A stretch of 64,000 nucleotides of DNA, taken from the NCBI RefSeq assembly GCF_007752135.1, contig NZ_CP036298.1:7742501-7806500 (forward strand), written 5' to 3'. Shown in pieces: positions 1 to 64,000 of this stretch. The stretch's first letter is position 1; every line of letters begins with the position of its first letter. The notes under the pieces were generated by a model. The model saw only the letters and a list, made by a program, of their open reading frames with translations. It did no database searches and was not told the DNA's origin. This DNA comes from Aureliella helgolandensis. Lineage in GTDB: Bacteria > Planctomycetota > Planctomycetia > Pirellulales > Pirellulaceae. The translations under genes were made by a program, and so were the position numbers.

Positions 1-1
1 C

Positions 2-562
2 ATGGGTGCGGTCATCAATATGTCGCTGGTCCGCGAGTTGGGCCCCGTACTCGCCGCCACCATGCTGGCTGGACGGGTGGGCAGCGCCATGGCTGCGGTG
101 TTGGGAACGATGCGGGTCACTGAGCAGATTGATGCCCTGACTAGCATGGGAGCGAATCCGATTCACTACCTAGTCGTCCCCCGTTTCCTGGCCTGCATCT
201 TGCTCATTCCGGCATTGACGATCATGGCCGATTTCATGGGAATTGTCGGCGGCTATTTCTACAGCGTCGTCATGCTCGGAGTGGACCACTACCAATACTT
301 GAACAACAGCCGCCAGTTCGTCGGCGGCTGGGATTTCTTTATGGGGATCTTCAAGAGCTTCTTCTTTGGAGGGATCATCGCAGTGGTGAGCTGCTACCGT
401 GGATTCACTTGCCTGGAAGGGGCTGAGGGAGTGGGGCGAGCTGCAACGGCTGCCTTTGTGTTCAGCTTCGTCTTAATTTTGATTGTCGATCTGTTGCTCA
501 ACATCGTGCTCGATGCCACCTTCATGATGGTCTGGCCCCACGGCGGAAAGAAGTTGTTCTGA
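2..562 (+). CDS. mlaE: MlaE-family ABC permease (5' end outside window)
   Basis: Inner-membrane permease of an Mla/MCE-type ABC system that moves phospholipids between inner and outer membrane. The 186 visible residues carry the family hallmark LVRELGPVLAA near residue 9 and the RVTEQIDAL helix near residue 38, followed by three or four hydrophobic segments. MlaE proteins normally have about 70 more residues before this motif, so the true start lies upstream of base 1 and the Met codon at base 2 is internal. The stop codon is 3 bases before the ATPase gene, so the two are co-transcribed. Family assignment is secure; the lipid cargo is inferred from the family. Confidence 0.93.
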   Translation: MGAVINMSLVRELGPVLAATMLAGRVGSAMAAVLGTMRVTEQIDALTSMGANPIHYLVVPRFLACILLIPALTIMADFMGIVGGYFYSVVMLGVDHYQYLNNSRQFVGGWDFFMGIFKSFFFGGIIAVVSCYRGFTCLEGAEGVGRAATAAFVFSFVLILIVDLLLNIVLDATFMMVWPHGGKKLF

Positions 563-565
563 GCC

Positions 566-1477
566 ATGGATGACGATCTAGATCAACTCGCCCGAGACCG
601 CGCCTCCATCGAGAGCGTTGCACCGAGCGCGAAGTCCAAGCCCTTGGTCGAATTGCGGGACATGACGCTTCAGTTCGGGCGTCAGGTGATCCTCAGCCAT
701 ATCAATCTGAGTATTCCAAGCGGTCAAACGGTAGTCATCATCGGTGAAAGTGGCTGTGGTAAAACGATGCTGTTGAAGACAGTCGTCGGCCTGATGCGTC
801 CCACCGGCGGACAGGTCCTGTATGACGGGCAAGACATCCACCGACTGGGCGATCAAGAAATGACTGCCCTGCGCCGGAAGTTTGGCTTTGTCTTCCAGAA
901 TGCCGCCCTATTTGACAGCATGACTATTGGTCAAAACGTCGCCTTCCCACTCATCCAACACAACCTGGCCAACGGTCGCAGCATTCAACGCATCGTCAGC
1001 GAACGTCTGGCCGAAGTAGGCTTGCCAGAAAGCGTGGCTCACAAGCGTCCCTCACAACTCTCTGGAGGAATGCGGAAGCGAGTCGGCTTGGCCCGAGCCT
1101 TGGTACTGAATCCGGAGCTAATGCTCTATGACGAGCCGACCACCGGACTTGATCCCATTATGAGTGACGTGATCAATGAATTGATGCTCCGCACGCGTAC
1201 CAACGCAGGCGTCACCAGCCTGATCATTACGCACGACATGCGCACCGCGCGAAAGGTAGCGGATCGAGTGATCATGCTCTATCCCTTCGCGAGATTGAAG
1301 AAGGGGGAGAGTCAAGTCATCTATGACGGTCCTCCGGCAGGAATTGAGGAAACCGATGACCAACGAGTCCGGCAGTTTGTAAGAGGCGAGGCAGGTGAGC
1401 GACTGATGGAACTCAGGCGTTCTACCTCGGACGGTTTTGGCATCGAACCCACTCTTGCCGACGACTACACGGAATAA
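566..1477 (+). CDS. mlaF: MlaF-family ABC transporter ATPase
   Basis: Cytoplasmic ATPase that powers the MlaE permease. The 303 residues hold Walker A (GESGCGKT, 60-67), the signature LSGGM (165-169), Walker B (LMLYDE, 185-190) and the switch His in ITHD. The tail DDQRVRQFVRGEA resembles the C-terminal segment typical of MlaF, followed by about 30 poorly conserved residues. An N-terminal extension of roughly 25 residues precedes the first strand and looks disordered. It starts 3 bases after mlaE and ends 23 bases before mlaD, giving the usual E-F-D order. Confidence 0.95.
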   Translation: MDDDLDQLARDRASIESVAPSAKSKPLVELRDMTLQFGRQVILSHINLSIPSGQTVVIIGESGCGKTMLLKTVVGLMRPTGGQVLYDGQDIHRLGDQEMTALRRKFGFVFQNAALFDSMTIGQNVAFPLIQHNLANGRSIQRIVSERLAEVGLPESVAHKRPSQLSGGMRKRVGLARALVLNPELMLYDEPTTGLDPIMSDVINELMLRTRTNAGVTSLIITHDMRTARKVADRVIMLYPFARLKKGESQVIYDGPPAGIEETDDQRVRQFVRGEAGERLMELRRSTSDGFGIEPTLADDYTE

Positions 1478-1500
1478 TTACCGTTGAAAGGGAATAGTTC

Positions 1501-2703
1501 ATGGACGAACAAGGTTATCGATTTGGCGTGGGAGTTCTGGTGGTCGCATCTCTAGTGATCGCTGTAATTCTCATTATGTTTTTTGGTGCCGCACCTAACA
1601 TTTTCAAACATCAGTACCGAACCACGATTCGATTCAATGCCGCCCCCGGCGTCGGCACCGATACTCCCGTTCGAAAGAATGGCGTTCAGATTGGCCGCGT
1701 CGCCTCCGTCAAACTGCTGAAGGGTGCACAAGGCGTTGAACTCACCCTGGAACTGGATGCGGAGCACGAAGTCTACGTGGGCGAACAGCCTCGCATCGGC
1801 AAGGGCTCGTTCATTACCGGCGATGCAGTCGTCGAATTTGTGCCGCTTTCCGAATTCAACTTGGTGGAAAAGTTTGATGGTCAAGGAGGCTCACCAGCCA
1901 ACGGTTTACTGGATGAAAACGAAATGCAGTTGTCGCGTGCCATCCTCAAAGATGGAGACTTCATTACCGGTGGAATCGTAGCACCCGATCCGCTCGATAC
2001 TCTGCTCGATATGCAATCCTCATTCGCAACCACCCTAGCTTCGATCGAAAATGCGGGCAACCAAGTCACTGCCCTAGCCTTGGACGTTCGCACCATGATT
2101 GGCGGTAGCGATGGAGAGTTGCGGCGGATTACGGTCCAAGCCGAGCAAACAATCGCCAACTTCAATCAGACGCTAGACGCAATCGAGTCCGTTTTTGCGG
2201 ATCCCAATCTTAAGAATTCTATCAATGTCGTTTCTCAACGACTTCCCGAATTGGTCAACGAGGCCGAACGGGTCATGCAACAGACTCAATCGACGCTAGC
2301 CGCCTACGAAGGAGTCGGCCGAGCTGCAGAGGAAGCGATGCAGAACGTATCCGAGTTCACGCAGCCACTGGGTGATCAAGGGGAGAGAATCGTCGGCGAC
2401 GTGCTGCGCACAGTGAACAACTTGGATTCTCTACTGGGCGATCTACGGAAAGTATCGGTGACGGTCAATCAAGTCGCGACTCGCATCAACAATGGGCAGG
2501 GAACCTTCGCCAAACTGATGGACGATGACCAGCTCTACTACAGCGTGATCAACACGCTCGAGAATGTCGAAACCCTGACCCGTCGCCTGCAACCGGTCGT
2601 TGAGGATGCACGCATATTCTCGGACAAACTTGCGCGCGATCCGGCCAGCTTAATCGATGTGCGTGGAGCGCTTACAGGACGTCCACGCGGAGGCATCAAA
2701 TAG
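1501..2703 (+). CDS. mlaD: MlaD-like MCE-domain substrate-binding protein
   Basis: Membrane-anchored periplasmic MCE protein that forms the lipid channel on top of MlaE. One transmembrane anchor lies at about residues 7-29, followed by an MCE domain at about 38-115 with the typical segment GVGTDTPVRKNGVQIGRV. Residues 160-390 are predicted mostly helical, with spaced hydrophobics and coiled-coil-like runs. At 400 residues it is much longer than proteobacterial MlaD (about 180), which suggests a longer periplasm-spanning tube or needle as in larger MCE proteins. The gene ends the operon and converges with the phosphatase gene only 6 bases away; I see no hairpin terminator between them. Confidence 0.92.
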   Translation: MDEQGYRFGVGVLVVASLVIAVILIMFFGAAPNIFKHQYRTTIRFNAAPGVGTDTPVRKNGVQIGRVASVKLLKGAQGVELTLELDAEHEVYVGEQPRIGKGSFITGDAVVEFVPLSEFNLVEKFDGQGGSPANGLLDENEMQLSRAILKDGDFITGGIVAPDPLDTLLDMQSSFATTLASIENAGNQVTALALDVRTMIGGSDGELRRITVQAEQTIANFNQTLDAIESVFADPNLKNSINVVSQRLPELVNEAERVMQQTQSTLAAYEGVGRAAEEAMQNVSEFTQPLGDQGERIVGDVLRTVNNLDSLLGDLRKVSVTVNQVATRINNGQGTFAKLMDDDQLYYSVINTLENVETLTRRLQPVVEDARIFSDKLARDPASLIDVRGALTGRPRGGIK

Positions 2704-2709
2704 TGGAAT

Positions 2710-3942
2710 CTAAAGGGCTCCAATTACGACGGCGGTCGCGTTGTCGCGTCCAGATTCATTGACCGCGGACATCACCAACTGCTGCGCCTTAGTGGGCGTT
2801 CCCTCCTCGACATCGGCACTTACGATCTCTTCTATCCCACGATCCCACAGGCCCTCGGTCACCCCATCGGTACACAACACGAATTGATCTCCTGGATGAT
2901 AGTCCAGCACGCCAATATGTGGATTCAAATAGCGATGCCCGGCACCTAAGGCTTGCGACAAGACGTTCTTCCGAGGATGCATCCGCGCTTCGCGTTCGTT
3001 GACTTGCTTATTGCGCCGCAGCCAGCCGACATGCGTATGGTCTTCACTGACTTGCTGGATTCCACCGGCAGCTGGTAGATAATACAACCGGCTATCGCCG
3101 ATATGGCCGAAGTAAACCCGTCCCCGCCGGAACCAGGCCAACGTGAGCGTAGCTCCCATGTTGCGGCAGTTCTCGTCAAAGCGGCCGAGCTTCAGCAGAT
3201 CGGTATGGATACTGTTAAACAGCTCTCGCAGAATGTCATCGCTATAGGCCGAAAAACGCTCTTCCCCCAACCCAAATTGCCGAGGCAATTGCAGCGTGAT
3301 CTTTTCGACGGCAATGCGACTGGCAAACTCTCCTGACCGTTCGCCTCCCATTCCATCACTGACCGCGAATATAAAGTCAGAATGTTCCAGTGCCGCGTTG
3401 CCCACCTTTCCCAGGTATCGAATCCCCCGCGAATCGAGCAACATGGCTAGAAACGCATCTTCATTGTTTGGACGGAAGCGGCCGGGATGCGTCAACCCCG
3501 ACCATTCGAGGCGTTCGGCCGAACTGTGTTGCACCTCGGGTTCAGAACTAGCGGGCGCAATCTCACTCTTGTCCAAAATCTCCGCGAATTCAAAATCAAT
3601 TACACAGAAACGACCATCCGAAGCACGGTAGGTAATATTCCTCAAAAAGGGATCGTCGTGTCGAACCCCATACTTTTCAAGCTCCGCAAAAATCTCCGCA
3701 ACACGATCATCCGTGATGTGCTGAACCCGAGCTCCGCAGCTGGAGGTGATCATTTCCAGCGTCTCGGGGTGGGCGTCGAGCAGGCGCGGCACAAAGGGAC
3801 ACTTGCGAGCCTCTAAATACTTCAAGACGCGAACCTCGTTCGCAAACCGCGACTCCGCCTCGGGACCACGGAACAGCTTGTGCACGCGACCGTCGAAACC
3901 AATCCGAACCAAGGCGCGTTGAGTATTTTTAGCTTCTTGCAT
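2710..3942 (-). CDS. Kinase-like domain fused to PP2C Ser/Thr phosphatase
   Basis: A two-domain signalling protein. Residues 1-125 look like a small atypical kinase of the RIO/Bud32/aminoglycoside-kinase type: Lys22 in VHKLF, the catalytic-loop-like HDDPFLRN (95-102) and VIDFE (114-118) in the metal-binding position. Residues 150-410 form a complete PP2C phosphatase with its metal ligands: RPNNED (157-162), DGMGG (196-200), GDSR (282-285), TDG (358-360) and GRDN (398-401). The kinase-like part has no visible glycine-rich loop, so its activity is uncertain; the phosphatase looks intact. There is no signal peptide or membrane segment, so it is cytoplasmic. The target is unknown; downstream of glnII it is separated by a terminator. 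Confidence 0.85.
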   Translation of the reverse strand: MQEAKNTQRALVRIGFDGRVHKLFRGPEAESRFANEVRVLKYLEARKCPFVPRLLDAHPETLEMITSSCGARVQHITDDRVAEIFAELEKYGVRHDDPFLRNITYRASDGRFCVIDFEFAEILDKSEIAPASSEPEVQHSSAERLEWSGLTHPGRFRPNNEDAFLAMLLDSRGIRYLGKVGNAALEHSDFIFAVSDGMGGERSGEFASRIAVEKITLQLPRQFGLGEERFSAYSDDILRELFNSIHTDLLKLGRFDENCRNMGATLTLAWFRRGRVYFGHIGDSRLYYLPAAGGIQQVSEDHTHVGWLRRNKQVNEREARMHPRKNVLSQALGAGHRYLNPHIGVLDYHPGDQFVLCTDGVTEGLWDRGIEEIVSADVEEGTPTKAQQLVMSAVNESGRDNATAVVIGAL

Positions 3943-3958
3943 GAGTTGCGTTCTTCTG

Positions 3959-3992
3959 AAAAAAAACGCCGCACAGGACCCTGTGCGGCGTT
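3959..3992 (-). terminator. Rho-independent terminator of glnII
   Basis: A 13-base perfect inverted repeat (3965-3977 with 3980-3992, core CGCCGCACAGG) lies 34 bases past the glnII stop. Read on the minus strand it is followed by eight T residues. It sits just upstream of the phosphatase gene and should insulate that gene from glnII transcription. Confidence 0.9.
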
Positions 3993-4025
3993 CTTATTTT
4001 ATACCATGGAACATTCAAGCGGGGA

Positions 4026-5039
4026 CTAGCCAACCGACTTGATCGTCTTTTGCACTCGCGAAACGATCTTATAGGGATCGGCTTGCGAGTTGGGGCGACG
4101 GTCTTCAAGGTATCCCTTGTAGCCATTTTTAACAAACGCGTGAGGGACCCGAATCGATGCACCACGGTTTGCCACACCCCAATTGAACTTATCAATGGAC
4201 TGCGTCTCATGGAGACCGGTCAAACGCAAATGGTTGTCGGGACCGTAGGCGGCAATGTGCTCGTTGGCGTACTTCTCGAAAGCATCCATCAACTTCTTAA
4301 AGTACTCTTCGCCACCGACGTCGCGCATGTGCGCGGTAGAGAAGTTGCAGTGCATGCCGGAACCGTTCCAGTCACCCTTGACTGGCTTGCAGTGCAATTC
4401 GACTCCCAGGCCATATTTCTCCGCAGCTCGGAAAAGAATGTAACGGGCCATCCAAACGTCGTCGCAGACTTTCTTGGCACCCTTGGCAAAGACCTGGAAT
4501 TCCCACTGCCCCTTGGCAACTTCCGCGTTGATCCCTTCGTGATTGATGCCGGCATCCAAGCAGAGGTCGAGATGCTCTTCCACAAACTGGCGCGCGATAT
4601 CACCTACATTTTTGTAGCCAACGCCACAGTAGTATTCACCCTGGGGACCAGGGAAACCGTCAGCTGGGAATCCAAGTGGGCGAGTGCCTTCCATCAGGAA
4701 GTATTCCTGCTCGAGCCCAATCCACAAATCGGCTTCGTCTTCGATGGTTGCCCGGAAGTTCGAAGGGTGTGGCGTGCCATCTGGCAGCAACACTTCACAC
4801 ATGACCAAGAAACCATTCTTGCGACTGGAGTCTGGATAAAGCGCAACCGGCTTCAAAATACAGTCTGAACTGCTACCTTCAGCTTGTTGCGTCGAACTAC
4901 CGTCAAATCCCCACAATTCCAAGTCAGCAACTGTCTTGGGAGCCTTGTCTGTGAGTTTGGTTTTGCTGCGAAGGTTGGGTTCGGGCAGATAACCATCGAG
5001 CCACACATACTCTAATTTGTACTTACTGTCTGAAGACAT
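4026..5039 (-). CDS. glnII: Glutamine synthetase type II (eukaryote-type)
   Basis: Makes glutamine from glutamate, ammonia and ATP in the cytoplasm. The 337 residues match GSII length (about 340, against about 470 for GSI). Recognisable segments are LWGFDGSST near the N terminus, the metal-binding GLEQEYFLM, the catalytic GDWNGSGMHCNFST and NRGASIRVP near the C terminus. The start at 5039 (MSSDSKYKLEYVW) is chosen because the 37 upstream in-frame residues have no family similarity. There is no adenylylation-site sequence, as expected for GSII. The gene has its own terminator and no operon partner; I found no sigma-54 promoter in the 400 bases upstream. Confidence 0.95.
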   Translation of the reverse strand: MSSDSKYKLEYVWLDGYLPEPNLRSKTKLTDKAPKTVADLELWGFDGSSTQQAEGSSSDCILKPVALYPDSSRKNGFLVMCEVLLPDGTPHPSNFRATIEDEADLWIGLEQEYFLMEGTRPLGFPADGFPGPQGEYYCGVGYKNVGDIARQFVEEHLDLCLDAGINHEGINAEVAKGQWEFQVFAKGAKKVCDDVWMARYILFRAAEKYGLGVELHCKPVKGDWNGSGMHCNFSTAHMRDVGGEEYFKKLMDAFEKYANEHIAAYGPDNHLRLTGLHETQSIDKFNWGVANRGASIRVPHAFVKNGYKGYLEDRRPNSQADPYKIVSRVQKTIKSVG

Positions 5040-5443
5040 TCCACACATTCTTTTCGATAGAACACCAATGGTAGAAAAGACATCGCGTCTTCCATGTCTC
5101 TGAAATTCCGCCAGACAATGGAACACACCGCGAATACTTCCGTTTCGCACTCGACAAGGACAAACTGAACAACTGGCAACGAAGTTCGATCATTGAACAA
5201 CGCCCCCAAATGCAGATGTTGGTCCAAACAGCCCGTGAATATCCCTACCCAAGAATCCACCGGTGGCCAGGACCCAAGCCCCAACCGCTGCACCAACACT
5301 TACACGCCCACCGTCCTCCTCCAGCGATGACCCCATTAGGCTATCACGCGGGTCGCTTGCTAACAAGTCTTCGTGGAATGGTACGGGGCCACTGCCAAGT
5401 GAGAAGATGGCCTGCCGCCGGCCCTGCGGGCCGATCCCCCTCC
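5040..5443. other. Intergenic region upstream of glnII
   Basis: 404 bases between nqrM and glnII, both on the minus strand. It must hold the glnII promoter, but no convincing -35/-10 or -24/-12 pair stands out. A GC-rich hairpin at 5419-5433 (CGGCCC, loop TGC, GGGCCG) starts 11 bases past the nqrM stop and may end the nqr transcript, although no T tract follows it. Confidence 0.5.
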
Positions 5444-5827
5444 TTAACGCGGCTTGCAGGCCTCCACAGCCTCCTTACTACACCCTTCGCTTGCACAATC
5501 CTTTTCGCAAGGGTTGCCCGACGAATGAACTCGATGCTCATGCTGATCGCACGCCCCACGCTCCGCCGAAGCGGGCGAACCGAGCGGGCTAGCCCCGGTG
5601 TCTGAAGCGGCCCCTGGCCCCTGCATGCGATTCCCTAATTCTCGACAGGCTGCGTCGGGATTCGAGCATAGGGAACAAGAGGTATTACCATCTCCATCCC
5701 TGGAATTGGCCAACCCACCACAACTTCCACTGATCTCACGCCGCCCCATCATGACCCCCACGGCCATTCCTGCAACCACGAGTAGAAATGCGGTTAAGGT
5801 AATACCAAACACTAGTAGCAGACTCAT
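5444..5827 (-). CDS. nqrM: Na+-NQR maturation protein NqrM (DUF539) with long Cys/His tail
   Basis: Small membrane protein needed to insert the iron centre between NqrD and NqrE. Residues 1-27 form one transmembrane helix, followed by the family core [11 protein letters not shown] and [11 protein letters not shown] with four cysteines (36, 51, 54, 61). The start at 5827 is preceded by a good ribosome site (AAGGGG); an in-frame Met nine codons upstream is less likely. Known NqrM proteins end soon after the fourth cysteine; here about 60 more residues follow, carrying six further cysteines and three histidines. The gene closes the nqr operon, and its presence beside nqrABCDEF supports the assignment. 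The extra tail might bind metal, but that is inference. Confidence 0.9.
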
Positions 5828-5867
5828 CAAATCCCCTTCTAATTGCAATGCCACTCAACGGCTTATG

Positions 5868-5932
5868 GATTCAGCAACCCGCTGAGTGACGGGCGGTTGA
5901 GTTTATAGCAATTGAATTTTAACGCGGAGTTA
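5868..5932 (+). repeat. Partial copy of dispersed intergenic repeat (copy 1)
   Basis: The stretch CAACCCGCTGAGTGACGGGC and the following GTTGAGTTTATAGCAATTGAATTTTAACGCGGAG match, with changes, the left part of the two fuller copies at 14873 and 51415. Only the left half is recognisable. It lies between apbE and nqrM, inside the operon. Confidence 0.7.
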
Positions 5933-5986
5933 GCAGCCTCAACGCGGCCAATGCCAACGCGTTGCAGCCGGTCTATCGACCGGCCA

Positions 5987-7111
5987 TCAAGGAGTGGACG
6001 CAGGGCGAGCTTGTTCCAATTTACGAAAGCTTTCGGAAGCTCGGACCTCCATCGAATCGCCATTTCGGACAATCATCATCACGGCCCAACCTTGCTGTTC
6101 AGCCAATTGCCACCCCTCTTCGCTGTCTAGCACCATCAAACTAGTCGCTGCCGCATCGGCCAGTGCACAGCTTGAGGCGACGACCGAAGTTGAGACAACC
6201 TGCGATTGAGTAGGGCGCCCCGTCCTAGGATCTATCGTATGCGAAACCCGCTGGTTGTCCAAATTGTAGAAATTGCGATAGTCGCCACTCGTTGCCAAGC
6301 CTTGACCGGAAAGCCCAACCACGGTCTGAATCCCCCGCTCCCGCTCAGAGGGACGTTCGATGCCAACTTGCCAGTCTCGTCCATCTAGGCGAGTGCCACG
6401 CGTACGCACCTCCCCGCCAATCTCCACGAAATAGGCGGCGACTCCCGCACGGTCCAAAACTTGAGCCACGCGATCAACCCCGTGCCCTTTAGCAATCGCC
6501 GATAGATCGATTTGGACTTCGGGCAGAGCCTTTTTGATGGCGGGTGGTTCTTGGCGGACACTTACATGCCGGTAACCACAGGCCTGCCTTGCGGCCGTGA
6601 GCGTCGCTTCACTTGGCTCATGCTCGGCGCGCCCCTGAGGACCAAATCCCCACAGGCTCACCAACGGACCCACCGTAATGTCGAAGGCGCCTTTGGTCAT
6701 CGCTGAAACCGCCAAAGACAATTCAACCGTGGCAACCGTCTCGGGAGATACGGGAAACCAATCGGTGGTATGGCTGTTGTTGAATCGCGAAATCTCAGAA
6801 TCATCTCGATAGGTCGACATCTGCGCATTGACCCGTTCCAACTCGCTCGCAATCTCAGCAGAGATAGCTGCCAAGTCCGGCATCTGGGGACCAGGCACGA
6901 GCTTTACCGAGTAGGTCGTGCCCATCGTTCGGCCGTTGAACATCTGCACCACCGCGATGGTTTTGCGTCGGCAAGCGGTAATCGCCACGAGGCAGACAAA
7001 AGCGAGCAAAGCCAATGTCGCAATGCGACCACTGTGCCAAGAGTTCACGCCAGCAGTCGATCCCCCTGAAATAGGCGCCTCAGAAATAGGCTTAATCGAA
7101 CTGCTGCACAT
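5987..7111 (-). CDS. apbE: FAD:protein FMN transferase ApbE, lipoprotein
   Basis: Attaches FMN covalently to the threonines of NqrB and NqrC from FAD, on the periplasmic side. From the Met at 7111 the protein has 374 residues. A hydrophobic segment ends in a lipobox-like AITAC, so it is probably a membrane-anchored lipoprotein. ApbE motifs follow in order: NGRTMGTTYSVKL, IAKGHGVDRV, VEIGGEVRTRG, HTIDPRTGRP and SCALADAAATSLMVL (FAD and Mg2+ binding). It is located 209 bases after nqrF and before nqrM. The 37 in-frame residues upstream of 7111 are not family-like. The operon setting makes NqrB and NqrC the likely substrates. Confidence 0.93.
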   Translation of the reverse strand: MCSSSIKPISEAPISGGSTAGVNSWHSGRIATLALLAFVCLVAITACRRKTIAVVQMFNGRTMGTTYSVKLVPGPQMPDLAAISAEIASELERVNAQMSTYRDDSEISRFNNSHTTDWFPVSPETVATVELSLAVSAMTKGAFDITVGPLVSLWGFGPQGRAEHEPSEATLTAARQACGYRHVSVRQEPPAIKKALPEVQIDLSAIAKGHGVDRVAQVLDRAGVAAYFVEIGGEVRTRGTRLDGRDWQVGIERPSERERGIQTVVGLSGQGLATSGDYRNFYNLDNQRVSHTIDPRTGRPTQSQVVSTSVVASSCALADAAATSLMVLDSEEGWQLAEQQGWAVMMIVRNGDSMEVRASESFRKLEQARPASTP

Positions 7112-7320
7112 ACTGAAATTAATCCTGCGAGCGTGCGCCTCATCTCGGGCTCTGTCGGGCAAGGCTATGTCTCTGAAGAGTCTCTGCCTCGACCGAACTG
7201 CCTCAGCAGGCAGAGTTGGCATTCAGCATTCAGCAATAAAGTCAGTTCACAAGCAGAGCCCGCCAACCAGAACAGCCATGGACCAGACAGCCCAAGGCCG
7301 ATCCGCGCCCTGCCCACCCA

Positions 7321-8544
7321 TTAGCCGAAGTCATCGAAGGCAATATTCTCGGGTTCGACACCCAAGTCATCAAGCATTTTGAACACAGCCGCATTCATCA
7401 TCGGCGGGCCACACAAGTAGTACTCAATGTCTTCTGGGGCGGGGTGGTCCTTCAAATAGTTCTCAAGCACGACTTGGTGAATAAAACCAACATAGCCGTC
7501 CCAGTTATCCTCAGGCTTGGGCTCCGAGAGAGCAATGTTGAATTTAAAGTTCGGGAACTCTTCTTCAATCTTGCGGAAGTGATCGATGTAGAACAACTCT
7601 CGCGAACTACGGCCACCGTACCAGTAGGAAACCTTGCGATCCGTCTTCCGGTTCTTGAACAATTCAAAGATATGACTGCGCAATGGAGCCATACCAGCAC
7701 CACCGCCGATGTAGACCATTTCGCTCTTGGAGTCCTTGATAAAGAACTCACCATAGGGCCCTGAAATTGTGACTTTATCGCCCGGTTTGAGATTGAAAAT
7801 GTAAGAGCTCATCTTGCCGGGAGGCGTACCCTCTGGTGCACGTGGCGGCGGTGAGGCAACGCGCACGTTGAGCATGATGATCCCCTTTTCGCCTGGATAA
7901 TTCGCCATCGAATAGGCCCGGATGACTTCTTCATCCACCTTCGACGTATAGCGCCAAACGTTGTAGGTATCCCAGTCTTCGCGGAAGTGCTCTTCGATAT
8001 CGAAGTCCTTGTAATGGACGACGTGCGGCGGAGCTTCGATCTGGATGTAACCACCCGACTTAAAGCCAACCTCTTCACCCTCAGGTAACTCCAACACCAA
8101 CTCTTTGATAAAGGTTGCCACGTTGCGGTTGGAGCGGACGGTACACTGCCATTTCTTGGTCTCGAAGACCTCGGGCGGCACTTCGATCTTCATATCCTGC
8201 TTCACCGCCACTTGGCAACTCAGACGGTAGCCCTCTTTGGCCGCCTTTTTGTTAATATGCGACTTTTCGGTCTCCAGGATCTCTCCGCCACCTTCGGTAA
8301 TACGGACTTTGCACTGAGCACACGTCCCACCACCACCACAGGCGCTGGATACGAAGATCCCATTGTCGGAGAGCGCATTGAGCAGCTTGCCGCCAGCCGA
8401 TACGGTCAGCGACTTGCTCTCGTTGATCTCCAGGCTCACATCGCCCGACGGAACGAAAGCTTTTTTGGCGCTAAGGATAATCGCCACCAACGCCAACACG
8501 ACCAGCGTGAAGACAAATACCCCAAGGAAAACAATAGACATCAT
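7321..8544 (-). CDS. nqrF: Na+-NQR subunit F (NADH dehydrogenase, 2Fe-2S/FAD)
   Basis: Electron-input subunit that oxidises NADH and passes electrons through FAD to a 2Fe-2S cluster. The 407 residues show an N-terminal membrane helix (4-25), a plant-type ferredoxin domain with cysteines 69, 75, 78 and 110, the flavin-binding RAYSMANYP, the nucleotide-binding [11 protein letters not shown] and the C-terminal [13 protein letters not shown] ... AFDDFG typical of NqrF. It is the sixth gene of the operon, 44 bases after nqrE. Two adjacent Met codons open the frame; either could be used. Confidence 0.97.
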
Positions 8545-8588
8545 GATCGTTTTGACCCAGTTTCAAACTTTTTGGGTGGTAAGGCTGC

Positions 8589-9212
8589 TTACAATTGAAT
8601 ACCGGAGAAGGCCATAAACGCCATCGCGATTAAGCCCACGGTAATGAAAGTAATTCCAAGTCCGCGCAGCCCCTTCGGGACGTCGCTGTAACGCATTTTC
8701 TCGCGAACTGCCGCCAAAGCCACAATCGCCAAGCCCCAGCCAAAACCAGAACCAAAACCGAACACAATGCTCTGCGGGAAGTTGTAGTCGCGCTGTTCCA
8801 TGAACAGCGATCCTCCCAGAATGGCACAGTTTACGGTAATCAACGGCAGGAAAATTCCTAATGCGTTGTACAGCGGCGGGAAGAAGCGATCGAGAACCAT
8901 TTCTAGGATCTGGACACTGGCGGCAATCACTCCGATGTAAGTGATCAATCCCAAGAAGGACAGATCGACCGACGCGTATGAGGAATCGCCCAGCGTGGTT
9001 GCTAGCGCTCCCTCCTTTAACACATATTGGTACAGCAGGTTGTTCGCAGGAACCGTGATCGATTGCACAACGACCACGGCAATGCTCAATCCAATGGCTG
9101 TCTTAACGTTCTTGGAGACCGCCAAGAAGGTGCACATTCCCAAGAAAAAAGAGAGTGCCAAGTTCTCAACGAAAACGGCCTTCAGAAACAGGCTGAGGTA
9201 TTCTTCAATCAT
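8589..9212 (-). CDS. nqrE: Na+-NQR subunit E
   Basis: Integral membrane subunit with six hydrophobic helices in 207 residues, the usual length. With NqrD it encloses the intramembrane iron centre; the conserved cysteines are visible at residues 27 (SFFLGMC) and 129 (LITVNC). It starts 3 bases after the nqrD stop codon. Confidence 0.96.
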
Positions 9213-9215
9213 CAG

Positions 9216-9842
9216 TTAAGCCTCCTCAACTTGTTCTGGTTTGAACGTGCGAATCACCCAAATGATGATACCAATGATGAAGAAGGCACTCGGTGCCAAC
9301 AACATCAAGCCATTGGGGTTGTACCAACCACCGCTGGTTACGGGATTCAGAATGACGTAGCCGAATAGCGATCCCGAGCCGAATAACTCACGGAAGAAGC
9401 CCACGGTCAGCAAGATAAAGCTATATCCCAGTCCGTTACCGATACCATCCAAAAAGCTCATGAGCGGGTCGTTCTTCATGGCGAAGCCTTCCGCCCGCCC
9501 CATCACGATGCAATTCGTGATAATCAAGCCGACAAACACGCTGAGCGTCTTACTCGTCTCGAACAGAAATGCTTTCAGCAGCTGGTCTACCAGGATTACC
9601 AAGGAAGCAATCACGACCATCTGCACGATAATCCGAATACTGGACGGGATGCGATGCCGAATCGAACTCACCGCAGCACTTGCACAGCCGGTCACTAACG
9701 TAACCGCAATGCTCATCACCAAGGAGGTCGACATCTGAGTCGTCACCGCCAAGGCCGAACAGATACCGAGGATTTGAAGGCCGATCGGATTGTTATCGAA
9801 GATCGGCTTCAACAGCACGTCTTTAGCCGTTTGGGCTGCCAT
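9216..9842 (-). CDS. nqrD: Na+-NQR subunit D
   Basis: Integral membrane partner of NqrE, 208 residues with six hydrophobic helices. Iron-ligand cysteines appear at residues 28 (LGICSAL) and 111 ([12 protein letters not shown]). The start at 9842 is fixed by an AGGAG ribosome site and lies within the last 20 bases of nqrC, indicating translational coupling; the 17 in-frame residues upstream belong to the overlap and are not family-like. Confidence 0.96.
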
Positions 9843-10665
9843 TGGAGGCTCCTTGCTGCGAGGCCAGTTTCTTAATGTAAGGTCCGAAGCCATTGTCGCT
9901 GAACCAATACTTCAGCATCGAATCGACTCCACGACTGGTAATCGTTGCACCGGAGAGGCCATCCACCTCGTAGGGAGCTAACTCAGTGGGCGGGGCGCCC
10001 TTGGCTACGCCAATCTTCAGATTGTCGTCTTCACGCGGTGCCCCTTCTTCCCAAATCTTCTTGCCAATCCACTTGGCTTTCCAAATCGGATTTTCAACTT
10101 CACCACCTAATCCAGGTGTTTCAGCGTGCTCGTAGTAGGTCAAGCCTTGGATGGTTTGCAAGTCATGCTCGACAGCCACATAGCCGTAGAGCGTGGACCA
10201 CAATCCACGGCCGTAAATGGGCAACACGACCTGTTCGAACGAAGCGTCGTCTTCACTCGCCCCCTCAGCCTTGATTAGATAGACCCAAGTCTGCTTCTCG
10301 CGTTCCTTGTTTCCGATATCGAATTGCCCCTCTACCGGTGTATTACGCTCTGGGTCCTTCGCAGCCTTGCGAGGCTCATACATTTTGTCGGGATCTTCGA
10401 CATATTCTCCCGTGTCAATATCCAGCAACTGCCTGACCACACGTGAACGAAACAGTTCTTCAATCTCATCTCCGCTCAAACTGTCTGGATCCTCGGCCAG
10501 CCCTGCAGCGGCAATGATGTTCTTTTGACGATCCAGCAGCTTGTTGCGTTCCTGTCGCGGCTTGAGCGAGACGGCCGCTCCACTGACCAGCAGGGAGCAG
10601 ACGATGCACAGTACGAGCGAGACAATGAACGTGTTGGCTATGGAATCTTTATCGTTAAGCGGCAT
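9823..10665 (-). CDS. nqrC: Na+-NQR subunit C (covalent FMN)
   Basis: Periplasm-facing flavoprotein subunit. One N-terminal membrane helix (about 11-33) anchors the protein, and the C-terminal domain carries the flavinylation motif [10 protein letters not shown], whose Thr241 would receive FMN from ApbE. Starting at 10665 the protein has 280 residues, slightly longer than typical (about 260). The start lies inside the end of nqrB with a GGAGGG ribosome site; the gene also overlaps nqrD at its end. Both overlaps suggest tightly coupled synthesis. Confidence 0.96.
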
Positions 10666-11953
10666 AGCGGAGAGCCCTCCGTTTGATGTTGGCCTGAACC
10701 ACAAAGTAATCGATGAGTGGAGCAAACACGTTTCCGAACAAAATTGCGAGCATAATTCCTTCCGGGAAGGCAGGGTTGATCGCTCGAATCAAAATCGTCA
10801 TGGCGCCTATCAGGCCACCGTAGTACCATTTGCCTGTTTCGGTCATCGACGCACTCACCGGGTCGGTGGCCATGAAGACCGTTCCAAACGCAAAACCACC
10901 GATCACGAAGTGCCACCATGGTGGAACTTGGAACATCGGATTCGTTTCGCTCCCCACGATGTAGAGCAATGAGGCAAGGCCAGCAGCACCAATACAAACA
11001 CCCGCCATGATCCGCCAGGATCCGATTCCGGTGGCAATCAAGATAACCGCACCAATTAAGCAAGCCAGCGCGCTCGTTTCGCCCATCGAGCCTGGGATGG
11101 TTCCCAAGAACGAGCTCATCCAACTCACACTCTGCTCGCCACCGGTCGTCGCAATATGCTGCAGTGATTCCATCGCACTTCCCAACTCGTCGACTTGCTT
11201 GGGCTTCAACTGCCCCAGCCAGCCCAAGGCGGTTGCACCGGAGTAACCGTCTACGGCCCCATCGCGAACGAACTTAGCGGCAGTCCAAACTTTGTCGCCG
11301 CTGATCTGACCAGCGTAGGCGAAGTAGAGGAAGGCTCGGGCGGTCAGTGCGGGGTTGAGGAAGTTGCGTCCCGTTCCGCCAAAAATTTCCTTGCCGATCA
11401 CGACACCAAACATAATCCCCACGGCAACTTGCCACAGCGGAATGTCGGGAGGTAGAGTCAGCGGAAATAGCAAACCCGTGACCAGAAACCCTTCGTTGAT
11501 CTCATGGCCGCGAATCATGCTAAAGACAAGCTCGCTGAGGCCACCAGCGGTCATACAGACGATGTAAACCGGTAGGAAAAAGATCGCCCCATAAACCAGG
11601 TTATCAAGAAAGCTGCCTGGATCGTGGGCCAATCCCAGCGCAGAATGAATCGAATTGTGCCAGTCGAAGGCAGGCTCAAGCCCAGCCTCTTGGATCGCCT
11701 GGATCGCCAAATTCGCCTGGTAACCCGTATTCCACATCGCCATGAAAACGCACGGGATCAAGGCCACTACGACCATGGTCATCATGCGTTTGAGATCCAG
11801 CGAGTCCCGAACGTGGGTTAACCCCTTCGCGACCTGGCCTGGTGTGTACAAGAACGTGTCGGCCGCTTCGTAAAGCGGGTACAACTTCTCAAGCTTGCCA
11901 CCCTTGTCAAACAAGGGATGCATTTTGTCGAGCGTATTTCGCAAGAACTTCAT
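10655..11953 (-). CDS. nqrB: Na+-NQR subunit B (covalent FMN, sodium channel subunit)
   Basis: Largest membrane subunit and main sodium pathway. The 432 residues contain about ten hydrophobic helices, the flavinylation motif GYSGATALG with Thr241, and the conserved [11 protein letters not shown] helix. The start at 11953 ([15 protein letters not shown]) is 7 bases after the nqrA stop; the preceding 27 in-frame codons overlap nqrA and are not family-like. Confidence 0.96.
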
Positions 11954-11960
11954 CGAAAGA

Positions 11961-13313
11961 CTAGCCCTCTCTCTCAATCGTGAGCAGATTGTCTCGCAGT
12001 ATTTCACCGTATTCGTATTTACCGGGACACACAAAGGTGCATAGTCCCAAGTCTTCCTCGTCGAGCTCCAGACAGCCCAGATCTTGGGCTACCGCTGTCT
12101 CGCGAGAGATCAATGCCCGCAACAGGAGCGTGGGAAGCAAATCCAACGGCATCACTTTTTCATAGGACCCAATCGGGACCATCGCCCGCTCGCTGCCGCC
12201 TGTACTCGTAGTCATGGCAAACTTTTTCGAGCCCTGCCATGCCGCTGCAAATGCTCGCGTCACCGAAAACTTGTCGAAGCCCGGTGACTGCCAACCCAAA
12301 AATTCGCGCTCCGTACCTTCCAGCAAGCACGACACCTGCAAATGGTAACGGCCTAGATACCCAGTTAAGTTTTCCAGCGAACGGCCGTTAAGCACCGAAC
12401 CCGAAACAATGCGATTGTCGCCCGCATTCAACTCGCCTTCCACCAATTGCTCGATCGAAGCACCCAGCTGGGTTTGAATCAATCGCGGCCGTTTCACACC
12501 AGGCCCAGCCAATGACACGATCCGCGTCAAGTCCAGCTCGCCGGTCAAAAACAACTGGCCAATCGCGATGGCATCTTGGTAATTCAAATGCCAGTTCACC
12601 CGACCGATGGTCGCTGGCTTGAGGAAGTGCATGTGAGTCCCAACCAAACCGGCGGGGTGGGGCCCGTCAAACTCGGCCACTTTAACCCGAGGAGTACCGT
12701 CTCCCGGAACGGCGGAGCTGGGCGCTCGACACACGAACACAGGACCATCGGTCAAACTGGACAACACCGAAAGACCGGCGGTAAAGGCCTCTTGTCGCTC
12801 AGCCACAATCGCAGCCGGTGCGGCAGCCAAGGGGTTGGTATCCATGGCGTTTACGAAAATTGCCTGCGCCTGCGATTCTGGCGACGGAACCTTACTGAAC
12901 GGGCGCGTTCGCAAAGCCGTCCACAAACCTGAATCCACGAGCTGCGAGACCACCACATCGCGACTGAGCTTCTGCAACTGCACCGCGTCGTAGCTGGCGA
13001 ACTTGCGACTCTGCTGATCGCCCTGCTTGTCAATTACGATCGACAGAAACCGCCGTTTGGCTCCGCGATTGACGGCAGCCACGCGGCCACCCGCTGGCGC
13101 GGTAAAGACGACTCCCGGAGTCTTCTTATCTGAAAACACGGGTTGCCCCAAAACCACTTCGTCCCCTTCGGAAACGAGCAGCGTCGGCCGCATGCCGATA
13201 TAGTCGTCGGCCACGATGGCAACCTGACGAACCTCTTTAGACTCGATTTTCTGCTCGGGTTCACCACTGATTGGAACGTCGAGCCCTCGTCCAATTTCAA
13301 ACCTATCCACCAT
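11961..13313 (-). CDS. nqrA: Na+-NQR subunit A
   Basis: Cytoplasmic, cofactor-free subunit near the quinone site; first gene of the operon. The 450 residues match NqrA length. Visible family segments include [15 protein letters not shown] at the start, [13 protein letters not shown] in the centre and [15 protein letters not shown] near the C terminus, which identifies NqrA rather than the related RnfC because no CxxCxxC ferredoxin motifs are present. The ribosome site is weak (GGAG about 17 bases upstream). Confidence 0.96.
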
Positions 13314-13372
13314 AGTTTTGCTTCATCCACTCCGCTGCAGGAAAACCGATCAGCGGCCACGAACCAGAGACT

Positions 13373-13390
13373 TTGTGAAATATTTCACAA
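13373..13390. promoter_or_regulatory. Rex-type operator upstream of the nqr operon
   Basis: TTGTGAAATATTTCACAA is a perfect 18-base palindrome, 59 bases upstream of the nqrA start codon. It equals the consensus published for the redox repressor Rex (TTGTGAA-N4-TTCACAA), which senses the NADH/NAD+ ratio and often controls NADH dehydrogenases. It also contains a CRP-type core (TGTGA-N6-TCACA), so a CRP/FNR-family regulator is the alternative. No rex or crp gene is in the window. The core promoter cannot be placed with confidence. Confidence 0.75.
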
Positions 13391-14188
13391 GCAGATCTTA
13401 AAAATAATCCCGCAGTAAAAATGAGTATCACGGCGGGACCGCAAGCAGAGCTGGGATTGGTTTCGGAAGGAAGCAAGCCCTCTGTTGAACTAAGTTCTCG
13501 AGATAGGGGCAACGCTTTCCGCACGAGCCAGTACAGAGCTTCAACTCGAATTATGGTTGTCGATTATGACGAAGCGGCCTGGATCTGACAACGGCAGTTG
13601 AGGTTTAGTTGCAGACACTCCCGCGTTAGGCCCCCGCAAACAATCCCAAACGCCTGGTCCAACAACGTAACGCACACGCCCCTACGGCGGCATGCCAACC
13701 AACACCTCCTCCTTAAGGACAGTACGCAACCATAAACACACTTCGGAGGTTTTACAGAGCCGCCAACGAGAGCTCGCACCAGTCGCCGGCGCGCCGTGGC
13801 GTCGCTTGATTTCTACGGGACTCACCACCGGGGCCCTCTTCCCGAGCCGACCAACGAGAGGTGAATCACGGCGCTGTAATTCTGCCTGCAACCCGTTCTC
13901 AGAAGCAATTCATTCCGCTGCCCCCCTGCCCTGCGACGGAGCCAATCGAGGTCCACGCTTCTACAAAAACCGCTACAATTCCCAAGAGTTGCGTTCAACC
14001 CGCACCCCGCCGCCAGGACTCCGTCTCGCACCGTAAAAACAAGCGAGTCTTGGCCTCGGCGACTGCTGTAGCACAGCCCGGCGGGTCCCTGGAGCGTAAT
14101 TTCCTATCCATTGTTTCCTGAGGGAGTCCCCTCAGGCCCGTGCAACAACCCCGAATTGGTTAACCGCCCCACTCAAGCAGGACCATCC
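13391..14188. other. Long intergenic region between nqr operon and lipoprotein gene
   Basis: About 800 bases between divergent genes. Beyond the Rex-like palindrome at its left edge I see no conserved gene, RNA or repeat. Several short open frames overlap one another on both strands without ribosome sites or family-like sequence and are not called. Confidence 0.5.
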
Positions 14189-14647
14189 ATGAAACGTCTC
14201 GTTTTAATTCCACTTGTTTGCTTACTCTTTGGCTGCTCCCCCTCCGCTCCGACCACAACCGACACGACAGCCAGCAATGCGGCCTCGGAGTCAGGTCACA
14301 GCCACGAACACGGCGACCTAGGGCCTCACGGAGGGCATTTACTCGACCTGCAACCCGCCGGAAAGCATGCCGAATGGACCCACGACGATGAAAAACACTT
14401 AATTGCCGTTTATCTCGACGACTTCGATGCGGAGAAGGTTCAAGAGGTCAAGTTCGTGGTAGATCTCGAAGGAGTACCCCAAGAAGAATTCCCGCTAACC
14501 GCAGGTGAGCAGGGCTGGAGCATCACGAGCGAGACTCTGATGACGCACCTAAATATGGGAGACGTCGTTAAGGTGCAACTGCTAGTAATTGATGACAGCG
14601 GCACGCAGGCGTCGGTCCTGGAGAAACACGAAGATCATCACCACTAG
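14189..14647 (+). CDS. Secreted His-rich lipoprotein of unknown function
   Basis: A 152-residue protein beginning MKRLVLIPLVCLLFGC, a classic lipoprotein signal with the lipobox LFGC. The mature part opens with a Thr/Ser-rich linker and a His-rich patch (HSHEHGDLGPHGGH), and ends EKHEDHHH; both could bind a divalent metal. The middle is beta-rich and acidic. I do not recognise a named domain. The start at 14189 is chosen because the signal peptide begins there; 26 in-frame codons upstream lack coding character. It appears to stand alone. Confidence 0.8.
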   Translation: MKRLVLIPLVCLLFGCSPSAPTTTDTTASNAASESGHSHEHGDLGPHGGHLLDLQPAGKHAEWTHDDEKHLIAVYLDDFDAEKVQEVKFVVDLEGVPQEEFPLTAGEQGWSITSETLMTHLNMGDVVKVQLLVIDDSGTQASVLEKHEDHHH

Positions 14648-14872
14648 TCAGCCGCAGCCCAGGCAACGCTCGAGCCCAGTGCGACAGCATCCCGCTGGTG
14701 CGCGAGAACCGCGCACCGGCTCGCTGCCCCCCATGCTTGCTCCAGTCCTCAATGCTTAGTGAACTTCCCGTGTGCGGCGTATGGAGCCAATTGCATTTCG
14801 AACTCATGCCGTGAAGACACCGCCTCGATCTGCCGATCGCAGCAACTACATCTTCCTTAGCTTACGAGAATT
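14648..14872. other. Intergenic sequence, nothing recognised
   Basis: About 225 bases between the lipoprotein gene and repeat copy 2. I see no terminator or gene. After the repeat, 15026-15231 is also unassigned and should contain the sulfatase promoter. Confidence 0.4.
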
Positions 14873-15025
14873 GTTGAAATACCAACCCGCTGCGTAACGG
14901 GCTGTTGATTTAATCGCAATTTGAATTTCAATGCGGAGGTAACACTCTTAATTGCCTTGTAGCGGAGGTTACCCTTCCTTGCTCACGCGGCGGGTTACTA
15001 TTTCAACAGCCCGGTAAGCAAGGAA
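14873..15025 (+). repeat. MITE-like dispersed repeat, copy 2
   Basis: About 150 bases, nearly identical to the reverse complement of 51415-51565 (11 differences in about 148 aligned positions by my count). The two ends form an imperfect inverted repeat: the left end TGTTGAAATACCAACCCGC pairs with TTACTATTTCAACA and neighbouring bases at the right end. No open frame is inside. It lies between the lipoprotein and sulfatase genes. Confidence 0.88.
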
Positions 15026-15231
15026 CGGCGACGGCCACTACCGGGCAATTGGGGGACACCACCTCCGCGTTCACACTAAAAACTCGCTTAAAACAACGAG
15101 CCGTCGCGTGGCGGGACAAATTTCCACCAGTCGCATGCGGGAATATCGTAAGCCATTCCTGCCACTCGCCCGCCTTACACACTATCGCATCGCAAAAGGC
15201 GACGTCCATACACCTAGAAAGCGGATTGCCG

Positions 15232-16680
15232 ATGACACACTTACGCCATCAATTCTTCCTGCCAATCGTGCTGAGCCTGATCAGTTGCACCTCTGGTTAC
15301 CTAGCTGGAGAAGAACAAACCAATGCTTCTAAAACCAGCGAGGCGAGTCCCAATTTTGTGGTACTGTTTGCAGACGACTTGGGATATGCGGATTTAAATT
15401 GCTTTGGTGGTGAGGGAATGCAAACCCCACATCTCGACGCGATGGCGCGTGGCGGCATGCGGCTCACGAGTTTCTACGCATCCCAGGCGGTATGCAGCGC
15501 TTCGCGAAGCTCGCTTCTCACTGGATGCTACAACGTCCGCATCGGAATCCTAGGTGCGTTGGGGCCTGGTTCTAAGACCTGTTTGAACCCGGCAGAGCAG
15601 ACAATCGCTGAGGTGCTCAAGCCTCAGGGGTACAAAACCGCCATTTTTGGCAAGTGGCACTTGGGCGATCGAGGAGTGGGCCTCCCCACTCAACACGGAT
15701 TTGACGAATACCACGGTCTTCCCTATTCGAACGACATGTGGCCCTACCACCCGACCAGCAAATCGTTTCCCGCACTTCCACTCTATGCAAATGAAACGAT
15801 CATCAACCCTAACGTCACCGCAGAGGATCAGCAGCAGTTAACGAAGTGGGCCACGGAGCATGCGGTCGATTTTATTGACCGACACAAGGCAGAGCCCTTC
15901 CTGCTCTATGTCCCCTATAGCATGCCTCACGTACCACTCTACGTGTCCGAAGAGTTCGAAGACGCCACTGGCGGTGGACTGTTCAAGAACGTGATTGCCG
16001 AGATTGATTGGAGTGTTGGAGAGATCTTGGCCAAACTCAAGGCGGAGGGCCTGCAGGATAACACACTGGTGTTGTTCACCTCGGACAATGGCCCCTGGCT
16101 GTCCTACGGTGACCACGCGGGCTCTGCCCTGCCCCTACGTGAAGGCAAGGGAACGGCCTGGGAGGGAGGCCAACGCGAGCCGACCATCGCTTACTGGCCA
16201 GGCACCATCCCTGCAGGCAGCGTGTGCGATGAAGTAGCCGGTACGATTGACGTACTGCCTACCATCGCCAAGCTGGCAGGTGCGTCATTGCCCGAACGAA
16301 AGATCGATGGGCAGGACATATCCCCTCTCCTTACGGGTGCACCTGAGGCGACCAGCCCCCACGAGGCCTTCTATTACTATTGGTCCGATGGCCTGCATGC
16401 CGTTCGCAGCGGCAAGTGGAAGCTACACTTCCCTCACTCCTACCGCAGCCTCAAAGGCGAAGCCGGTTCCGGAGGACGGCCCGGCCCCTACCAGCAGCTC
16501 CACTGCGGTTTAGAACTCTACAATCTAGAGGAAGACATCGGTGAAACGCGCGACGTGTCCGCCGAGCATCCCGACATCGTGTTGCAACTGAGTGAACTTG
16601 GGCAGCGAATGCGGCTCGAACTGGGAGACTCCCTAACGAAGACTCCCGGTACTGCCAACCGTCCTGCCGGTCGCTTGTAG
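15232..16680 (+). CDS. Sulfatase, secreted, formylglycine type
   Basis: Hydrolyses sulfate esters, in planctomycetes usually of algal polysaccharides. From 15232 the protein has 482 residues. A signal sequence (MTHLRHQFFLPIVLSLISC) ends in a possible lipobox LISC at residue 19. The sulfatase signature CSASRSSLLTG places the formylglycine-forming Cys at residue 88; metal ligands FADDLGYAD (about 46-54) and TSDNGPW in the second half are present, as is GKWHLG. The best match by eye is the arylsulfatase A/steryl sulfatase group. The in-frame stretch upstream of 15232 has no signal or coding character and overlaps repeat-flanking sequence. The substrate cannot be told. Confidence 0.92.
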   Translation: MTHLRHQFFLPIVLSLISCTSGYLAGEEQTNASKTSEASPNFVVLFADDLGYADLNCFGGEGMQTPHLDAMARGGMRLTSFYASQAVCSASRSSLLTGCYNVRIGILGALGPGSKTCLNPAEQTIAEVLKPQGYKTAIFGKWHLGDRGVGLPTQHGFDEYHGLPYSNDMWPYHPTSKSFPALPLYANETIINPNVTAEDQQQLTKWATEHAVDFIDRHKAEPFLLYVPYSMPHVPLYVSEEFEDATGGGLFKNVIAEIDWSVGEILAKLKAEGLQDNTLVLFTSDNGPWLSYGDHAGSALPLREGKGTAWEGGQREPTIAYWPGTIPAGSVCDEVAGTIDVLPTIAKLAGASLPERKIDGQDISPLLTGAPEATSPHEAFYYYWSDGLHAVRSGKWKLHFPHSYRSLKGEAGSGGRPGPYQQLHCGLELYNLEEDIGETRDVSAEHPDIVLQLSELGQRMRLELGDSLTKTPGTANRPAGRL

Positions 16681-16825
16681 GCGGGTCTGCAGTCGGCGTT
16701 TCCCTTGGGCGGCCACCTTCGCCAACTGCTCGACTCAGCGTCAAGCTCTCGCTCATTTCCTACTTAATATTTCCAACACGGGCACCCGGCCTCTCCACCG
16801 CCACGCCCTGAAACTACCGGACCCC

Positions 16826-19306
16826 ATGCAAAATCCCGAATTGAGTCGAGATGCCATCGCGGCTGAGTACTTTGACCTCCTGCCCTTCCCCCCCTACCCG
16901 ATTCAAGAGGAGGCATTGCTGACCTGGTTTACGGCTGAGCAAGGGGTATTGGTCTGCGCTCCTACCGGGACGGGAAAGACACTGATCGCCGAAGCGGCCC
17001 TATACGAAGCGCTGCGCACCGGCAAACGCGCCTACTACACCACTCCTCTCATCGCATTGACCGATCAAAAACTGGTCGAACTGCGAGAGTCAGCCGTGCG
17101 TTGGGGCTTCAAAGAATCGGACGTGGGCCTCGTGACTGGTAATCGCAAGGTCAATCCAGAGGCGCCCGTCTTAGTGGTTGTCGCCGAAATTCTGCTAAAC
17201 CGGCTGCTACAGCCAGAGGGCGCTGATTTCGACAACGTCACGGCGGTGGTAATGGACGAATTCCACAGCTTCAATGATCCCGAGCGTGGTGTCGTCTGGG
17301 AGTTGACTCTGGGCATGCTTCCTGCTCACGTGCGAACCCTCCTGCTCAGCGCAACCGTCGGCAACAGCTATGAATTCACGCGTTGGCTTTCGCGAAGCTG
17401 CAAGCGCAATTTGGAACTCGTCGAAGGGACCGAACGCAAGGTCCCACTCAGCTTCCATTGGGTGGAAGACCACCTGCTCGATGAGTGGATGGAGAAGATG
17501 GCGGCTGGCAGCGAAGAGGGACGCAGAACTCCCGCTCTGATCTTTTGCTTCAATCGTGACGAATGCTGGCAGGTTGCTGAACTACTCAAAGGCAAGCGGG
17601 TAGTCGAAAAATCTCAACAGGCAGCCTTACATAAAGAACTGGAACAATACGATTGGTCTGAGGGGGCTGGGCCCAAGTTGAAAGCTCTACTGGGTCGAGG
17701 CGTCGGCGTGCACCACGCAGGCATCCTCCCCAAGTACCGCCGTATCGTCGAAGATCTGTTTCAGAAGAAAATGCTGAGCGTCACGGTGTGCACCGAGACT
17801 CTATCGGCCGGTATCAACCTGCCAGCTCGCAGCATTGTGTTGCCCACTATCCTGAAAGGTCCCAAAGACCGCCGCAAGCCGATCGATGCAGCCAGCGCGC
17901 AGCAAATCTTCGGCCGGGCCGGAAGGCCCCAATACGATAACGAAGGACACGTCTATGCGATGGCCCACGAAGACGATGTGAAGCTGCTGCGATGGCGAGA
18001 AAAGTTCAACCAAATCCCCGAAGACACCAAAGATCCCGGTTTGTTGAAAGCTAAAAAGGCGCTCAAAAAGAAGATGCCCAAGCGTCGGCAGGGAGAAACC
18101 TACTGGACCCAGGAGCAGTTCGACAAACTCCGCGCAAGCGCCTCAGCGGACTTGGTCAGTAAGGGGAATTTGCCTTGGCGTCTGCTGGCATACATGCTGC
18201 TAAAATCGCCACAAGTTGCCCCACTTCGAGAACTCGTCGGTCGCCGGTTGCTCACCGCCGGCCCCATGGAAAAGGCGCAAGAGCGACTCAATCAGATGCT
18301 CGTTACCTTGTGGACCGGTGGCTACATCACACTAGATCCCAAACCGAGGCCGAAAGGCAAGGCCACGAGCCCTACCGCGGCCTCGCCAGGAAAAAGCCCA
18401 GAGCTCAAACACGAGGCCCCCAGCGGTGGCCTGCTGGAAGCGGCTGGATTGGGCAAGCTCGTGGAAGCAGCCCAAGAGGAAACACCCACCAAGGCCACGC
18501 CAACCAGCGAGCAGGCGCAGACGGATGCCGAACTGGCGGCAAGTCGCGGCTACGACCTGAAGGATTACACTCCTGAATTTGCGCATCCCACCGAGCGTTT
18601 GGAATTGCTCATCCATCTCCGCAGCATCAATCCGCTTTACGGCGTCTTCCTGGCTGGCCATTTGGCAATCGCCGATGACACCGAAAGACTGCTAGCCCTG
18701 GAAAGTGCACTGGCGCTCCCTGGCACGGTAGCCCGACATGTCCGTGTTCCCAAGCTGGAAGAACTCCCGGCTGGTCCACTGGCCACCACGCGTCTGGATC
18801 ATCGCCTCTTAGAGCTTGGCCTTGCTAGCCAGGAGGAGCTGATCGGGAGGCAGAAAGATGACGAGGACGAAGAGCCCAAGCGTCGTGGAGATGGAGTCTT
18901 TGAGGAGCTTCCAGTGTGGGTCATTTCGATCGGCGAAAAACTGCGACGACTTTTCAACTTCGAATACCCCAACGTGCATGATGTGCAAACCACGGCCGTT
19001 CACGTGGCTGGTGAGGTTCTAGAGTTTGGCGGACATTTCAACAAATACATCGTCGCGAAAGGCTTGCAGAAGCAGGAAGGCATTCTCTTCAGGCACCTAT
19101 TGCGACTCATACTGCTACTCGACGAAATGGCAAATATCCCACCGGCGGAAAGCACCGAAGCAGATTGGGAAGAACGTATCGATGCGCTCATCGACCGCCT
19201 TACCGAATGCTGCCGCGAAGTCGATCCCGAAAGCACTAGTGAAGCCCTTGAGCAGGGACGTGGCGGAGATGAATTGACTGCCAAACTGAAGCCAGCGCGA
19301 AAGTAA
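16826..19306 (+). CDS. Ski2-like DExH-box helicase
   Basis: An ATP-dependent nucleic-acid helicase of superfamily 2. The 826 residues show motif I APTGTGKT (45-52), the DExH motif DEFH (144-147), SAT (175-177), and in the second RecA-like domain HHAGILPKYR, TETLSAGINLP and FGRAGRPQYD. This set is typical of Ski2/Brr2-like enzymes. Residues 515-570 are a low-complexity Lys/Ala/Pro/Glu-rich linker, and the C-terminal 250 residues are helical and unassigned. It has no signal peptide and acts in the cytoplasm. RNA is the likelier substrate from family precedent, but DNA is possible. It is monocistronic, starting 145 bases after the sulfatase. Confidence 0.9.
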   Translation: MQNPELSRDAIAAEYFDLLPFPPYPIQEEALLTWFTAEQGVLVCAPTGTGKTLIAEAALYEALRTGKRAYYTTPLIALTDQKLVELRESAVRWGFKESDVGLVTGNRKVNPEAPVLVVVAEILLNRLLQPEGADFDNVTAVVMDEFHSFNDPERGVVWELTLGMLPAHVRTLLLSATVGNSYEFTRWLSRSCKRNLELVEGTERKVPLSFHWVEDHLLDEWMEKMAAGSEEGRRTPALIFCFNRDECWQVAELLKGKRVVEKSQQAALHKELEQYDWSEGAGPKLKALLGRGVGVHHAGILPKYRRIVEDLFQKKMLSVTVCTETLSAGINLPARSIVLPTILKGPKDRRKPIDAASAQQIFGRAGRPQYDNEGHVYAMAHEDDVKLLRWREKFNQIPEDTKDPGLLKAKKALKKKMPKRRQGETYWTQEQFDKLRASASADLVSKGNLPWRLLAYMLLKSPQVAPLRELVGRRLLTAGPMEKAQERLNQMLVTLWTGGYITLDPKPRPKGKATSPTAASPGKSPELKHEAPSGGLLEAAGLGKLVEAAQEETPTKATPTSEQAQTDAELAASRGYDLKDYTPEFAHPTERLELLIHLRSINPLYGVFLAGHLAIADDTERLLALESALALPGTVARHVRVPKLEELPAGPLATTRLDHRLLELGLASQEELIGRQKDDEDEEPKRRGDGVFEELPVWVISIGEKLRRLFNFEYPNVHDVQTTAVHVAGEVLEFGGHFNKYIVAKGLQKQEGILFRHLLRLILLLDEMANIPPAESTEADWEERIDALIDRLTECCREVDPESTSEALEQGRGGDELTAKLKPARK

Positions 19307-19357
19307 GTTGCACAGTACCGCCGTGTCCTGCCAGAAAAACGGCCTGCTTCCGTGCAT

Positions 19358-19397
19358 AAAAAAACCCGGCGCCATCTATCCGGACGGCACCGGGTTT
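19358..19397 (-). terminator. Terminator of the PEP-CTERM gene
   Basis: Inverted repeat 19362-19373 / 19386-19397 (AAACCCGGCGCC with GGCACCGGGTTT, one mismatch, loop 12). On the minus strand a T7 run follows. It lies 34 bases past the PEP-CTERM stop. The plus side lacks a T tract, so it is not a clear terminator for the helicase. Confidence 0.85.
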
Positions 19398-19430
19398 CGA
19401 GTTGTTCAAGCGTCTAAAACGTCGTAATTC

Positions 19431-20162
19431 TTAGCGCTGTCGACGACGAAGGAATCCAAACGCACCAATGCAAAGCAGCCCTAGCGAAGATGGCTCAGGC
19501 ACGGCACGAAAAGAAATCGAAAGGGAGTTTCCAGCACCCAACGGGATGGCTGGATTGCCCAGAACTGCTGAGTTGAAAGTCGTGTACCGCATCCATCGCG
19601 TCGGAGAATCGTCTACGAATTCGAAATTCACCTTGTAGGAGCCAGTCCCCGACTGTGCAGATTCATCCGTAATTCCAGAAGTACTTCCCGCGACTAGATT
19701 GCTTGAAGTGCTGCCAGAGAAGCCGGGAGATTGGAACATGACTTGATCGTCTAAATTGTAGCCCTCAAAATCGGTCAGCGTGACAGGGGCAACAGGCGTA
19801 GTGACAACCATATCGTCGATGTAGATACTGAGCGGCCCAGTTAGTCCGTCGGAATTCAAGATACGGAGATGCTCGATCGAGCCCCAAGTACCGTCAAGCG
19901 TTCCGTCGGCGGTTGCACCAGCAAACGCGGTAACGCTCGTATCGCCCAAGTCCCAGGACAGCGTGTGCCAAGCCCCATCGAATGCGAAGGACTGTCCGTC
20001 CAAATCTAGCCATTCGATTCCTCCCGCAGCTCCGGCATTTGAGCCCGCGGGCCCAGCACCTCCCGTTTCTCGCACACCAAGACTCACTGTCAAAGCAGCT
20101 TGGCTTGTAGAGACTAGCGCACACGTTAACAAAACGGCGCACCCAAGGTGAAAACACTTCAT
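19431..20162 (-). CDS. PEP-CTERM sorted exported protein
   Basis: A 243-residue exported protein. MKCFHLGCAVLLTCALVSTSQA is a signal peptide, and the C terminus VPEPSSLGLLCIGAFGFLRRRQR is a PEP-CTERM signal (PEP motif, hydrophobic helix, Arg cluster) that directs processing by an exosortase. The body is beta-rich with Gly, Ser, Asp and Thr runs, and could be a jelly-roll or carbohydrate-binding fold, but I recognise no named domain. The start at 20162 is supported by a GGGAG ribosome site; the open frame extends about 100 codons upstream without signal or coding character. Its terminator is 34 bases downstream. Confidence 0.85.
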   Translation of the reverse strand: MKCFHLGCAVLLTCALVSTSQAALTVSLGVRETGGAGPAGSNAGAAGGIEWLDLDGQSFAFDGAWHTLSWDLGDTSVTAFAGATADGTLDGTWGSIEHLRILNSDGLTGPLSIYIDDMVVTTPVAPVTLTDFEGYNLDDQVMFQSPGFSGSTSSNLVAGSTSGITDESAQSGTGSYKVNFEFVDDSPTRWMRYTTFNSAVLGNPAIPLGAGNSLSISFRAVPEPSSLGLLCIGAFGFLRRRQR

Positions 20163-20579
20163 GATTCGCTCCCAAAGATGTAGGACATAAGAACTATTGG
20201 TGCTGATAATAACTACAGGCACCTGCGAATGCAACAACGACACCCCCCTAGCGAAAAACGGCAGCCCCTCTGCAGAAAAGAAGATTTCCAGAGCCTGCCC
20301 GCAACGTGCTCTCGGCAATGCCAAACATACCCCGAGCAACAGGTTCCTCAGTGCAGCGCCCCGCCAGCCGCCCGAAATAGTTGCTGCGAGAGAGGCATCA
20401 GCGATTGGCGAGTGACGCCAACATGCTATCTGCGATAGTCGCTTTCTAGGCGTTAGAATTCTGGGCGCCAGCAACGACAGCGTCTAGCCACCGCGGTATT
20501 CGCTCTCCAGGAGCAAGGCCTCGCAGCCAACGACACACCACAACATTGCTGGCGCATGTAAACAAGAGCTCGCTACGAT
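20163..20579. other. Intergenic region between TPR operon and PEP-CTERM gene
   Basis: 417 bases. It contains the PEP-CTERM promoter region and the 3' end of the TPR operon. I see no hairpin with a T tract and no gene. Confidence 0.45.
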
Positions 20580-23372
20580 TCATGGCTCGCTTTGAAATCG
20601 AGCCAGATTTTCGCGGTAATGACTGTCACGTGGGTCGAGTTTGATGCAACCACGCATACTGGCGATGGCTGCCTCTTGGTCGCCTCGACGGAACTGCACC
20701 TCGGCTAGCGTATCCAAGAAAATTGCCGATGCGGGCGCCAACTGAACCGCCTGCTGGGCCAGCTCCAAGGCTTTGTCGAGCTGGCGTTCACACTTAGCGT
20801 ACATCCACGCTAAATTGTTTAAGGCGGTCGCGTCGCGGGACCAAGCGGTCAATTGCTGCAGCATCTCACGCTCATAGGTCTCGAACAACTGGTTAGCCAG
20901 TTCGGGCTGCCCCCCCTCGACCAAACGGGGAAAACACTGCACCACCATTTCAATATCCTGCGGCTGCAACTTGCGGCCAATCTCAATTTCATGCCAAGCA
21001 GCAGCGAACTGCCCTTCATCAATGAGGCTGATAGCACGACTCATGCGTTCCTTCTGCAGGGAGTACACAATTCGGCTCAAGTAGTCATACCAAGAATACT
21101 GGAACTGAAATGCCTGCCCTGACAACTCTGCTCCAAACGTCAGCGATTCGACAAAGACCGCTCGACGCACATCGGCACTCTCGCGATGCCTCTCCAGTTC
21201 CGTCAACGAGATGGCATAGTCGGTAGCAATCCAGAAACTCTGAATACTCGTTTCAGGTGCCAGCAAAAATGCCGGCTTTGCATACTCAATCGCTTGGGCA
21301 TATTTTTCCTGTTCTCGGAGGAAATTAGAAACGTCCGAAAAACTGGTATCGAGATAGCGGTCGTCATAGGGCGCCAGATGGCGAAATTGCTCCAACACTT
21401 CTGCCTGCTGAAATTCACCGGTCAACAACAGTGCGTGAACCTCGCGTTCCAGCGCTTGGTAGCGTCCAGAGCGGCTTACTCGCCTGTACTGAGCCAAGCA
21501 CTCGCTAGCCAGCTGAGGGCGTCCGCGTTGGAGCAACATTTCTGCGCCCTCAACCCAATGACTTCGATCAACCGCAAGTGGATCGATGGCGAACTGCAAT
21601 GCCAAATCATTCAAGCCGAATCCGAGTGCCAGCTGCGACAGCTCTTCGAGCTGCGCCCCAGAGGCAGGACCTCCGTCCATCTGTGCCTTGGCTCGCTTAA
21701 GCCACAACTCAGCAAGATTGCCGACCTCTTTCCCGCTGGCACTCTGGGCGAAGTAGTCTTGGTCCAATCGCCAGAGGTGATCGAGCAATTCCCACCGCAG
21801 TTGCCAATCTTCGGTAGAACCTGGCGAAGCAGCTTCGGTCTGGGCAGTATCTAGCAAAACAGCTGCCGTATCTCCAATTTCGGGAAACAGCGCTTTGACA
21901 ACACTCGGCTGAATCTCTCGCGGAATATCCTGGTAACGCTGCTGAACCTGAGACAGGTACATTTGACGTGGTTCGGCTTGCGTCAACCAGTTTCCCAGCA
22001 TCCGCCACAAATCGCCCTCGAACTGCGAGCGACTGGCCAGCCTCGAACCGGAGCGACTTTCCACGATGACTTCCACCAACATCTGCAGGACCTGCTGTGC
22101 CTCACCGACCTGCCCCACATTGACCAACGCATTGCATAGGCGCGCATTCTCATTGAACAGTTGGTAGAGTTTCAACCGATCTTGCTCAAGCATGTCCATA
22201 CGGCGTTGCTGTAGCCAAGCATCGAAGTTGGCGAATTCTGGCTCCAAGCCGACGACTTCAAAGGCGCGGTCGAACTGGCTACTCGATAAAAAATGAACAA
22301 ACGCGTGGGAGGGGTCATGGTTCTGCAAGTACAGCTCGATGGCTTCGATTTCTCCCGCAAGAAGCAACGCGAATCCCACTTGGGCCCGAGAGAGATCATC
22401 TTCCAAGAGTCCAGCCGCCGCGTGAGTTCGGGCAGATACCTCAAGATCTCCTTCAGAATTGGGAGACACCTCACTGTCGGCTGATTCGGTTCCCAACAAT
22501 TCGTCCCACAACTCTCGGGATGCCCGGACATTGCCAGCGAGTTCAAACAGTGCGGCTCGCGCTGCTTGACTAGCCGTTGGCGTCGCGGGACCGATCACCG
22601 CATCTTGCAGTTCGGTCTCTGACAATCTGGACCAATCACCGCTGCGAGTGACAAACCGGAGACGCGTGGCGGCTGGTACGGCGGGATCCATGGCGGCGGC
22701 AAGATTCCCGGAGTAGAAGTCCCGGATGGCGACCTGATCAATTCGCCGGGGATCAACTTCAGGGAGCTCAAGTCCATTCTGGTGTGCGATCCATGTTGCC
22801 AATGGCAAATCGGCCAATTTGCGAATAAATGGCCAAGCCTTCCTCGGCTCTTCTTGCTCGAGAGCGATCTGAGCAATCCGCCCGATCTGAAAAGCTCCCG
22901 CCTGCTCTTGAAAGTCCGCTACGACACTTGGATTGGTATCGATAATCTCCTCTGCGACCTTCCAGTACTTGCGTCGACAGAGTTCTGCCACGGCCAGCGG
23001 CGAGGGCTCCGCCAGCAACTGGAACAGCAGACTCGACGTCGCCTGATCCCCTGGTTGCACTCGCAATTTCAACAAAATTTCCAACATCTGCGCCGACTGT
23101 GCAATCTGAGAATCCGCCGACGATTTTGCCTTGCGAATCTCAGGCAAAACCTCTTCCTCTAATTGCCAAAGCTCTAGAAAGGCTTTGCGGCGCGACTGAA
23201 ACTCCGGTGCGGCCAATTGCATCAGAAGCGCATCGACCTGCCGCTGAGGGGTGACCGCTTCCAGCCCGACTTCCAATTTCGCCTCATCAGCAAGCAGGAT
23301 TTCGCTGGGAATGCCCAATAGCAACTGGGCCGCAATGAAGATTGCCGCCACGCACTGAAGTCGAAATTGCAT
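20580..23372 (-). CDS. Secreted TPR-repeat protein of ABC-2 export operon
   Basis: A large helical protein of about 930 residues. The N terminus (MQFRLQCVAAIFIAAQLLLGIPSEILLA) is a signal peptide. Most of the rest is built of 30-40-residue helical hairpins; the clearest tetratricopeptide repeats are in the last 150 residues (LNNLAWMYAKCERQLDKALELAQQAVQLAP, AIFLDTLAEVQFRRGDQEAAIASMRGCIKLDP). In-frame GTG and ATG codons at 23390 and 23386 are alternative starts; 23372 is preferred because the signal peptide begins there. It is the last gene of a tight operon with an ABC permease and ATPase, so it may act as a periplasmic scaffold for that exporter. No catalytic motif is seen. Confidence 0.82.
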   Translation of the reverse strand: MQFRLQCVAAIFIAAQLLLGIPSEILLADEAKLEVGLEAVTPQRQVDALLMQLAAPEFQSRRKAFLELWQLEEEVLPEIRKAKSSADSQIAQSAQMLEILLKLRVQPGDQATSSLLFQLLAEPSPLAVAELCRRKYWKVAEEIIDTNPSVVADFQEQAGAFQIGRIAQIALEQEEPRKAWPFIRKLADLPLATWIAHQNGLELPEVDPRRIDQVAIRDFYSGNLAAAMDPAVPAATRLRFVTRSGDWSRLSETELQDAVIGPATPTASQAARAALFELAGNVRASRELWDELLGTESADSEVSPNSEGDLEVSARTHAAAGLLEDDLSRAQVGFALLLAGEIEAIELYLQNHDPSHAFVHFLSSSQFDRAFEVVGLEPEFANFDAWLQQRRMDMLEQDRLKLYQLFNENARLCNALVNVGQVGEAQQVLQMLVEVIVESRSGSRLASRSQFEGDLWRMLGNWLTQAEPRQMYLSQVQQRYQDIPREIQPSVVKALFPEIGDTAAVLLDTAQTEAASPGSTEDWQLRWELLDHLWRLDQDYFAQSASGKEVGNLAELWLKRAKAQMDGGPASGAQLEELSQLALGFGLNDLALQFAIDPLAVDRSHWVEGAEMLLQRGRPQLASECLAQYRRVSRSGRYQALEREVHALLLTGEFQQAEVLEQFRHLAPYDDRYLDTSFSDVSNFLREQEKYAQAIEYAKPAFLLAPETSIQSFWIATDYAISLTELERHRESADVRRAVFVESLTFGAELSGQAFQFQYSWYDYLSRIVYSLQKERMSRAISLIDEGQFAAAWHEIEIGRKLQPQDIEMVVQCFPRLVEGGQPELANQLFETYEREMLQQLTAWSRDATALNNLAWMYAKCERQLDKALELAQQAVQLAPASAIFLDTLAEVQFRRGDQEAAIASMRGCIKLDPRDSHYRENLARFQSEP

Positions 23373-23393
23373 CGTAATTATTCCCATCACTCT

Positions 23394-25733
23394 TTAATAC
23401 TCTTTGCGTGAAACGTAGATGCAGGCCAACGAAAGCATCAAGGCGACGAAGCAAAGGTTGCTAATTATCGGAGTCCAAACATCCAATTTCAACTGGGCGC
23501 TTCGCAGGTCGGTGGTCACGAGACTGAGAGACTGCGTCTCCTCTCCTGTTAAAACGTACCCCATTGCATTGTCGAGTGCGGCCGGCTTGGGGTTCAAGTG
23601 ATAAATTGGCTGAATTCCCCACCGAAAGATCCGATCCCAGAGAGTCGCGAGCGGTTCTATCTCGCGTTCTACTGTCACTGTTGCTAAGTCGAGCAAGTAG
23701 ACTCGGTTCGGCTTCACCCCCAGCCAAACACGCGTGGGAGACAGCCAGTTCATGCTAGTAATCTGGCCACGATACGGGGTCGGCAGGTGAGCAAGCGACA
23801 GATCTTCACAGTTCAGTTTCCAAAACTCTCCAGAGTGAGTAATCACGGCCAATTCATTGGTATTCGGTAGCCAATCCAATTGCCGTACTTCCCCTCCTTC
23901 TGGCAGCGCCACCTCTCCGACCGGTTGCAGCCCGCGGTCCAGGACAACCAATGGCCAGCCATCACGGGCAGCCACACAGAAATCCGCATTCATCTGTACT
24001 AGGCAAGCTTCCGTGCCATCCGCCTCTGAATTGAGTTGCGTGGTAGCCTCCAATCGCAATTGCCCCTCCTCCCACACGAGCAGAGAAATGTCTCCAGAGG
24101 TATACAGCACAACTCCGGACTGATCCGCCAACACAGCACCACTCGTATTCTCACTCGTGAAGAAATCTGGTGGCGTGACGCTTTGGAATTCCGTGGAACT
24201 TACCCAAGGGTTCTTGAATCCAAATAGGCCCTTGCTGGCTCGGTCGTCAGGCTTGAGTTGTTCAAAGCCGATGCGGTACAAACCGTTGCGGCAAACGGCA
24301 ATCAACGAATCCTGCATTTCCAACAGATCAAACATCTTTTGCGGTAGCGCGGGCCCAGCTTCACTCATCCAAAGCTGTTGATCACGAGCTTCTGCAGCGG
24401 TGTGAGCCGCCTCTTCGACGGGCTCTTGCTTCAGGGGTACCAACGCTAATTTTCGGGTGGTCGCCCTTAGTTCACCGAAGGGAGACCGTTGGAAGGATTT
24501 CACCACAAGTTGATCATTGACCGAATCGTAGAAGGGACCGAATGTCTTAGAGTGCATGCCACTGTTAGAGTCCACACCCGGTTGCCATAATTGAAATTCG
24601 GCATTCCAGACGAGTAGTTGCCCTCCCTCATTGACCGCCAACAAGCGGTCCTCGACTTCCATCACACGACGAACCTGTGGCAAGATCTCAAACCGAGGTA
24701 ACAGCGCATCGTGCAGGAATCCGAGTGAAAAACAGCACACCCAAAACACCATGCAGACCACGACACTCACGATTGGATTCCCCCAAATCAATCCCGCGAA
24801 TGCCGACACGCTGTAAAAAATGACAAACACAAACATCAGCAACGGGATGCAAGCCAACAGACCATGATTCCAGATCTCGAAACGCATTCCGGCGATTAAG
24901 TACAGTCCCACGAGCACAAACGTTATGTTGACGAGCGCAAAAACGCACCCACCAAAGAATTTAAACAAGTACAGCCAAACGCGCGAAATCGGCTTGCTCA
25001 AGAGAAGGTGCAGGGAACCCGAACGAAAGGTATCGGGCACAATCGGACTGGTGACGATAATTGCAATGAAAACTGCCAACACTCCTAACCCCAGCTTAAT
25101 AATACCGGCCAGCAGGAGAGGTTCCAGAAATTTTCGTATTTGACTGCGACTGAATTCCAACGCATCGCCAAGTTTCATGCCGGCATAGCCAATCCACAAC
25201 TGCTCCCCTCGAGGCGTATTTAGCTCCACCGGAAAGGCGAGCTGCAACAACTCTCGGTTCAGCTCCAGCAACTCAGGTTCCGCAAGCTGCTCTGGCCCGA
25301 TCTCGATCAATTCCTTGAGGCGTTCCCGGCGCTGCGCGGTCGGAAAGTCGGCCTCGGAATACAGCTCTGGCGACTTCATCGCAACCCGCAGATGCGTCGT
25401 CAACTCACGGCGAGAAATGCGTTGCCCGGAGTCGCTGTCATCCGCCTCGGTGGGGCGTTTCTTGAGCTGCTCTCGAAACCCGGCGTCCACATGACGCGTG
25501 ACAGCTTGAACCGCGTGACTCCCGCGTCCTTTAGCTCCCTCTGCAAGTTTCGAAACCAATTGCTGCGTATTGTCGATGTCGACGTTGGACAATTGAAAAC
25601 TGTTTTCGCTGATATAGCCGAAGGGCGCTAGGCCCAACAGTAGCAGCGACCACCCTAAGAGCATGGCCCACAGCACTCGATTGCCTACTGCTTCCCAAAA
25701 GGAATCGATCAGAATCGCGATATAAGGTTTCAT
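23394..25733 (-). CDS. ABC-2 type permease with inserted beta-propeller-like domain
   Basis: A 779-residue membrane protein. One helix at about 20-42 is followed by a charged periplasmic stretch to about 195, then a cluster of ABC-2-like helices (about 200-340) including the motif FRSGSLHLLLSKPISR typical of ABC-2 permeases. Residues 350-740 are soluble, with repeated 40-residue blocks containing LLVWN, LLVWEE, VVLDRG and VYLLDLA that resemble WD40 or PQQ beta-propeller blades. A final helix (about 752-773) ends in SRKEY. An ATG at 25733 is preferred over the TTG before it. The gene lies 8 bases after the ATPase gene. The propeller-like insert is unusual for a permease. Confidence 0.85.
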   Translation of the reverse strand: MKPYIAILIDSFWEAVGNRVLWAMLLGWSLLLLGLAPFGYISENSFQLSNVDIDNTQQLVSKLAEGAKGRGSHAVQAVTRHVDAGFREQLKKRPTEADDSDSGQRISRRELTTHLRVAMKSPELYSEADFPTAQRRERLKELIEIGPEQLAEPELLELNRELLQLAFPVELNTPRGEQLWIGYAGMKLGDALEFSRSQIRKFLEPLLLAGIIKLGLGVLAVFIAIIVTSPIVPDTFRSGSLHLLLSKPISRVWLYLFKFFGGCVFALVNITFVLVGLYLIAGMRFEIWNHGLLACIPLLMFVFVIFYSVSAFAGLIWGNPIVSVVVCMVFWVCCFSLGFLHDALLPRFEILPQVRRVMEVEDRLLAVNEGGQLLVWNAEFQLWQPGVDSNSGMHSKTFGPFYDSVNDQLVVKSFQRSPFGELRATTRKLALVPLKQEPVEEAAHTAAEARDQQLWMSEAGPALPQKMFDLLEMQDSLIAVCRNGLYRIGFEQLKPDDRASKGLFGFKNPWVSSTEFQSVTPPDFFTSENTSGAVLADQSGVVLYTSGDISLLVWEEGQLRLEATTQLNSEADGTEACLVQMNADFCVAARDGWPLVVLDRGLQPVGEVALPEGGEVRQLDWLPNTNELAVITHSGEFWKLNCEDLSLAHLPTPYRGQITSMNWLSPTRVWLGVKPNRVYLLDLATVTVEREIEPLATLWDRIFRWGIQPIYHLNPKPAALDNAMGYVLTGEETQSLSLVTTDLRSAQLKLDVWTPIISNLCFVALMLSLACIYVSRKEY

Positions 25734-25741
25734 CAAAGTTG

Positions 25742-26737
25742 TCAGTTATGTGCGGGTTCGCTTGAGGGGAGCAGAGCGTCATCCTGCGTATTGACCGCAG
25801 ACAAAAACACCTCTTCGAGAGTGGGGCGTTTGCGTTCCAGCTTGTGAATGCTCAAATTACTGCTGCGCAGTCGATCCACCGTGCGATCAACGTCGGACTG
25901 TGAATCCGCATGGGCCGTCAACTGCCAGCGACCATCGGGCAATGGTTGCAACTCCGCATCGAGCTGAGGTCCTATTTGCTCGAGCACCTCGGGTGCACCG
26001 CTGACCTCAATGCACAACCGAGCGGAGAGGGCTCCGTGAAACTGAGTCGTCAACTCGCTGGGAGTCCCCACACCACGCAATTTTCCCGTCGCTAGAATTG
26101 CCACGCGATCGCACACCAATTCCACCTCTTGAAGAATATGACTGTTCAAGAAGACCGTTTTGCCTTGGTTTTTCAATCGCGTAATGATGCGTCGAATCTC
26201 GGAGCGTCCCACGGGATCGAGCCCATCGGTGGGTTCGTCGAGGATGAGCAGTTCCGGCTCGTGCAACATGGCCTGAGCCAACCCCAATCGCTGCCGCATG
26301 CCTTTGCTGTACTTCCGCACCAATTCGGTCTCGCGCCCAACGAGTCCCACCAAATCCAACAGATCACGTGAACGCGAACGAATGACCGCCTCATCAAGGC
26401 TGTTTAACCGCCCGTAGAACCGGAGTGCTTGCAGTGCAGTGTGATGTGCGGGGAAATTGAGATTCTCTGGCAAATAGCCAACGCGCTGCCGCGCGCCGCG
26501 ACTACCAGCGGGATGCCCCAGCAAGAAAGCGGCGCCGCCAGTACTGCGCACAATACCCAGCAGGATCTTGATCAACGTCGTCTTACCTGCCCCATTCGGG
26601 CCGAGCAACCCAAAGGCTTCGCCGCGCCGGACGGTCAAATCTACCCCCCGCAGGGCCAAGAAGCTCTTGCGGGCAAACCAGCCATCGTGATAGCGCTTGT
26701 GGATTTGCCGGACATCTATGGCAGGAGCATCAGTCAT
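25742..26737 (-). CDS. ABC-2 transporter ATPase
   Basis: Energy subunit of the exporter encoded just downstream. The 331 residues contain Walker A GPNGAGKTT, a Q-loop in the YLPENLNF region, the signature YSKGMRQRL and Walker B LLILDEPTDGLDP, all typical of the drug/Nod-factor/polysaccharide-type ABC-2 ATPases (CcmA-like). A C-terminal extension of about 90 residues (from RLCIEVSGAPEVLEQ) resembles the accessory domain of these ATPases. First gene of the operon; substrate unknown. Confidence 0.93.
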   Translation of the reverse strand: MTDAPAIDVRQIHKRYHDGWFARKSFLALRGVDLTVRRGEAFGLLGPNGAGKTTLIKILLGIVRSTGGAAFLLGHPAGSRGARQRVGYLPENLNFPAHHTALQALRFYGRLNSLDEAVIRSRSRDLLDLVGLVGRETELVRKYSKGMRQRLGLAQAMLHEPELLILDEPTDGLDPVGRSEIRRIITRLKNQGKTVFLNSHILQEVELVCDRVAILATGKLRGVGTPSELTTQFHGALSARLCIEVSGAPEVLEQIGPQLDAELQPLPDGRWQLTAHADSQSDVDRTVDRLRSSNLSIHKLERKRPTLEEVFLSAVNTQDDALLPSSEPAHN

Positions 26738-26875
26738 TCCGACGAACCATAATCTGAGTTTGACGAACTAAGAAACCACTAGCATAGCGGATCGATCGTC
26801 AGATGAGATGCTCAATTACAGACCGATACAGGCCTAATGAAAGCAACTCCCAGAGACCTGGGGCTGCAGAGGCGC

Positions 26876-27334
26876 TTAGGCCTTCAGCAACAAAGCGGCG
26901 AGCGACAACACCCAGATAGCCGACAAAATGATCACCGAGGCAATCGTCAGTCGCACCCAAATCTTGGTTGACGGGTTAAACCATACCGGTGAAAGAACAG
27001 GCTGGGTAATCGAATCAAGAAACCGCTGGCGGTGATGTGCGTCTTCGAGCAACATGGCCCGGGTCGGTTCTAGCAGTCCAAATTGAACCGAAAAGTCCAA
27101 TGCTCCATACAAACGGTGACGCCGGCCAACGGGGTCTACGGCTGTAGCCTCGAAAAACCAAACTTGACGTCCAAAATTGGACTCGTTTTCCTCGTCGAGA
27201 AATACGCAGCGAATGGAGTCCACTCGCGACTCTTCCGGACAGAATTCTTTGCGCAGCAATGCACAAACCGCTTGGTCACTGACCGCTTGCCAAACCTCTC
27301 TAGAGAATTGGTAGAAACTTGTATCCGGTTTCAT
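26876..27334 (-). CDS. Hypothetical tail-anchored membrane protein
   Basis: A 152-residue protein with no recognised domain. The soluble part has alternating strand-like segments (VWFFEATAVDPVGRRHRLYGALDFSV is the most beta-like) and the C terminus is a single membrane helix (about 127-149, VRLTIASVIILSAIWVLSLAALLL). There is no signal peptide, so the soluble domain probably faces the cytoplasm. It lies upstream of the ABC-2 operon in the same direction, 138 bases away, and could be co-transcribed with it. Confidence 0.7.
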   Translation of the reverse strand: MKPDTSFYQFSREVWQAVSDQAVCALLRKEFCPEESRVDSIRCVFLDEENESNFGRQVWFFEATAVDPVGRRHRLYGALDFSVQFGLLEPTRAMLLEDAHHRQRFLDSITQPVLSPVWFNPSTKIWVRLTIASVIILSAIWVLSLAALLLKA

Positions 27335-27820
27335 CTTTAGCAGCCCTGCACAACTAAATTATCTCAATACTGGAAGGGTCAAGCATCCGCGTCCACACCC
27401 ACAGATCGTCATTATCGCACCAATTGCCACAGCCTAAATGCGAAGGTACGGCAACCAAATTCAAAGAAGCCTCTCTCATTCGCCGCCAGGATTATATCTA
27501 GAAGTCCTGCGGAATGGAACTGCGGATTCCCGTAAACACGCCATCAAATGGCTCTAACAGAAGTTCATCTCCCCATAAACCATTCCTGAGGCCGCTCTCC
27601 CACCTTCGTTTCTCACTCCTCAAACCGCTGGCGATCGCATTGCGTTACTGCCCCCTGCTCGGCAGATTTCCCTCGCGGCTATCGCCATTGAGATGGCTGC
27701 AATCCACTTGCGACCAACTCTCCTTGCGAGCCGCAGGCCCCGCAAGCAAGCGTATCCTCGACACGGCTGTCGGAAACCCCAGTTGGCCAGCAAACTCTGT
27801 TGCCGACAAGCTCAATGCCC
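27335..27820. other. Intergenic region, nothing recognised
   Basis: 486 bases between two minus-strand genes. An open frame of about 160 codons on the plus strand runs through it into the ABC gene but is Arg/Pro/Ser-rich, lacks a ribosome site and has no family-like segment, so I do not call it. No terminator is evident. Confidence 0.45.
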
Positions 27821-29023
27821 TCAATGCCGATCGAATAAGCTGGTCCGAATTTCGGTTTCAAACGATGCTTGTTGAGCAATGGCAACTTGAAACTGCTCCT
27901 TGCGCAAGGAGTACAGCACGGTATCCTCCAAGGTCACGACGCTGGCATTGCGGGGTTGCCCGGTCAACAGCGCCATTTCTCCGAAGAAATCCCCCTCCTT
28001 AAGCTTAGCGACAGGTGCCTCGTTTGGTCCCCGACGCACCGCGACCGCTCCCTTGCGAATCAAATAGAAGCGATCCCCTAAGTCTCCCTCTCGAATGACA
28101 CGCACACCAGCTGCGAACGATTCACTTTGCAAATGGTCCGCCATTTCTGCCAATCCGCGCGGCGTAAGGTGCTTGAAGACTTCGCATTTGACCAACATCT
28201 GGCTAACGATAGCTGCCTCTTGGACCAAGACATCGCTACGAATGCTGCCGTCGACTAAGTTCACGATCCGATCGGCCACGTCCAGGATGCGATTGTCGTG
28301 GGTTACGATGATGATCGTAACATTCTCTTCCTTGGCCATTTTCCGCAGTAGATCGACCACGGTCCTTCCGCTCTTCTCGTCCAGGGCCGCAGTCGGCTCG
28401 TCGGCCAGAATCAGCTTGGGTTGGTGCACCAAGCCACGGGCAATTGCGACGCGTTGCTTTTGGCCGCCTGACAATTGCTTCGGTTTGTGGCCGGTTCGCT
28501 CCCCCAGTCCCACTTGGGTTAGCATTTCCTTAGCACGTAGAGTGTGCGCTCGTTTCGTACCGTGGGGCTCGGCAAGCTCGAGAGCCATTCGTACATTTTG
28601 CGTCGCAGTCAAGGAATCGAACAGGTTGTGCGCTTGAAACACAAACCCAATTTCCCGCCTCAAATTGAGCAAATCTTGGCTTGAGGACTTATGCAGCGGT
28701 CTGTCTAAAACGTACAACTCGCCGTCCTGGACCTTTCGCAGCGTACCGATCAACGTCAGCAAGGTCGTTTTCCCAGATCCACTGGGCCCCGTCATGATGA
28801 TGATCTCACCTGGATAAATCTCCAGATTGTTGTCGAACAGGACTTGCTTCCTGAGTTCCCCGCTGCCGTAGAAGTGTTGCAGGCCGGTCGCTCGAATGGC
28901 GGGTGACTCCCGCTGAGAAATGCGATTCAACCAGTTCGGATCAAAGCGCACCGCCGATGGATTCCCGGCAGCGTTCGAGGGGGTGCCACTGGAACCCTGG
29001 GAATTGGCAGAATTATCAGACAT
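27821..29023 (-). CDS. DevA/LolD-type ABC ATPase fused to a cyclic-nucleotide-binding domain
   Basis: ATPase of a DevBCA-type exporter. Residues 45-265 are a LolD/MacB/DevA-like ATPase: Walker A GPSGSGKT (79-86), signature LSGGQ (184-188), Walker B LILADEP (204-210) and switch His241. Residues 283-382 are a cNMP-binding domain with the phosphate-binding cassette FGEMALLTGQPRNAS (348-361 region), including the Glu and Arg that contact cAMP or cGMP. The first 40 residues are a disordered Ser/Asn/Pro-rich tail. The gene diverges from the membrane-fusion protein and two FtsX-like permeases on the other side of a 334-base gap, which together make a complete exporter. Control of ATPase activity by a cyclic nucleotide is inference. 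Confidence 0.92.
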   Translation of the reverse strand: MSDNSANSQGSSGTPSNAAGNPSAVRFDPNWLNRISQRESPAIRATGLQHFYGSGELRKQVLFDNNLEIYPGEIIIMTGPSGSGKTTLLTLIGTLRKVQDGELYVLDRPLHKSSSQDLLNLRREIGFVFQAHNLFDSLTATQNVRMALELAEPHGTKRAHTLRAKEMLTQVGLGERTGHKPKQLSGGQKQRVAIARGLVHQPKLILADEPTAALDEKSGRTVVDLLRKMAKEENVTIIIVTHDNRILDVADRIVNLVDGSIRSDVLVQEAAIVSQMLVKCEVFKHLTPRGLAEMADHLQSESFAAGVRVIREGDLGDRFYLIRKGAVAVRRGPNEAPVAKLKEGDFFGEMALLTGQPRNASVVTLEDTVLYSLRKEQFQVAIAQQASFETEIRTSLFDRH

Positions 29024-29357
29024 CGAACCGGCTTACTAGTGATCAATCGAGTGAAAAACTGTGGGGTTCCATAATCCGGGCCAACCTATGGAATGTTGCA
29101 ACGTGCGGTTCTGAACCGGCCAGCCGGTGTTTCCCGCACCTCACGCGCCCTCCCAGCGCAACTTTAGCCGGAATCTGACATTCGAATTAACCTCAAATCT
29201 AACTATTACCGAGCTTGAAACTAAGTATAGTCGACAGGGTACCATTGTTAGATGGCGCGCTGCGGGTTTAGGGATCCATCCATGCGGTGCCTCCGCGGCT
29301 CAGACTCCGTCGTTGCTCTCCATTCACTTAACTTCGGTTGCGTCCTGCTAGTTTGCT
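29024..29357. promoter_or_regulatory. Divergent promoter region of the DevBCA-type exporter
   Basis: 334 bases between the divergent ATPase and fusion-protein genes, expected to hold both promoters. I see no strong palindrome or clear -35/-10 pair. Confidence 0.4.
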
Positions 29358-30587
29358 ATGTTTTTTCGCGCATTCCATTGCAAAATCCCAATGCTAGGCG
29401 CTCGGCAATTCCGTCCGAGCCGCCGACGATGCGCGTACGTACTTTGGGTGGCCATTGGCCTGGGAATCGTCCCCGCGGTGGGTTGCAATCCTAATCCATC
29501 CACTAGCAAAACTCAGGCAACATCCAACGCACTGAGTTCCGATCTGCCGGTGTCGAAAGTCAACGCACAGGGACAGATTTTGCCCGCCGGTGGCTTCATC
29601 CAACTCATGGGCACTCCCGGCGATGTCGTCGATGAAATGCTGGTTGAGGTGGGGCAGCGCGTGACGGCTGGCACGCCTCTCGTCAGGACTCGCTCGGAAC
29701 AAGTCCAAGCCGCCCAACTGGAGGCATTGGTTCAAAAGCGGCTTGCAGCCCAGCGACAGCAAGAGAATGCGATGAGGGCTTCCCAACGGCAGCTCCGCGC
29801 GGCCGAGCTGCAGCTGGAACGCATTGATGCCCAAGCAGATCAGCTCGCCAAGAAAGAAGATCTGCTGCAACTCGCCGAACAACAAGTAGCAGCCACCCAG
29901 AAAATCCTCACCCAGTTGCAAGCGATTGCCAACGATAGCGTGACTCGAGAATTTGTCGGACAGATCGAGATTGAACGGCAGCAAGTTGCTGTGGGTGAAG
30001 CCGAGTTAGCCTATCAACAACAAGTTCAGAACCATCAGCAGGCCGTGGATGAATTGGAATGGGCGCGTCGCAGTGCGGCTGCCGACAAGCTCGCCGCTGC
30101 AGACCTGCTGCAAGCCACCGAGTCTTCAGACACCCTCAAAGTCATCGAGCTTGAACTCCGGACCCTAAAGCAACAAATCGCAGCTACCCGCATCGTCGCC
30201 CCTAGCGACGGCATCATTCTCTCCGTGGGGGCTTCAAAAGGGGAAGCCAGCGGACACCGCCCCCTGGTCGAAATGGCAGATGACAGCCAGCTAGTGTGTG
30301 AAGTCGAAGTCAACGAAATGGATGCGGTCTGGGTTGAACCTGGACAGACGGCAACAATCTCTAGCCGCGCTTTCCTAGACGGTCCACTGCTGGGGTTCGT
30401 ACAACAGAAATTTCAACTTGTGGGGCAACCGCAGCTGCGTCCCCTCGACCCCCTAGCCCGCACGGACTACCGAGCGGTAACCGTAGTCATTAACCTTTCG
30501 CCCTCATCTGCGGCGCGTGCGCAGCAATGGTTGCAATTACAGGTTGAAGTCGAAATCCAAATCGACTCTACGGTATCGAGCAAATGA
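29358..30587 (+). CDS. DevB/HlyD-type membrane fusion lipoprotein
   Basis: Periplasmic adaptor linking inner-membrane ABC permeases to an outer-membrane channel. The 409-residue frame has an N-terminal signal with lipobox VPAVGC. Next come a biotinyl-lipoyl-like half (GDVVDEMLVEVGQRVTAGTPLVRT), a long coiled coil rich in Gln, Ala and Glu (about 110-255), the return lipoyl half (IVAPSDGIILSVGASKGEA) and a beta-barrel domain. The start could also be the ATG at 29391 (MLGARQF), which leaves a shorter signal. The next gene starts 10 bases after its stop. Confidence 0.9.
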   Translation: MFFRAFHCKIPMLGARQFRPSRRRCAYVLWVAIGLGIVPAVGCNPNPSTSKTQATSNALSSDLPVSKVNAQGQILPAGGFIQLMGTPGDVVDEMLVEVGQRVTAGTPLVRTRSEQVQAAQLEALVQKRLAAQRQQENAMRASQRQLRAAELQLERIDAQADQLAKKEDLLQLAEQQVAATQKILTQLQAIANDSVTREFVGQIEIERQQVAVGEAELAYQQQVQNHQQAVDELEWARRSAAADKLAAADLLQATESSDTLKVIELELRTLKQQIAATRIVAPSDGIILSVGASKGEASGHRPLVEMADDSQLVCEVEVNEMDAVWVEPGQTATISSRAFLDGPLLGFVQQKFQLVGQPQLRPLDPLARTDYRAVTVVINLSPSSAARAQQWLQLQVEVEIQIDSTVSSK

Positions 30588-30597
30588 TCCCGTTACC

Positions 30598-31887
30598 ATG
30601 AAAACGCCGCTCGGACTCATCAACCTCCTCCACCAAGGTCCGAAGACCTTGGTTTCCATTGGCGGAGTAGCCTTTGCGCTTTTACTAGTTTTCATGCAAC
30701 TTGGTTTCATGGGAGCCGTCTCACACACCGCCACCAACGTACTCAAATCTCTTGAATTCGATATCTTGCTACGCGGGCACGCTTACCTGCACCTCTATGA
30801 ACCCGGCAACATCGAACGCAAGTGGCTACGCATGGCAGAGAGTGTACCCGGTGTTACTTCCGCCCAACCCTTCTGGGTAACCATCCAGAACTGGCGCAAG
30901 TTGCCGACCCAACTCGATGCCCAGGATGAAAGTTTCGAAAGTCAGTATCTCCCCATCGCTGTAATGGCATTCGATCCTCGGCAGAAAATCTTTGACCTAC
31001 CGCAGATCCAAGCCCAATCGACTTGCTTGTTTGCCGACAACGCGATCCTGCTCGACGACAGCACTCAAAGTACCTACGGAGCCTGGAATGCTCAAAAATT
31101 CACCCAGCAGGACATTGATCGTGAAGTTGAAGTCGGGAGCCGCAATTTCATCATCGAAGGGCTCTTCAAGCTGGGGACCGGTCTGGCTGCCAACGGGGCG
31201 CTCATTACGAGCGAAGCGGGTTTCGCACGAATCACGCCCTGGGACGTCCAATCCCAGACCTCTTTGGGACTAGTGCAAGTCGCCGACCGATCGCCGGAAG
31301 CCATCGACCAGATCGTCGAAGCATTGCGAAAAAAAACGGCGATTACCTCGCCCTCTCCTTCCACAACCGCCTCACCTCCCCCCTCGCTGCTGCGGGCAAT
31401 TCAGAGCCAGCTATCGTCGGTTGACCCACAATCGCCTTTAACGGCCATTGATATCATGACGCGAGAGGATGCGCTGCAGCGTGAAAACTATCGCTGGTTG
31501 TGGCAAACCCCCATTGGGCTCATTTTCCAATTGGGTGTCCTACTTTCGCTGCTAGTCGGTGGAGCCATTGTCTACATGATCCTCTCGACCGACGTCGCAA
31601 ATCGACTCCCAGAATATGCTACCTTACTAGCCATGGGCTACTCTCGAAAGTATCTTTCCAGCATTGTGATGACGCAGGCCATTGTTCTCTGCAGCCTCGG
31701 TTTTTTAGCCGCCTGGGGAACTGCCGAGCTACTCTACTGGATAACCACCTGGTTCTCTGGCATTCCAATGTTGATGACGCCGATGCGAATCACGCTGGTG
31801 TCTATCCTAGGGCTGGCCATGTGCTGCACCAGCGGTCTACTCGCCTTGCGAAAGCTCTGGAGAGCAGAGCCTGCCAGCTTATTTTGA
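30598..31887 (+). CDS. DevC-type FtsX-like ABC permease 1
   Basis: Inner-membrane permease with the MacB/DevC layout in 429 residues: a first helix (about 15-38), a large periplasmic domain (40-300), and three C-terminal helices carrying the FtsX-like motif LPEYATLLAMGYSRKYLSSIV. The C terminus ALRKLWRAEPASLF is typical of DevC. The start at 30598 lies 10 bases after the fusion-protein stop; 27 in-frame codons upstream overlap that gene. Confidence 0.92.
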   Translation: MKTPLGLINLLHQGPKTLVSIGGVAFALLLVFMQLGFMGAVSHTATNVLKSLEFDILLRGHAYLHLYEPGNIERKWLRMAESVPGVTSAQPFWVTIQNWRKLPTQLDAQDESFESQYLPIAVMAFDPRQKIFDLPQIQAQSTCLFADNAILLDDSTQSTYGAWNAQKFTQQDIDREVEVGSRNFIIEGLFKLGTGLAANGALITSEAGFARITPWDVQSQTSLGLVQVADRSPEAIDQIVEALRKKTAITSPSPSTTASPPPSLLRAIQSQLSSVDPQSPLTAIDIMTREDALQRENYRWLWQTPIGLIFQLGVLLSLLVGGAIVYMILSTDVANRLPEYATLLAMGYSRKYLSSIVMTQAIVLCSLGFLAAWGTAELLYWITTWFSGIPMLMTPMRITLVSILGLAMCCTSGLLALRKLWRAEPASLF

Positions 31888-31941
31888 TGCCACTGGCGGG
31901 ATCCTCTTCGTCGCTTGTCCTACCCTTAGTCGATCAACACC

Positions 31942-33123
31942 ATGCGTACTCCACTAGCCTGGCACAATCTAACCAGTAGTTTCGCCAAGTGCGCCTTGGC
32001 CGCGACCGGCGTTGGGTTTGCCGTCGTGCTAATGTTCATGCAAATTGGCTTCCGCAATGCATTGATCGACAACAACGTTCAAATTTTCTCGCTGTTCGAT
32101 ACGCGAGTCGCGAACCTCACGATGCTCAGCCGTGCGCGTTACAACATCTCCACGGAACAGCGTTTCGAGCGTAACCTCTTGGAGCAAGCTGCCGCCCTTC
32201 CGGGAGTGCAACAAGTGTGTGTTGTCAGTGTTGAACGAGGGACGGCACAGGTTCAAGTGGCAGGACACACCCCGCGCCCCATACGAGTGATTGGGGTCGA
32301 ACTCCATGCGCCCCACTTCTTTGCCGACCCCAACCTTTTCCAAGACTTGCAGACCGCCGATGCGCAACAGGCGGCACTCGTCGACACCCGCAGCAAACCG
32401 GGTTTCGGCTTTGCGGGTGCCCCCACAGGCCTAAAGAAGCAAGCTATCGAACTCAATGGAAAATCGCTTCCCGTCACTGGGCAATTCCAACTGGGAACGG
32501 ATTTTGGCAATGATGGTACCCTCCTGCTGAGCGAACGGCTACACGCAGACTACTTTCCCTGGCGCAACGCTTCCGGGCACCCCAGTGACGTGGTGGACAT
32601 CGGTCTGATTCAGGCGAGTTCACAGAACACTGAAGAACTCGATCTCTTGGCCGCCCGTATCGCCGCTCTGGCCCCCCGCCAAATTGATGTGGCCCGCACC
32701 GATACGTTTATCGTGCGGGAAAAAAACTTCTGGGCCAGCAACACACCCATCGGCAAGATCTTTCTGATTGGCACCATCATGGGGTTGGTCGTCGGAGCCA
32801 TCATTTGCTATCAGATTCAATTCACCGACATCAGCGATCACATGCCCGAACTCGCCACGCTCAAAGCCATGGGATACGGACCAGCCTATTTCTGGAGCTT
32901 GGTCCTGTGCCAATCGTTTTATCTGGCCTGCCTCGGGTTCATCCCGGGGCTAGTGGTTTCTCTTGGCCTGTACCATCTCCTGGCAACCTCGAGTGGCCTC
33001 GTCATGGCAATGACATGGGACCGGATTCTTCTGGTATGGATCTTGACCATGGTCATGTGCGTGGCAAGTGGGATCTTGGCAATCCGCAAGCTCTTCCATA
33101 CCGATCCGGCAAGTCTTTTTTGA
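31942..33123 (+). CDS. DevC-type FtsX-like ABC permease 2
   Basis: Paralogue of the preceding permease (393 residues, same helix layout) with the FtsX-like motif MPELATLKAMGYGPAYFWSLV and the same C-terminal pattern AIRKLFHTDPASLF. Two DevC copies side by side suggest a heterodimeric permease served by the divergent ATPase. It converges with the antiporter gene with 27 bases between stops; a T8 run there (33165-33172) follows only a weak 5-bp stem, so termination is unclear. Confidence 0.92.
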   Translation: MRTPLAWHNLTSSFAKCALAATGVGFAVVLMFMQIGFRNALIDNNVQIFSLFDTRVANLTMLSRARYNISTEQRFERNLLEQAAALPGVQQVCVVSVERGTAQVQVAGHTPRPIRVIGVELHAPHFFADPNLFQDLQTADAQQAALVDTRSKPGFGFAGAPTGLKKQAIELNGKSLPVTGQFQLGTDFGNDGTLLLSERLHADYFPWRNASGHPSDVVDIGLIQASSQNTEELDLLAARIAALAPRQIDVARTDTFIVREKNFWASNTPIGKIFLIGTIMGLVVGAIICYQIQFTDISDHMPELATLKAMGYGPAYFWSLVLCQSFYLACLGFIPGLVVSLGLYHLLATSSGLVMAMTWDRILLVWILTMVMCVASGILAIRKLFHTDPASLF

Positions 33124-33150
33124 CCCCCGTCAACGACGCAATTCCCGGAG

Positions 33151-34893
33151 CTACAATTGGGCTGTTTTTTTTCCAGTCTCAGGCAAAATCCTCATACCGA
33201 CGTATTCCACGATTCCCTCCGAAGAGAGTTCGCGGATGCGTAGAGAGATTTGTTTGCAGTTCACGACGGTGCCGGGCTTGATATCCTCCTCGTTGAGACG
33301 CTTGCGTAGCATTTCATCGAGGGTCGCGTCGTTCTCACTATCCAACACCAGACCATAGAACTGCTCGACTTCGCCTACCGTAATTGAGCCGCGCAGCGGA
33401 AACTCCAACTCTGCTGGGATGGGATCATAGGGCTGTTCGCGCTGCGCGAAGACTCGGTCGACCAGAGCGCGAACGCGTGGCCGCAGGACGACAATCACAT
33501 GATCTCCTCGATGCAGCATCGACCGCCCTTGCGGTGGAATGATTTGCTCACCGCGCACTATCAAGGCGATTACGACCCCCTCTGGTAGTGCTAGGTTCTT
33601 GATCATATTGCCGGCCGCCTGGCATCGGTCGTCCACGAAATAGTCGACAATATCTCCATCAACGTTGGTGAGCGAGCTGATTTCCAGCGTCACCGGTGGT
33701 GGCAAACGGGTCGGCACTTCGAGTTTGAGGTAACGCGCCACCCAAGGCAACGTCCAGCCTTGCACCAGGGCTGAGACCAATACCACAAAAAAGACGGTGT
33801 CGAACAACACAGATGCACTTGGGAGACCCGCCAACATCGGAAACGTTGCAAGCGTGATCGGCACTGCTCCCTTCAGTCCCACCCAAGATAGGAAAGTCAA
33901 TTCTCTAAAAGTAAATTTGAACGGAGCCGCGCATAGGAAAACCGCAACGGGACGCGCCACGAAAATCAAAACGATTGAGATCAGAATGGCTGGAATCGCC
34001 ACCTCGACCAATCGACTGGGGAATGAAAGGATGCCCAGTGCGGTAAACATCAATATCTGGCAAATCCAGGCGAGCGCATCATGGAACAATAAGATTCCTC
34101 GATGATAGACCGGGCGACAATTTCCGATCACGATGCCCGTTAAGTAAACGGCCAAGAACCCACTACCGCCCAACGCCGCAGCCAGTCCAAAGGAAAATAG
34201 CCCCAAGGCTGTTACCATCACCGGATACAATCCGGCAGCTTCGAGGCGCGTGTGCCGGAGCAGCCATCCGCCGGCCCAACCAACTGCAATGCCGACGATG
34301 GAACCGAGCACGATTTGGTTGAAGAAGAGGGTGAGCAGGCCAATCCCGAATGGGACTTCGCCGCTCAGAACTTGTATCAAACCGATGGTCAGGAAGATCG
34401 CCATGGGATCGTTCGAACCACTCTCCACCTCCAACGTATTCGCCAGCTTCGGTCGAATATGTACGCCTCCACCTCGCAGAACTGAGAAGACCACCGAAGC
34501 ATCAGTTGAACCTACGATGCTCCCTAACAGCAGCCCCTGCCACAGAGAGATCCCCAGAATCCAAGACGCTGCCAAGCCGGTAATGAGTGCCGTAATGAAA
34601 ACGCCACAGGTGGCCAAGACTCCGGCGGGTTTCCAGGCAGACCGAATCGAAGCATAGGGTGTGCGTATTCCGCCATCAAACAGGATTAGGCACAAGGCCA
34701 CCGTTCCAATGCCGTATGCGAGCGAGTAATTCTCGAACTCGATGCCGCCGATCCCTTCGGACCCGGCGAGCATACCCACCACCAAGAAGACGAACAACAC
34801 AGGAACGCCGAGCCTAGCTGAGAACTTGTTGGACGCGATGCCCAACAACAGCAGGACTCCAGTGATCAGAATGAGAGTTTCGATGCTAAGCAT
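33151..34893 (-). CDS. nhaP2: K+/H+ antiporter, NhaP2/CvrA type (CPA1)
   Basis: Cation/proton exchanger of 580 residues. Residues 1-390 form about 12 hydrophobic helices with the CPA1 segments LCLILFDGGIRTPY, GSIVGSTDASVVFSVLRGGG and LANTLEVESGSNDPMA. A TrkA-C-like domain follows (about 405-480, GNMIKNLALPEGVVIALIVRGEQIIPPQG), and then a CorC/HlyC-like C-terminal domain. This three-part layout is that of the potassium-specific NhaP2/CvrA exchangers, which help cells cope with high internal K+ and alkaline pH. Ion specificity is inferred from the domain layout. Confidence 0.9.
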   Translation of the reverse strand: MLSIETLILITGVLLLLGIASNKFSARLGVPVLFVFLVVGMLAGSEGIGGIEFENYSLAYGIGTVALCLILFDGGIRTPYASIRSAWKPAGVLATCGVFITALITGLAASWILGISLWQGLLLGSIVGSTDASVVFSVLRGGGVHIRPKLANTLEVESGSNDPMAIFLTIGLIQVLSGEVPFGIGLLTLFFNQIVLGSIVGIAVGWAGGWLLRHTRLEAAGLYPVMVTALGLFSFGLAAALGGSGFLAVYLTGIVIGNCRPVYHRGILLFHDALAWICQILMFTALGILSFPSRLVEVAIPAILISIVLIFVARPVAVFLCAAPFKFTFRELTFLSWVGLKGAVPITLATFPMLAGLPSASVLFDTVFFVVLVSALVQGWTLPWVARYLKLEVPTRLPPPVTLEISSLTNVDGDIVDYFVDDRCQAAGNMIKNLALPEGVVIALIVRGEQIIPPQGRSMLHRGDHVIVVLRPRVRALVDRVFAQREQPYDPIPAELEFPLRGSITVGEVEQFYGLVLDSENDATLDEMLRKRLNEEDIKPGTVVNCKQISLRIRELSSEGIVEYVGMRILPETGKKTAQL

Positions 34894-35030
34894 GAATCGA
34901 TGGAACGATGCTACTGATGCTGAAACCCTTCAAATGTAATGCAAGTCCCAGGATCCCGCAAAGGGCCCCCGGGCCCGACGCCATTGCATCCCCACAAAAA
35001 GCCGACTGGCGAAGGAGTGAATAAAGCGAA

Positions 35031-36476
35031 CTAGAAGCCGGTGACTAACCAGGGTTGTCCCCCGCAACATCGCCTGCACAGCCCTCCCACCACTTCTGCC
35101 AAATCCACTTCTGCAAGTCGAGCTTCCAAACGCCGTTCCACCTCCTTAGTCCGCGCCAAGCTGAGTCCGGAACGAGCCACGCCACTCTCGGCGGGTTGCG
35201 ATTGACCAAGCGACTCCAGGCGTTCAAGTTGCTCAAGCCGCTGCTCCCAGCTGGCTACAGTTCTCTGGGCAAACGCAATTCGCTCGTAAGCCAGATTCAA
35301 CGCCTCCCCCTTCTCGGCCACATCCTGGCTCACCCATCGCCGCTGCGCCTCCAGTGCTAGGCACAACTCCTGTCGGAAACTGGCAACCAGCGCAGACGTA
35401 TCGGGTGGACACAACAGCTTTTTCAATCCCACGATGGGGGGCAGCGGTAGGCCCCAGCCTCCCACGACCGAGGTCAACATTTGAGCGAACACAGGGACGC
35501 TCGTCGAATTCACTTGGTGCGTAAGCAACTGCCAAGCGGCCAGATCCGCACGCGTTTCTAGGGCATAGACCTGCAATCCAGCGACATCGACAAAGCTACT
35601 CTGGACCTCCAGTGCCTCCTGTCGCACCTGATCGACTTGATAATCGAGTTCAACCACTTCGGACAGCCGAGTTTGGAGTTGGCGATCCTGCGATAGCAGC
35701 TGACTGGAGACATCATCTAGCTCTACGCTTCGACGTTCAAACTGCGTTAGATCAACGCCTGTCGCAACCCCGCGTTCGCGCAAGACATGCTGCTTCTGAG
35801 ACTCGAGCTCAAGCTGCTCGCGCGAGTCGGCGACAAGACGCAATTGCTCCGAGATGGCAATTCGCGAGTAGTAGGCGCGGAGCGCGGCGGCCGCCCCCTG
35901 ATCTGCCTGGTGGTCTGCTTGCAAGTTCAGAAAATCGGCCAAATTGCGAGCGGCTTGACGCGTGCATTCATCTTCGTTGCAATAGGCCTTGAGCACCGTT
36001 TGGGCGCGCGCGCGCAGCACCCTTGCAGCAGGCCAGCGCTGCGCCGCGCGGCAAGCAATCGTGCGTCCATCCAACAGCCAACTCGGCGAAGCTTCACGCA
36101 AGTTCGTCGTGTTTAATCCAGCTCCATCCAGTCCTTTGCTGCGCGAATCCTGCGCGAATTCGAAGTGGGGCGTGGCGGCCCATGAAATCCGATCCGCCGC
36201 ACGAACTGCTTGACTGGGCACCGCTGGCCCAGAGCCCAAGAATGGCTCTGCCGTCGCAGTCGGTAAGGTTTGCTTGACCAAGGTGACAGCCGGTGGAGCA
36301 GCGGTCTGGAAGACAGGCAGCTCTGCGACTTGCCCCCAAACGGTGGAAATGCTCAGCACTCCCACCAACAGACATCCCAATCCCCACATCGCTGGCAGCT
36401 GACAAAATGCGCGCCAGCAGGTACGCAAGATGAGCGCGACTAGCGATTTCGCGACTCCAATTGCTTGCGTATTCAT
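35031..36476 (-). CDS. Exported TolC-like coiled-coil protein
   Basis: A 481-residue exported protein. MNTQAIGVAKSLV...LSISTVWG looks like a signal peptide with a long positively charged n-region. Residues 130-320 are long amphipathic helices (AAALRAYYSRIAISEQLRLVAD, RGVATGVDLTQFERR) of the kind found in outer-membrane efflux (TolC) proteins, including the RGVATGVDLTQ turn. The C terminus is unusual: a Cys-rich LCRRCCGGQPW. The start at 36476 has an AGAGG ribosome site. It could be a divergent TolC-family channel, but lacks the usual second beta-strand region, so the call is moderate. Confidence 0.68.
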   Translation of the reverse strand: MNTQAIGVAKSLVALILRTCWRAFCQLPAMWGLGCLLVGVLSISTVWGQVAELPVFQTAAPPAVTLVKQTLPTATAEPFLGSGPAVPSQAVRAADRISWAATPHFEFAQDSRSKGLDGAGLNTTNLREASPSWLLDGRTIACRAAQRWPAARVLRARAQTVLKAYCNEDECTRQAARNLADFLNLQADHQADQGAAAALRAYYSRIAISEQLRLVADSREQLELESQKQHVLRERGVATGVDLTQFERRSVELDDVSSQLLSQDRQLQTRLSEVVELDYQVDQVRQEALEVQSSFVDVAGLQVYALETRADLAAWQLLTHQVNSTSVPVFAQMLTSVVGGWGLPLPPIVGLKKLLCPPDTSALVASFRQELCLALEAQRRWVSQDVAEKGEALNLAYERIAFAQRTVASWEQRLEQLERLESLGQSQPAESGVARSGLSLARTKEVERRLEARLAEVDLAEVVGGLCRRCCGGQPWLVTGF

Positions 36477-36677
36477 CAACAACCTCTTGTCTGGGATTCG
36501 CTCTGCAGAGAACAAAACGCGTACAGGAGATTTAATCGAAACAATCGGTTGTAAGTCTTAAGACGTGTTGCCAGCCGTCGAGTTGAACGACTTAGGCAAA
36601 GAGGGACGGTGTCGCAAGCTGCGCAGAATAGGCAGGAGAATTGCGGGAGCGAAACGGTCAGGGCTGGTTGCTCAAGA

Positions 36678-36805
36678 CAAAAAAAAAGCTCCCGGATTGT
36701 GAACGAGTCCCAGGGGGGCGGAGGACTGCGAATAACGGATCCGGGAGCAATTTTTTATAGCGGATGGAGTTACAGCATCTTGCTGTAAACACCATCCAAA
36801 CTCAG
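36678..36805 (-). ncRNA. Candidate structured RNA or long-range terminator
   Basis: On the minus strand two hairpins follow each other. The first (36787-36771) has a 7-bp stem TACAGCA/TGCTGTA, extended outward by GGATGG/CCATCC. The second pairs ATCCGGGAGC (36739-36748) with GCTCCCGGAT (36688-36697) around a loop of 41 bases that has its own inner stem (AGTCC/GGACT), and ends in a run of at least eight T. Such a two-stem element with a strong T tract fits a small RNA of about 130 bases. A weak promoter-like TTGTAC...TTTATT lies just upstream. It could instead terminate the GGDEF gene 380 bases away. The rest of the 36477-37130 gap shows nothing. Confidence 0.5.
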
Positions 36806-37130
36806 TTTCAGGGAGAATAAACGATTCATACATCCTTGTACAAGATCGATTTTTCTCTGGAACGCTAACTTCGAAAAGCTCGGTGCGTTCCCGCCGTTCA
36901 CCAGGTTCTAACACGGGAGAAGATTAGGCTGGATGCCCCCCTACGGTCAAGAGCATTTGGGAACTGAATTGAAAAAAGCTCCAAAGTGTTCCAGCCGCAC
37001 AGCGAGTGAACGTCCGACACCCGGTGCATGCCCACGTCCCGGCGCTGGTGAGTGTCGTCTACTAAAAATGAATGCTTGCAAACCGGACACTTGCATTCCA
37101 GCCGAACGACTCTTACCTAGACTGACTGGC

Positions 37131-38795
37131 CTAGACTAACTGGAATCGCGATTCTTCCCCGCTGCGTACAACGATCTCTCCATCGGGTGCATCGGCCGCT
37201 TCGTCTAAACCGCGTTCTAGACGATCTAGGAAACTGGCTGGCTTCTCCACATCGTCGAACTGAGCCAGCGAAACCGCCAAACGCTCCGGTTGCAGGTCTC
37301 CCTCCCAAGAATCCAAAGCACTGCGAAAGCCTTCCAACACTTTTGCGGCGCGATCAATCGCAGAATTCTCCGCACACCCTGGCAAGAAGATGCATAGCGT
37401 CCGCGGGCGAAACTGGCAGATAACATCAATTCCGCGCTGGCGAACCTGAATCAATCCGACGATCGTTTCCCAAGCGTTCCCTGCGTCGACTGGCGAGCCA
37501 GCCTCCAATCCCATCGCTTCAATCATAATTGCCGACGCAGGCAGGTCAGCGCGACGCAATTGATCAAAGTAGACGTCCAATCGCGACATGAACGACGCCA
37601 AATCCAGAATCTCGGAGGAGGTTGTGGCAAGCTCAGATTCTTCCGTCTTCCCAGCTGCCTCTATTCCTTCAACCTCATCCGCCACAGGACTGACCGACTG
37701 CATGTCTTGCGTCAAACTTTCGATGGCCGCTTCGGTGTCTCGCTCGATCCCAGACAGCTCATCCTCCTCGCTGGAAGAGACGGGCTGAAGGCGTTCGTCA
37801 GCGTCCCCTGAATCTGGCTCAGGAGTGCTGGCCTCCAACTCGGGCACATTCGCAGACAGTGGCTGGACATCGACCAGCAATTCGGGCTCGCCCGACATTG
37901 CAGGGAAGGGAACCCAATCCTCATCGTCGAGCCAGAACCCACAATTCCGGCCCCCCTTCTTGGCTTGATACAACCCAGCGTCTGCTCGCTCGTAGGCCGA
38001 GTTAATGGTGTCCTCGGCTCGGAGCAAGGTTAGGCCTGCACACGAAGTAATTTTGAGCTGCAAATCCTCATAGGTAATCACTTGCTCGCTGACGAAGTAT
38101 CGAATCTTGGCAGAGTTCTCGACAATTTCCTCTGCGCTCTGTCCCGCTAAAATGACAGCAAACTCTTCACCTCCAAAGCGGGCTGCATAACAACCTTGTC
38201 CGCAGATCCTGACCACGGAGCGCGCGAAGCTCGCGAGAACCGCATCGCCCGTTGTATGACCAAAGCTGTCATTGAAATTCTTAAAGTGATCAATGTCCAT
38301 CATCAGCAACCCGACCTGTTCGTTATCGGTATCGGTCTGAGATGCCAAGCTGCCCTTTAAGAATTCGTCCAGTGCCCGGCGATTGGCGAGTCCTGTCAAA
38401 GCGTCGGTGCGAGCCTGTTTCGAGGCGTATTCGATCATTTCCGACTGCTGGACAATTCGTTTTTGCGCGTCGGCCAACTGCCCTTGCATGGCCTCATTAG
38501 CAGCGATGATTTCGTTGATCGAAGACACGACCGATTCAGACGTCAACTCCTGCTCGCTAAGCTGACCGCTAATGTGTCCACTGATGTTCCCCACTTTCTC
38601 ACTGTGCGCGTTGACATTTTCCGCCACGCGTCCCGAGATAACTTTCAACTGTTCAGCGATGCCATGGATGCGATCTGCATCCTCATCTTTTTCAGCCGCT
38701 TCAAATCGATTGCGGTCGGTTTGGCGTTGCATGACCGAAGCGTGGATCGCCACGCCAGCAAACAATCCAGCTACGGTACATAGAAATTCAATCAT
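37131..38795 (-). CDS. Diguanylate cyclase with a second, degenerate GGDEF domain
   Basis: Makes cyclic di-GMP from GTP. From the Met at 38795 there are 554 residues: an N-terminal membrane helix (MIEFLCTVAGLFAGVAIHASV), a helical signalling segment, then a GGDEF domain with MMDIDHFKNFND and the intact active site RFGGEEF. The usual RxxD inhibitory site five residues before GGEEF is absent, so product feedback may be missing. An acidic low-complexity linker leads to a C-terminal domain whose FRPRTLCIFLPGC sits where GGEEF would be, suggesting a degenerate second GGDEF fold. A GTG 13 codons upstream is an alternative start. Confidence 0.88.
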   Translation of the reverse strand: MIEFLCTVAGLFAGVAIHASVMQRQTDRNRFEAAEKDEDADRIHGIAEQLKVISGRVAENVNAHSEKVGNISGHISGQLSEQELTSESVVSSINEIIAANEAMQGQLADAQKRIVQQSEMIEYASKQARTDALTGLANRRALDEFLKGSLASQTDTDNEQVGLLMMDIDHFKNFNDSFGHTTGDAVLASFARSVVRICGQGCYAARFGGEEFAVILAGQSAEEIVENSAKIRYFVSEQVITYEDLQLKITSCAGLTLLRAEDTINSAYERADAGLYQAKKGGRNCGFWLDDEDWVPFPAMSGEPELLVDVQPLSANVPELEASTPEPDSGDADERLQPVSSSEEDELSGIERDTEAAIESLTQDMQSVSPVADEVEGIEAAGKTEESELATTSSEILDLASFMSRLDVYFDQLRRADLPASAIMIEAMGLEAGSPVDAGNAWETIVGLIQVRQRGIDVICQFRPRTLCIFLPGCAENSAIDRAAKVLEGFRSALDSWEGDLQPERLAVSLAQFDDVEKPASFLDRLERGLDEAADAPDGEIVVRSGEESRFQLV

Positions 38796-39079
38796 GATTG
38801 GGTCAATCCAAGGGCGGTCATCTCCCCTGTTCACGCGTCAACAGGCAGTAGTGAAAATTAGGTTACGAACATTGCAACAGGATTGGTGAGAGCTTCGCAT
38901 GCTAGCAAAACCCATGTCCCAAAAATTAAGGATGCAGGTTGTACCGGTTGTGGCGAATGCGCTTGACGCACACATCTTAAGCGTCATACTTACGGACGTC
39001 TTAAACATGACTATGTGAGCACTCGCAGCAAGATTCGCAGGGAAACACGCTCGCGTTCTTTTTCTAGGGATGGGCAATC

Positions 39080-39298
39080 ATGATTGACTCGGGATTTCGT
39101 GATGTAACGGGGCAAATTCAAGATCTATTGGCTGAGAGTCCGATCGCAGATGTGCGACGAATTCGCGTTGAGCAAGACGGCAATCGAGTCTTGTTGCATG
39201 GCCAGGTTCACAGCTTCTACGCGAAGCAGATGGCGCAAGAGACGGTGCGTCGGGCCGGTCAAGGACTACACATCGTCAATTCAGTCAACGTAGACTAA
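39080..39298 (+). CDS. Small BON-domain protein
   Basis: A 72-residue protein made almost wholly of one BON domain (VRRIRVEQDGNRVLLHGQVHSFYAKQMAQETVRRAG...VNSVNVD), a fold that binds phospholipid surfaces or polymers. It has no signal peptide, unlike most BON proteins, and so appears cytoplasmic. It stands alone, with an upstream GGGATGGG as a possible ribosome site. Partner unknown. Confidence 0.85.
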   Translation: MIDSGFRDVTGQIQDLLAESPIADVRRIRVEQDGNRVLLHGQVHSFYAKQMAQETVRRAGQGLHIVNSVNVD

Positions 39299-39506
39299 TT
39301 GGACGCAGAGCCACGCGCTTCCGACTCGGATCTTTCTCTTAATCGCATTGCGATTTCTCACGCGATGGCTTCGCGATGTTCCGAGTCAATGTAACGATGC
39401 AATCGTTCCGCTTGTGTTCCACCGCCTGCCCTCTCGTTTTGCTGGCTTGGCTCACCCGAAAAAACAACGAGCCCCCCCCCAGCGAGCTTCACCTCGGGCA
39501 GCCTCT

Positions 39507-40571
39507 TCAAACGCGTCCCTTGGATGATTGCGACAGCACTTGTTCCAAGCAACTTTCCAATTGCTCGGCGCCGTGGGTAATCCCAAGTTCGATGGACAAT
39601 GCCGCCAAGCGAATATCCCCAATCTGCTCGACCTGCAGTTTCACCCAGTCCTTCATGGTACAGACCAACAGCTCGGCTTGCGGATTGCCAGCAGCCCATT
39701 CGCGGATGGCGTCAATATCTTGAGCTTCAAAACCATGATGGTCTGGCCAAGTGCGAGTCTCCAAAACGTCCGCCCCCAAGTCGCTGACACTCTTGAAGAA
39801 AGACGCAGGGTTTCCAATCGCACAAAATGCCAACACACGCCGCCCAGTCAAATCCGTCACAGGACATCGCTGATCGGGATAAATCCACAGCTCGCGTGGT
39901 TGATGGACTGCATGCAGCAGGACAACTTGAGGGGCAATGCGCATCACGGTCTGGGAGAGTTGTCGCAGTGATGCTGCAGGCACTTGGTCTGTACGCGTGA
40001 GCATCACGACTTGCGCACGTCGAAGGGCGTACATCGATTCTCGCAAAATCCCGCCTGGCAATGGCCAGCGAGCCGCAGCGTCCTCCGTTGCATCGATCAG
40101 TACAATATCCAACTCTCTGGAGATTCGCCGATGCTGAAACCCGTCATCGAGCAACAGCAACTCCATCTCCAACTCTTCCTCGGCTAAGTGCGCCGATGCG
40201 ACGCGATCCCAGTGCTGCAAATGGGGCACATCCGGTAGCTGCAACTCGAGCTCAAGCGCTTCGTCATTCTGTCCGCTATCGAGTGCTCCGTAACCGCGGC
40301 TTAAGATAGCGACGCGCACATTGCGAGCGCGCATCCATTTGGCAATCCAAGCCACCACCGGACTCTTGCCGGTCCCACCCACTGATAGGTTCCCGACGGA
40401 GATCACTGGCAGGCTCGAATGGTAGACGCTCTTCCAGCCAGAGGCATACAGCCAATTCCGGCCACGCATGAAGAGCATATAAGGGATACTAAGCACGCGT
40501 AGCAACCAGCGTAGCAGGATCACTCCGATGCCGGGATTTTTATCGGTGAGCAGCTGTCTTAGATCGGGCAC
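39507..40571 (-). CDS. lpxK: Tetraacyldisaccharide 4'-kinase LpxK
   Basis: Phosphorylates the lipid A precursor at the inner membrane face (Raetz pathway). The 354 residues contain a GTG start (VPDLRQLL), an N-terminal membrane-associated helix, the Walker A motif GNLSVGGTGKSP and the conserved ILSRGYG and LLLDDGFQHRRI. Only this lipid A step is encoded here. It shows that the cell makes lipid A and hence has a Gram-negative-type outer membrane. It is followed on the minus strand by about 200 bases without a gene, including a C-rich run at 39472-39480. Confidence 0.93.
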   Translation of the reverse strand: MPDLRQLLTDKNPGIGVILLRWLLRVLSIPYMLFMRGRNWLYASGWKSVYHSSLPVISVGNLSVGGTGKSPVVAWIAKWMRARNVRVAILSRGYGALDSGQNDEALELELQLPDVPHLQHWDRVASAHLAEEELEMELLLLDDGFQHRRISRELDIVLIDATEDAAARWPLPGGILRESMYALRRAQVVMLTRTDQVPAASLRQLSQTVMRIAPQVVLLHAVHQPRELWIYPDQRCPVTDLTGRRVLAFCAIGNPASFFKSVSDLGADVLETRTWPDHHGFEAQDIDAIREWAAGNPQAELLVCTMKDWVKLQVEQIGDIRLAALSIELGITHGAEQLESCLEQVLSQSSKGRV

Positions 40572-40612
40572 GCGGTGAACCTACTGACCAGGGAATCCGA
40601 GAGAAATGAATC

Positions 40613-42187
40613 CTAGAGTACGGGCCCGACAAGCCACGGTACGAACTCCTCGTCGCCAATCCCGAGGGCTTCGCTACAAGTAGATTTACCACTGGCAGTA
40701 TCCAGCAAGCGGCTGAAAAGCTCCTGGCCCACCTCATCAACCGAACGCCCTTCCACAACCTGTCCCGCATTGAAATCCATATCTTCGGGCAATTGTTGAA
40801 AGAGTCTGGTGTTAGACGCGATCTTGAAAGTTGGAGTAGGCTTGGACCCAAAACAGCTGCCCCGCCCCGTCGTGAACGCGATCAAATTCGCTCCACCCGC
40901 AACCATCCCCGTCACGCTAGCGGGATCGAAACCCGGCGTATCCATCACGACGAACCCCTGCTGTTGCACAGGCTCCGCGTATTCATAGACTGCTTCGAGT
41001 GGGGTGGTGCCTCCTTTGCTGACTGCTCCGAGCGACTTTTCGGTAATGGTCGTCAAGCCTCCAGCCTTGTTCCCCACGGAGGGATTGTTATCCAACTCCT
41101 CACCGTAATTACTGCAGTACCACTTCCACCATTCGATTCGCTCCAGCAGTTTCTCCGCCACCGCGCGAGAGCGGGCGCGACGCGTGAGAAGATGCTCTGC
41201 TCCAAAAATCTCGGAGGTTTCCGAAAGGATGGCGGTTCCGCCGCAAGCCACCAAGCGGTCGGCAGCTGCCCCCAGGGCAGGATTGGCGGTGATGCCCGAA
41301 TAGCCATCTGAACCACCACACTCTGTCCCCAACACCAAGTGAGATGCGGGAACCGTTTCGCGTTGAAACCCATTCACCTGCTTCAGTAAGCCAGCTGCGA
41401 TCTCAACGCCTCGCTCAACGGTCTTCGAGGTGCCCCCTGCGGATTGGATACTCAACACCGGAACGGCCTCCCCCTGCCCTGCGTCTCCGGAACCACTAGC
41501 CTGCCCAGGAATCGCTATGCTGTGCAACCCTTGAGACTGCACCAAATGATCCAGCGTTCCCTGCTCGCACCCCAACCCCACTAGCAGAAAACCGCCAATA
41601 TTGGGATGCCGAGCCATCCCCCCCAAAACGCGAGACAGCATGCGATGCCGCGAGCCGTTGAAAGCCATCGCGCAACCGCCTTCATGGCGAAACGAGATCA
41701 CCCCATCGACGTTGGGAAAGGCCGCGAGCGTTTGTTGGTCGAAACGAGACGCAATCATTCGCGCCACCGATGCGGAACAGTTGACGTTGCTAATGACCGC
41801 GAGGTAGTTCCTCGTGCCAACCCGTCCATCGGCGCGACGGAAGCCTTCGAAGGTATGCCCCTCCAAACGCGGCAATTCGGCCGGCACATCTGTGGAGATG
41901 GCCTCGAGATCAATGTGATGGTCGCATTTCACATTCTGCGTATGGACGTGCTGACCAACGCGAATGGGCTTTGTCGCAACTCCAATGGACCAACCAAATT
42001 TGAAAATTGGCTCGCCAGCAGCCACCGGACGAATGGCCACTTTGTGCCCAGGTGGCACACTATCCAAGAGCTGGATGGCTTCCTCCCCCAAAGCCAGTGT
42101 GTCGCCCGCTTGAAAACCACGCAGCGCAACGACAACCGAATCGCGTGGATTTAAGAGCACAAAATCAGAATTCGGATTCGCGGGCAC
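40613..42187 (-). CDS. UxaA-family sugar-acid dehydratase (altronate dehydratase-like)
   Basis: Fe-dependent dehydratase family acting on altronate, galactarate or related sugar acids. An N-terminal SAF-like domain (to about residue 95, with CDHHIDLE-type sequence just beyond) precedes the catalytic domain with GYRRADGRVGTRNYLAV-like sequence (visible as GFRRADGRVGTRNYLAV), LVLGTECGGSDGYSGITANPALG and FTTGRGSCFGSKPTPTFKI. The GTG at 42187 is chosen as start because family-like sequence begins there; a further 64 in-frame codons upstream lack similarity. The protein then has 524 residues. Substrate cannot be settled from sequence alone. Confidence 0.85.
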   Translation of the reverse strand: MPANPNSDFVLLNPRDSVVVALRGFQAGDTLALGEEAIQLLDSVPPGHKVAIRPVAAGEPIFKFGWSIGVATKPIRVGQHVHTQNVKCDHHIDLEAISTDVPAELPRLEGHTFEGFRRADGRVGTRNYLAVISNVNCSASVARMIASRFDQQTLAAFPNVDGVISFRHEGGCAMAFNGSRHRMLSRVLGGMARHPNIGGFLLVGLGCEQGTLDHLVQSQGLHSIAIPGQASGSGDAGQGEAVPVLSIQSAGGTSKTVERGVEIAAGLLKQVNGFQRETVPASHLVLGTECGGSDGYSGITANPALGAAADRLVACGGTAILSETSEIFGAEHLLTRRARSRAVAEKLLERIEWWKWYCSNYGEELDNNPSVGNKAGGLTTITEKSLGAVSKGGTTPLEAVYEYAEPVQQQGFVVMDTPGFDPASVTGMVAGGANLIAFTTGRGSCFGSKPTPTFKIASNTRLFQQLPEDMDFNAGQVVEGRSVDEVGQELFSRLLDTASGKSTCSEALGIGDEEFVPWLVGPVL

Positions 42188-42382
42188 GCTACTTTGCCTT
42201 AGGAAGATACAAAAATTGGGGTAGAAACCATGCTTGGCTAGGTCAGGACCGTAACAATATACCCCTCGCTGGCGAAATGGGCACGTGCACACCAGCAAGT
42301 CCCTTGTCGCTGCTGTGGCTCGAGGTGCCAGGCAATGCGGGATGCCAGGGAACGGGAGGAAAATAGTATCCGCCCCCACGCT

Positions 42383-42463
42383 CTAGTGCATTGTCAACAC
42401 TAAGAATTAGGGTTTAGCGAGCGTTCGGAAAAAGGTGTCCGACACGAATGGCACTTAATCGGC
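42383..42463 (+). repeat. Left nested inverted repeat of the IS
   Basis: Outer 15-base repeat (42383-42397), a 36-base spacer, then the inner 30-base repeat (42434-42463). The order CTAGTGCATTGTCAA, TTCGGAAAAA, GGTGTCCGACAC is repeated in inverted form on the right side. Confidence 0.8.
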
Positions 42464-42571
42464 CTAAGGTACTGGTGCTTCTAGAGTTAAGTTCGATTGA
42501 CAGCAGGGGGCTTCACTTGCGATGAGTTTGGGTAATCTTACCTCCCGAACACACCAAGCAAGGAAGCCCCC

Positions 42572-43948
42572 GTGTGCCATCATCCGTTTGATTCGTTCCG
42601 CTGTCGAGTCCAACATGCGCGCCAACACGGCGATCTTTACTTCGCCGCCTTGATCTCCAAAGAGACTATCGCGTCAGTCTTTGGCAATGCAAGTGCCATT
42701 CTCGATTCGGCCAGAGTTTACAACACATCGGTCACGCTGTGGGTCTTCCTCTCGCAAGTCATGAGCATCCACCACGGCTGCGTCTCTGCGGTCGCCAAGC
42801 TGATCACCCATCGAGTCGCCAACAACCAAACTGCTTGCTCTGCCGAAACCGGTGCTTACTGCATTGCTCGAGACAAAATCGACGAGCAATCCATGCAACG
42901 TCTTGTGACGGCCAGCGGACTTGCGATTGAAGACAGCAGTCCCGACCATTGGCGATGGCTGGGGCACCGCGTGATCACCGCCGATGGTGCCACCGTCACG
43001 ATGGCAGACACGTCGGAGAATCAAGCCGCCTACCCGCAACTTAGTAGTCAAGCACCCGGTTGTGGATTTCCGATCTTGCGAGTCGTTGTACTGTTCGCGT
43101 TGTCGACTGGCGTTGTGCTCGACATGGCGATGGGCCGATACAAAGGTAAGTTCACTCACGAAGTAAGTTTGTTTCGTCAGATCGACGCAATCATCGAAGA
43201 AACCGATGTTTTCCTAGCTGATCGCGCCTATGCGGGTTGGTTCGAGATGGCGAGGATGATTCAACGTGGTGCACACGTCGTTGTTCGCAAACACCAGTTG
43301 CGCAAGTCAGATTTTCGGACTGGAATTCGTTACGGCAAAGACGATCACTCCATCCAAATCGACAAGCCAGCTCGTCCCGACTGGATGAGCATTGAAGAGT
43401 ACGAGACGTACCCGGACTTCATCACCATTCGCGAGATCCGTATCCGAGTTGAGAACAACGGATTTCGCACTCGCGAGATTATCGTTCACACATCGCTGTC
43501 GGACGATACGGAGTACACGAGGGAGGACATCGCGGCCCTGTTCCGTAGAAGGTGGCAAGCAGAACTTCATTTACGGAGCTTGAAAACGGTCATGCAGATG
43601 GAACACTTGCGCTGTAAAAAGCCGCATCGAGTGCGGAACGAAATTCGGACGCACATGTTGGCTTACAATTTGATTCGCGGGGTGATGTCTGAAGCGGCCG
43701 TCGAAGGCGACGTTCAACCTTGGCATATCAGTTTCAAGTCAACACTGACAACGGTGACGGATATGCTTCCGGTTCTAGGCCTAATCAGCAACGCCGATGA
43801 ATTATGCACTGTGTTGTACCGCTGCTGCTTGCAACACGCAGTTGGCAATCGACCGGACCGCTACGAGCCCAGGGTGCTCAAGCGAAGACCGAAGAAATAC
43901 AAGCTGATGCAAAAGCCAAGAAGCGAATACAAACCCGGGGAGGCATAG
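42572..43948 (+). CDS. IS4-family transposase
   Basis: DDE transposase of 458 residues, apparently intact. The catalytic elements are the first Asp region (ITADGATVTMAD), the second Asp in VFLADRAYAGW and the C-terminal R-W-Q-A-E-L-H-L-R-S-L-K block corresponding to the IS4 motif Y(2)R(3)E(6)K, with Phe in place of Tyr. A basic tail (RRPKKYKLMQKPRSEYKPG) closes the protein. It lies between the inner repeats, 108 bases from the left one. Confidence 0.92.
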   Translation: MCHHPFDSFRCRVQHARQHGDLYFAALISKETIASVFGNASAILDSARVYNTSVTLWVFLSQVMSIHHGCVSAVAKLITHRVANNQTACSAETGAYCIARDKIDEQSMQRLVTASGLAIEDSSPDHWRWLGHRVITADGATVTMADTSENQAAYPQLSSQAPGCGFPILRVVVLFALSTGVVLDMAMGRYKGKFTHEVSLFRQIDAIIEETDVFLADRAYAGWFEMARMIQRGAHVVVRKHQLRKSDFRTGIRYGKDDHSIQIDKPARPDWMSIEEYETYPDFITIREIRIRVENNGFRTREIIVHTSLSDDTEYTREDIAALFRRRWQAELHLRSLKTVMQMEHLRCKKPHRVRNEIRTHMLAYNLIRGVMSEAAVEGDVQPWHISFKSTLTTVTDMLPVLGLISNADELCTVLYRCCLQHAVGNRPDRYEPRVLKRRPKKYKLMQKPRSEYKPGEA

Positions 43949-43955
43949 GACTTAC

Positions 43956-44078
43956 GCCGATTAAGTGCCATTCGTGTCCGACACCAAAAGTGGAAAGCAC
44001 CCGAAGGGCCGTTCCGGCCCTTGGTGTCGGACACCGTTTTCCGGGCAACCCGAAAATTAAGCTTTGACAATGCACTAG
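43956..44078 (-). repeat. Right nested inverted repeat of the IS
   Basis: Inner 30-base repeat (43956-43985), a hairpin-forming spacer (AAGGGCCGTTCCGGCCCTT near 44003-44021), a second GGTGTCGGACACC palindrome (44022-44034) and the outer repeat (44064-44078). It is longer than the left end by about 40 bases because of the extra palindromic unit. Confidence 0.8.
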
Positions 44079-44524
44079 CGTACAAAATCCCAATTGCCGT
44101 TGAACGCGGCAACACAAGTAGCAAATCAAGTTGGGCAGGCTTGTGGGACACGGCCTCGCCAGTAGGACTGTGCGTCGCAAGCTTGCAGTTGTCTGGCTGA
44201 GCCCAGTGGCACGGGACGGAAGAGGCACGGGACGGAAGAAATCGCCCCCCAACTCCTCGACCGCAGCTTTGCCAATGGATATTGGCTGCAGCCTAATAAC
44301 GGGATGGTCCCCTTGGACAATCCCTCACGATCGAGGCAACTGGGCGACCTCAACAGCATTTTTTCCGGACAATCCCTCCAGACGGCAGCCTTGCTGAGGT
44401 TGAATTTTGAACGGAAATAGAAGTTCTCAACTGCCCGCCGTCAGGCCAGCGTCTATACTTAGATAGTGTCGGCCTATCGGCTTTTCGAGCCGGTTTTACC
44501 ACATTTCGAAAGTGCTCAAGACTG
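44079..44524. other. Intergenic region with a 16-base tandem duplication
   Basis: 446 bases. GGCACGGGACGGAAGA occurs twice in tandem (44208-44223, 44224-44239). Otherwise I see nothing; the promoter of the following large gene should lie near its right end. Confidence 0.5.
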
Positions 44525-47500
44525 ATGAGTTCGGTACCTGGCCAAGTCGCTCCACGCATCAAGCCTGCCCCCAAGGCCTCGCCCCAAGGAGTTAAGCAGT
44601 CGGCCAGCGAGACCGCCCGGCAGCAGTTGCATACACACCTGCGCAAAACCGCTCGTTTCATTAAGGTGCTCGATTCAGTCGCATTGACCTTTGCGTGTAT
44701 CGCTGGCCTTCTCACGCTGTGGCTGCTCGCCTGCGTGCTCGACCACTGGCTCCTCCCCTTACCCAGCATCCTACGCTGGTCCTTCTGGATCGCCGCCGTG
44801 GGAGGCACCCTCTGGTGGTTCTTGCGGTACCTGCTGCCACTGCTGGCGCAGCGGATTAACCCAACCTATGCGGCCCGTAGAATTGAACACATCGTACCGG
44901 AGTTCAAGAACGGTCTGATTACCTGGCTAGAACTCGAAGCGACGCCCGACCACGGGGTCCCCAAAGGGGTCGTGGCGGCTCTGACCTACCGGGCCGCTCG
45001 CTTTCTGGTCGGCCATGACCCCTCAGCCACCGTCGACACCAGCCCACTTATCAAACTAGTCGGCGTAGTGCTGGCGCTGATGACGGTGCTGGTCGGCTAC
45101 ACGATCTTCTCTCCGAAAAGCCCGCTGACGACGGGAAAGAGAATTTTGATGCCATGGGCGAGTCTGGATGCTCCCACCCGCGTCCATATTCTCAGCGTTT
45201 CGCCCGGTAACTCTGAACTCACCCAAGGCAAACCCTTGCAGGTCGAAGTAGAAGTCCGTGGCTTGCGGCAGCAGGAGAAAGTCTTTGTCAGATTGACCAC
45301 CAACGATCAACAGATTGTCGACCAGCGCATCCCGCTCGACGTCGCCACAGAAGGCTTCCGCTATACCGGTCGCATTACGACCAACTCTACGGGTATTGAA
45401 CAAGAACTGACTTACTCGATCGAAGCTGGCGATGCTCATGCCGGCCCCTACTCGGTGTCGCTCAGCCCTCTTCCCTCCGTCGATCTAGAAATGACCGAAT
45501 TGGCGTTTCCGGCCTACACCCGCCTCCCCAATCGCATGGTAAGCGGCGGACCGATCGAAGCGGTCGAGGGAACCGTCGCGACCCTGCGTGCGCGCGCGAA
45601 CCAAGTCATGCGGCGAGGGCGAATTGAAGTCAATCCGGAAGTGGACCAGCGAGGCGAGCTGGTCCGAGCCGGAGCTTTTATCGAGCTGGATGTCGTCGAT
45701 CGCGCACTCACCACAGACTGGCTAATGCGTTTGAACTCGACCAAAGACAACCCAACCCGCATCACTTTTCGTTTACGCGGATACAACCAACATGGAGACG
45801 TGAACCCGCAGCCTCTCATCCATTCCATGTCCGTGCTGGCCGATGTGCCGCCCGAGGTCCAACTCCTGGGACCAGAATCACGCGTATTGCGAGTGCACCC
45901 CGATGCTCGCATCAATCTTGAGGTTCGAGCCATTGATCCCGATTTTGGACTCACCGATCTTTCGATTCGCTCCTCAATCAACTCTTCGCTTCCCAACACA
46001 CACACGCTGCTCACTGGCGATGGAGTGGTTGGACGGCAGGTGAAAACCTGGCGCCTCGACCTTCAGGAATTGGGAGCCAGCGAAGGAGATCGCTTGCAAA
46101 TCCGCGCGATCGCGTTGGACAATCGACACGACCCTGTCACCCAGCGATTGGCCCCCAACCGAGCCGAGTCTGAACCTCTTCTGATCGAGGTTGTAGGGGC
46201 CCAAGCTCCTCAAGATTTAACCGCGAATCATCCCAATAACGCCGACGCGACCAAGCCGAGCGAAGCGGGAGAACCTTCCGACGGCAACGACGCCCCCTCC
46301 AACAACGGCGACTCCTCCAACAACAGTGCGTCCGGCAAGACTCAACCACAACCCGAGGCAGCCCAACAAGACGGTCGCCAAGAGTCTTCCGATGCAAACT
46401 CCGCTGAGCCAAACGCTGCGGAACCTCCCGAGAATGCCTCTGGCCAGCCTCAAGAAAATGCATCGGCAGGGGGTGAATCGAACCAAGAGGCGGCCGCGGA
46501 CTCCGGTGGAGAATCAAGCGACTCTCAAGACTCGGGCAATCAAACGGGAGGGGGCGAATCGTCTGAGTCCGGAGGGAGTTCCAGCTCAGGCGGAGAGTCG
46601 AGCGGCCAGCCCAGCCAGGGACAACAGGAAGCCGGTCAGACCTCAAGTAACAACAGCGGGGGCAACTCCAGCTCGGAGGCCCAGGGATCTGGAAACTCAT
46701 CCTCAGCGCAGGGGGCCTCAACTCAAGATGCCTCATCGCCAGGTGAACCCGGCAAGGGCTCGCCGGCGTCGGACCAAGACGCCATGCAGCGCATTCAAGA
46801 GCATATCCAACAGTCCCAGTCGCCCGGCGAATCATCGAGTTCTTCACAATCTGGAGCACAACAAACGGGAACAGAACCTCCCGGTTCGGGACAAGCCGCG
46901 GCAGAGCCTTCGGGATCGCAACAAGCAGGCTCCGATCAATCAGACCCAGAGAAAACAGGATCCAAACCATCAGGTTCACCGCAGGCTGGAACGGAACAAT
47001 CCGGTACCGATCAGGCTGGATCGCAGCAGCAAGCTGGCTCTGAACAATCAGGTTCACAGCAGCCGGGAGCCGAGCAGCCGAGCTCGGAGCAATCTGGCAG
47101 CCAACAGTCGGACGCACAGCCCTCGGATGCTGAACAGGCTGGTTCACAGCAGACTGGCTCCGAACAGACTGGCTCCGAACAGACGGGCTCTGAACAATCA
47201 GGTTCACAGCAGTCAGGAGCCGAGCAGTCGAGCTCGGAGCAATCCAGCAGTCAACAGCCCGGTTCACAGCAGGCTAGTCCTGAACAGTCCGGTTCTGAAC
47301 AATCGAGTTCACAGCAGCCAAGCTCGGCACAAACCGGCAGCCAGCAATCGAGCTCCCAGCAGACCGGTTCTGAACAATCAGGTTCTGAACAATCAGGTTC
47401 TGAACAATCAGGTTCAGAGCAATCGGGTTCTGAACAATCAAGTTCGCAAGACTCAGGCTCTGAACAGTCGGGTTCACAGCCATCCGGTTCACAGCCATCC

Positions 47501-48265
47501 GGTTCACAGCCATCGGATTCTGAACAGCCGGGTTCGCAGCAGGCGGGAGCCGAGCAGCCGAGTTCGGAGCGATCCGGGAGCCAACAGTCTGGCTCGCAGC
47601 CCGCGGGTGCTGAACAGTCTGGTTCGCAAAAGTCCGGAGCTGAACAATCCGAAGCGAAGCAGCCCAGCTCCCAGCAATCCGACTCAAAACAGACCGGCTC
47701 GCAACCGGCGGCGGGCTCTGAGCAATCCGACTCCCAGCAATCCGGAGGACAACAAGAATCTGGAAAATCAAACTCGCAAGGCCAACCAGGCAGTAGCGAT
47801 TCCCTGTCGGGAGAATCGACTGGCACCTCCAGTTCGGCTGCCCCTGGAGCTGGTCCTGAGAGCCCGAATAGAGCTGCCGAAGATGCGGTCGACCAACAGG
47901 CCGCGCAGCAAACGACCGACATGATTTTGGATTACCTGAACCGGCAAAAGGAACAGCCTGATCCCGAGCTACTTCGCAAACTCAACTGGACCCCCAACGA
48001 CTTGCAAAACTTTGTCGATCGCTGGAACGCAGCTCGTGAACTAGGAACCCAGGGAACGCCGCAAGACAAATTGCGTTGGAAAGAGATGCTGCAAGACCTG
48101 CAACTAGATCGATCAACTCAAGGTCAGCGGGCGGCCTCAACTTTCAACGACACTTTTCAACAAATGCAAGACTCAGGCTCCCGCATGCGACTCCCCGCTC
48201 GGCTGCAAAAGGAATACGACCTCTTTCGGCGCGTGCTGGAAACTCAATCAAACTCGGTTCGCTAG
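44525..48265 (+). CDS. Large membrane protein with long Ser/Gln/Glu/Gly repeat region
   Basis: A 1246-residue protein. Three membrane helices (about 46-70, 77-100, 175-196) frame a short cytoplasmic part. Residues 200-560 are extracytoplasmic and beta-rich with an Ig-like or DUF4175-like pattern. Residues 560-1120 are low complexity; from about 775 to 1080 they resolve into pentapeptides of the type SGSEQ/SGSQQ/AGAEQ. The last 120 residues (from QQAAQQTTDMILDYLNRQ) are helical and look conserved. The family resembles DUF4175 membrane proteins of planctomycetes, but I cannot name it exactly. The function is unknown; the linker may span the periplasm or be surface exposed. Confidence 0.83.
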   Translation: MSSVPGQVAPRIKPAPKASPQGVKQSASETARQQLHTHLRKTARFIKVLDSVALTFACIAGLLTLWLLACVLDHWLLPLPSILRWSFWIAAVGGTLWWFLRYLLPLLAQRINPTYAARRIEHIVPEFKNGLITWLELEATPDHGVPKGVVAALTYRAARFLVGHDPSATVDTSPLIKLVGVVLALMTVLVGYTIFSPKSPLTTGKRILMPWASLDAPTRVHILSVSPGNSELTQGKPLQVEVEVRGLRQQEKVFVRLTTNDQQIVDQRIPLDVATEGFRYTGRITTNSTGIEQELTYSIEAGDAHAGPYSVSLSPLPSVDLEMTELAFPAYTRLPNRMVSGGPIEAVEGTVATLRARANQVMRRGRIEVNPEVDQRGELVRAGAFIELDVVDRALTTDWLMRLNSTKDNPTRITFRLRGYNQHGDVNPQPLIHSMSVLADVPPEVQLLGPESRVLRVHPDARINLEVRAIDPDFGLTDLSIRSSINSSLPNTHTLLTGDGVVGRQVKTWRLDLQELGASEGDRLQIRAIALDNRHDPVTQRLAPNRAESEPLLIEVVGAQAPQDLTANHPNNADATKPSEAGEPSDGNDAPSNNGDSSNNSASGKTQPQPEAAQQDGRQESSDANSAEPNAAEPPENASGQPQENASAGGESNQEAAADSGGESSDSQDSGNQTGGGESSESGGSSSSGGESSGQPSQGQQEAGQTSSNNSGGNSSSEAQGSGNSSSAQGASTQDASSPGEPGKGSPASDQDAMQRIQEHIQQSQSPGESSSSSQSGAQQTGTEPPGSGQAAAEPSGSQQAGSDQSDPEKTGSKPSGSPQAGTEQSGTDQAGSQQQAGSEQSGSQQPGAEQPSSEQSGSQQSDAQPSDAEQAGSQQTGSEQTGSEQTGSEQSGSQQSGAEQSSSEQSSSQQPGSQQASPEQSGSEQSSSQQPSSAQTGSQQSSSQQTGSEQSGSEQSGSEQSGSEQSGSEQSSSQDSGSEQSGSQPSGSQPSGSQPSDSEQPGSQQAGAEQPSSERSGSQQSGSQPAGAEQSGSQKSGAEQSEAKQPSSQQSDSKQTGSQPAAGSEQSDSQQSGGQQESGKSNSQGQPGSSDSLSGESTGTSSSAAPGAGPESPNRAAEDAVDQQAAQQTTDMILDYLNRQKEQPDPELLRKLNWTPNDLQNFVDRWNAARELGTQGTPQDKLRWKEMLQDLQLDRSTQGQRAASTFNDTFQQMQDSGSRMRLPARLQKEYDLFRRVLETQSNSVR
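46850..47760 (+). repeat. 15-base tandem repeats encoding pentapeptides
   Basis: About 60 degenerate 15-base units inside the coding sequence, mostly X-G/S-S/A-E/Q-Q. Three consecutive units at 47366-47410 are identical (GGTTCTGAACAATCA), suggesting recent expansion by slippage or unequal exchange. All unit changes preserve the reading frame. Confidence 0.9.
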
Positions 48266-48418
48266 CCTCGAACCAGAAACGGATCACAGCGATACGACGA
48301 CGTACAAAGCCAGGCGACTACCGATTGGGCCATGCAATGCAGCGCGAGCAAAATCCCGCGCTGCTTCGACAGTGTACCGTCTAGTTCGCGGCCTGCTCGC
48401 CAACACACTTCCGAGCAC

Positions 48419-49453
48419 CTAAGGAAATAGCAACACGTCCGCTTTTGCCACTTGAACGCTCACCCTACCTGGACGCACGCTGGCATTGCGATCCGCGAAA
48501 AACTGCAGGCGATGCGTTCCCAACTGGGCGTGGACCAATTGACTGAATCCTAGATTGCGAATTTCTCCAATCTCAACGGCGAACTCAAGTAGATTCATGA
48601 TGGGAGCTGCCTGGGATTGAGCGCACTGGATCGCCTCTGGCCGAATGCCTACGGTCGTGATTCCCTGGGGACCGGTCTTACGGGAAGAGAGAATTTGTTC
48701 GAAGGCTGGGAAGACCATTAGCAACTCCAACGGCAGCCAATTCACCCCCCACGGGCTAAGCAAGCCGGCAACTGAAGGTGACTCAGGAGAACGATAGACA
48801 TCATCCGGAGTGCCTATCTGCACCAAGTGCCCCTCTTCCATGACGGCAATCCGATCGGCCAAGCTAAGCGCGTCGACCGGATCATGGGTGACCATGACCG
48901 TCGTCGTGGAGAACCGTTGGTTGAGCGTTTGCAGCAAGCGCCGCAATTCCCCGCGCAGCTCACAATCCAATTGACTCAGAGGCTCGTCCACCAAGAGCAG
49001 TGAGGGCTGGCGAACAACCGCCTTTGCGAATGCAACTCGCTGGGCTTGCCCTCCGGACAACTGAGAAGGCAAGCGGGCTGCCAAGCTCTCAATTTGGAAC
49101 CACGCGCTCACCTCGGCAATGCGACGCACGACTTCTGCTTTGGGTAGCCTTAAAGGGTTTAGCGCCGCTACCAGATTGCCATGCACGGTCAATTGCGGAT
49201 AGAGCGCGTACTCCTGAGTCACATAAGCAATCTTTCGCTCGGCGGGCGGCTGGCGAGTGACATCGCAAGCGTTCATCCAAACGCTCCCACTGTCTGCGGC
49301 TTGGAGCCCAGCCATAATTCGCAGGAGCGTTGTCTTCCCGGCACCACTCTTTCCAAGGATCACTAGAAATTCATGCTCTAAGATACTGAGACGAACATCC
49401 TCCACGGCAATCTGTTTCCGAAAATGCTTCGTAACCCCTTTAAGTTCAAGCAT
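48419..49453 (-). CDS. Orphan ABC transporter ATPase of the MalK/UgpC/CysA type
   Basis: ATPase of 344 residues with Walker A GKSGAGKTT, signature LSGGQAQRVAFAKA, Walker B LLLVDEPLSQLD, switch MVTHDPVDAL and a C-terminal TOBE-like domain (from about 270). This layout belongs to importers for sugars, sulfate, iron or polyamines. No permease or binding-protein gene is nearby on either strand, so the partner must be elsewhere, or the ATPase serves several transporters. It converges with the large membrane-protein gene across 153 bases without a clear terminator. Confidence 0.9.
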   Translation of the reverse strand: MLELKGVTKHFRKQIAVEDVRLSILEHEFLVILGKSGAGKTTLLRIMAGLQAADSGSVWMNACDVTRQPPAERKIAYVTQEYALYPQLTVHGNLVAALNPLRLPKAEVVRRIAEVSAWFQIESLAARLPSQLSGGQAQRVAFAKAVVRQPSLLLVDEPLSQLDCELRGELRRLLQTLNQRFSTTTVMVTHDPVDALSLADRIAVMEEGHLVQIGTPDDVYRSPESPSVAGLLSPWGVNWLPLELLMVFPAFEQILSSRKTGPQGITTVGIRPEAIQCAQSQAAPIMNLLEFAVEIGEIRNLGFSQLVHAQLGTHRLQFFADRNASVRPGRVSVQVAKADVLLFP

Positions 49454-49651
49454 GCTGGCTCACTGTTGAGTTCCTATCGAGCGGGATGTAACGATTATAG
49501 GATGAAACCGGAATGTGACACGAACTCCGGACTTGCTGAAGATGGGAGCTTGGACAAGTCGAACCAATCTAACGGGCACGTTCGAACTTCAGCCCAAGGA
49601 CCGTCATCGCTAGGCTAAGGATAGCCTTCGATTATAAACAGGAGAGCATGG

Positions 49652-50455
49652 ATGCTGATTCAGGGAAGAATGAACCAACTGCTACTGGCTGCTGCCGCTT
49701 GTCTGTCAGCAGTGCCCGGACAGGTTGCAGCGCAAGAGGATGCGAGCGTAGTGGTTAAACTCACTCCGGCCTCGCAGCAGACTTCGGAAGATCTGACCTT
49801 GCATGAGAATGCGTCATTTCGGCTCGTTTCCTCATCTACCAACAACCGAACAGAGCGGGTGGCAAGTCTCCGCACAAACTCCTTCGGATTTCAGTCCGAC
49901 TCGGCCCCTCCACCGCCGGTGGTTAGTCCGCCCGTAGCACTGTCTCCAACGCATCAAACGGAACCGGCCGACAGTGAAGCCTTGGCACCCATGCAAAGCC
50001 GGAAACTAGTGAACGCGATCTCTGCGGTCAATGTTTCTGTCCACGATATCGGTACTGGCGTGGTGCCAACCCCTTCGAGTGACCGACACGCTGAAGAAGC
50101 GGTGTTCTTGCAAGATGGCTATGCCCGCGGTGCTGCATTCCAATGCGTCCATTGGCATCCGAGCGAAATATGCCACTTCCCTCTCTACTTCGAAGATGCC
50201 ATGCTGGAGCGGCACGGGCATGTACGGTTCAGCTGCATTCAGCCCGTCGCATCGGGAGCCAAATTCCTAACCTCGGCGGTAATGCTTCCCTATCTAAGCA
50301 CTCTTCAGCCACCATGCCAATCACGCTATGCCTTGGGGCACTATCGGGCGGGAAGTTGCGCGCCGCGACTACGGAACACCGTTCCTTGGGACTGCAAAGC
50401 TGCCACGGTGCAGACCCTGTCGGTGGGCGGACTGTTTTGGGCTGCCCCCCTTTAG
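49652..50455 (+). CDS. Secreted Cys-containing protein of unknown function
   Basis: A 267-residue exported protein. The N terminus (MNQLLLAAAACLSAVPGQVAA after a short leader) is a signal peptide. Residues 30-140 are Ser/Thr/Pro-rich and variable. The last 120 residues look like a structured module: SEICHFPLYFEDAMLERHGHV, then LPYLSTLQPPCQSRYALGHYRAGSCAPR and a final segment rich in Ala. By recollection, similar ends occur in other planctomycete secreted proteins; I know no function. An AGGAG ribosome site lies 7 bases before the start; an alternative is the Met at 49670. Confidence 0.75.
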   Translation: MLIQGRMNQLLLAAAACLSAVPGQVAAQEDASVVVKLTPASQQTSEDLTLHENASFRLVSSSTNNRTERVASLRTNSFGFQSDSAPPPPVVSPPVALSPTHQTEPADSEALAPMQSRKLVNAISAVNVSVHDIGTGVVPTPSSDRHAEEAVFLQDGYARGAAFQCVHWHPSEICHFPLYFEDAMLERHGHVRFSCIQPVASGAKFLTSAVMLPYLSTLQPPCQSRYALGHYRAGSCAPRLRNTVPWDCKAATVQTLSVGGLFWAAPL

Positions 50456-50722
50456 TTGTAGTGCGGACAAAATACAGATCGCGAAAGGGGGCGTGCTCAC
50501 CAGCTGCTCGTACTGGCTCACGCGGCTCCCTTGCCTCAGGCTCGACTGATTCGAGGTTAAGAGTAAAAATCTGCAGCTTATTCTTACCCAGCTTCCCAAA
50601 GTGGCTCCACTCAGACTTGAACGAGTGGGGCCGGAGCGGTACGCTGTGGGTTCGACGCGCCTAGCACGTAGAGAATCGAATTTCCAGCGCGGCCCATCAA
50701 CCCCCAATTATCGACATCTGCC

Positions 50723-51283
50723 ATGAACAAAGCTGACACTCGCTGGCTGGCTTTTGCATTCTTCCTGAGTGCAATTCTCATGCGTTTCCTGCCACACTGG
50801 CCAAACTTTACTCCCGTGGCGGCCATGGCATTATTTGCCGGTTGCTACCTCTCAGGGGTGGCTGGGATTGTATTCGCGTTTGGCGCTATGGCAGCCAGCG
50901 ATTTCATTGGAAATTACTTGGGCATTGCTGGCATTTACTTCTACGATACGACAACGATGCTTTCGGTTTACGTGGCGTTGGGATTATCGGCCTTGGTTGG
51001 CCGCATCCTGCGTGGGCACGTGCACCTCGCAACGGTCCCAGTAGCTTCGCTCGGTGGCACTACCCTTTTCTTCCTGATCACCAATTTCGCCAGCTGGCGC
51101 GATCCCATGATGGCCTACCCGCAAACCCTCGCTGGTTTAGGACAGTGCTACTTGGCCGCCGTTCCCTTCGCCCAAAATTCCCTGCTAGGCGATTTATTCT
51201 TCTCGGCGATTCTGTTTGGCAGCTATGCCCTAGCCACGCATCGCAGCAAGGTAAGCGCACCGGCTGCGGGTTCAACACACTAG
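50723..51283 (+). CDS. Small membrane protein (DUF6580-like)
   Basis: A 186-residue protein with five or six hydrophobic helices. The pattern NFTPVAAMALFAGCYL near the start and DPMMAYPQTLAGLGQCYLAAVPFAQNSLLGDL near the end matches a family of small membrane proteins (DUF6580) related in layout to ECF-transporter S components. The C terminus is polar. It follows the secreted protein gene by 267 bases in the same direction. Transport role is a guess. Confidence 0.75.
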   Translation: MNKADTRWLAFAFFLSAILMRFLPHWPNFTPVAAMALFAGCYLSGVAGIVFAFGAMAASDFIGNYLGIAGIYFYDTTTMLSVYVALGLSALVGRILRGHVHLATVPVASLGGTTLFFLITNFASWRDPMMAYPQTLAGLGQCYLAAVPFAQNSLLGDLFFSAILFGSYALATHRSKVSAPAAGSTH

Positions 51284-51414
51284 CGGCCCCTGAACTACGA
51301 TTTCGGGGCGACCTCTTTGACGCCCTGTCCTCTTTGACGCCTTGTCGATTTAATCGCGACTTCTGCTTCACCAAGCAGGTAGCTTCCCTGATCGGGCAGT
51401 AGCGGCAATCAGCT
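51284..51414. other. Intergenic sequence, nothing recognised
   Basis: 130 bases between the DUF6580-like gene and repeat copy 3. Includes CGATTTAATCGCGAC (51344-51358), which resembles a piece of the repeat. Confidence 0.4.
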
Positions 51415-51565
51415 TTCCTTGCTCACCGGGCTGTTGAAATAGTAACCCGCCGCGTGAGCAAGGAAAGATAACCTCCGCTACAAGTCAATTAAGGATGCCA
51501 CCTCCGCATTAAAATTCAAATTGCGATTAAATCAACAGCCCGTCACGCAGCGGGTTGCTATTTTG
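51415..51565 (-). repeat. MITE-like dispersed repeat, copy 3
   Basis: Inverted copy of 14873-15025, about 93 percent identical by my count. Contains CTGTTGAAATAGTAACCCGC near its left edge and CAGCGGGTTGCTATTTTGAG at its right edge, the inverted ends of the element. No open frame inside. Confidence 0.88.
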
Positions 51566-52206
51566 AGAAGCCCTCGAGCAGCGAGTAAGCTCCCCGCGTG
51601 GTGGTCGATTGACGAATTGCTCGGTTCATTCTATCCGAGCGTAGATGGCAGACGGTCTGGGGTTCACCAGCAGAAGACCTGCATCTAACGCGGCAGGCCG
51701 CCCCGCCCCTGAGTCTCGGCAGAACCTTGGGAAGTCTAGTTCCCCCACGTGATCTCCGATATAGCCAGCAATAAAATGCACCGCTCCCCGCTTTTCTACC
51801 GCGGCGATCGACTGGGCACACTCCTATGGTGGCATTTCGCTTTCGACTTTGACGATTGTTCTGATTTGTCTAGTGCTAGCGTTAACTCTTTATGTACGAT
51901 CCGCTCTAGACAGTCCAGTCCTAGTGATTGCTCTTCCGATAGTGGGTGTAGCGGTCGAAGTTATCGTGCCGCTTAGGACTGGCTGTAGCTTCCACTTGTT
52001 GGTATCCAGAAAGCGTCTACTCCCGAGTAGGCACCGCGCCAACCAAGCTCACACACGCCTGAACCTGCCTCACAAATGTTTATCTAGCGTTCGATCTGCT
52101 GCTCTGCGGATGTCCGGGGAGTCTAGCCTCACCTGTTTGCAGGTAAGGCTGGCCAGCCGGCTCAATACAGAACGAACTGTAAACCTTTTAGATATGGATT
52201 GAACGG
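51566..52206. other. Intergenic region upstream of TolC-family gene
   Basis: About 640 bases. An imperfect hairpin at 52125-52150 (AGCCTCACCTG, loop TTTG, CAGGTAAGGCT) lies 56 bases before the start codon and could be a leader structure. A 117-codon open frame (51849-52202) begins with a hydrophobic stretch but continues as Arg/Ser-rich sequence without a ribosome site and is not called. Confidence 0.45.
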
Positions 52207-54159
52207 ATGCAGTCGCTGCGAAAAAAACGAGCAATGCGCTGGCTAGCGGTGATGCTAGCCGCATCAACCGGCTGTAGTGGTGTCCGCAAATTCAACTTTT
52301 CGGATAGCTGGGAGTCGGCTCCTAGCTACCATGCGTCGGTAGCCACGCAGATTGAGTATCCGAACGTGAGGTCAAACCTAATACCTCAAGTCGCGGATAT
52401 CCCGGCTCCCCATGCACTTGAGAATCCCTCCGAGCTTCCTGCTCGCGAACTCGATCTCAACGAAGCGATTCGCATTGCCATCTCGCAAAGCGACATCCTG
52501 CGGTCGATCGGCGGCAGCGTTGTTCAAAATGCTGCTGGGACGCAAACCAATTACGACCCTGCCCGAACCGAGACCAACCCACTCGGTGGCGTCGAGGCTG
52601 CTTTGAGTGCCTTCGACGTCCAGGCCACGGGAGCCATGTTCTGGCAAAAGAACAATCGCCCCAACAATACTTCGTTCTTGATCTTCCAGCCGCAGGCGTT
52701 GGAGCAAACGACGGGCAATTTCTCGTACGAGCTAGCTAAGAAAACAGCCACCGGTGCAAGTTTTGCCTTGCGGCACAGCATGCTCTATGACAACAACAAT
52801 AGTCCAGCTCGCTTGTTTGCCAGTGACTACAACGGCTTCTTTGAAGGCGAATATCGCCAGCCCTTGCTGCGTGGTGGAGGTGTGGAATTCAACCGCATCG
52901 CGGGACCAAACAGTGGTATTGGACAATACAACGGCGTGCTGATTGCTCGTATCAATACCGACATTTCCCTAGCCGATTTTGAGCAGGGCATCATCACCTT
53001 TACCAACGATGTGGAAACCGCCTATTGGGAACTGTTCTTTGCGTACCACAATCTTGAGTCGCAAGTGGCTGGCCGAAACAGCTCACTCCTTACTTGGCAA
53101 CGAATCAAGGAGCTTCAAAAAGTTGGAGCCCGAGGCGGCGATGCTGCTGCGGAGGCTCAAGCTCGCTCCCAGTACTACCTGTTCGATGTCCAAGTCAAAG
53201 ACTCTCTGACCGGCCCCAACGGGCTCTACGCTGCAGAGCAAAAACTACGTTACCTGATGGGATTGCCCGCAACCGATGGACAACTCCTCAAGCCTATCAG
53301 CGACCCCATGGAAGGTGAAGTTGTCGTCGATTGGCAAACCTCGCTAAACGATGCTCTCACTAAACGGGTCGAGATTCGAAGGCAGAAGTGGAATATCAAA
53401 CGGCGTGAACTCGAGATGATCGCTGCGAAACTCAATCGACGCCCCACACTCGACTTCCTCGGCAAGTATCGCTACCGAGGCCTAGGGGACCAATTGATTG
53501 GGCATTACGACCCGAACAACTCGTTCAACAGCGTCTACCAGAACATCTTCGAAGGAGACTACCAAGAATGGCAAGCTGGCGTCGAGCTCGGCTACCCGGT
53601 GGGACTCCGCCAAGCCAGCGCAGCGGTGGCCAATGCAAGATGGAATCTAGCTCGTGAACAATCGTTGCTCGAAGAACAAGAGCTGAAAATCTCCCACGAC
53701 CTCAGCTCCTCCTTGCGACAAATCCAACGCTCCTATGAGTTGATGAAATCCAATTACAATCGGCAGGAGTCCGATCGAGACCAAGTGGCTGCCCTGCAAG
53801 CCCGATATGAGAGTGGACTCGACAACATTAACTTCCTGCTGCAAGCCCAGCAGCAATTGGCGACCAGCCAGAGCGCCTACTTCCGCTCACTCGTCGATTA
53901 CCAATTGGCACTCCGCGACTTCCACCGCGAACGTGGCTCCTTGCTAAACTACAACCAGATTGGCCTGAGTGAGGGTGCTTGGCCTGCTGGAGCGTATCAA
54001 GATGCGGTAGAGCGTGGACGCTTCTTGACTCCGCGGAATAATCCGGAAGCGGTCGAAGTCCCCAGCCCAGTCAGTGGTGGTGGATTCAACCCAACGCAGG
54101 TTGGAGCCGTTGGTATCCTGCCTGCTCCAGCAACGCCAGAAGCCATCGTGACTCCCTAG
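52207..54159 (+). CDS. TolC-family outer-membrane efflux lipoprotein
   Basis: Outer-membrane channel subunit of 650 residues. A basic N terminus leads to a lipobox-like AASTGC, so it is probably a lipoprotein. Two outer-membrane efflux repeats follow, with ELDLNEAIRIAISQSDILRS, long coiled coils (YELFFAYHNLESQVAGRNSSLL-type helices) and the segment RYESGLDNINFLLQAQQQLATSQSAYFRSLVDYQLALRDF that is standard in TolC proteins. It has no export partner nearby, though the DevBCA-type system elsewhere in the window would need such a channel. An alternative start is the Met at 52231. Confidence 0.92.
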   Translation: MQSLRKKRAMRWLAVMLAASTGCSGVRKFNFSDSWESAPSYHASVATQIEYPNVRSNLIPQVADIPAPHALENPSELPARELDLNEAIRIAISQSDILRSIGGSVVQNAAGTQTNYDPARTETNPLGGVEAALSAFDVQATGAMFWQKNNRPNNTSFLIFQPQALEQTTGNFSYELAKKTATGASFALRHSMLYDNNNSPARLFASDYNGFFEGEYRQPLLRGGGVEFNRIAGPNSGIGQYNGVLIARINTDISLADFEQGIITFTNDVETAYWELFFAYHNLESQVAGRNSSLLTWQRIKELQKVGARGGDAAAEAQARSQYYLFDVQVKDSLTGPNGLYAAEQKLRYLMGLPATDGQLLKPISDPMEGEVVVDWQTSLNDALTKRVEIRRQKWNIKRRELEMIAAKLNRRPTLDFLGKYRYRGLGDQLIGHYDPNNSFNSVYQNIFEGDYQEWQAGVELGYPVGLRQASAAVANARWNLAREQSLLEEQELKISHDLSSSLRQIQRSYELMKSNYNRQESDRDQVAALQARYESGLDNINFLLQAQQQLATSQSAYFRSLVDYQLALRDFHRERGSLLNYNQIGLSEGAWPAGAYQDAVERGRFLTPRNNPEAVEVPSPVSGGGFNPTQVGAVGILPAPATPEAIVTP

Positions 54160-54197
54160 GGAACAGCAAACGCAGATTCCTCCCACTCGCAAGACTC

Positions 54198-54224
54198 AAG
54201 ACCTCCCTTCGGGGAGGTCTTTTC
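54198..54224 (+). terminator. Terminator of the TolC-family gene
   Basis: Perfect 10-bp stem AAGACCTCCC / GGGAGGTCTT with the very stable loop TTCG, followed by TT then CATTTC. It lies 39 bases past the stop codon. Confidence 0.93.
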
Positions 54225-54763
54225 ATTTCCCCACTCTTGCGCAAGGACTGGTCAACGAATCGCCCGTAGGCTGAATTCCATCAGGCCAGCCGCTCAACGG
54301 AACTCACCAACCGGCCAGCGGCCGCCGAAGTTTCAGCCCGCTCACGCGGCTTGCTACCTGGCCAACCTTTCGCGGAGAGATGCGGGGTACAAGGCAGCCG
54401 ATGTCGCAGTAGCCCCCTGCGGGCTCTTGCTCGACAGCCCTCTCGCTGCCTCGCTTCCGTGAACCGTCGCTGGAACCCCGATCCCCACAAGTTTTCGGGC
54501 GTTACGCTCCAGGCATTAAAACTTCGGGGAAATAGGACGCTCAGACTCACGAATTGCACAGCCCAAGAAGGGGCCTCCCGTCTCGGAGATCTTCCCCCAT
54601 TTGCGTTTGGCACTCAAATAAGCGAGTATACTGGGTAGTCTTGCAATTCCTCGTCCCCGCCCGCCCCTCCCTCCAATTTGCAATGTTTGCTTGCCGTTCC
54701 CAAGGAAGCATTGCGCGAGAGCATCCTACTGCCATGCATACCAATCCCTTGCATCTCTATACC
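54225..54763. other. Intergenic region upstream of TPR-thioredoxin gene
   Basis: About 540 bases. An in-frame open stretch runs from 54554 into the next gene but lacks a signal peptide and family-like sequence, so I treat it as untranslated. No promoter or repeat is clear. Confidence 0.45.
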
Positions 54764-57229
54764 ATGCTTCCTAAACAAACCACTTGCCTTAAGAACATCC
54801 AATATCTCCCTAAATCAACTTCTGCCTGGAGCCTCCGCAGGGGCCTCATAGGTTTGGGGGTTGTGCTCTGTTTACTCAGCGGCCTGCCAAAGTCTTCGGC
54901 TTTTGGCGATGAGGGAACCGGAGAGGAACTGTTAGCCGGCCACTCCTCCCACGGTGAAGCCTTCAATGAGGGCCCCCGGCAAGCGGCCTATCTCATGCCA
55001 GGCATGGGAAATATTTCGTTCCCCGTCACAACGGAAAACGCATTAACCCAGCGATTCTTCAACCAGGGCGTCGCGCAACTCCACGGATTTTGGTACTACG
55101 AAGCAGAACGCTCATTCCGCCAGGCTGCGACGTTAGATCCAGATTGCAGCATGTGCTATTGGGGGATGGCCATGGCGAACGTTGAGAATCGCGAACGTGC
55201 CCAGGGCTTTATTGCTCAGGCCCAAGAGGGTGTTGAGTCGGTCACACCGCGCGAGAAACTCTTCATCACCGCCGCCAAGGAGTACTTTCAAGATGAGGAT
55301 TCCAAGGGCAAGAAGATTGACAAAAAGTCACGAGCACAAACCTACACTCACAACTTGGAAGCCATCGTTGAGGAATACCCTGACGACATCGAAGCGAAAG
55401 CCTTTTTGGCGGTACAGCTTTGGCAAAATTCACGGGCCGATTTGCCGATTGTAAGCCACGTCGCGATCAATGCTCTACTACAGCAGATCTTCGATGCAAA
55501 TCCATCCCATCCGGCCCACCACTATCGCATCCACCTATGGGACGGTCACAAGGCAAAAATGGCTTTGCACAGTGCGGGCATGTGTGGACCGAGCCTGCCA
55601 GGTATCGCACACATGTGGCACATGCCCGGGCACATCTACTCTAAACTCCATCGCTACCAAGATGCAGCCTGGCAGCAGGAGGCCTCGGCCCGCGTTGATC
55701 ATGCGCACATGATGCGTGACCGAGTCCTGCCCGATCAGATCCACAACTATGCTCACAATAACGAGTGGCTGATCCGCAATCTGCTCAACATTGGACGCAT
55801 CCATGACGCCCTGGCTCTAGCACAGAACATGCAAGAGTTGCCCAGACACCCGAAGTACAACACCCTCAAGAAGGGGAGCACCAAATACGGCCGTGAGCGA
55901 CTGCTGCTGGCCCTGTCCACCTACAGACTGTGGCCCGAATTGCTTGAATTCGCCCAGACCGATTATCTGGCTCCCACCCAAGATGAAAAATTGCAACTGG
56001 AACGAAAGCGGTATATGGCCGTAGCCTATGCACTTACCTCCCAAGCAGACTTAGCCGCTTCATTGCTCACCGAGATCGAAGACCTCCGCACCGAAACTCA
56101 GCAGACTCAGGACAAACTCTTGGAGGAACAGAAGAAGGAGCAGGAACAGAAGCAAGAGAGTGCTGAGGCTGACGAGAAACCCGCAGAAGAGGCCGCCTCC
56201 CCAGACGAGTCGACCTCACCACAAGTTGCGACGGCCCCCGATACGAAGAAGGCGAAAGCCAATCGTGAGCGGCGTGCGAAGGAGCGCGACGCCACTCTGA
56301 AAGAATTGAAAGAGACGCTACAGCGCCAGGCCAAGGCTATCGCAACGATTCAAGTTGCCCAGGCTGCTGCCGAGCGCGATTGGAAGAAGGCTCTTGAGCT
56401 GTGGGAGCAATCCGACTGGAAAGACAACTTGCTAAAAGCAGAATGGCTGGCCGCCAATGACCAGCCCCAGGAGAGTCTTGAACTGGTGGATAAAGAGATC
56501 CAACGTCGAGGGGGTGAGGTCTTGCCACTGGCTGTCAAAACTTGGATTCAGGCGCAGCTAGGTGAAGTCCCCCACGCTCGCCAAACATTGGAAAAAACAC
56601 GAATCGCGGCCTGCCAAGCTGATCTAGAGACGCCCCTCTTAGCACGACTCGCCTCCTTGGCTGCCGAGCAAGGATACGACTCGCATTGGGCCGTACCGCC
56701 CACACCGGCTGCAGACCTGGGCGAGCGCCCAGCCCTCGACAGTCTCGGTTCGTTCCGTTGGCACCCCTACATGGCTCCTCGCTTCACGGTCTTCGGTGCC
56801 GAGCAACAAGCCTTGCAATTGAAAGACCTGCGTGGTCAACCGACACTCGTCATCTTCTATCTGGGTTTCGGCTGCTTGCACTGCATTGAACAACTGCACG
56901 AGTTTTCCCCTAGAGCGGCAGAGCTCCGCAACCAGGGACTGGAGGTTCTTGCCATCAGTAGCGAGAATACAGAGCTACTGGCTAGAGGCGTCAAGACCTA
57001 TACCAAGCCCTTGGACATTCCACTCTATTCGGACGCTGAACTCAACACCTTCAAGGCTTACCGTTGCTACGACGACTTCGAATCGCAACCGCTCCACGGT
57101 ACCTTCCTCATCTCTCCCGATGGCAAGGTCCTTTGGCAAGACATTAGCTACGAACCCTTTATGGACGTCGACTTCATTTTGGCGGAATCGCAACGTCTAC
57201 TAAAACTGCATGCGATCGGACAGAACTAA
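54764..57229 (+). CDS. Exported TPR-thioredoxin fusion protein
   Basis: A long exported protein (821 residues from 54764; the Met at 54734 is an alternative). Residues about 30-53 are a signal-like helix (GLIGLGVVLCLLSGLPKSSAFG). TPR-like helical repeats follow, with QLHGFWYYEAERSFRQAATLDPDCSMCYWGMAMAN as the clearest unit. A charged Lys/Glu/Gln coiled coil lies around residues 440-530. The C-terminal 150 residues form an AhpC/TSA-type thioredoxin domain with the CxxC-like motif FGCLHCIEQL and GTFLISPDGKVLW. The two Cys could serve a disulfide or peroxide reductase role; no partner is seen. Its stop codon overlaps that of the convergent DUF1501 gene. Confidence 0.86.
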   Translation: MLPKQTTCLKNIQYLPKSTSAWSLRRGLIGLGVVLCLLSGLPKSSAFGDEGTGEELLAGHSSHGEAFNEGPRQAAYLMPGMGNISFPVTTENALTQRFFNQGVAQLHGFWYYEAERSFRQAATLDPDCSMCYWGMAMANVENRERAQGFIAQAQEGVESVTPREKLFITAAKEYFQDEDSKGKKIDKKSRAQTYTHNLEAIVEEYPDDIEAKAFLAVQLWQNSRADLPIVSHVAINALLQQIFDANPSHPAHHYRIHLWDGHKAKMALHSAGMCGPSLPGIAHMWHMPGHIYSKLHRYQDAAWQQEASARVDHAHMMRDRVLPDQIHNYAHNNEWLIRNLLNIGRIHDALALAQNMQELPRHPKYNTLKKGSTKYGRERLLLALSTYRLWPELLEFAQTDYLAPTQDEKLQLERKRYMAVAYALTSQADLAASLLTEIEDLRTETQQTQDKLLEEQKKEQEQKQESAEADEKPAEEAASPDESTSPQVATAPDTKKAKANRERRAKERDATLKELKETLQRQAKAIATIQVAQAAAERDWKKALELWEQSDWKDNLLKAEWLAANDQPQESLELVDKEIQRRGGEVLPLAVKTWIQAQLGEVPHARQTLEKTRIAACQADLETPLLARLASLAAEQGYDSHWAVPPTPAADLGERPALDSLGSFRWHPYMAPRFTVFGAEQQALQLKDLRGQPTLVIFYLGFGCLHCIEQLHEFSPRAAELRNQGLEVLAISSENTELLARGVKTYTKPLDIPLYSDAELNTFKAYRCYDDFESQPLHGTFLISPDGKVLWQDISYEPFMDVDFILAESQRLLKLHAIGQN

Positions 57230-58659
57230 GTCAGGATCTCAGGCACCAGTTGCCCGTGGACATCGGTTAAACGAAAGTCACGTCCCTGAAAGCGGTAGGT
57301 CAGCCGCTTGTGGTCGAGCCCTAGTAGATGCAACACGGTTGCGTGCAGGTCGTGAACATGAACACGCCCTTCAACCGGCCCGAAGCCGAGTTCATCCGTG
57401 GCTCCATGAATGTAGCCAGGTTTGACTCCGCCGCCCGCCATCCACATCGTAAACGCATCGACGTGATGATCGCGACCAATGGTAGCTCGAGTTTCCCCCA
57501 TTGGAGTTCGTCCGAACTCTCCCCCCCAGATCACAAGGGTTTCCTCCAACAACCCACGTTGTTTGAGATCCTGCACTAGCGCCGCAGACGCTCGGTCGAC
57601 ATCCCGACACACCTCCTCAAGCGCCCCTTCCAGATTCTCACTGCCGCCGTGATGGTCCCAATTGGTATGGTAGAGTTGTACGAAGCGAACACCACGTTCC
57701 ACCAAGCGTCGCGCGAGCAAACAATTTCTAGCATATGAGGGTTTCCCCTCCTCCACGCCATAGTCGTCTAGCGTCTGCTGAGACTCCTCCTCGATACGTG
57801 ACAATTCGGGCGCTGACATTTGCATTGCAAAAGCGGTTTCGTAGGCTTGGGTCCGAGTCATGATCTCGGGGTCATTGGTGACTTCCCCCTGCAAGTGGTT
57901 TAATTGGGCTAGCGTCCGCGTAAAATCCCCCTGCATCTGACGGTCAATACCTGGAGGGTTGTTCAAGTGCAGAATGGGATTACTCCCACTACGAAACGGC
58001 ACTCCTTGAAACCCAGTCGGCAGGAATCCGCTCGACCACAACGTGCTTCCTCCCCTGGGACCACGTGGTCCCGATTGCAGAACTACAAATCCCGGCAAAT
58101 CCTGGCTCTCGCTTCCCAGCCCGTACGTAACCCACGCCCCTAAGCTTGGACGTCCTGGAGTCTGGAAACCGCAGTTCATAAACAGCTTGGCTGGCCCATG
58201 ATTGAACACATCCGTGGCCATGCCGCGCATCCAACAAACATCATCGACGATCTTCCGGTGGTGGGGCAACAATTCGCTGAGGCTCATCCCACACTGTCCG
58301 TACTGCGCGAACTTGCGTTGACTGCCTAACAGCTTGGCGTCGGGCTTAAGAAAAGCAAAACGCCGCCCCTCCATAAAGCTAGCCGGTGGAACTTGGTTGT
58401 GGTACTCGTTGAGGAGTGGTTTGGGCTCAAACAATTCCAACTGGCTTGGGCCACCAGCCATGAACATGAAGATCACGTTCTTGATTTTGGCGGGAAAGTG
58501 GCCGACACGAGGCATCAATGGACGCTGACTATCGAGCTCAACAGCCCTCGACTTCTCGGCCATCAAATTTGCGAGCGCTATGCCCCCCAGTCCCAAAGTC
58601 GACTGGCCAAGAAAATACCTGCGACGAATTTCGCGATCAATTTGACGTGGATCCTTCAA
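57226..58659 (-). CDS. DUF1501 protein with Tat-like signal, TTG start
   Basis: A 477-residue DUF1501 protein of the planctomycete group, related to the alkaline phosphatase/sulfatase fold. An RRRYFLG motif near the N terminus is a twin-arginine signal, so it is probably exported folded. Conserved family segments include MFMAGGPSQLELFEPKP, GRPSLGAWVTYGLGSES and TVLHLLGLDHKRLTYRFQGRDFRLTDV. No ATG precedes the signal: the frame opens with TTG, and a GGAG site lies 8 bases before the TTG at 58659 (another TTG is at 58665). It follows the DUF1549/DUF1553 gene by 17 bases, an arrangement seen in many planctomycetes. Its enzyme activity is not established. Confidence 0.9.
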   Translation of the reverse strand: MKDPRQIDREIRRRYFLGQSTLGLGGIALANLMAEKSRAVELDSQRPLMPRVGHFPAKIKNVIFMFMAGGPSQLELFEPKPLLNEYHNQVPPASFMEGRRFAFLKPDAKLLGSQRKFAQYGQCGMSLSELLPHHRKIVDDVCWMRGMATDVFNHGPAKLFMNCGFQTPGRPSLGAWVTYGLGSESQDLPGFVVLQSGPRGPRGGSTLWSSGFLPTGFQGVPFRSGSNPILHLNNPPGIDRQMQGDFTRTLAQLNHLQGEVTNDPEIMTRTQAYETAFAMQMSAPELSRIEEESQQTLDDYGVEEGKPSYARNCLLARRLVERGVRFVQLYHTNWDHHGGSENLEGALEEVCRDVDRASAALVQDLKQRGLLEETLVIWGGEFGRTPMGETRATIGRDHHVDAFTMWMAGGGVKPGYIHGATDELGFGPVEGRVHVHDLHATVLHLLGLDHKRLTYRFQGRDFRLTDVHGQLVPEILT

Positions 58660-58676
58660 CTTCAATACTCCAATGT

Positions 58677-61600
58677 CTAATTGCGGGTTACGAATTCATC
58701 GGTATTGATCAGAACTCGGGCTACGGCAGTCCAGGCAGCCAATTCAGCGTGGGACGCCCCGGCTAAGGCCGCATGCACGAAATCCTGACTAGCCTGCTCA
58801 GATTGCTCAAACGATTTTAACTGCCGCTGATAAAAAGCGAGTAAGACTTCTTGTTCCGCAGAGGTGGGGCTTCGCGCCAAACACCGACGAAACATATTGC
58901 CCAAACGTTCTTCCACTTCCGATCCAGCCTTATTCAACACGGCTTCCGCTAAGGCTTGAGAAATCTCGATGAACATGGGATCGTTCGCCACGGCCAACGA
59001 CTGCAGAGGAGTGTTGGAGCGAGCTCTAGCTGTACAGGTAGTGCTAAAGTCTGGGGAATCAAAGGTGGTCAGCAACGGATAGGGGGCGCTTCGATAAAAG
59101 GTGGTGTAGAGAGTTCGACGAAAACGCTGTTCCCCCTGGGAGGTCGGCCACCCCTTTTTCTGCTGAGTAAAGTCGAAAATACCATCGGGTTGTGGCGGAA
59201 AAACACTTGGCCCCCCGATTTGCGAAGTCAGACGATTGCCGGCCGAAAGGGCCTGATCACGGACAATTTCAGCCTCCACTCTGACACGAGCCTGGTGCGA
59301 CAAGAGAAAATTCTGTGGATCAACTTGCTTACTCCGCTCCGGAATCGAACTCGATTGTCGGTAGGTGGCCGACATGACAATTTCACGATGCAGCCATTTC
59401 ATCGACCACTGGTGCCGCATAAACTCGTAGGCTAACCAATCGAGCAATTCGGGATGCGACGGTGGGGTCCCCTGCATTCCGAAATCGTTTTCCGTCTCAA
59501 CCAATCCGCGACCGAAGTAGCGAGACCAAACGCGATTGACGGTAACTCGCGTGGTCAATGGATTGCTTGGCGAGACAATCCACCGCGCTAAGTCCAGGCG
59601 TGAGGGCCCGACCACGTCACCCACACTCTCAGGTGCATCCACCAGAGCATCCCTACATCCCTCGGCAGGAAGACCAGCCAGCTCTTTGCCTGGAGCTGCT
59701 TCTGAGGTTCGCGTGGCGGCCTGCGATAACATTTCGGTGGTGCGCAATTCCTGAAGAATTTGTGGAATACCAGCCAGCAACGCCCCCTCTTCTACCGCCG
59801 GAGATAAGAAATCTCCACGGTCGAGTCGATAGGTGGGCGGTGGTGAGTCCAGATCTTCCATCACCATCTGTGCAGCCGTGGCTCCTTTGGCAGGGAGCTT
59901 GCTCCGCAATTGCGCGACGCGTTGTTGCAATTCGATGCGCCGCTTGTCACGCACCAAGGAGGAAGTCAGAATTTCGGGCTGTGAGTCGCTGGCTTCTACG
60001 GAAAACCGACCAATCTGGTAGCCCACATTGCGGTCGTGCTTCATGACCAGCGTGAGACTCTTGCCAGCTACCCGTAGGGGTTCTGCCAAGCTGAAAATCG
60101 CTTCGTGCCGCGCGTTCATGCGCTGACCTTCGGCTGTCTGCGCATCATTGACATTGATGGCCCACCCCGATTCGGTGTCCCCATCAATGGCGTCCGCCAC
60201 GGAATAACCAGTCTGACTATGATCCGCCCACGCTTGCGCGAACCGAACAGGCTGTCCGTCAACCAACAGCTCCAGATCCGACAGCACGAAGTTGCCGTTC
60301 CCGGCCCGCCCGGGCCCGTTGGCAGGCAGACGCTCGTCAGGCAGCACGCTCAATCGGATGGCGGTAAGCAGATCGGAGTGGCTCGAAAAACTAAGCTGAT
60401 AGGTCGCATTCCCAGGCAAACCTTCCGGAGCGAAAAGAGAGCCGTCGTCTAGCAATTGCAACTCGCTACCATCCACGATGCGCTGCGACTTCAACTCCAC
60501 CGCGTCCCAGTCCCATTCTTCAGGAGCCCAGACGGAGGACTTTCCCGATTCGTCTTTGAGCTGAGTCAACTCGCGCTGCAAGGTGGGCAACTCCAACGCC
60601 CAAGCCTGCTGCTGTTCGCTCCAGCCAAACATTTCCCCCTGTCCAACTGCCACCGTTTTTCCGGTGCTATTGGCGTCTGCGGCTGAGTTGAAATACGCAT
60701 AGAAGCGGAAGTAGTCGTCGTGTGTGATGGGATCGAATTTGTGGGTATGGCACTGCGCGCACCCCAGCGTTAGTCCCAACCACACCGCACCTGTGGTATT
60801 CACACGATCCAAGACAGCCTCATGGCGGAATTCATCCGCCTTCACTCCCCCCTCTTGATTGATCATCGTATTGCGATGAAAGGCAGTGGCGACCAACTGA
60901 GACTTGGTCGCGTTTGGCAATAAGTCACCCGCCAACTGCTCGATCGTGAATTGGTCAAAAGGCATGTCGCTATTGAGCGCATGAATGACCCAATCCCGAT
61001 AGGGCCACATCACGCGATCGCCATCAATGCTGTAGCCATTGGAATCTGCGTATCGCGCTTGATCCAGCCAGTGCCTTCCCCAACGCTCACCGTAATGTTG
61101 ATTCTCCAGCACTCGATCTACCAGACGCCCATACGCATCGGGGGCTCCATCCTCTTCAAACGCCAGCACTTCTTCCACCGATGGCAGCAACCCCAATAGG
61201 TCTTGATACAAACGGCGGATAAGCGTTGCTCGGTCAGCTTGCTCTGAAAGAGTCAGCCCGACCGCGTTCAATCGCTGTGAGATGAACAAGTCAATGGGCT
61301 GAATCCCTGTCGCTTCCAGCCGGTTTCTGGCATCAGCGGTCCATCCATCCGTTCGGGGTGGCTCAACAGGCTGTACGACGCGGAACGCCCAATGTAGCTG
61401 GTAGAGCGCATCGGCCTCAATCCAATTCTTCAATAGTTCGATCTGGGCTGCGGAAAGTTCCTTGCCGCTTCCAGAGGGTGGCATGCGCAACTCGAGATCT
61501 TCCGTCTCAATCCGCTCAACGAGGCTACTTGCCGCAAGGTCCCCCGGTACGATCGCACCATAATCAATAGCTTCTTCACGCACGTCCAAACGAAGACCGG

Positions 61601-61769
61601 ACTCCCGGGTTGCTTCGTCTTGCCCATGACAAGCGTAGCAATGATTGGACAGAATTGGACGGATATGTGTGTCGAAACTAATGCTTGTCTCAGCATTCTG
61701 CGCGTATCCAACCGCTCCGATGCCCAAGAATATTGCAACAAAAATCACTCCACTTAATTGCCTAGCCAT
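58677..61769 (-). CDS. Planctomycete cytochrome c / DUF1549 / DUF1553 protein
   Basis: A 1030-residue exported protein with the characteristic planctomycete order PSCyt1, DUF1549 (PSCyt2), DUF1553 (PSD1). After a signal peptide (MARQLSGVIFVAIFLGIGAVGYAQ) a haem-binding CYACHG lies at residues 44-49; a second CAQCH is in the DUF1549 part (LGCAQCHTHKFDPIT). A central stretch of about 200 residues (near 400-610) resembles a carbohydrate-binding insertion. The start at 61769 has a GAGGA ribosome site. In other planctomycetes such proteins accompany DUF1501 partners and are thought to take part in polymer breakdown or electron transfer; the exact role is open. Confidence 0.93.
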   Translation of the reverse strand: MARQLSGVIFVAIFLGIGAVGYAQNAETSISFDTHIRPILSNHCYACHGQDEATRESGLRLDVREEAIDYGAIVPGDLAASSLVERIETEDLELRMPPSGSGKELSAAQIELLKNWIEADALYQLHWAFRVVQPVEPPRTDGWTADARNRLEATGIQPIDLFISQRLNAVGLTLSEQADRATLIRRLYQDLLGLLPSVEEVLAFEEDGAPDAYGRLVDRVLENQHYGERWGRHWLDQARYADSNGYSIDGDRVMWPYRDWVIHALNSDMPFDQFTIEQLAGDLLPNATKSQLVATAFHRNTMINQEGGVKADEFRHEAVLDRVNTTGAVWLGLTLGCAQCHTHKFDPITHDDYFRFYAYFNSAADANSTGKTVAVGQGEMFGWSEQQQAWALELPTLQRELTQLKDESGKSSVWAPEEWDWDAVELKSQRIVDGSELQLLDDGSLFAPEGLPGNATYQLSFSSHSDLLTAIRLSVLPDERLPANGPGRAGNGNFVLSDLELLVDGQPVRFAQAWADHSQTGYSVADAIDGDTESGWAINVNDAQTAEGQRMNARHEAIFSLAEPLRVAGKSLTLVMKHDRNVGYQIGRFSVEASDSQPEILTSSLVRDKRRIELQQRVAQLRSKLPAKGATAAQMVMEDLDSPPPTYRLDRGDFLSPAVEEGALLAGIPQILQELRTTEMLSQAATRTSEAAPGKELAGLPAEGCRDALVDAPESVGDVVGPSRLDLARWIVSPSNPLTTRVTVNRVWSRYFGRGLVETENDFGMQGTPPSHPELLDWLAYEFMRHQWSMKWLHREIVMSATYRQSSSIPERSKQVDPQNFLLSHQARVRVEAEIVRDQALSAGNRLTSQIGGPSVFPPQPDGIFDFTQQKKGWPTSQGEQRFRRTLYTTFYRSAPYPLLTTFDSPDFSTTCTARARSNTPLQSLAVANDPMFIEISQALAEAVLNKAGSEVEERLGNMFRRCLARSPTSAEQEVLLAFYQRQLKSFEQSEQASQDFVHAALAGASHAELAAWTAVARVLINTDEFVTRN

Positions 61770-61864
61770 ATCCTCAATTCTACTCTCTAGTGTTATCGCT
61801 CGATAGAAAAATTGAACTGTTTCCACTCAACTGCGGCCGACGGCTCGCCCCTCTTGGCTGGGCA

Positions 61865-63514
61865 TCAATGAATCTGTGGAAACTCTGGCAACTCGCGTTC
61901 CGGAGGGACGATTCCAGCTTGAAAATGCGTGGCCACCTCCTCAGCGGTCAGACGATGCGCATAAATCGCGACTTCATCGATGTCACCACAAAATTGCCTC
62001 GTCGAAGAATCCTGGGCTCCTGTGTGCAAAGGACGCAATTGCCCAAGGTAGAGCCGGTTGGATTCGGCGATTGGATAAAGGCCCACTCGGGAGACTCCTA
62101 CTAAACGCCCATTCAAATAGAAGCTAATTTCATGCTCCCCCTTGGTCGCGACCAAGTGATACCAACTTGCCACACTGCAACCACCGCTGGAGAACAGATT
62201 GATTCCTCCAGCACGTCCCGAGGGATTGCGGTAGAGAAATCGAAATGCAGAGCGAGGATGCACCAACTCCGATTCGGGTGCATACTCAAACAGCAACGAG
62301 TGCTCGAGTGCTTGAGATTCATCACTGGGAATTAGAGACAGGATTGACTGACGCAATTGCTGCTCGGGGCGAGCCCAAAGCTCGATGGTGTAATCTCCCC
62401 CAAACCGATTCACCAAATCGTCCTGCGAACGTAAAGTACGCCCCACATCCGACGCTTTGAACCGAGCCACACCATCGACTATTTCGATCAATGGCTCAGC
62501 CCCTTCAAAGGTGACCGAACCGTTGAAGCGGTCGCTCATCTCGTTTTTGACCGACAAGGCCCCCGGCTCTTCGAAACGCCAGTACAAAAAAGGCTGGTCT
62601 GCCACGATGCAACGCGCGTAGTTCTCATCGATTTTCAGCTCCTGAATCGATTCAAAACTCCACGGAAGTAGCGAGGGATACGTCTTGTCTTGCACGCGCG
62701 CATCTAGCAAACCAAATTCGGACTCGCTGGCACGCAACTGTTGCGACTCATTGACCGTCAGGCTGGTGTAGGTATATCCACGACTGCCCAACAGGGAAGC
62801 TTCCAGACTACCCGAATAGACTTCGATCACACTGGCCTGTTTATCTACCGAGATTGAAAAGGAAGATTGCTGATCCACGATGGAAAAATGCGGGGAATTG
62901 AGCACGAAATGCCCATCAATGCGCGGCACGTTGACCGTAGCTCGCCCGCTAACGACGGTCGCTTCATTTTCATTCAAGACATGCAACTCGGCCGGGCCGG
63001 ACAATTGCAATTGAGCCCCATTATTGAACTGCAAGTCTAAACTTCCCGACTCGATCACGACTTTACCCGGCCGCAAACGCTGGCCAACCGTCAGTCCCCG
63101 GCTACTCTGACCTGACTGCAGGTGCAGACCGCTGACGATAGCCACATCCATAAAACCCTGGAGGTCGCTGGCCTCGTAGACAGCCACCGCGGTTGATGGT
63201 CGCGCCTCGGCAAGAAAAACAGTTCCTAGGAGAACTCCCGCTAGAGCAACGGCTAGAGCCAAGACCGACCACCCCACGATTCTCTTTAGCGTTGCCCTTG
63301 AGCCACGTCGACCGGCTGACCGCGAAGTTCGCTCCGGGAAACCAGCTGGAATCATCGGCTCTCGCAACAATCCCTCAACTTCCGCGTAGCCGAGAAACTG
63401 CTTGCGCACCTCGGGCGACTGCCTTAGAGATTGCTCCAATTCACCAAGCCCTGCCGCGTCCAACTCTCCGTCAAAGTACTGGCGGAATCGTTGCTCTGCC
63501 TGCCTATCACCCAT
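61865..63514 (-). CDS. FecR-like / LamG-domain membrane protein (anti-sigma-like)
   Basis: A 549-residue protein. Residues 1-70 are an anti-sigma-type segment (RQYFDGELDAAGLGELEQSLRQSPEVRKQFLGYAEVEGLL), followed by one membrane helix (about 85-110). A FecR-like beta region spans about 115-260 (LRPGKVVIESGSLDLQFNNGAQLQLSGPAELHV). A LamG/concanavalin-like lectin domain fills residues 300-540 (FGGDYTIELWARPEQ, VASWYHLVATKGEHEISFYLNGRLVG). The ATG at 63514 has an AGGAAG site. It lies 29 bases after the ECF sigma gene, so it is likely its cytoplasmic-to-periplasmic signal partner, with the lectin domain sensing a glycan. Confidence 0.9.
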   Translation of the reverse strand: MGDRQAEQRFRQYFDGELDAAGLGELEQSLRQSPEVRKQFLGYAEVEGLLREPMIPAGFPERTSRSAGRRGSRATLKRIVGWSVLALAVALAGVLLGTVFLAEARPSTAVAVYEASDLQGFMDVAIVSGLHLQSGQSSRGLTVGQRLRPGKVVIESGSLDLQFNNGAQLQLSGPAELHVLNENEATVVSGRATVNVPRIDGHFVLNSPHFSIVDQQSSFSISVDKQASVIEVYSGSLEASLLGSRGYTYTSLTVNESQQLRASESEFGLLDARVQDKTYPSLLPWSFESIQELKIDENYARCIVADQPFLYWRFEEPGALSVKNEMSDRFNGSVTFEGAEPLIEIVDGVARFKASDVGRTLRSQDDLVNRFGGDYTIELWARPEQQLRQSILSLIPSDESQALEHSLLFEYAPESELVHPRSAFRFLYRNPSGRAGGINLFSSGGCSVASWYHLVATKGEHEISFYLNGRLVGVSRVGLYPIAESNRLYLGQLRPLHTGAQDSSTRQFCGDIDEVAIYAHRLTAEEVATHFQAGIVPPERELPEFPQIH

Positions 63515-63543
63515 GCTGCTTCCTAACAATCACTCGAACACAA

Positions 63544-64000
63544 CTAAACATTTCCGTTGACCTTCAGCTGCTTTTCCACGCAGGCTTGAATCAGCTCTCG
63601 CAATCGATCCAATCGGCGATAGAGCGACTTGGGAGTCTTACCGAATTCCGCAGCCATTTCCTTGATGGATTTCGATTCAAAATACCTACCTTGAATCAGT
63701 TCCAAATCACGTGGCTGCAACTTTTTCAAACAGAGTTGCAGGCCCTCCTTCATCTCGCCCAAGTAGCTCGCGTGCTCGACGCGTTCTTCGCTGAGCTGCT
63801 GAACGACATCCTCTGCAAAGACGAGTTTGCTACGGGCGAATTCCTTGCGGAAGTTCAAAATTTCGTAGTAGGCTCGGTGCAATGCCCAAGCCAAAAAATC
63901 TCGCTGCGTATCAAACTCAGCTAACTTCTCCCACAGCACGACCGCCGTCCGCTGCAAGACCTCCTCTGCATCGGCCCGCCGGGGCAGAAAGGTCATGATA
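63544..64000 (-). CDS. ECF sigma factor (5' end outside window)
   Basis: An extracytoplasmic-function sigma factor, truncated at its N terminus by the window end. The visible 150 residues cover most of region 2 (RRADAEEVLQRTAVVLWEKLAEFDTQRDFLAWALHRAYYEILNF) and a region 4 helix-turn-helix (KSIKEMAAEFGKTPKSLYRRLDRLRELI). The first Met, at 63996, is internal because region 2 normally has about 20 more residues before it. The sequence belongs to the Rhodopirellula/Verrucomicrobium ECF group. With the three genes downstream it probably forms one regulated unit. Confidence 0.9.
   Translation of the reverse strand, partial: IMTFLPRRADAEEVLQRTAVVLWEKLAEFDTQRDFLAWALHRAYYEILNFRKEFARSKLVFAEDVVQQLSEERVEHASYLGEMKEGLQLCLKKLQPRDLELIQGRYFESKSIKEMAAEFGKTPKSLYRRLDRLRELIQACVEKQLKVNGNV

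Follow-up and report, generated by a model that had tools for sequence, protein, structure and literature searches.

A Rex-Type Operator before the Na+-NQR Operon of Aureliella helgolandensis and Its Possible Action as an NADH-Switchable Roadblock

Rex Regulons and Polymerase Roadblocks

Rex, its operator and repression by roadblock are all already known. Rex regulons have been described in Firmicutes, Actinobacteria and Thermotogae, and the nuo operon is a Rex target in Streptomyces. The main comparative Rex study, by Ravcheev in 2012, reportedly covered phyla that do not include Planctomycetes. The Rex operator of Staphylococcus aureus is given as TTGTGAAW4TTCACAA in passages of PMC2883068. 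The locus described here shares with these regulons the TTGTGAA-N4-TTCACAA operator, conserved base- and NADH-contact residues, and an NADH dehydrogenase operon as target. It differs in that the target is nqr in a planctomycete, that in this genus a promoter-like block and a phased hairpin precede the operator, and that 31 rex loci, scanned roughly for autoregulation (in a wrong frame in L049, L064 and L066), gave no site of at least 12/14 before the HTH of rex. Here and below, genomes carry G numbers and loci L numbers.

A repressor bound downstream of a promoter stops the elongating polymerase in the cases of CodY, CcpA and LacI, and Mfd is the major remover of LacI-stalled polymerase, as described in parts of PMC4132739. 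The model proposed below likewise has the repressor downstream of the promoter, but a hairpin lies at the expected stall point, whereas Mfd clears the polymerase stalled at LacI. A geometrical parallel is found in the eukaryotic Pol I terminator with its Reb1/Nsi1 roadblock. According to passages of PMC12366685, polymerase halts there 15 bp ahead of the Reb1 site, within a T-rich stretch, a halt 8 bp past the hairpin leads to fast release, and a stable hairpin of random sequence also releases the polymerase. Hairpin, T-rich stretch and protein site follow in the same order at our locus, and the hairpin and T-rich stretch lie approximately 15 bp before the proposed roadblock site in the genus, at 12/15 nuo loci and at 9/35 other nqr loci. 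The polymerase here is, however, bacterial, and the roadblock would be NADH-switchable and placed before rather than after the genes; we regard the resemblance as an analogy only, with no homology implied.

In the open-access literature, surveyed mainly by title and abstract, we found neither Rex control of a planctomycete nqr operon nor a Rex hairpin/roadblock module. No open-access publication was found that treats nqrA, Rex and NADH together, and the combination of Rex, redox-sensing and planctomycetes led to just a Micromonospora study.

The Operator before nqrA and the Rex Protein of the Genome

The window, that is, the whole stretch of 64,000 nucleotides that was analysed, contains the following features:

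13373..13390, no strand: Rex-type operator TTGTGAAATATTTCACAA, a perfect dyad (sequence, conservation, rex co-occurrence)
11961..13313, minus strand: nqrA (Pfam, NCBIfam)
10655..12034, minus strand: nqrB (Pfam, NCBIfam; ORF from the first start codon, the true start probably internal)
9823..10725, minus strand: nqrC (Pfam, NCBIfam; ORF from the first start codon)
9216..9893, minus strand: nqrD (Pfam, NCBIfam)
8589..9212, minus strand: nqrE (Pfam, NCBIfam)
7321..8544, minus strand: nqrF (Pfam, NCBIfam)

An earlier note on this DNA had described an 18-base palindrome equal to the Rex consensus in front of a complete Na+-NQR operon. Both parts of this description were confirmed: TTGTGAAATATTTCACAA is a perfect 9+9 dyad, and the six genes downstream of it constitute a complete nqrA-F operon by Pfam and NCBIfam models. 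The operator ends 59 bp before the ATG of nqrA (13313), and this gap goes down to 22 nt across nqr loci. Within the window, TTGTGAAATATTTCACAA is the sole match at up to 3 mismatches, and 3/100 shuffles had at least one. Further copies of the 18-mer, which the note had thought worth seeking, did not turn up in exact form, as TTGTGAAN4TTCACAA occurs exactly once in the 8.44-Mb genome (8,439,957 bases, one contig); allowing up to 3 mismatches, the 18-mer has one further place in the whole genome. A loose operator pattern gave no usable signal in this genome (191 matches versus 168 for the reversed control). Since a second exact site is lacking, the Rex regulon of A. helgolandensis may comprise a single operon.

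A single site in a single genome is weak evidence, and conservation was therefore decisive. The sample of relatives consisted of 98 genomes, including the window's own, of which 46 had an nqrA match and 81 a rex match. Upstream DNA was usable for 45 nqrA genes (the window's own included; a C-terminal fragment in G014 and the weak second matches L092 and L093 were left out of the count), and an operator of at least 11/14 was present within 450 bp of nqrA in 42/45. The palindrome is hence conserved in front of nqrA among relatives, and chance as its origin is excluded. These 42 sites comprise 21 at 14/14, 18 at 13/14, 2 at 12/14 and 1 at 11/14. The three nqrA genes without an operator belong to G018 and G091, in which rex is present, and to G023, which has neither site nor rex. 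Named genomes gave a similar picture: a site of at least 11/14 was found at 13/16 planctomycete-labelled nqr loci (absent in L163, L164 and L177), six of the 16 being the same records as genomes of the G series and hence not independent. The nqr site of Rhodopirellula baltica scores 13/14, and strain K23_9 has the identical 18-mer. The other 63 loci from named genomes for which upstream DNA was available, mostly of Vibrio, Pseudoalteromonas, Photobacterium and their relatives, included none of at least 12/14 and six at 11/14. Beyond the genus, the operator is longer, approximately ACW-TTGTGAAN4TTCACAA-WGT. The Rex-consensus bases are conserved at the outer TT/AA and at positions 7 and 12. A role of the palindrome itself as an RNA hairpin is disfavoured: changes in the 42 sites hit both halves alike (T1C in 4 and T2C in 3, versus A17G in 4 and A18G in 2), and pairing was broken about as often as a wobble pair was kept.

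The rex homologue that the note had proposed to look for is present. One PF06971 match above cut-off was obtained in the genome, in a 243-residue ORF (L003:1393-2124), which scored 229.6 bits against the NCBIfam Rex subfamily model (cut-off 126) and whose closest PDB relative is the Rex of T. maritima (E 1.4e-46). DNA-contact and NADH-switch residues of the latter were taken from passages of PMC8836258. Eight of the 12 DNA-contact residues are identical in the Rex of this genome, including R48, R60 and G61, the changed ones being E34, K43, K49 (to Arg) and S52; Y100 and D191, which take part in the NADH switch, are conserved. As judged from these sequence comparisons, the palindrome is very probably bound, as its operator, by the NADH/NAD+-sensing Rex repressor that this genome encodes.

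A Phased Hairpin and the Way Rex May Act

Three further features are located upstream of the operator:

13563..13591, minus strand: sigma70-like promoter TTGTCA-N17-CATAAT, upstream of the hairpin (consensus scan; block conserved in the genus)
13408..13438, minus strand: terminator-like hairpin TCCCGC...GCGGGA in the proposed nqr leader, its last stem base 18 bases before the operator (genus alignment)
13400..13407, minus strand: T-run TTATTTTT directly after the hairpin (genus alignment)

An alignment of 12 members of the genus exhibited, on the coding strand, a conserved promoter-like TTGTCA-N17-CATATT, then the hairpin TCCCGC...GCGGGA, and then TTATTTT. The T-run spans 17 to 10 bases before the operator. 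A consensus scan picked up this promoter too (1 match versus 0.2 expected), and its terminator match was an overlapping alternative fold (13444-13428) that was not above chance (1 versus 0.6 expected). When 11 loci were aligned at the hairpin (L027, which has a different one, was omitted), 4/9 stem pairs had at least one both-side change that was still paired; the covariation term was small (-0.09), and the three inner pairs were broken in two or three sequences each. A known RNA family was not recognised, since the window gave 0 Rfam matches at gathering scores; near the site, a eukaryotic lncRNA at E 0.81 was taken as chance.

The same palindrome was found before nuoA, the first gene of complex I, at 15 loci among the exact sites away from nqrA, which were annotated from their flanks. 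The nuoA gene was identified by Pfam in L094, L101 and L106, and by eye from the N-terminal sequence of NuoA in L095, L096, L098, L100, L135, L138, L142, L289, L290 and L345; L099 and L132 were assigned through NuoB just downstream. In one genome of the window's own genus (G012) the palindrome precedes both genes, nqrA at L028 and nuoA at L135. A sensor of NADH predicts one operator common to two different NADH-oxidising complexes, as was found. A promoter TTGACN-N16-18-TANNNT with a score of at least 9.5 was detected upstream of the operator at 11/15 nuo loci, compared with 1.0% of shuffles. Its -10 element ends 39-61 bases before the operator and adjoins the hairpin, so that the predicted nuo transcript would start almost at the hairpin. 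Most other exact sites (43 loci and nine more) have no target in common, and many of the exact sites away from nqr and nuo may be due to chance. One of them (L107 in G071) lacks a strong hairpin and is followed downstream by genes for a CBS-domain protein and a pyruvate:ferredoxin oxidoreductase. Six exact sites occur in G078 (L102, L123-L127), which has no nqrA match and no HTH_Crp_2 match, and four exact copies of one operator sequence occur in G035 (L118, L128-L130); the ORFs of L128 and L129 are arranged alike over the first half, which makes repeated DNA likely.

Terminator-like hairpins were scored at every offset from the operator by a home-made score, for which a threshold of 6 was chosen after seeing the genus and was reached by 12/12 genus members. 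The score peaks sharply for stems ending 17-18 bases short of the operator. Among 35 other nqr loci, which sample the 46 site loci outside the genus at roughly one for each genus (eleven were left out, mostly as same-genus copies: L088, L162, L223, L253, L256, L260-L263, L265 and L269), a score of at least 6 was obtained for 9 in the bin from -30 to -16 (26%) versus 0-9% in other 15-nt bins, all nine falling within one base of offset -17. At the nuo operators the threshold was reached by 12/15, all at offset -16 or -17, leaving three without a strong hairpin. It was reached at 0/43 loci with exact sites elsewhere, at none of nine further sites, and, among 3000 random places, at 1.7%. Family f21, which is rex-less, showed such a hairpin without an operator in 2/20 nqrA upstream regions. 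The stem sequences are unrelated between genera, and the structure and spacing are hence what is conserved.

Comparison of genomes thus gives a conserved, rex-associated predicted operator before Nqr and Nuo operons, a hairpin phased with it, and conserved promoter-like blocks upstream. From this geometry we infer a roadblock, in which Rex binding, its release by NADH, the transcription start and the termination are all predicted steps. In the genus, transcription of nqrA-F would start at the promoter upstream of the hairpin, and the operator would not lie on the promoter. The polymerase would pass the hairpin and T-run and meet the operator approximately 10 bp past the T-run. At low NADH, Rex-NAD+ would stay bound and halt RNA polymerase at a point where the active centre lies within the T-run, and the halted polymerase would be released by the hairpin, which amounts to repression by roadblock-assisted termination. 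When NADH accumulates, Rex would depart and the polymerase would read through into the genes of the sodium-pumping NADH dehydrogenase. We assign this full explanation of nqr control a probability of roughly 0.55. That the operator lies downstream of the transcription start appears likely, and the chances of hairpin-assisted termination at the operator are about even.

If this explanation is true, planctomycetes and the sodium-pumping NADH dehydrogenase would both come within the reach of NADH sensing by Rex, with a simple feedback loop as the result, in which excess NADH induces its own consuming enzyme. If the hairpin works as proposed, it would represent a new mode of action for a bacterial repressor, which gates termination instead of blocking initiation, and a bacterial equivalent of the Pol I hairpin/roadblock terminator, gated by a metabolite. 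Unrelated operons carry the proposed module with unrelated stems, which would tie it to function and not to one gene. We tentatively speculate, at slightly less than even odds, that promoter, hairpin/T-run and Rex operator form a portable module controlling Nqr or Nuo in the window's order and a neighbouring order, in which Rex, as a switchable roadblock, turns on a weak intrinsic terminator at low NADH.

Rex operators usually act at promoters, which speaks for a simpler alternative, ordinary repression. It states that the operator overlaps or immediately follows an nqr promoter of its own and that the hairpin is a terminator insulating nqr from upstream transcription. This arrangement is suggested by 5/35 other nqr loci, none with a strong hairpin (L036, L083, L191 of R. 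baltica, L196 and L258), at which TTGAC occurs 16-17 bases before the operator; four of them (L083, L191, L196 and L258) also have a -10-like hexamer inside the operator. This class weakens the roadblock explanation and strengthens that of an ordinary promoter, as does the lack of a strong hairpin at 26/35 other nqr loci. Two genus members (L022 and L024) point the same way, with single promoter-like matches (score 9.5) in the stretch from the operator to nqrA. Against it, TTGAC precedes the operator in 0/12 genus members, and their promoter-like block is upstream of the hairpin, with no conserved block between operator and nqrA. In addition, an insulating hairpin would open the transcript at most nuo loci, where the promoter is just upstream of it, and the spacing between hairpin and operator is fixed to approximately ±1 base despite the differing stems. 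We consider ordinary repression rather unlikely as the explanation for the window's locus, while the five TTGAC loci fit better with a second architecture, in which Rex would block a conventional promoter.

The Protein That Probably Binds the Palindrome

The roadblock explanation presumes that Rex is the binding protein, and this was compared across the phylum with a sample of 343 genomes, of which 91 had rex and 101 had nqrA matches. The region upstream of nqrA was scored in 74 of the 101, the other 27 being weak matches (24-34% identity) or broken (G289); 10 of the 74 genomes are also in the sample of relatives. A site of at least 12/14 preceded nqrA in 17/19 genomes with rex versus 2/55 without it (Fisher p 1.2e-12), although 25 of these 55 come from the single rex-less family f21 and the test hence involves few independent events. 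An exact site anywhere in the genome was present in 21/91 rex-positive versus 7/252 rex-negative genomes (Fisher p 2.8e-8), the latter rate being close to that of the reversed control pattern (5/343 genomes). In G118, rex is present and the site reaches only 11/14. Among near relatives, the site was found in 39/41 rex-positive and 3/4 rex-negative nqr genomes. The association of rex and site hence comes from the comparison of clades, because near relatives carry the site with or without rex alike. Together, the rex gene, the conservation and the phylum-wide association provide good support, at the level of sequence, for the Rex reading that the earlier note had put forward.

Six rex-negative assemblies have the site, three before nqr (G010, G051 and G044) and three before nuo (G073, G081 and G089). 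They are drafts of 83-99% completeness in 130-920 contigs. A Rex profile search with a 22-row alignment, at E values up to 5, gave a best E of 0.0012 in these six (G073), for which the match is the Rossmann part of a 465-residue frame; two positive-control genomes were matched at 1e-82 and 1e-71 in this search, while an earlier one had no positive control. The absence of rex from both searched members of genus g60 (G073 and G089) suggests a true loss or another binder.

The same note had remarked that a CRP-like regulator also fits the core. This stands as far as the core is concerned: TGTGAN6TCACA, the CRP consensus, is present inside TTGTGAAATATTTCACAA, and a CRP/FNR-family protein could bind it instead of Rex. 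NADH dehydrogenase genes belong to the targets of Crp in Shewanella oneidensis, according to parts of PMC12210985, a text in which 'nqr' appears 111 times. Retention of the site in the six rex-negative assemblies would also be accounted for in this way. The distribution of such proteins argues otherwise. In a search with one of the two Pfam CRP helix families, HTH_Crp_2, matches above cut-off were obtained in 55/98 relatives and in only 25/42 site-bearing nqr genomes, compared with rex in 39/42, and six genomes with the site had zero HTH_Crp_2 matches (G016, G019, G026, G031, G044 and G096). Moreover, conservation of the site at the outer TT/AA and at positions 7 and 12 agrees with the Rex consensus. 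Because many site-bearing genomes are without an HTH_Crp_2 protein, CRP/FNR was rejected as the main reading and is very unlikely. Least probable is another, unknown regulator of the same sequence, in rex-containing clades as well as the six rex-negative assemblies, for which speak two genomes with the site and with neither rex nor HTH_Crp_2 above cut-off (G051 and G044) and the g60 members that retain the site before nuoA without rex, and against which stand the exact match to the Rex consensus, the phylum-wide association with rex, and the draft state of the six assemblies, from which a rex gene is possibly missing.

Returning to Rex itself, its recognition/wing motif differs among the relatives. 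The Rex proteins of the genus (L003, L319-L326 and L338) and that of L330 have IRRD..RGVGY, with KRGVGYN or similar, and most of those from other relatives (most of L047-L076) have VRKD..YPGIGYRC instead; L327-L329, L331-L335 and L337 yielded nothing in the motif search. The rex gene of the genus is possibly a replaced or diverged gene with an unchanged operator. Finally, a sequence resembling CGGTGAA...TTCACC was observed approximately 380-440 bp 5' of the HTH of rex in L052, L054, L056-L058 and L061.
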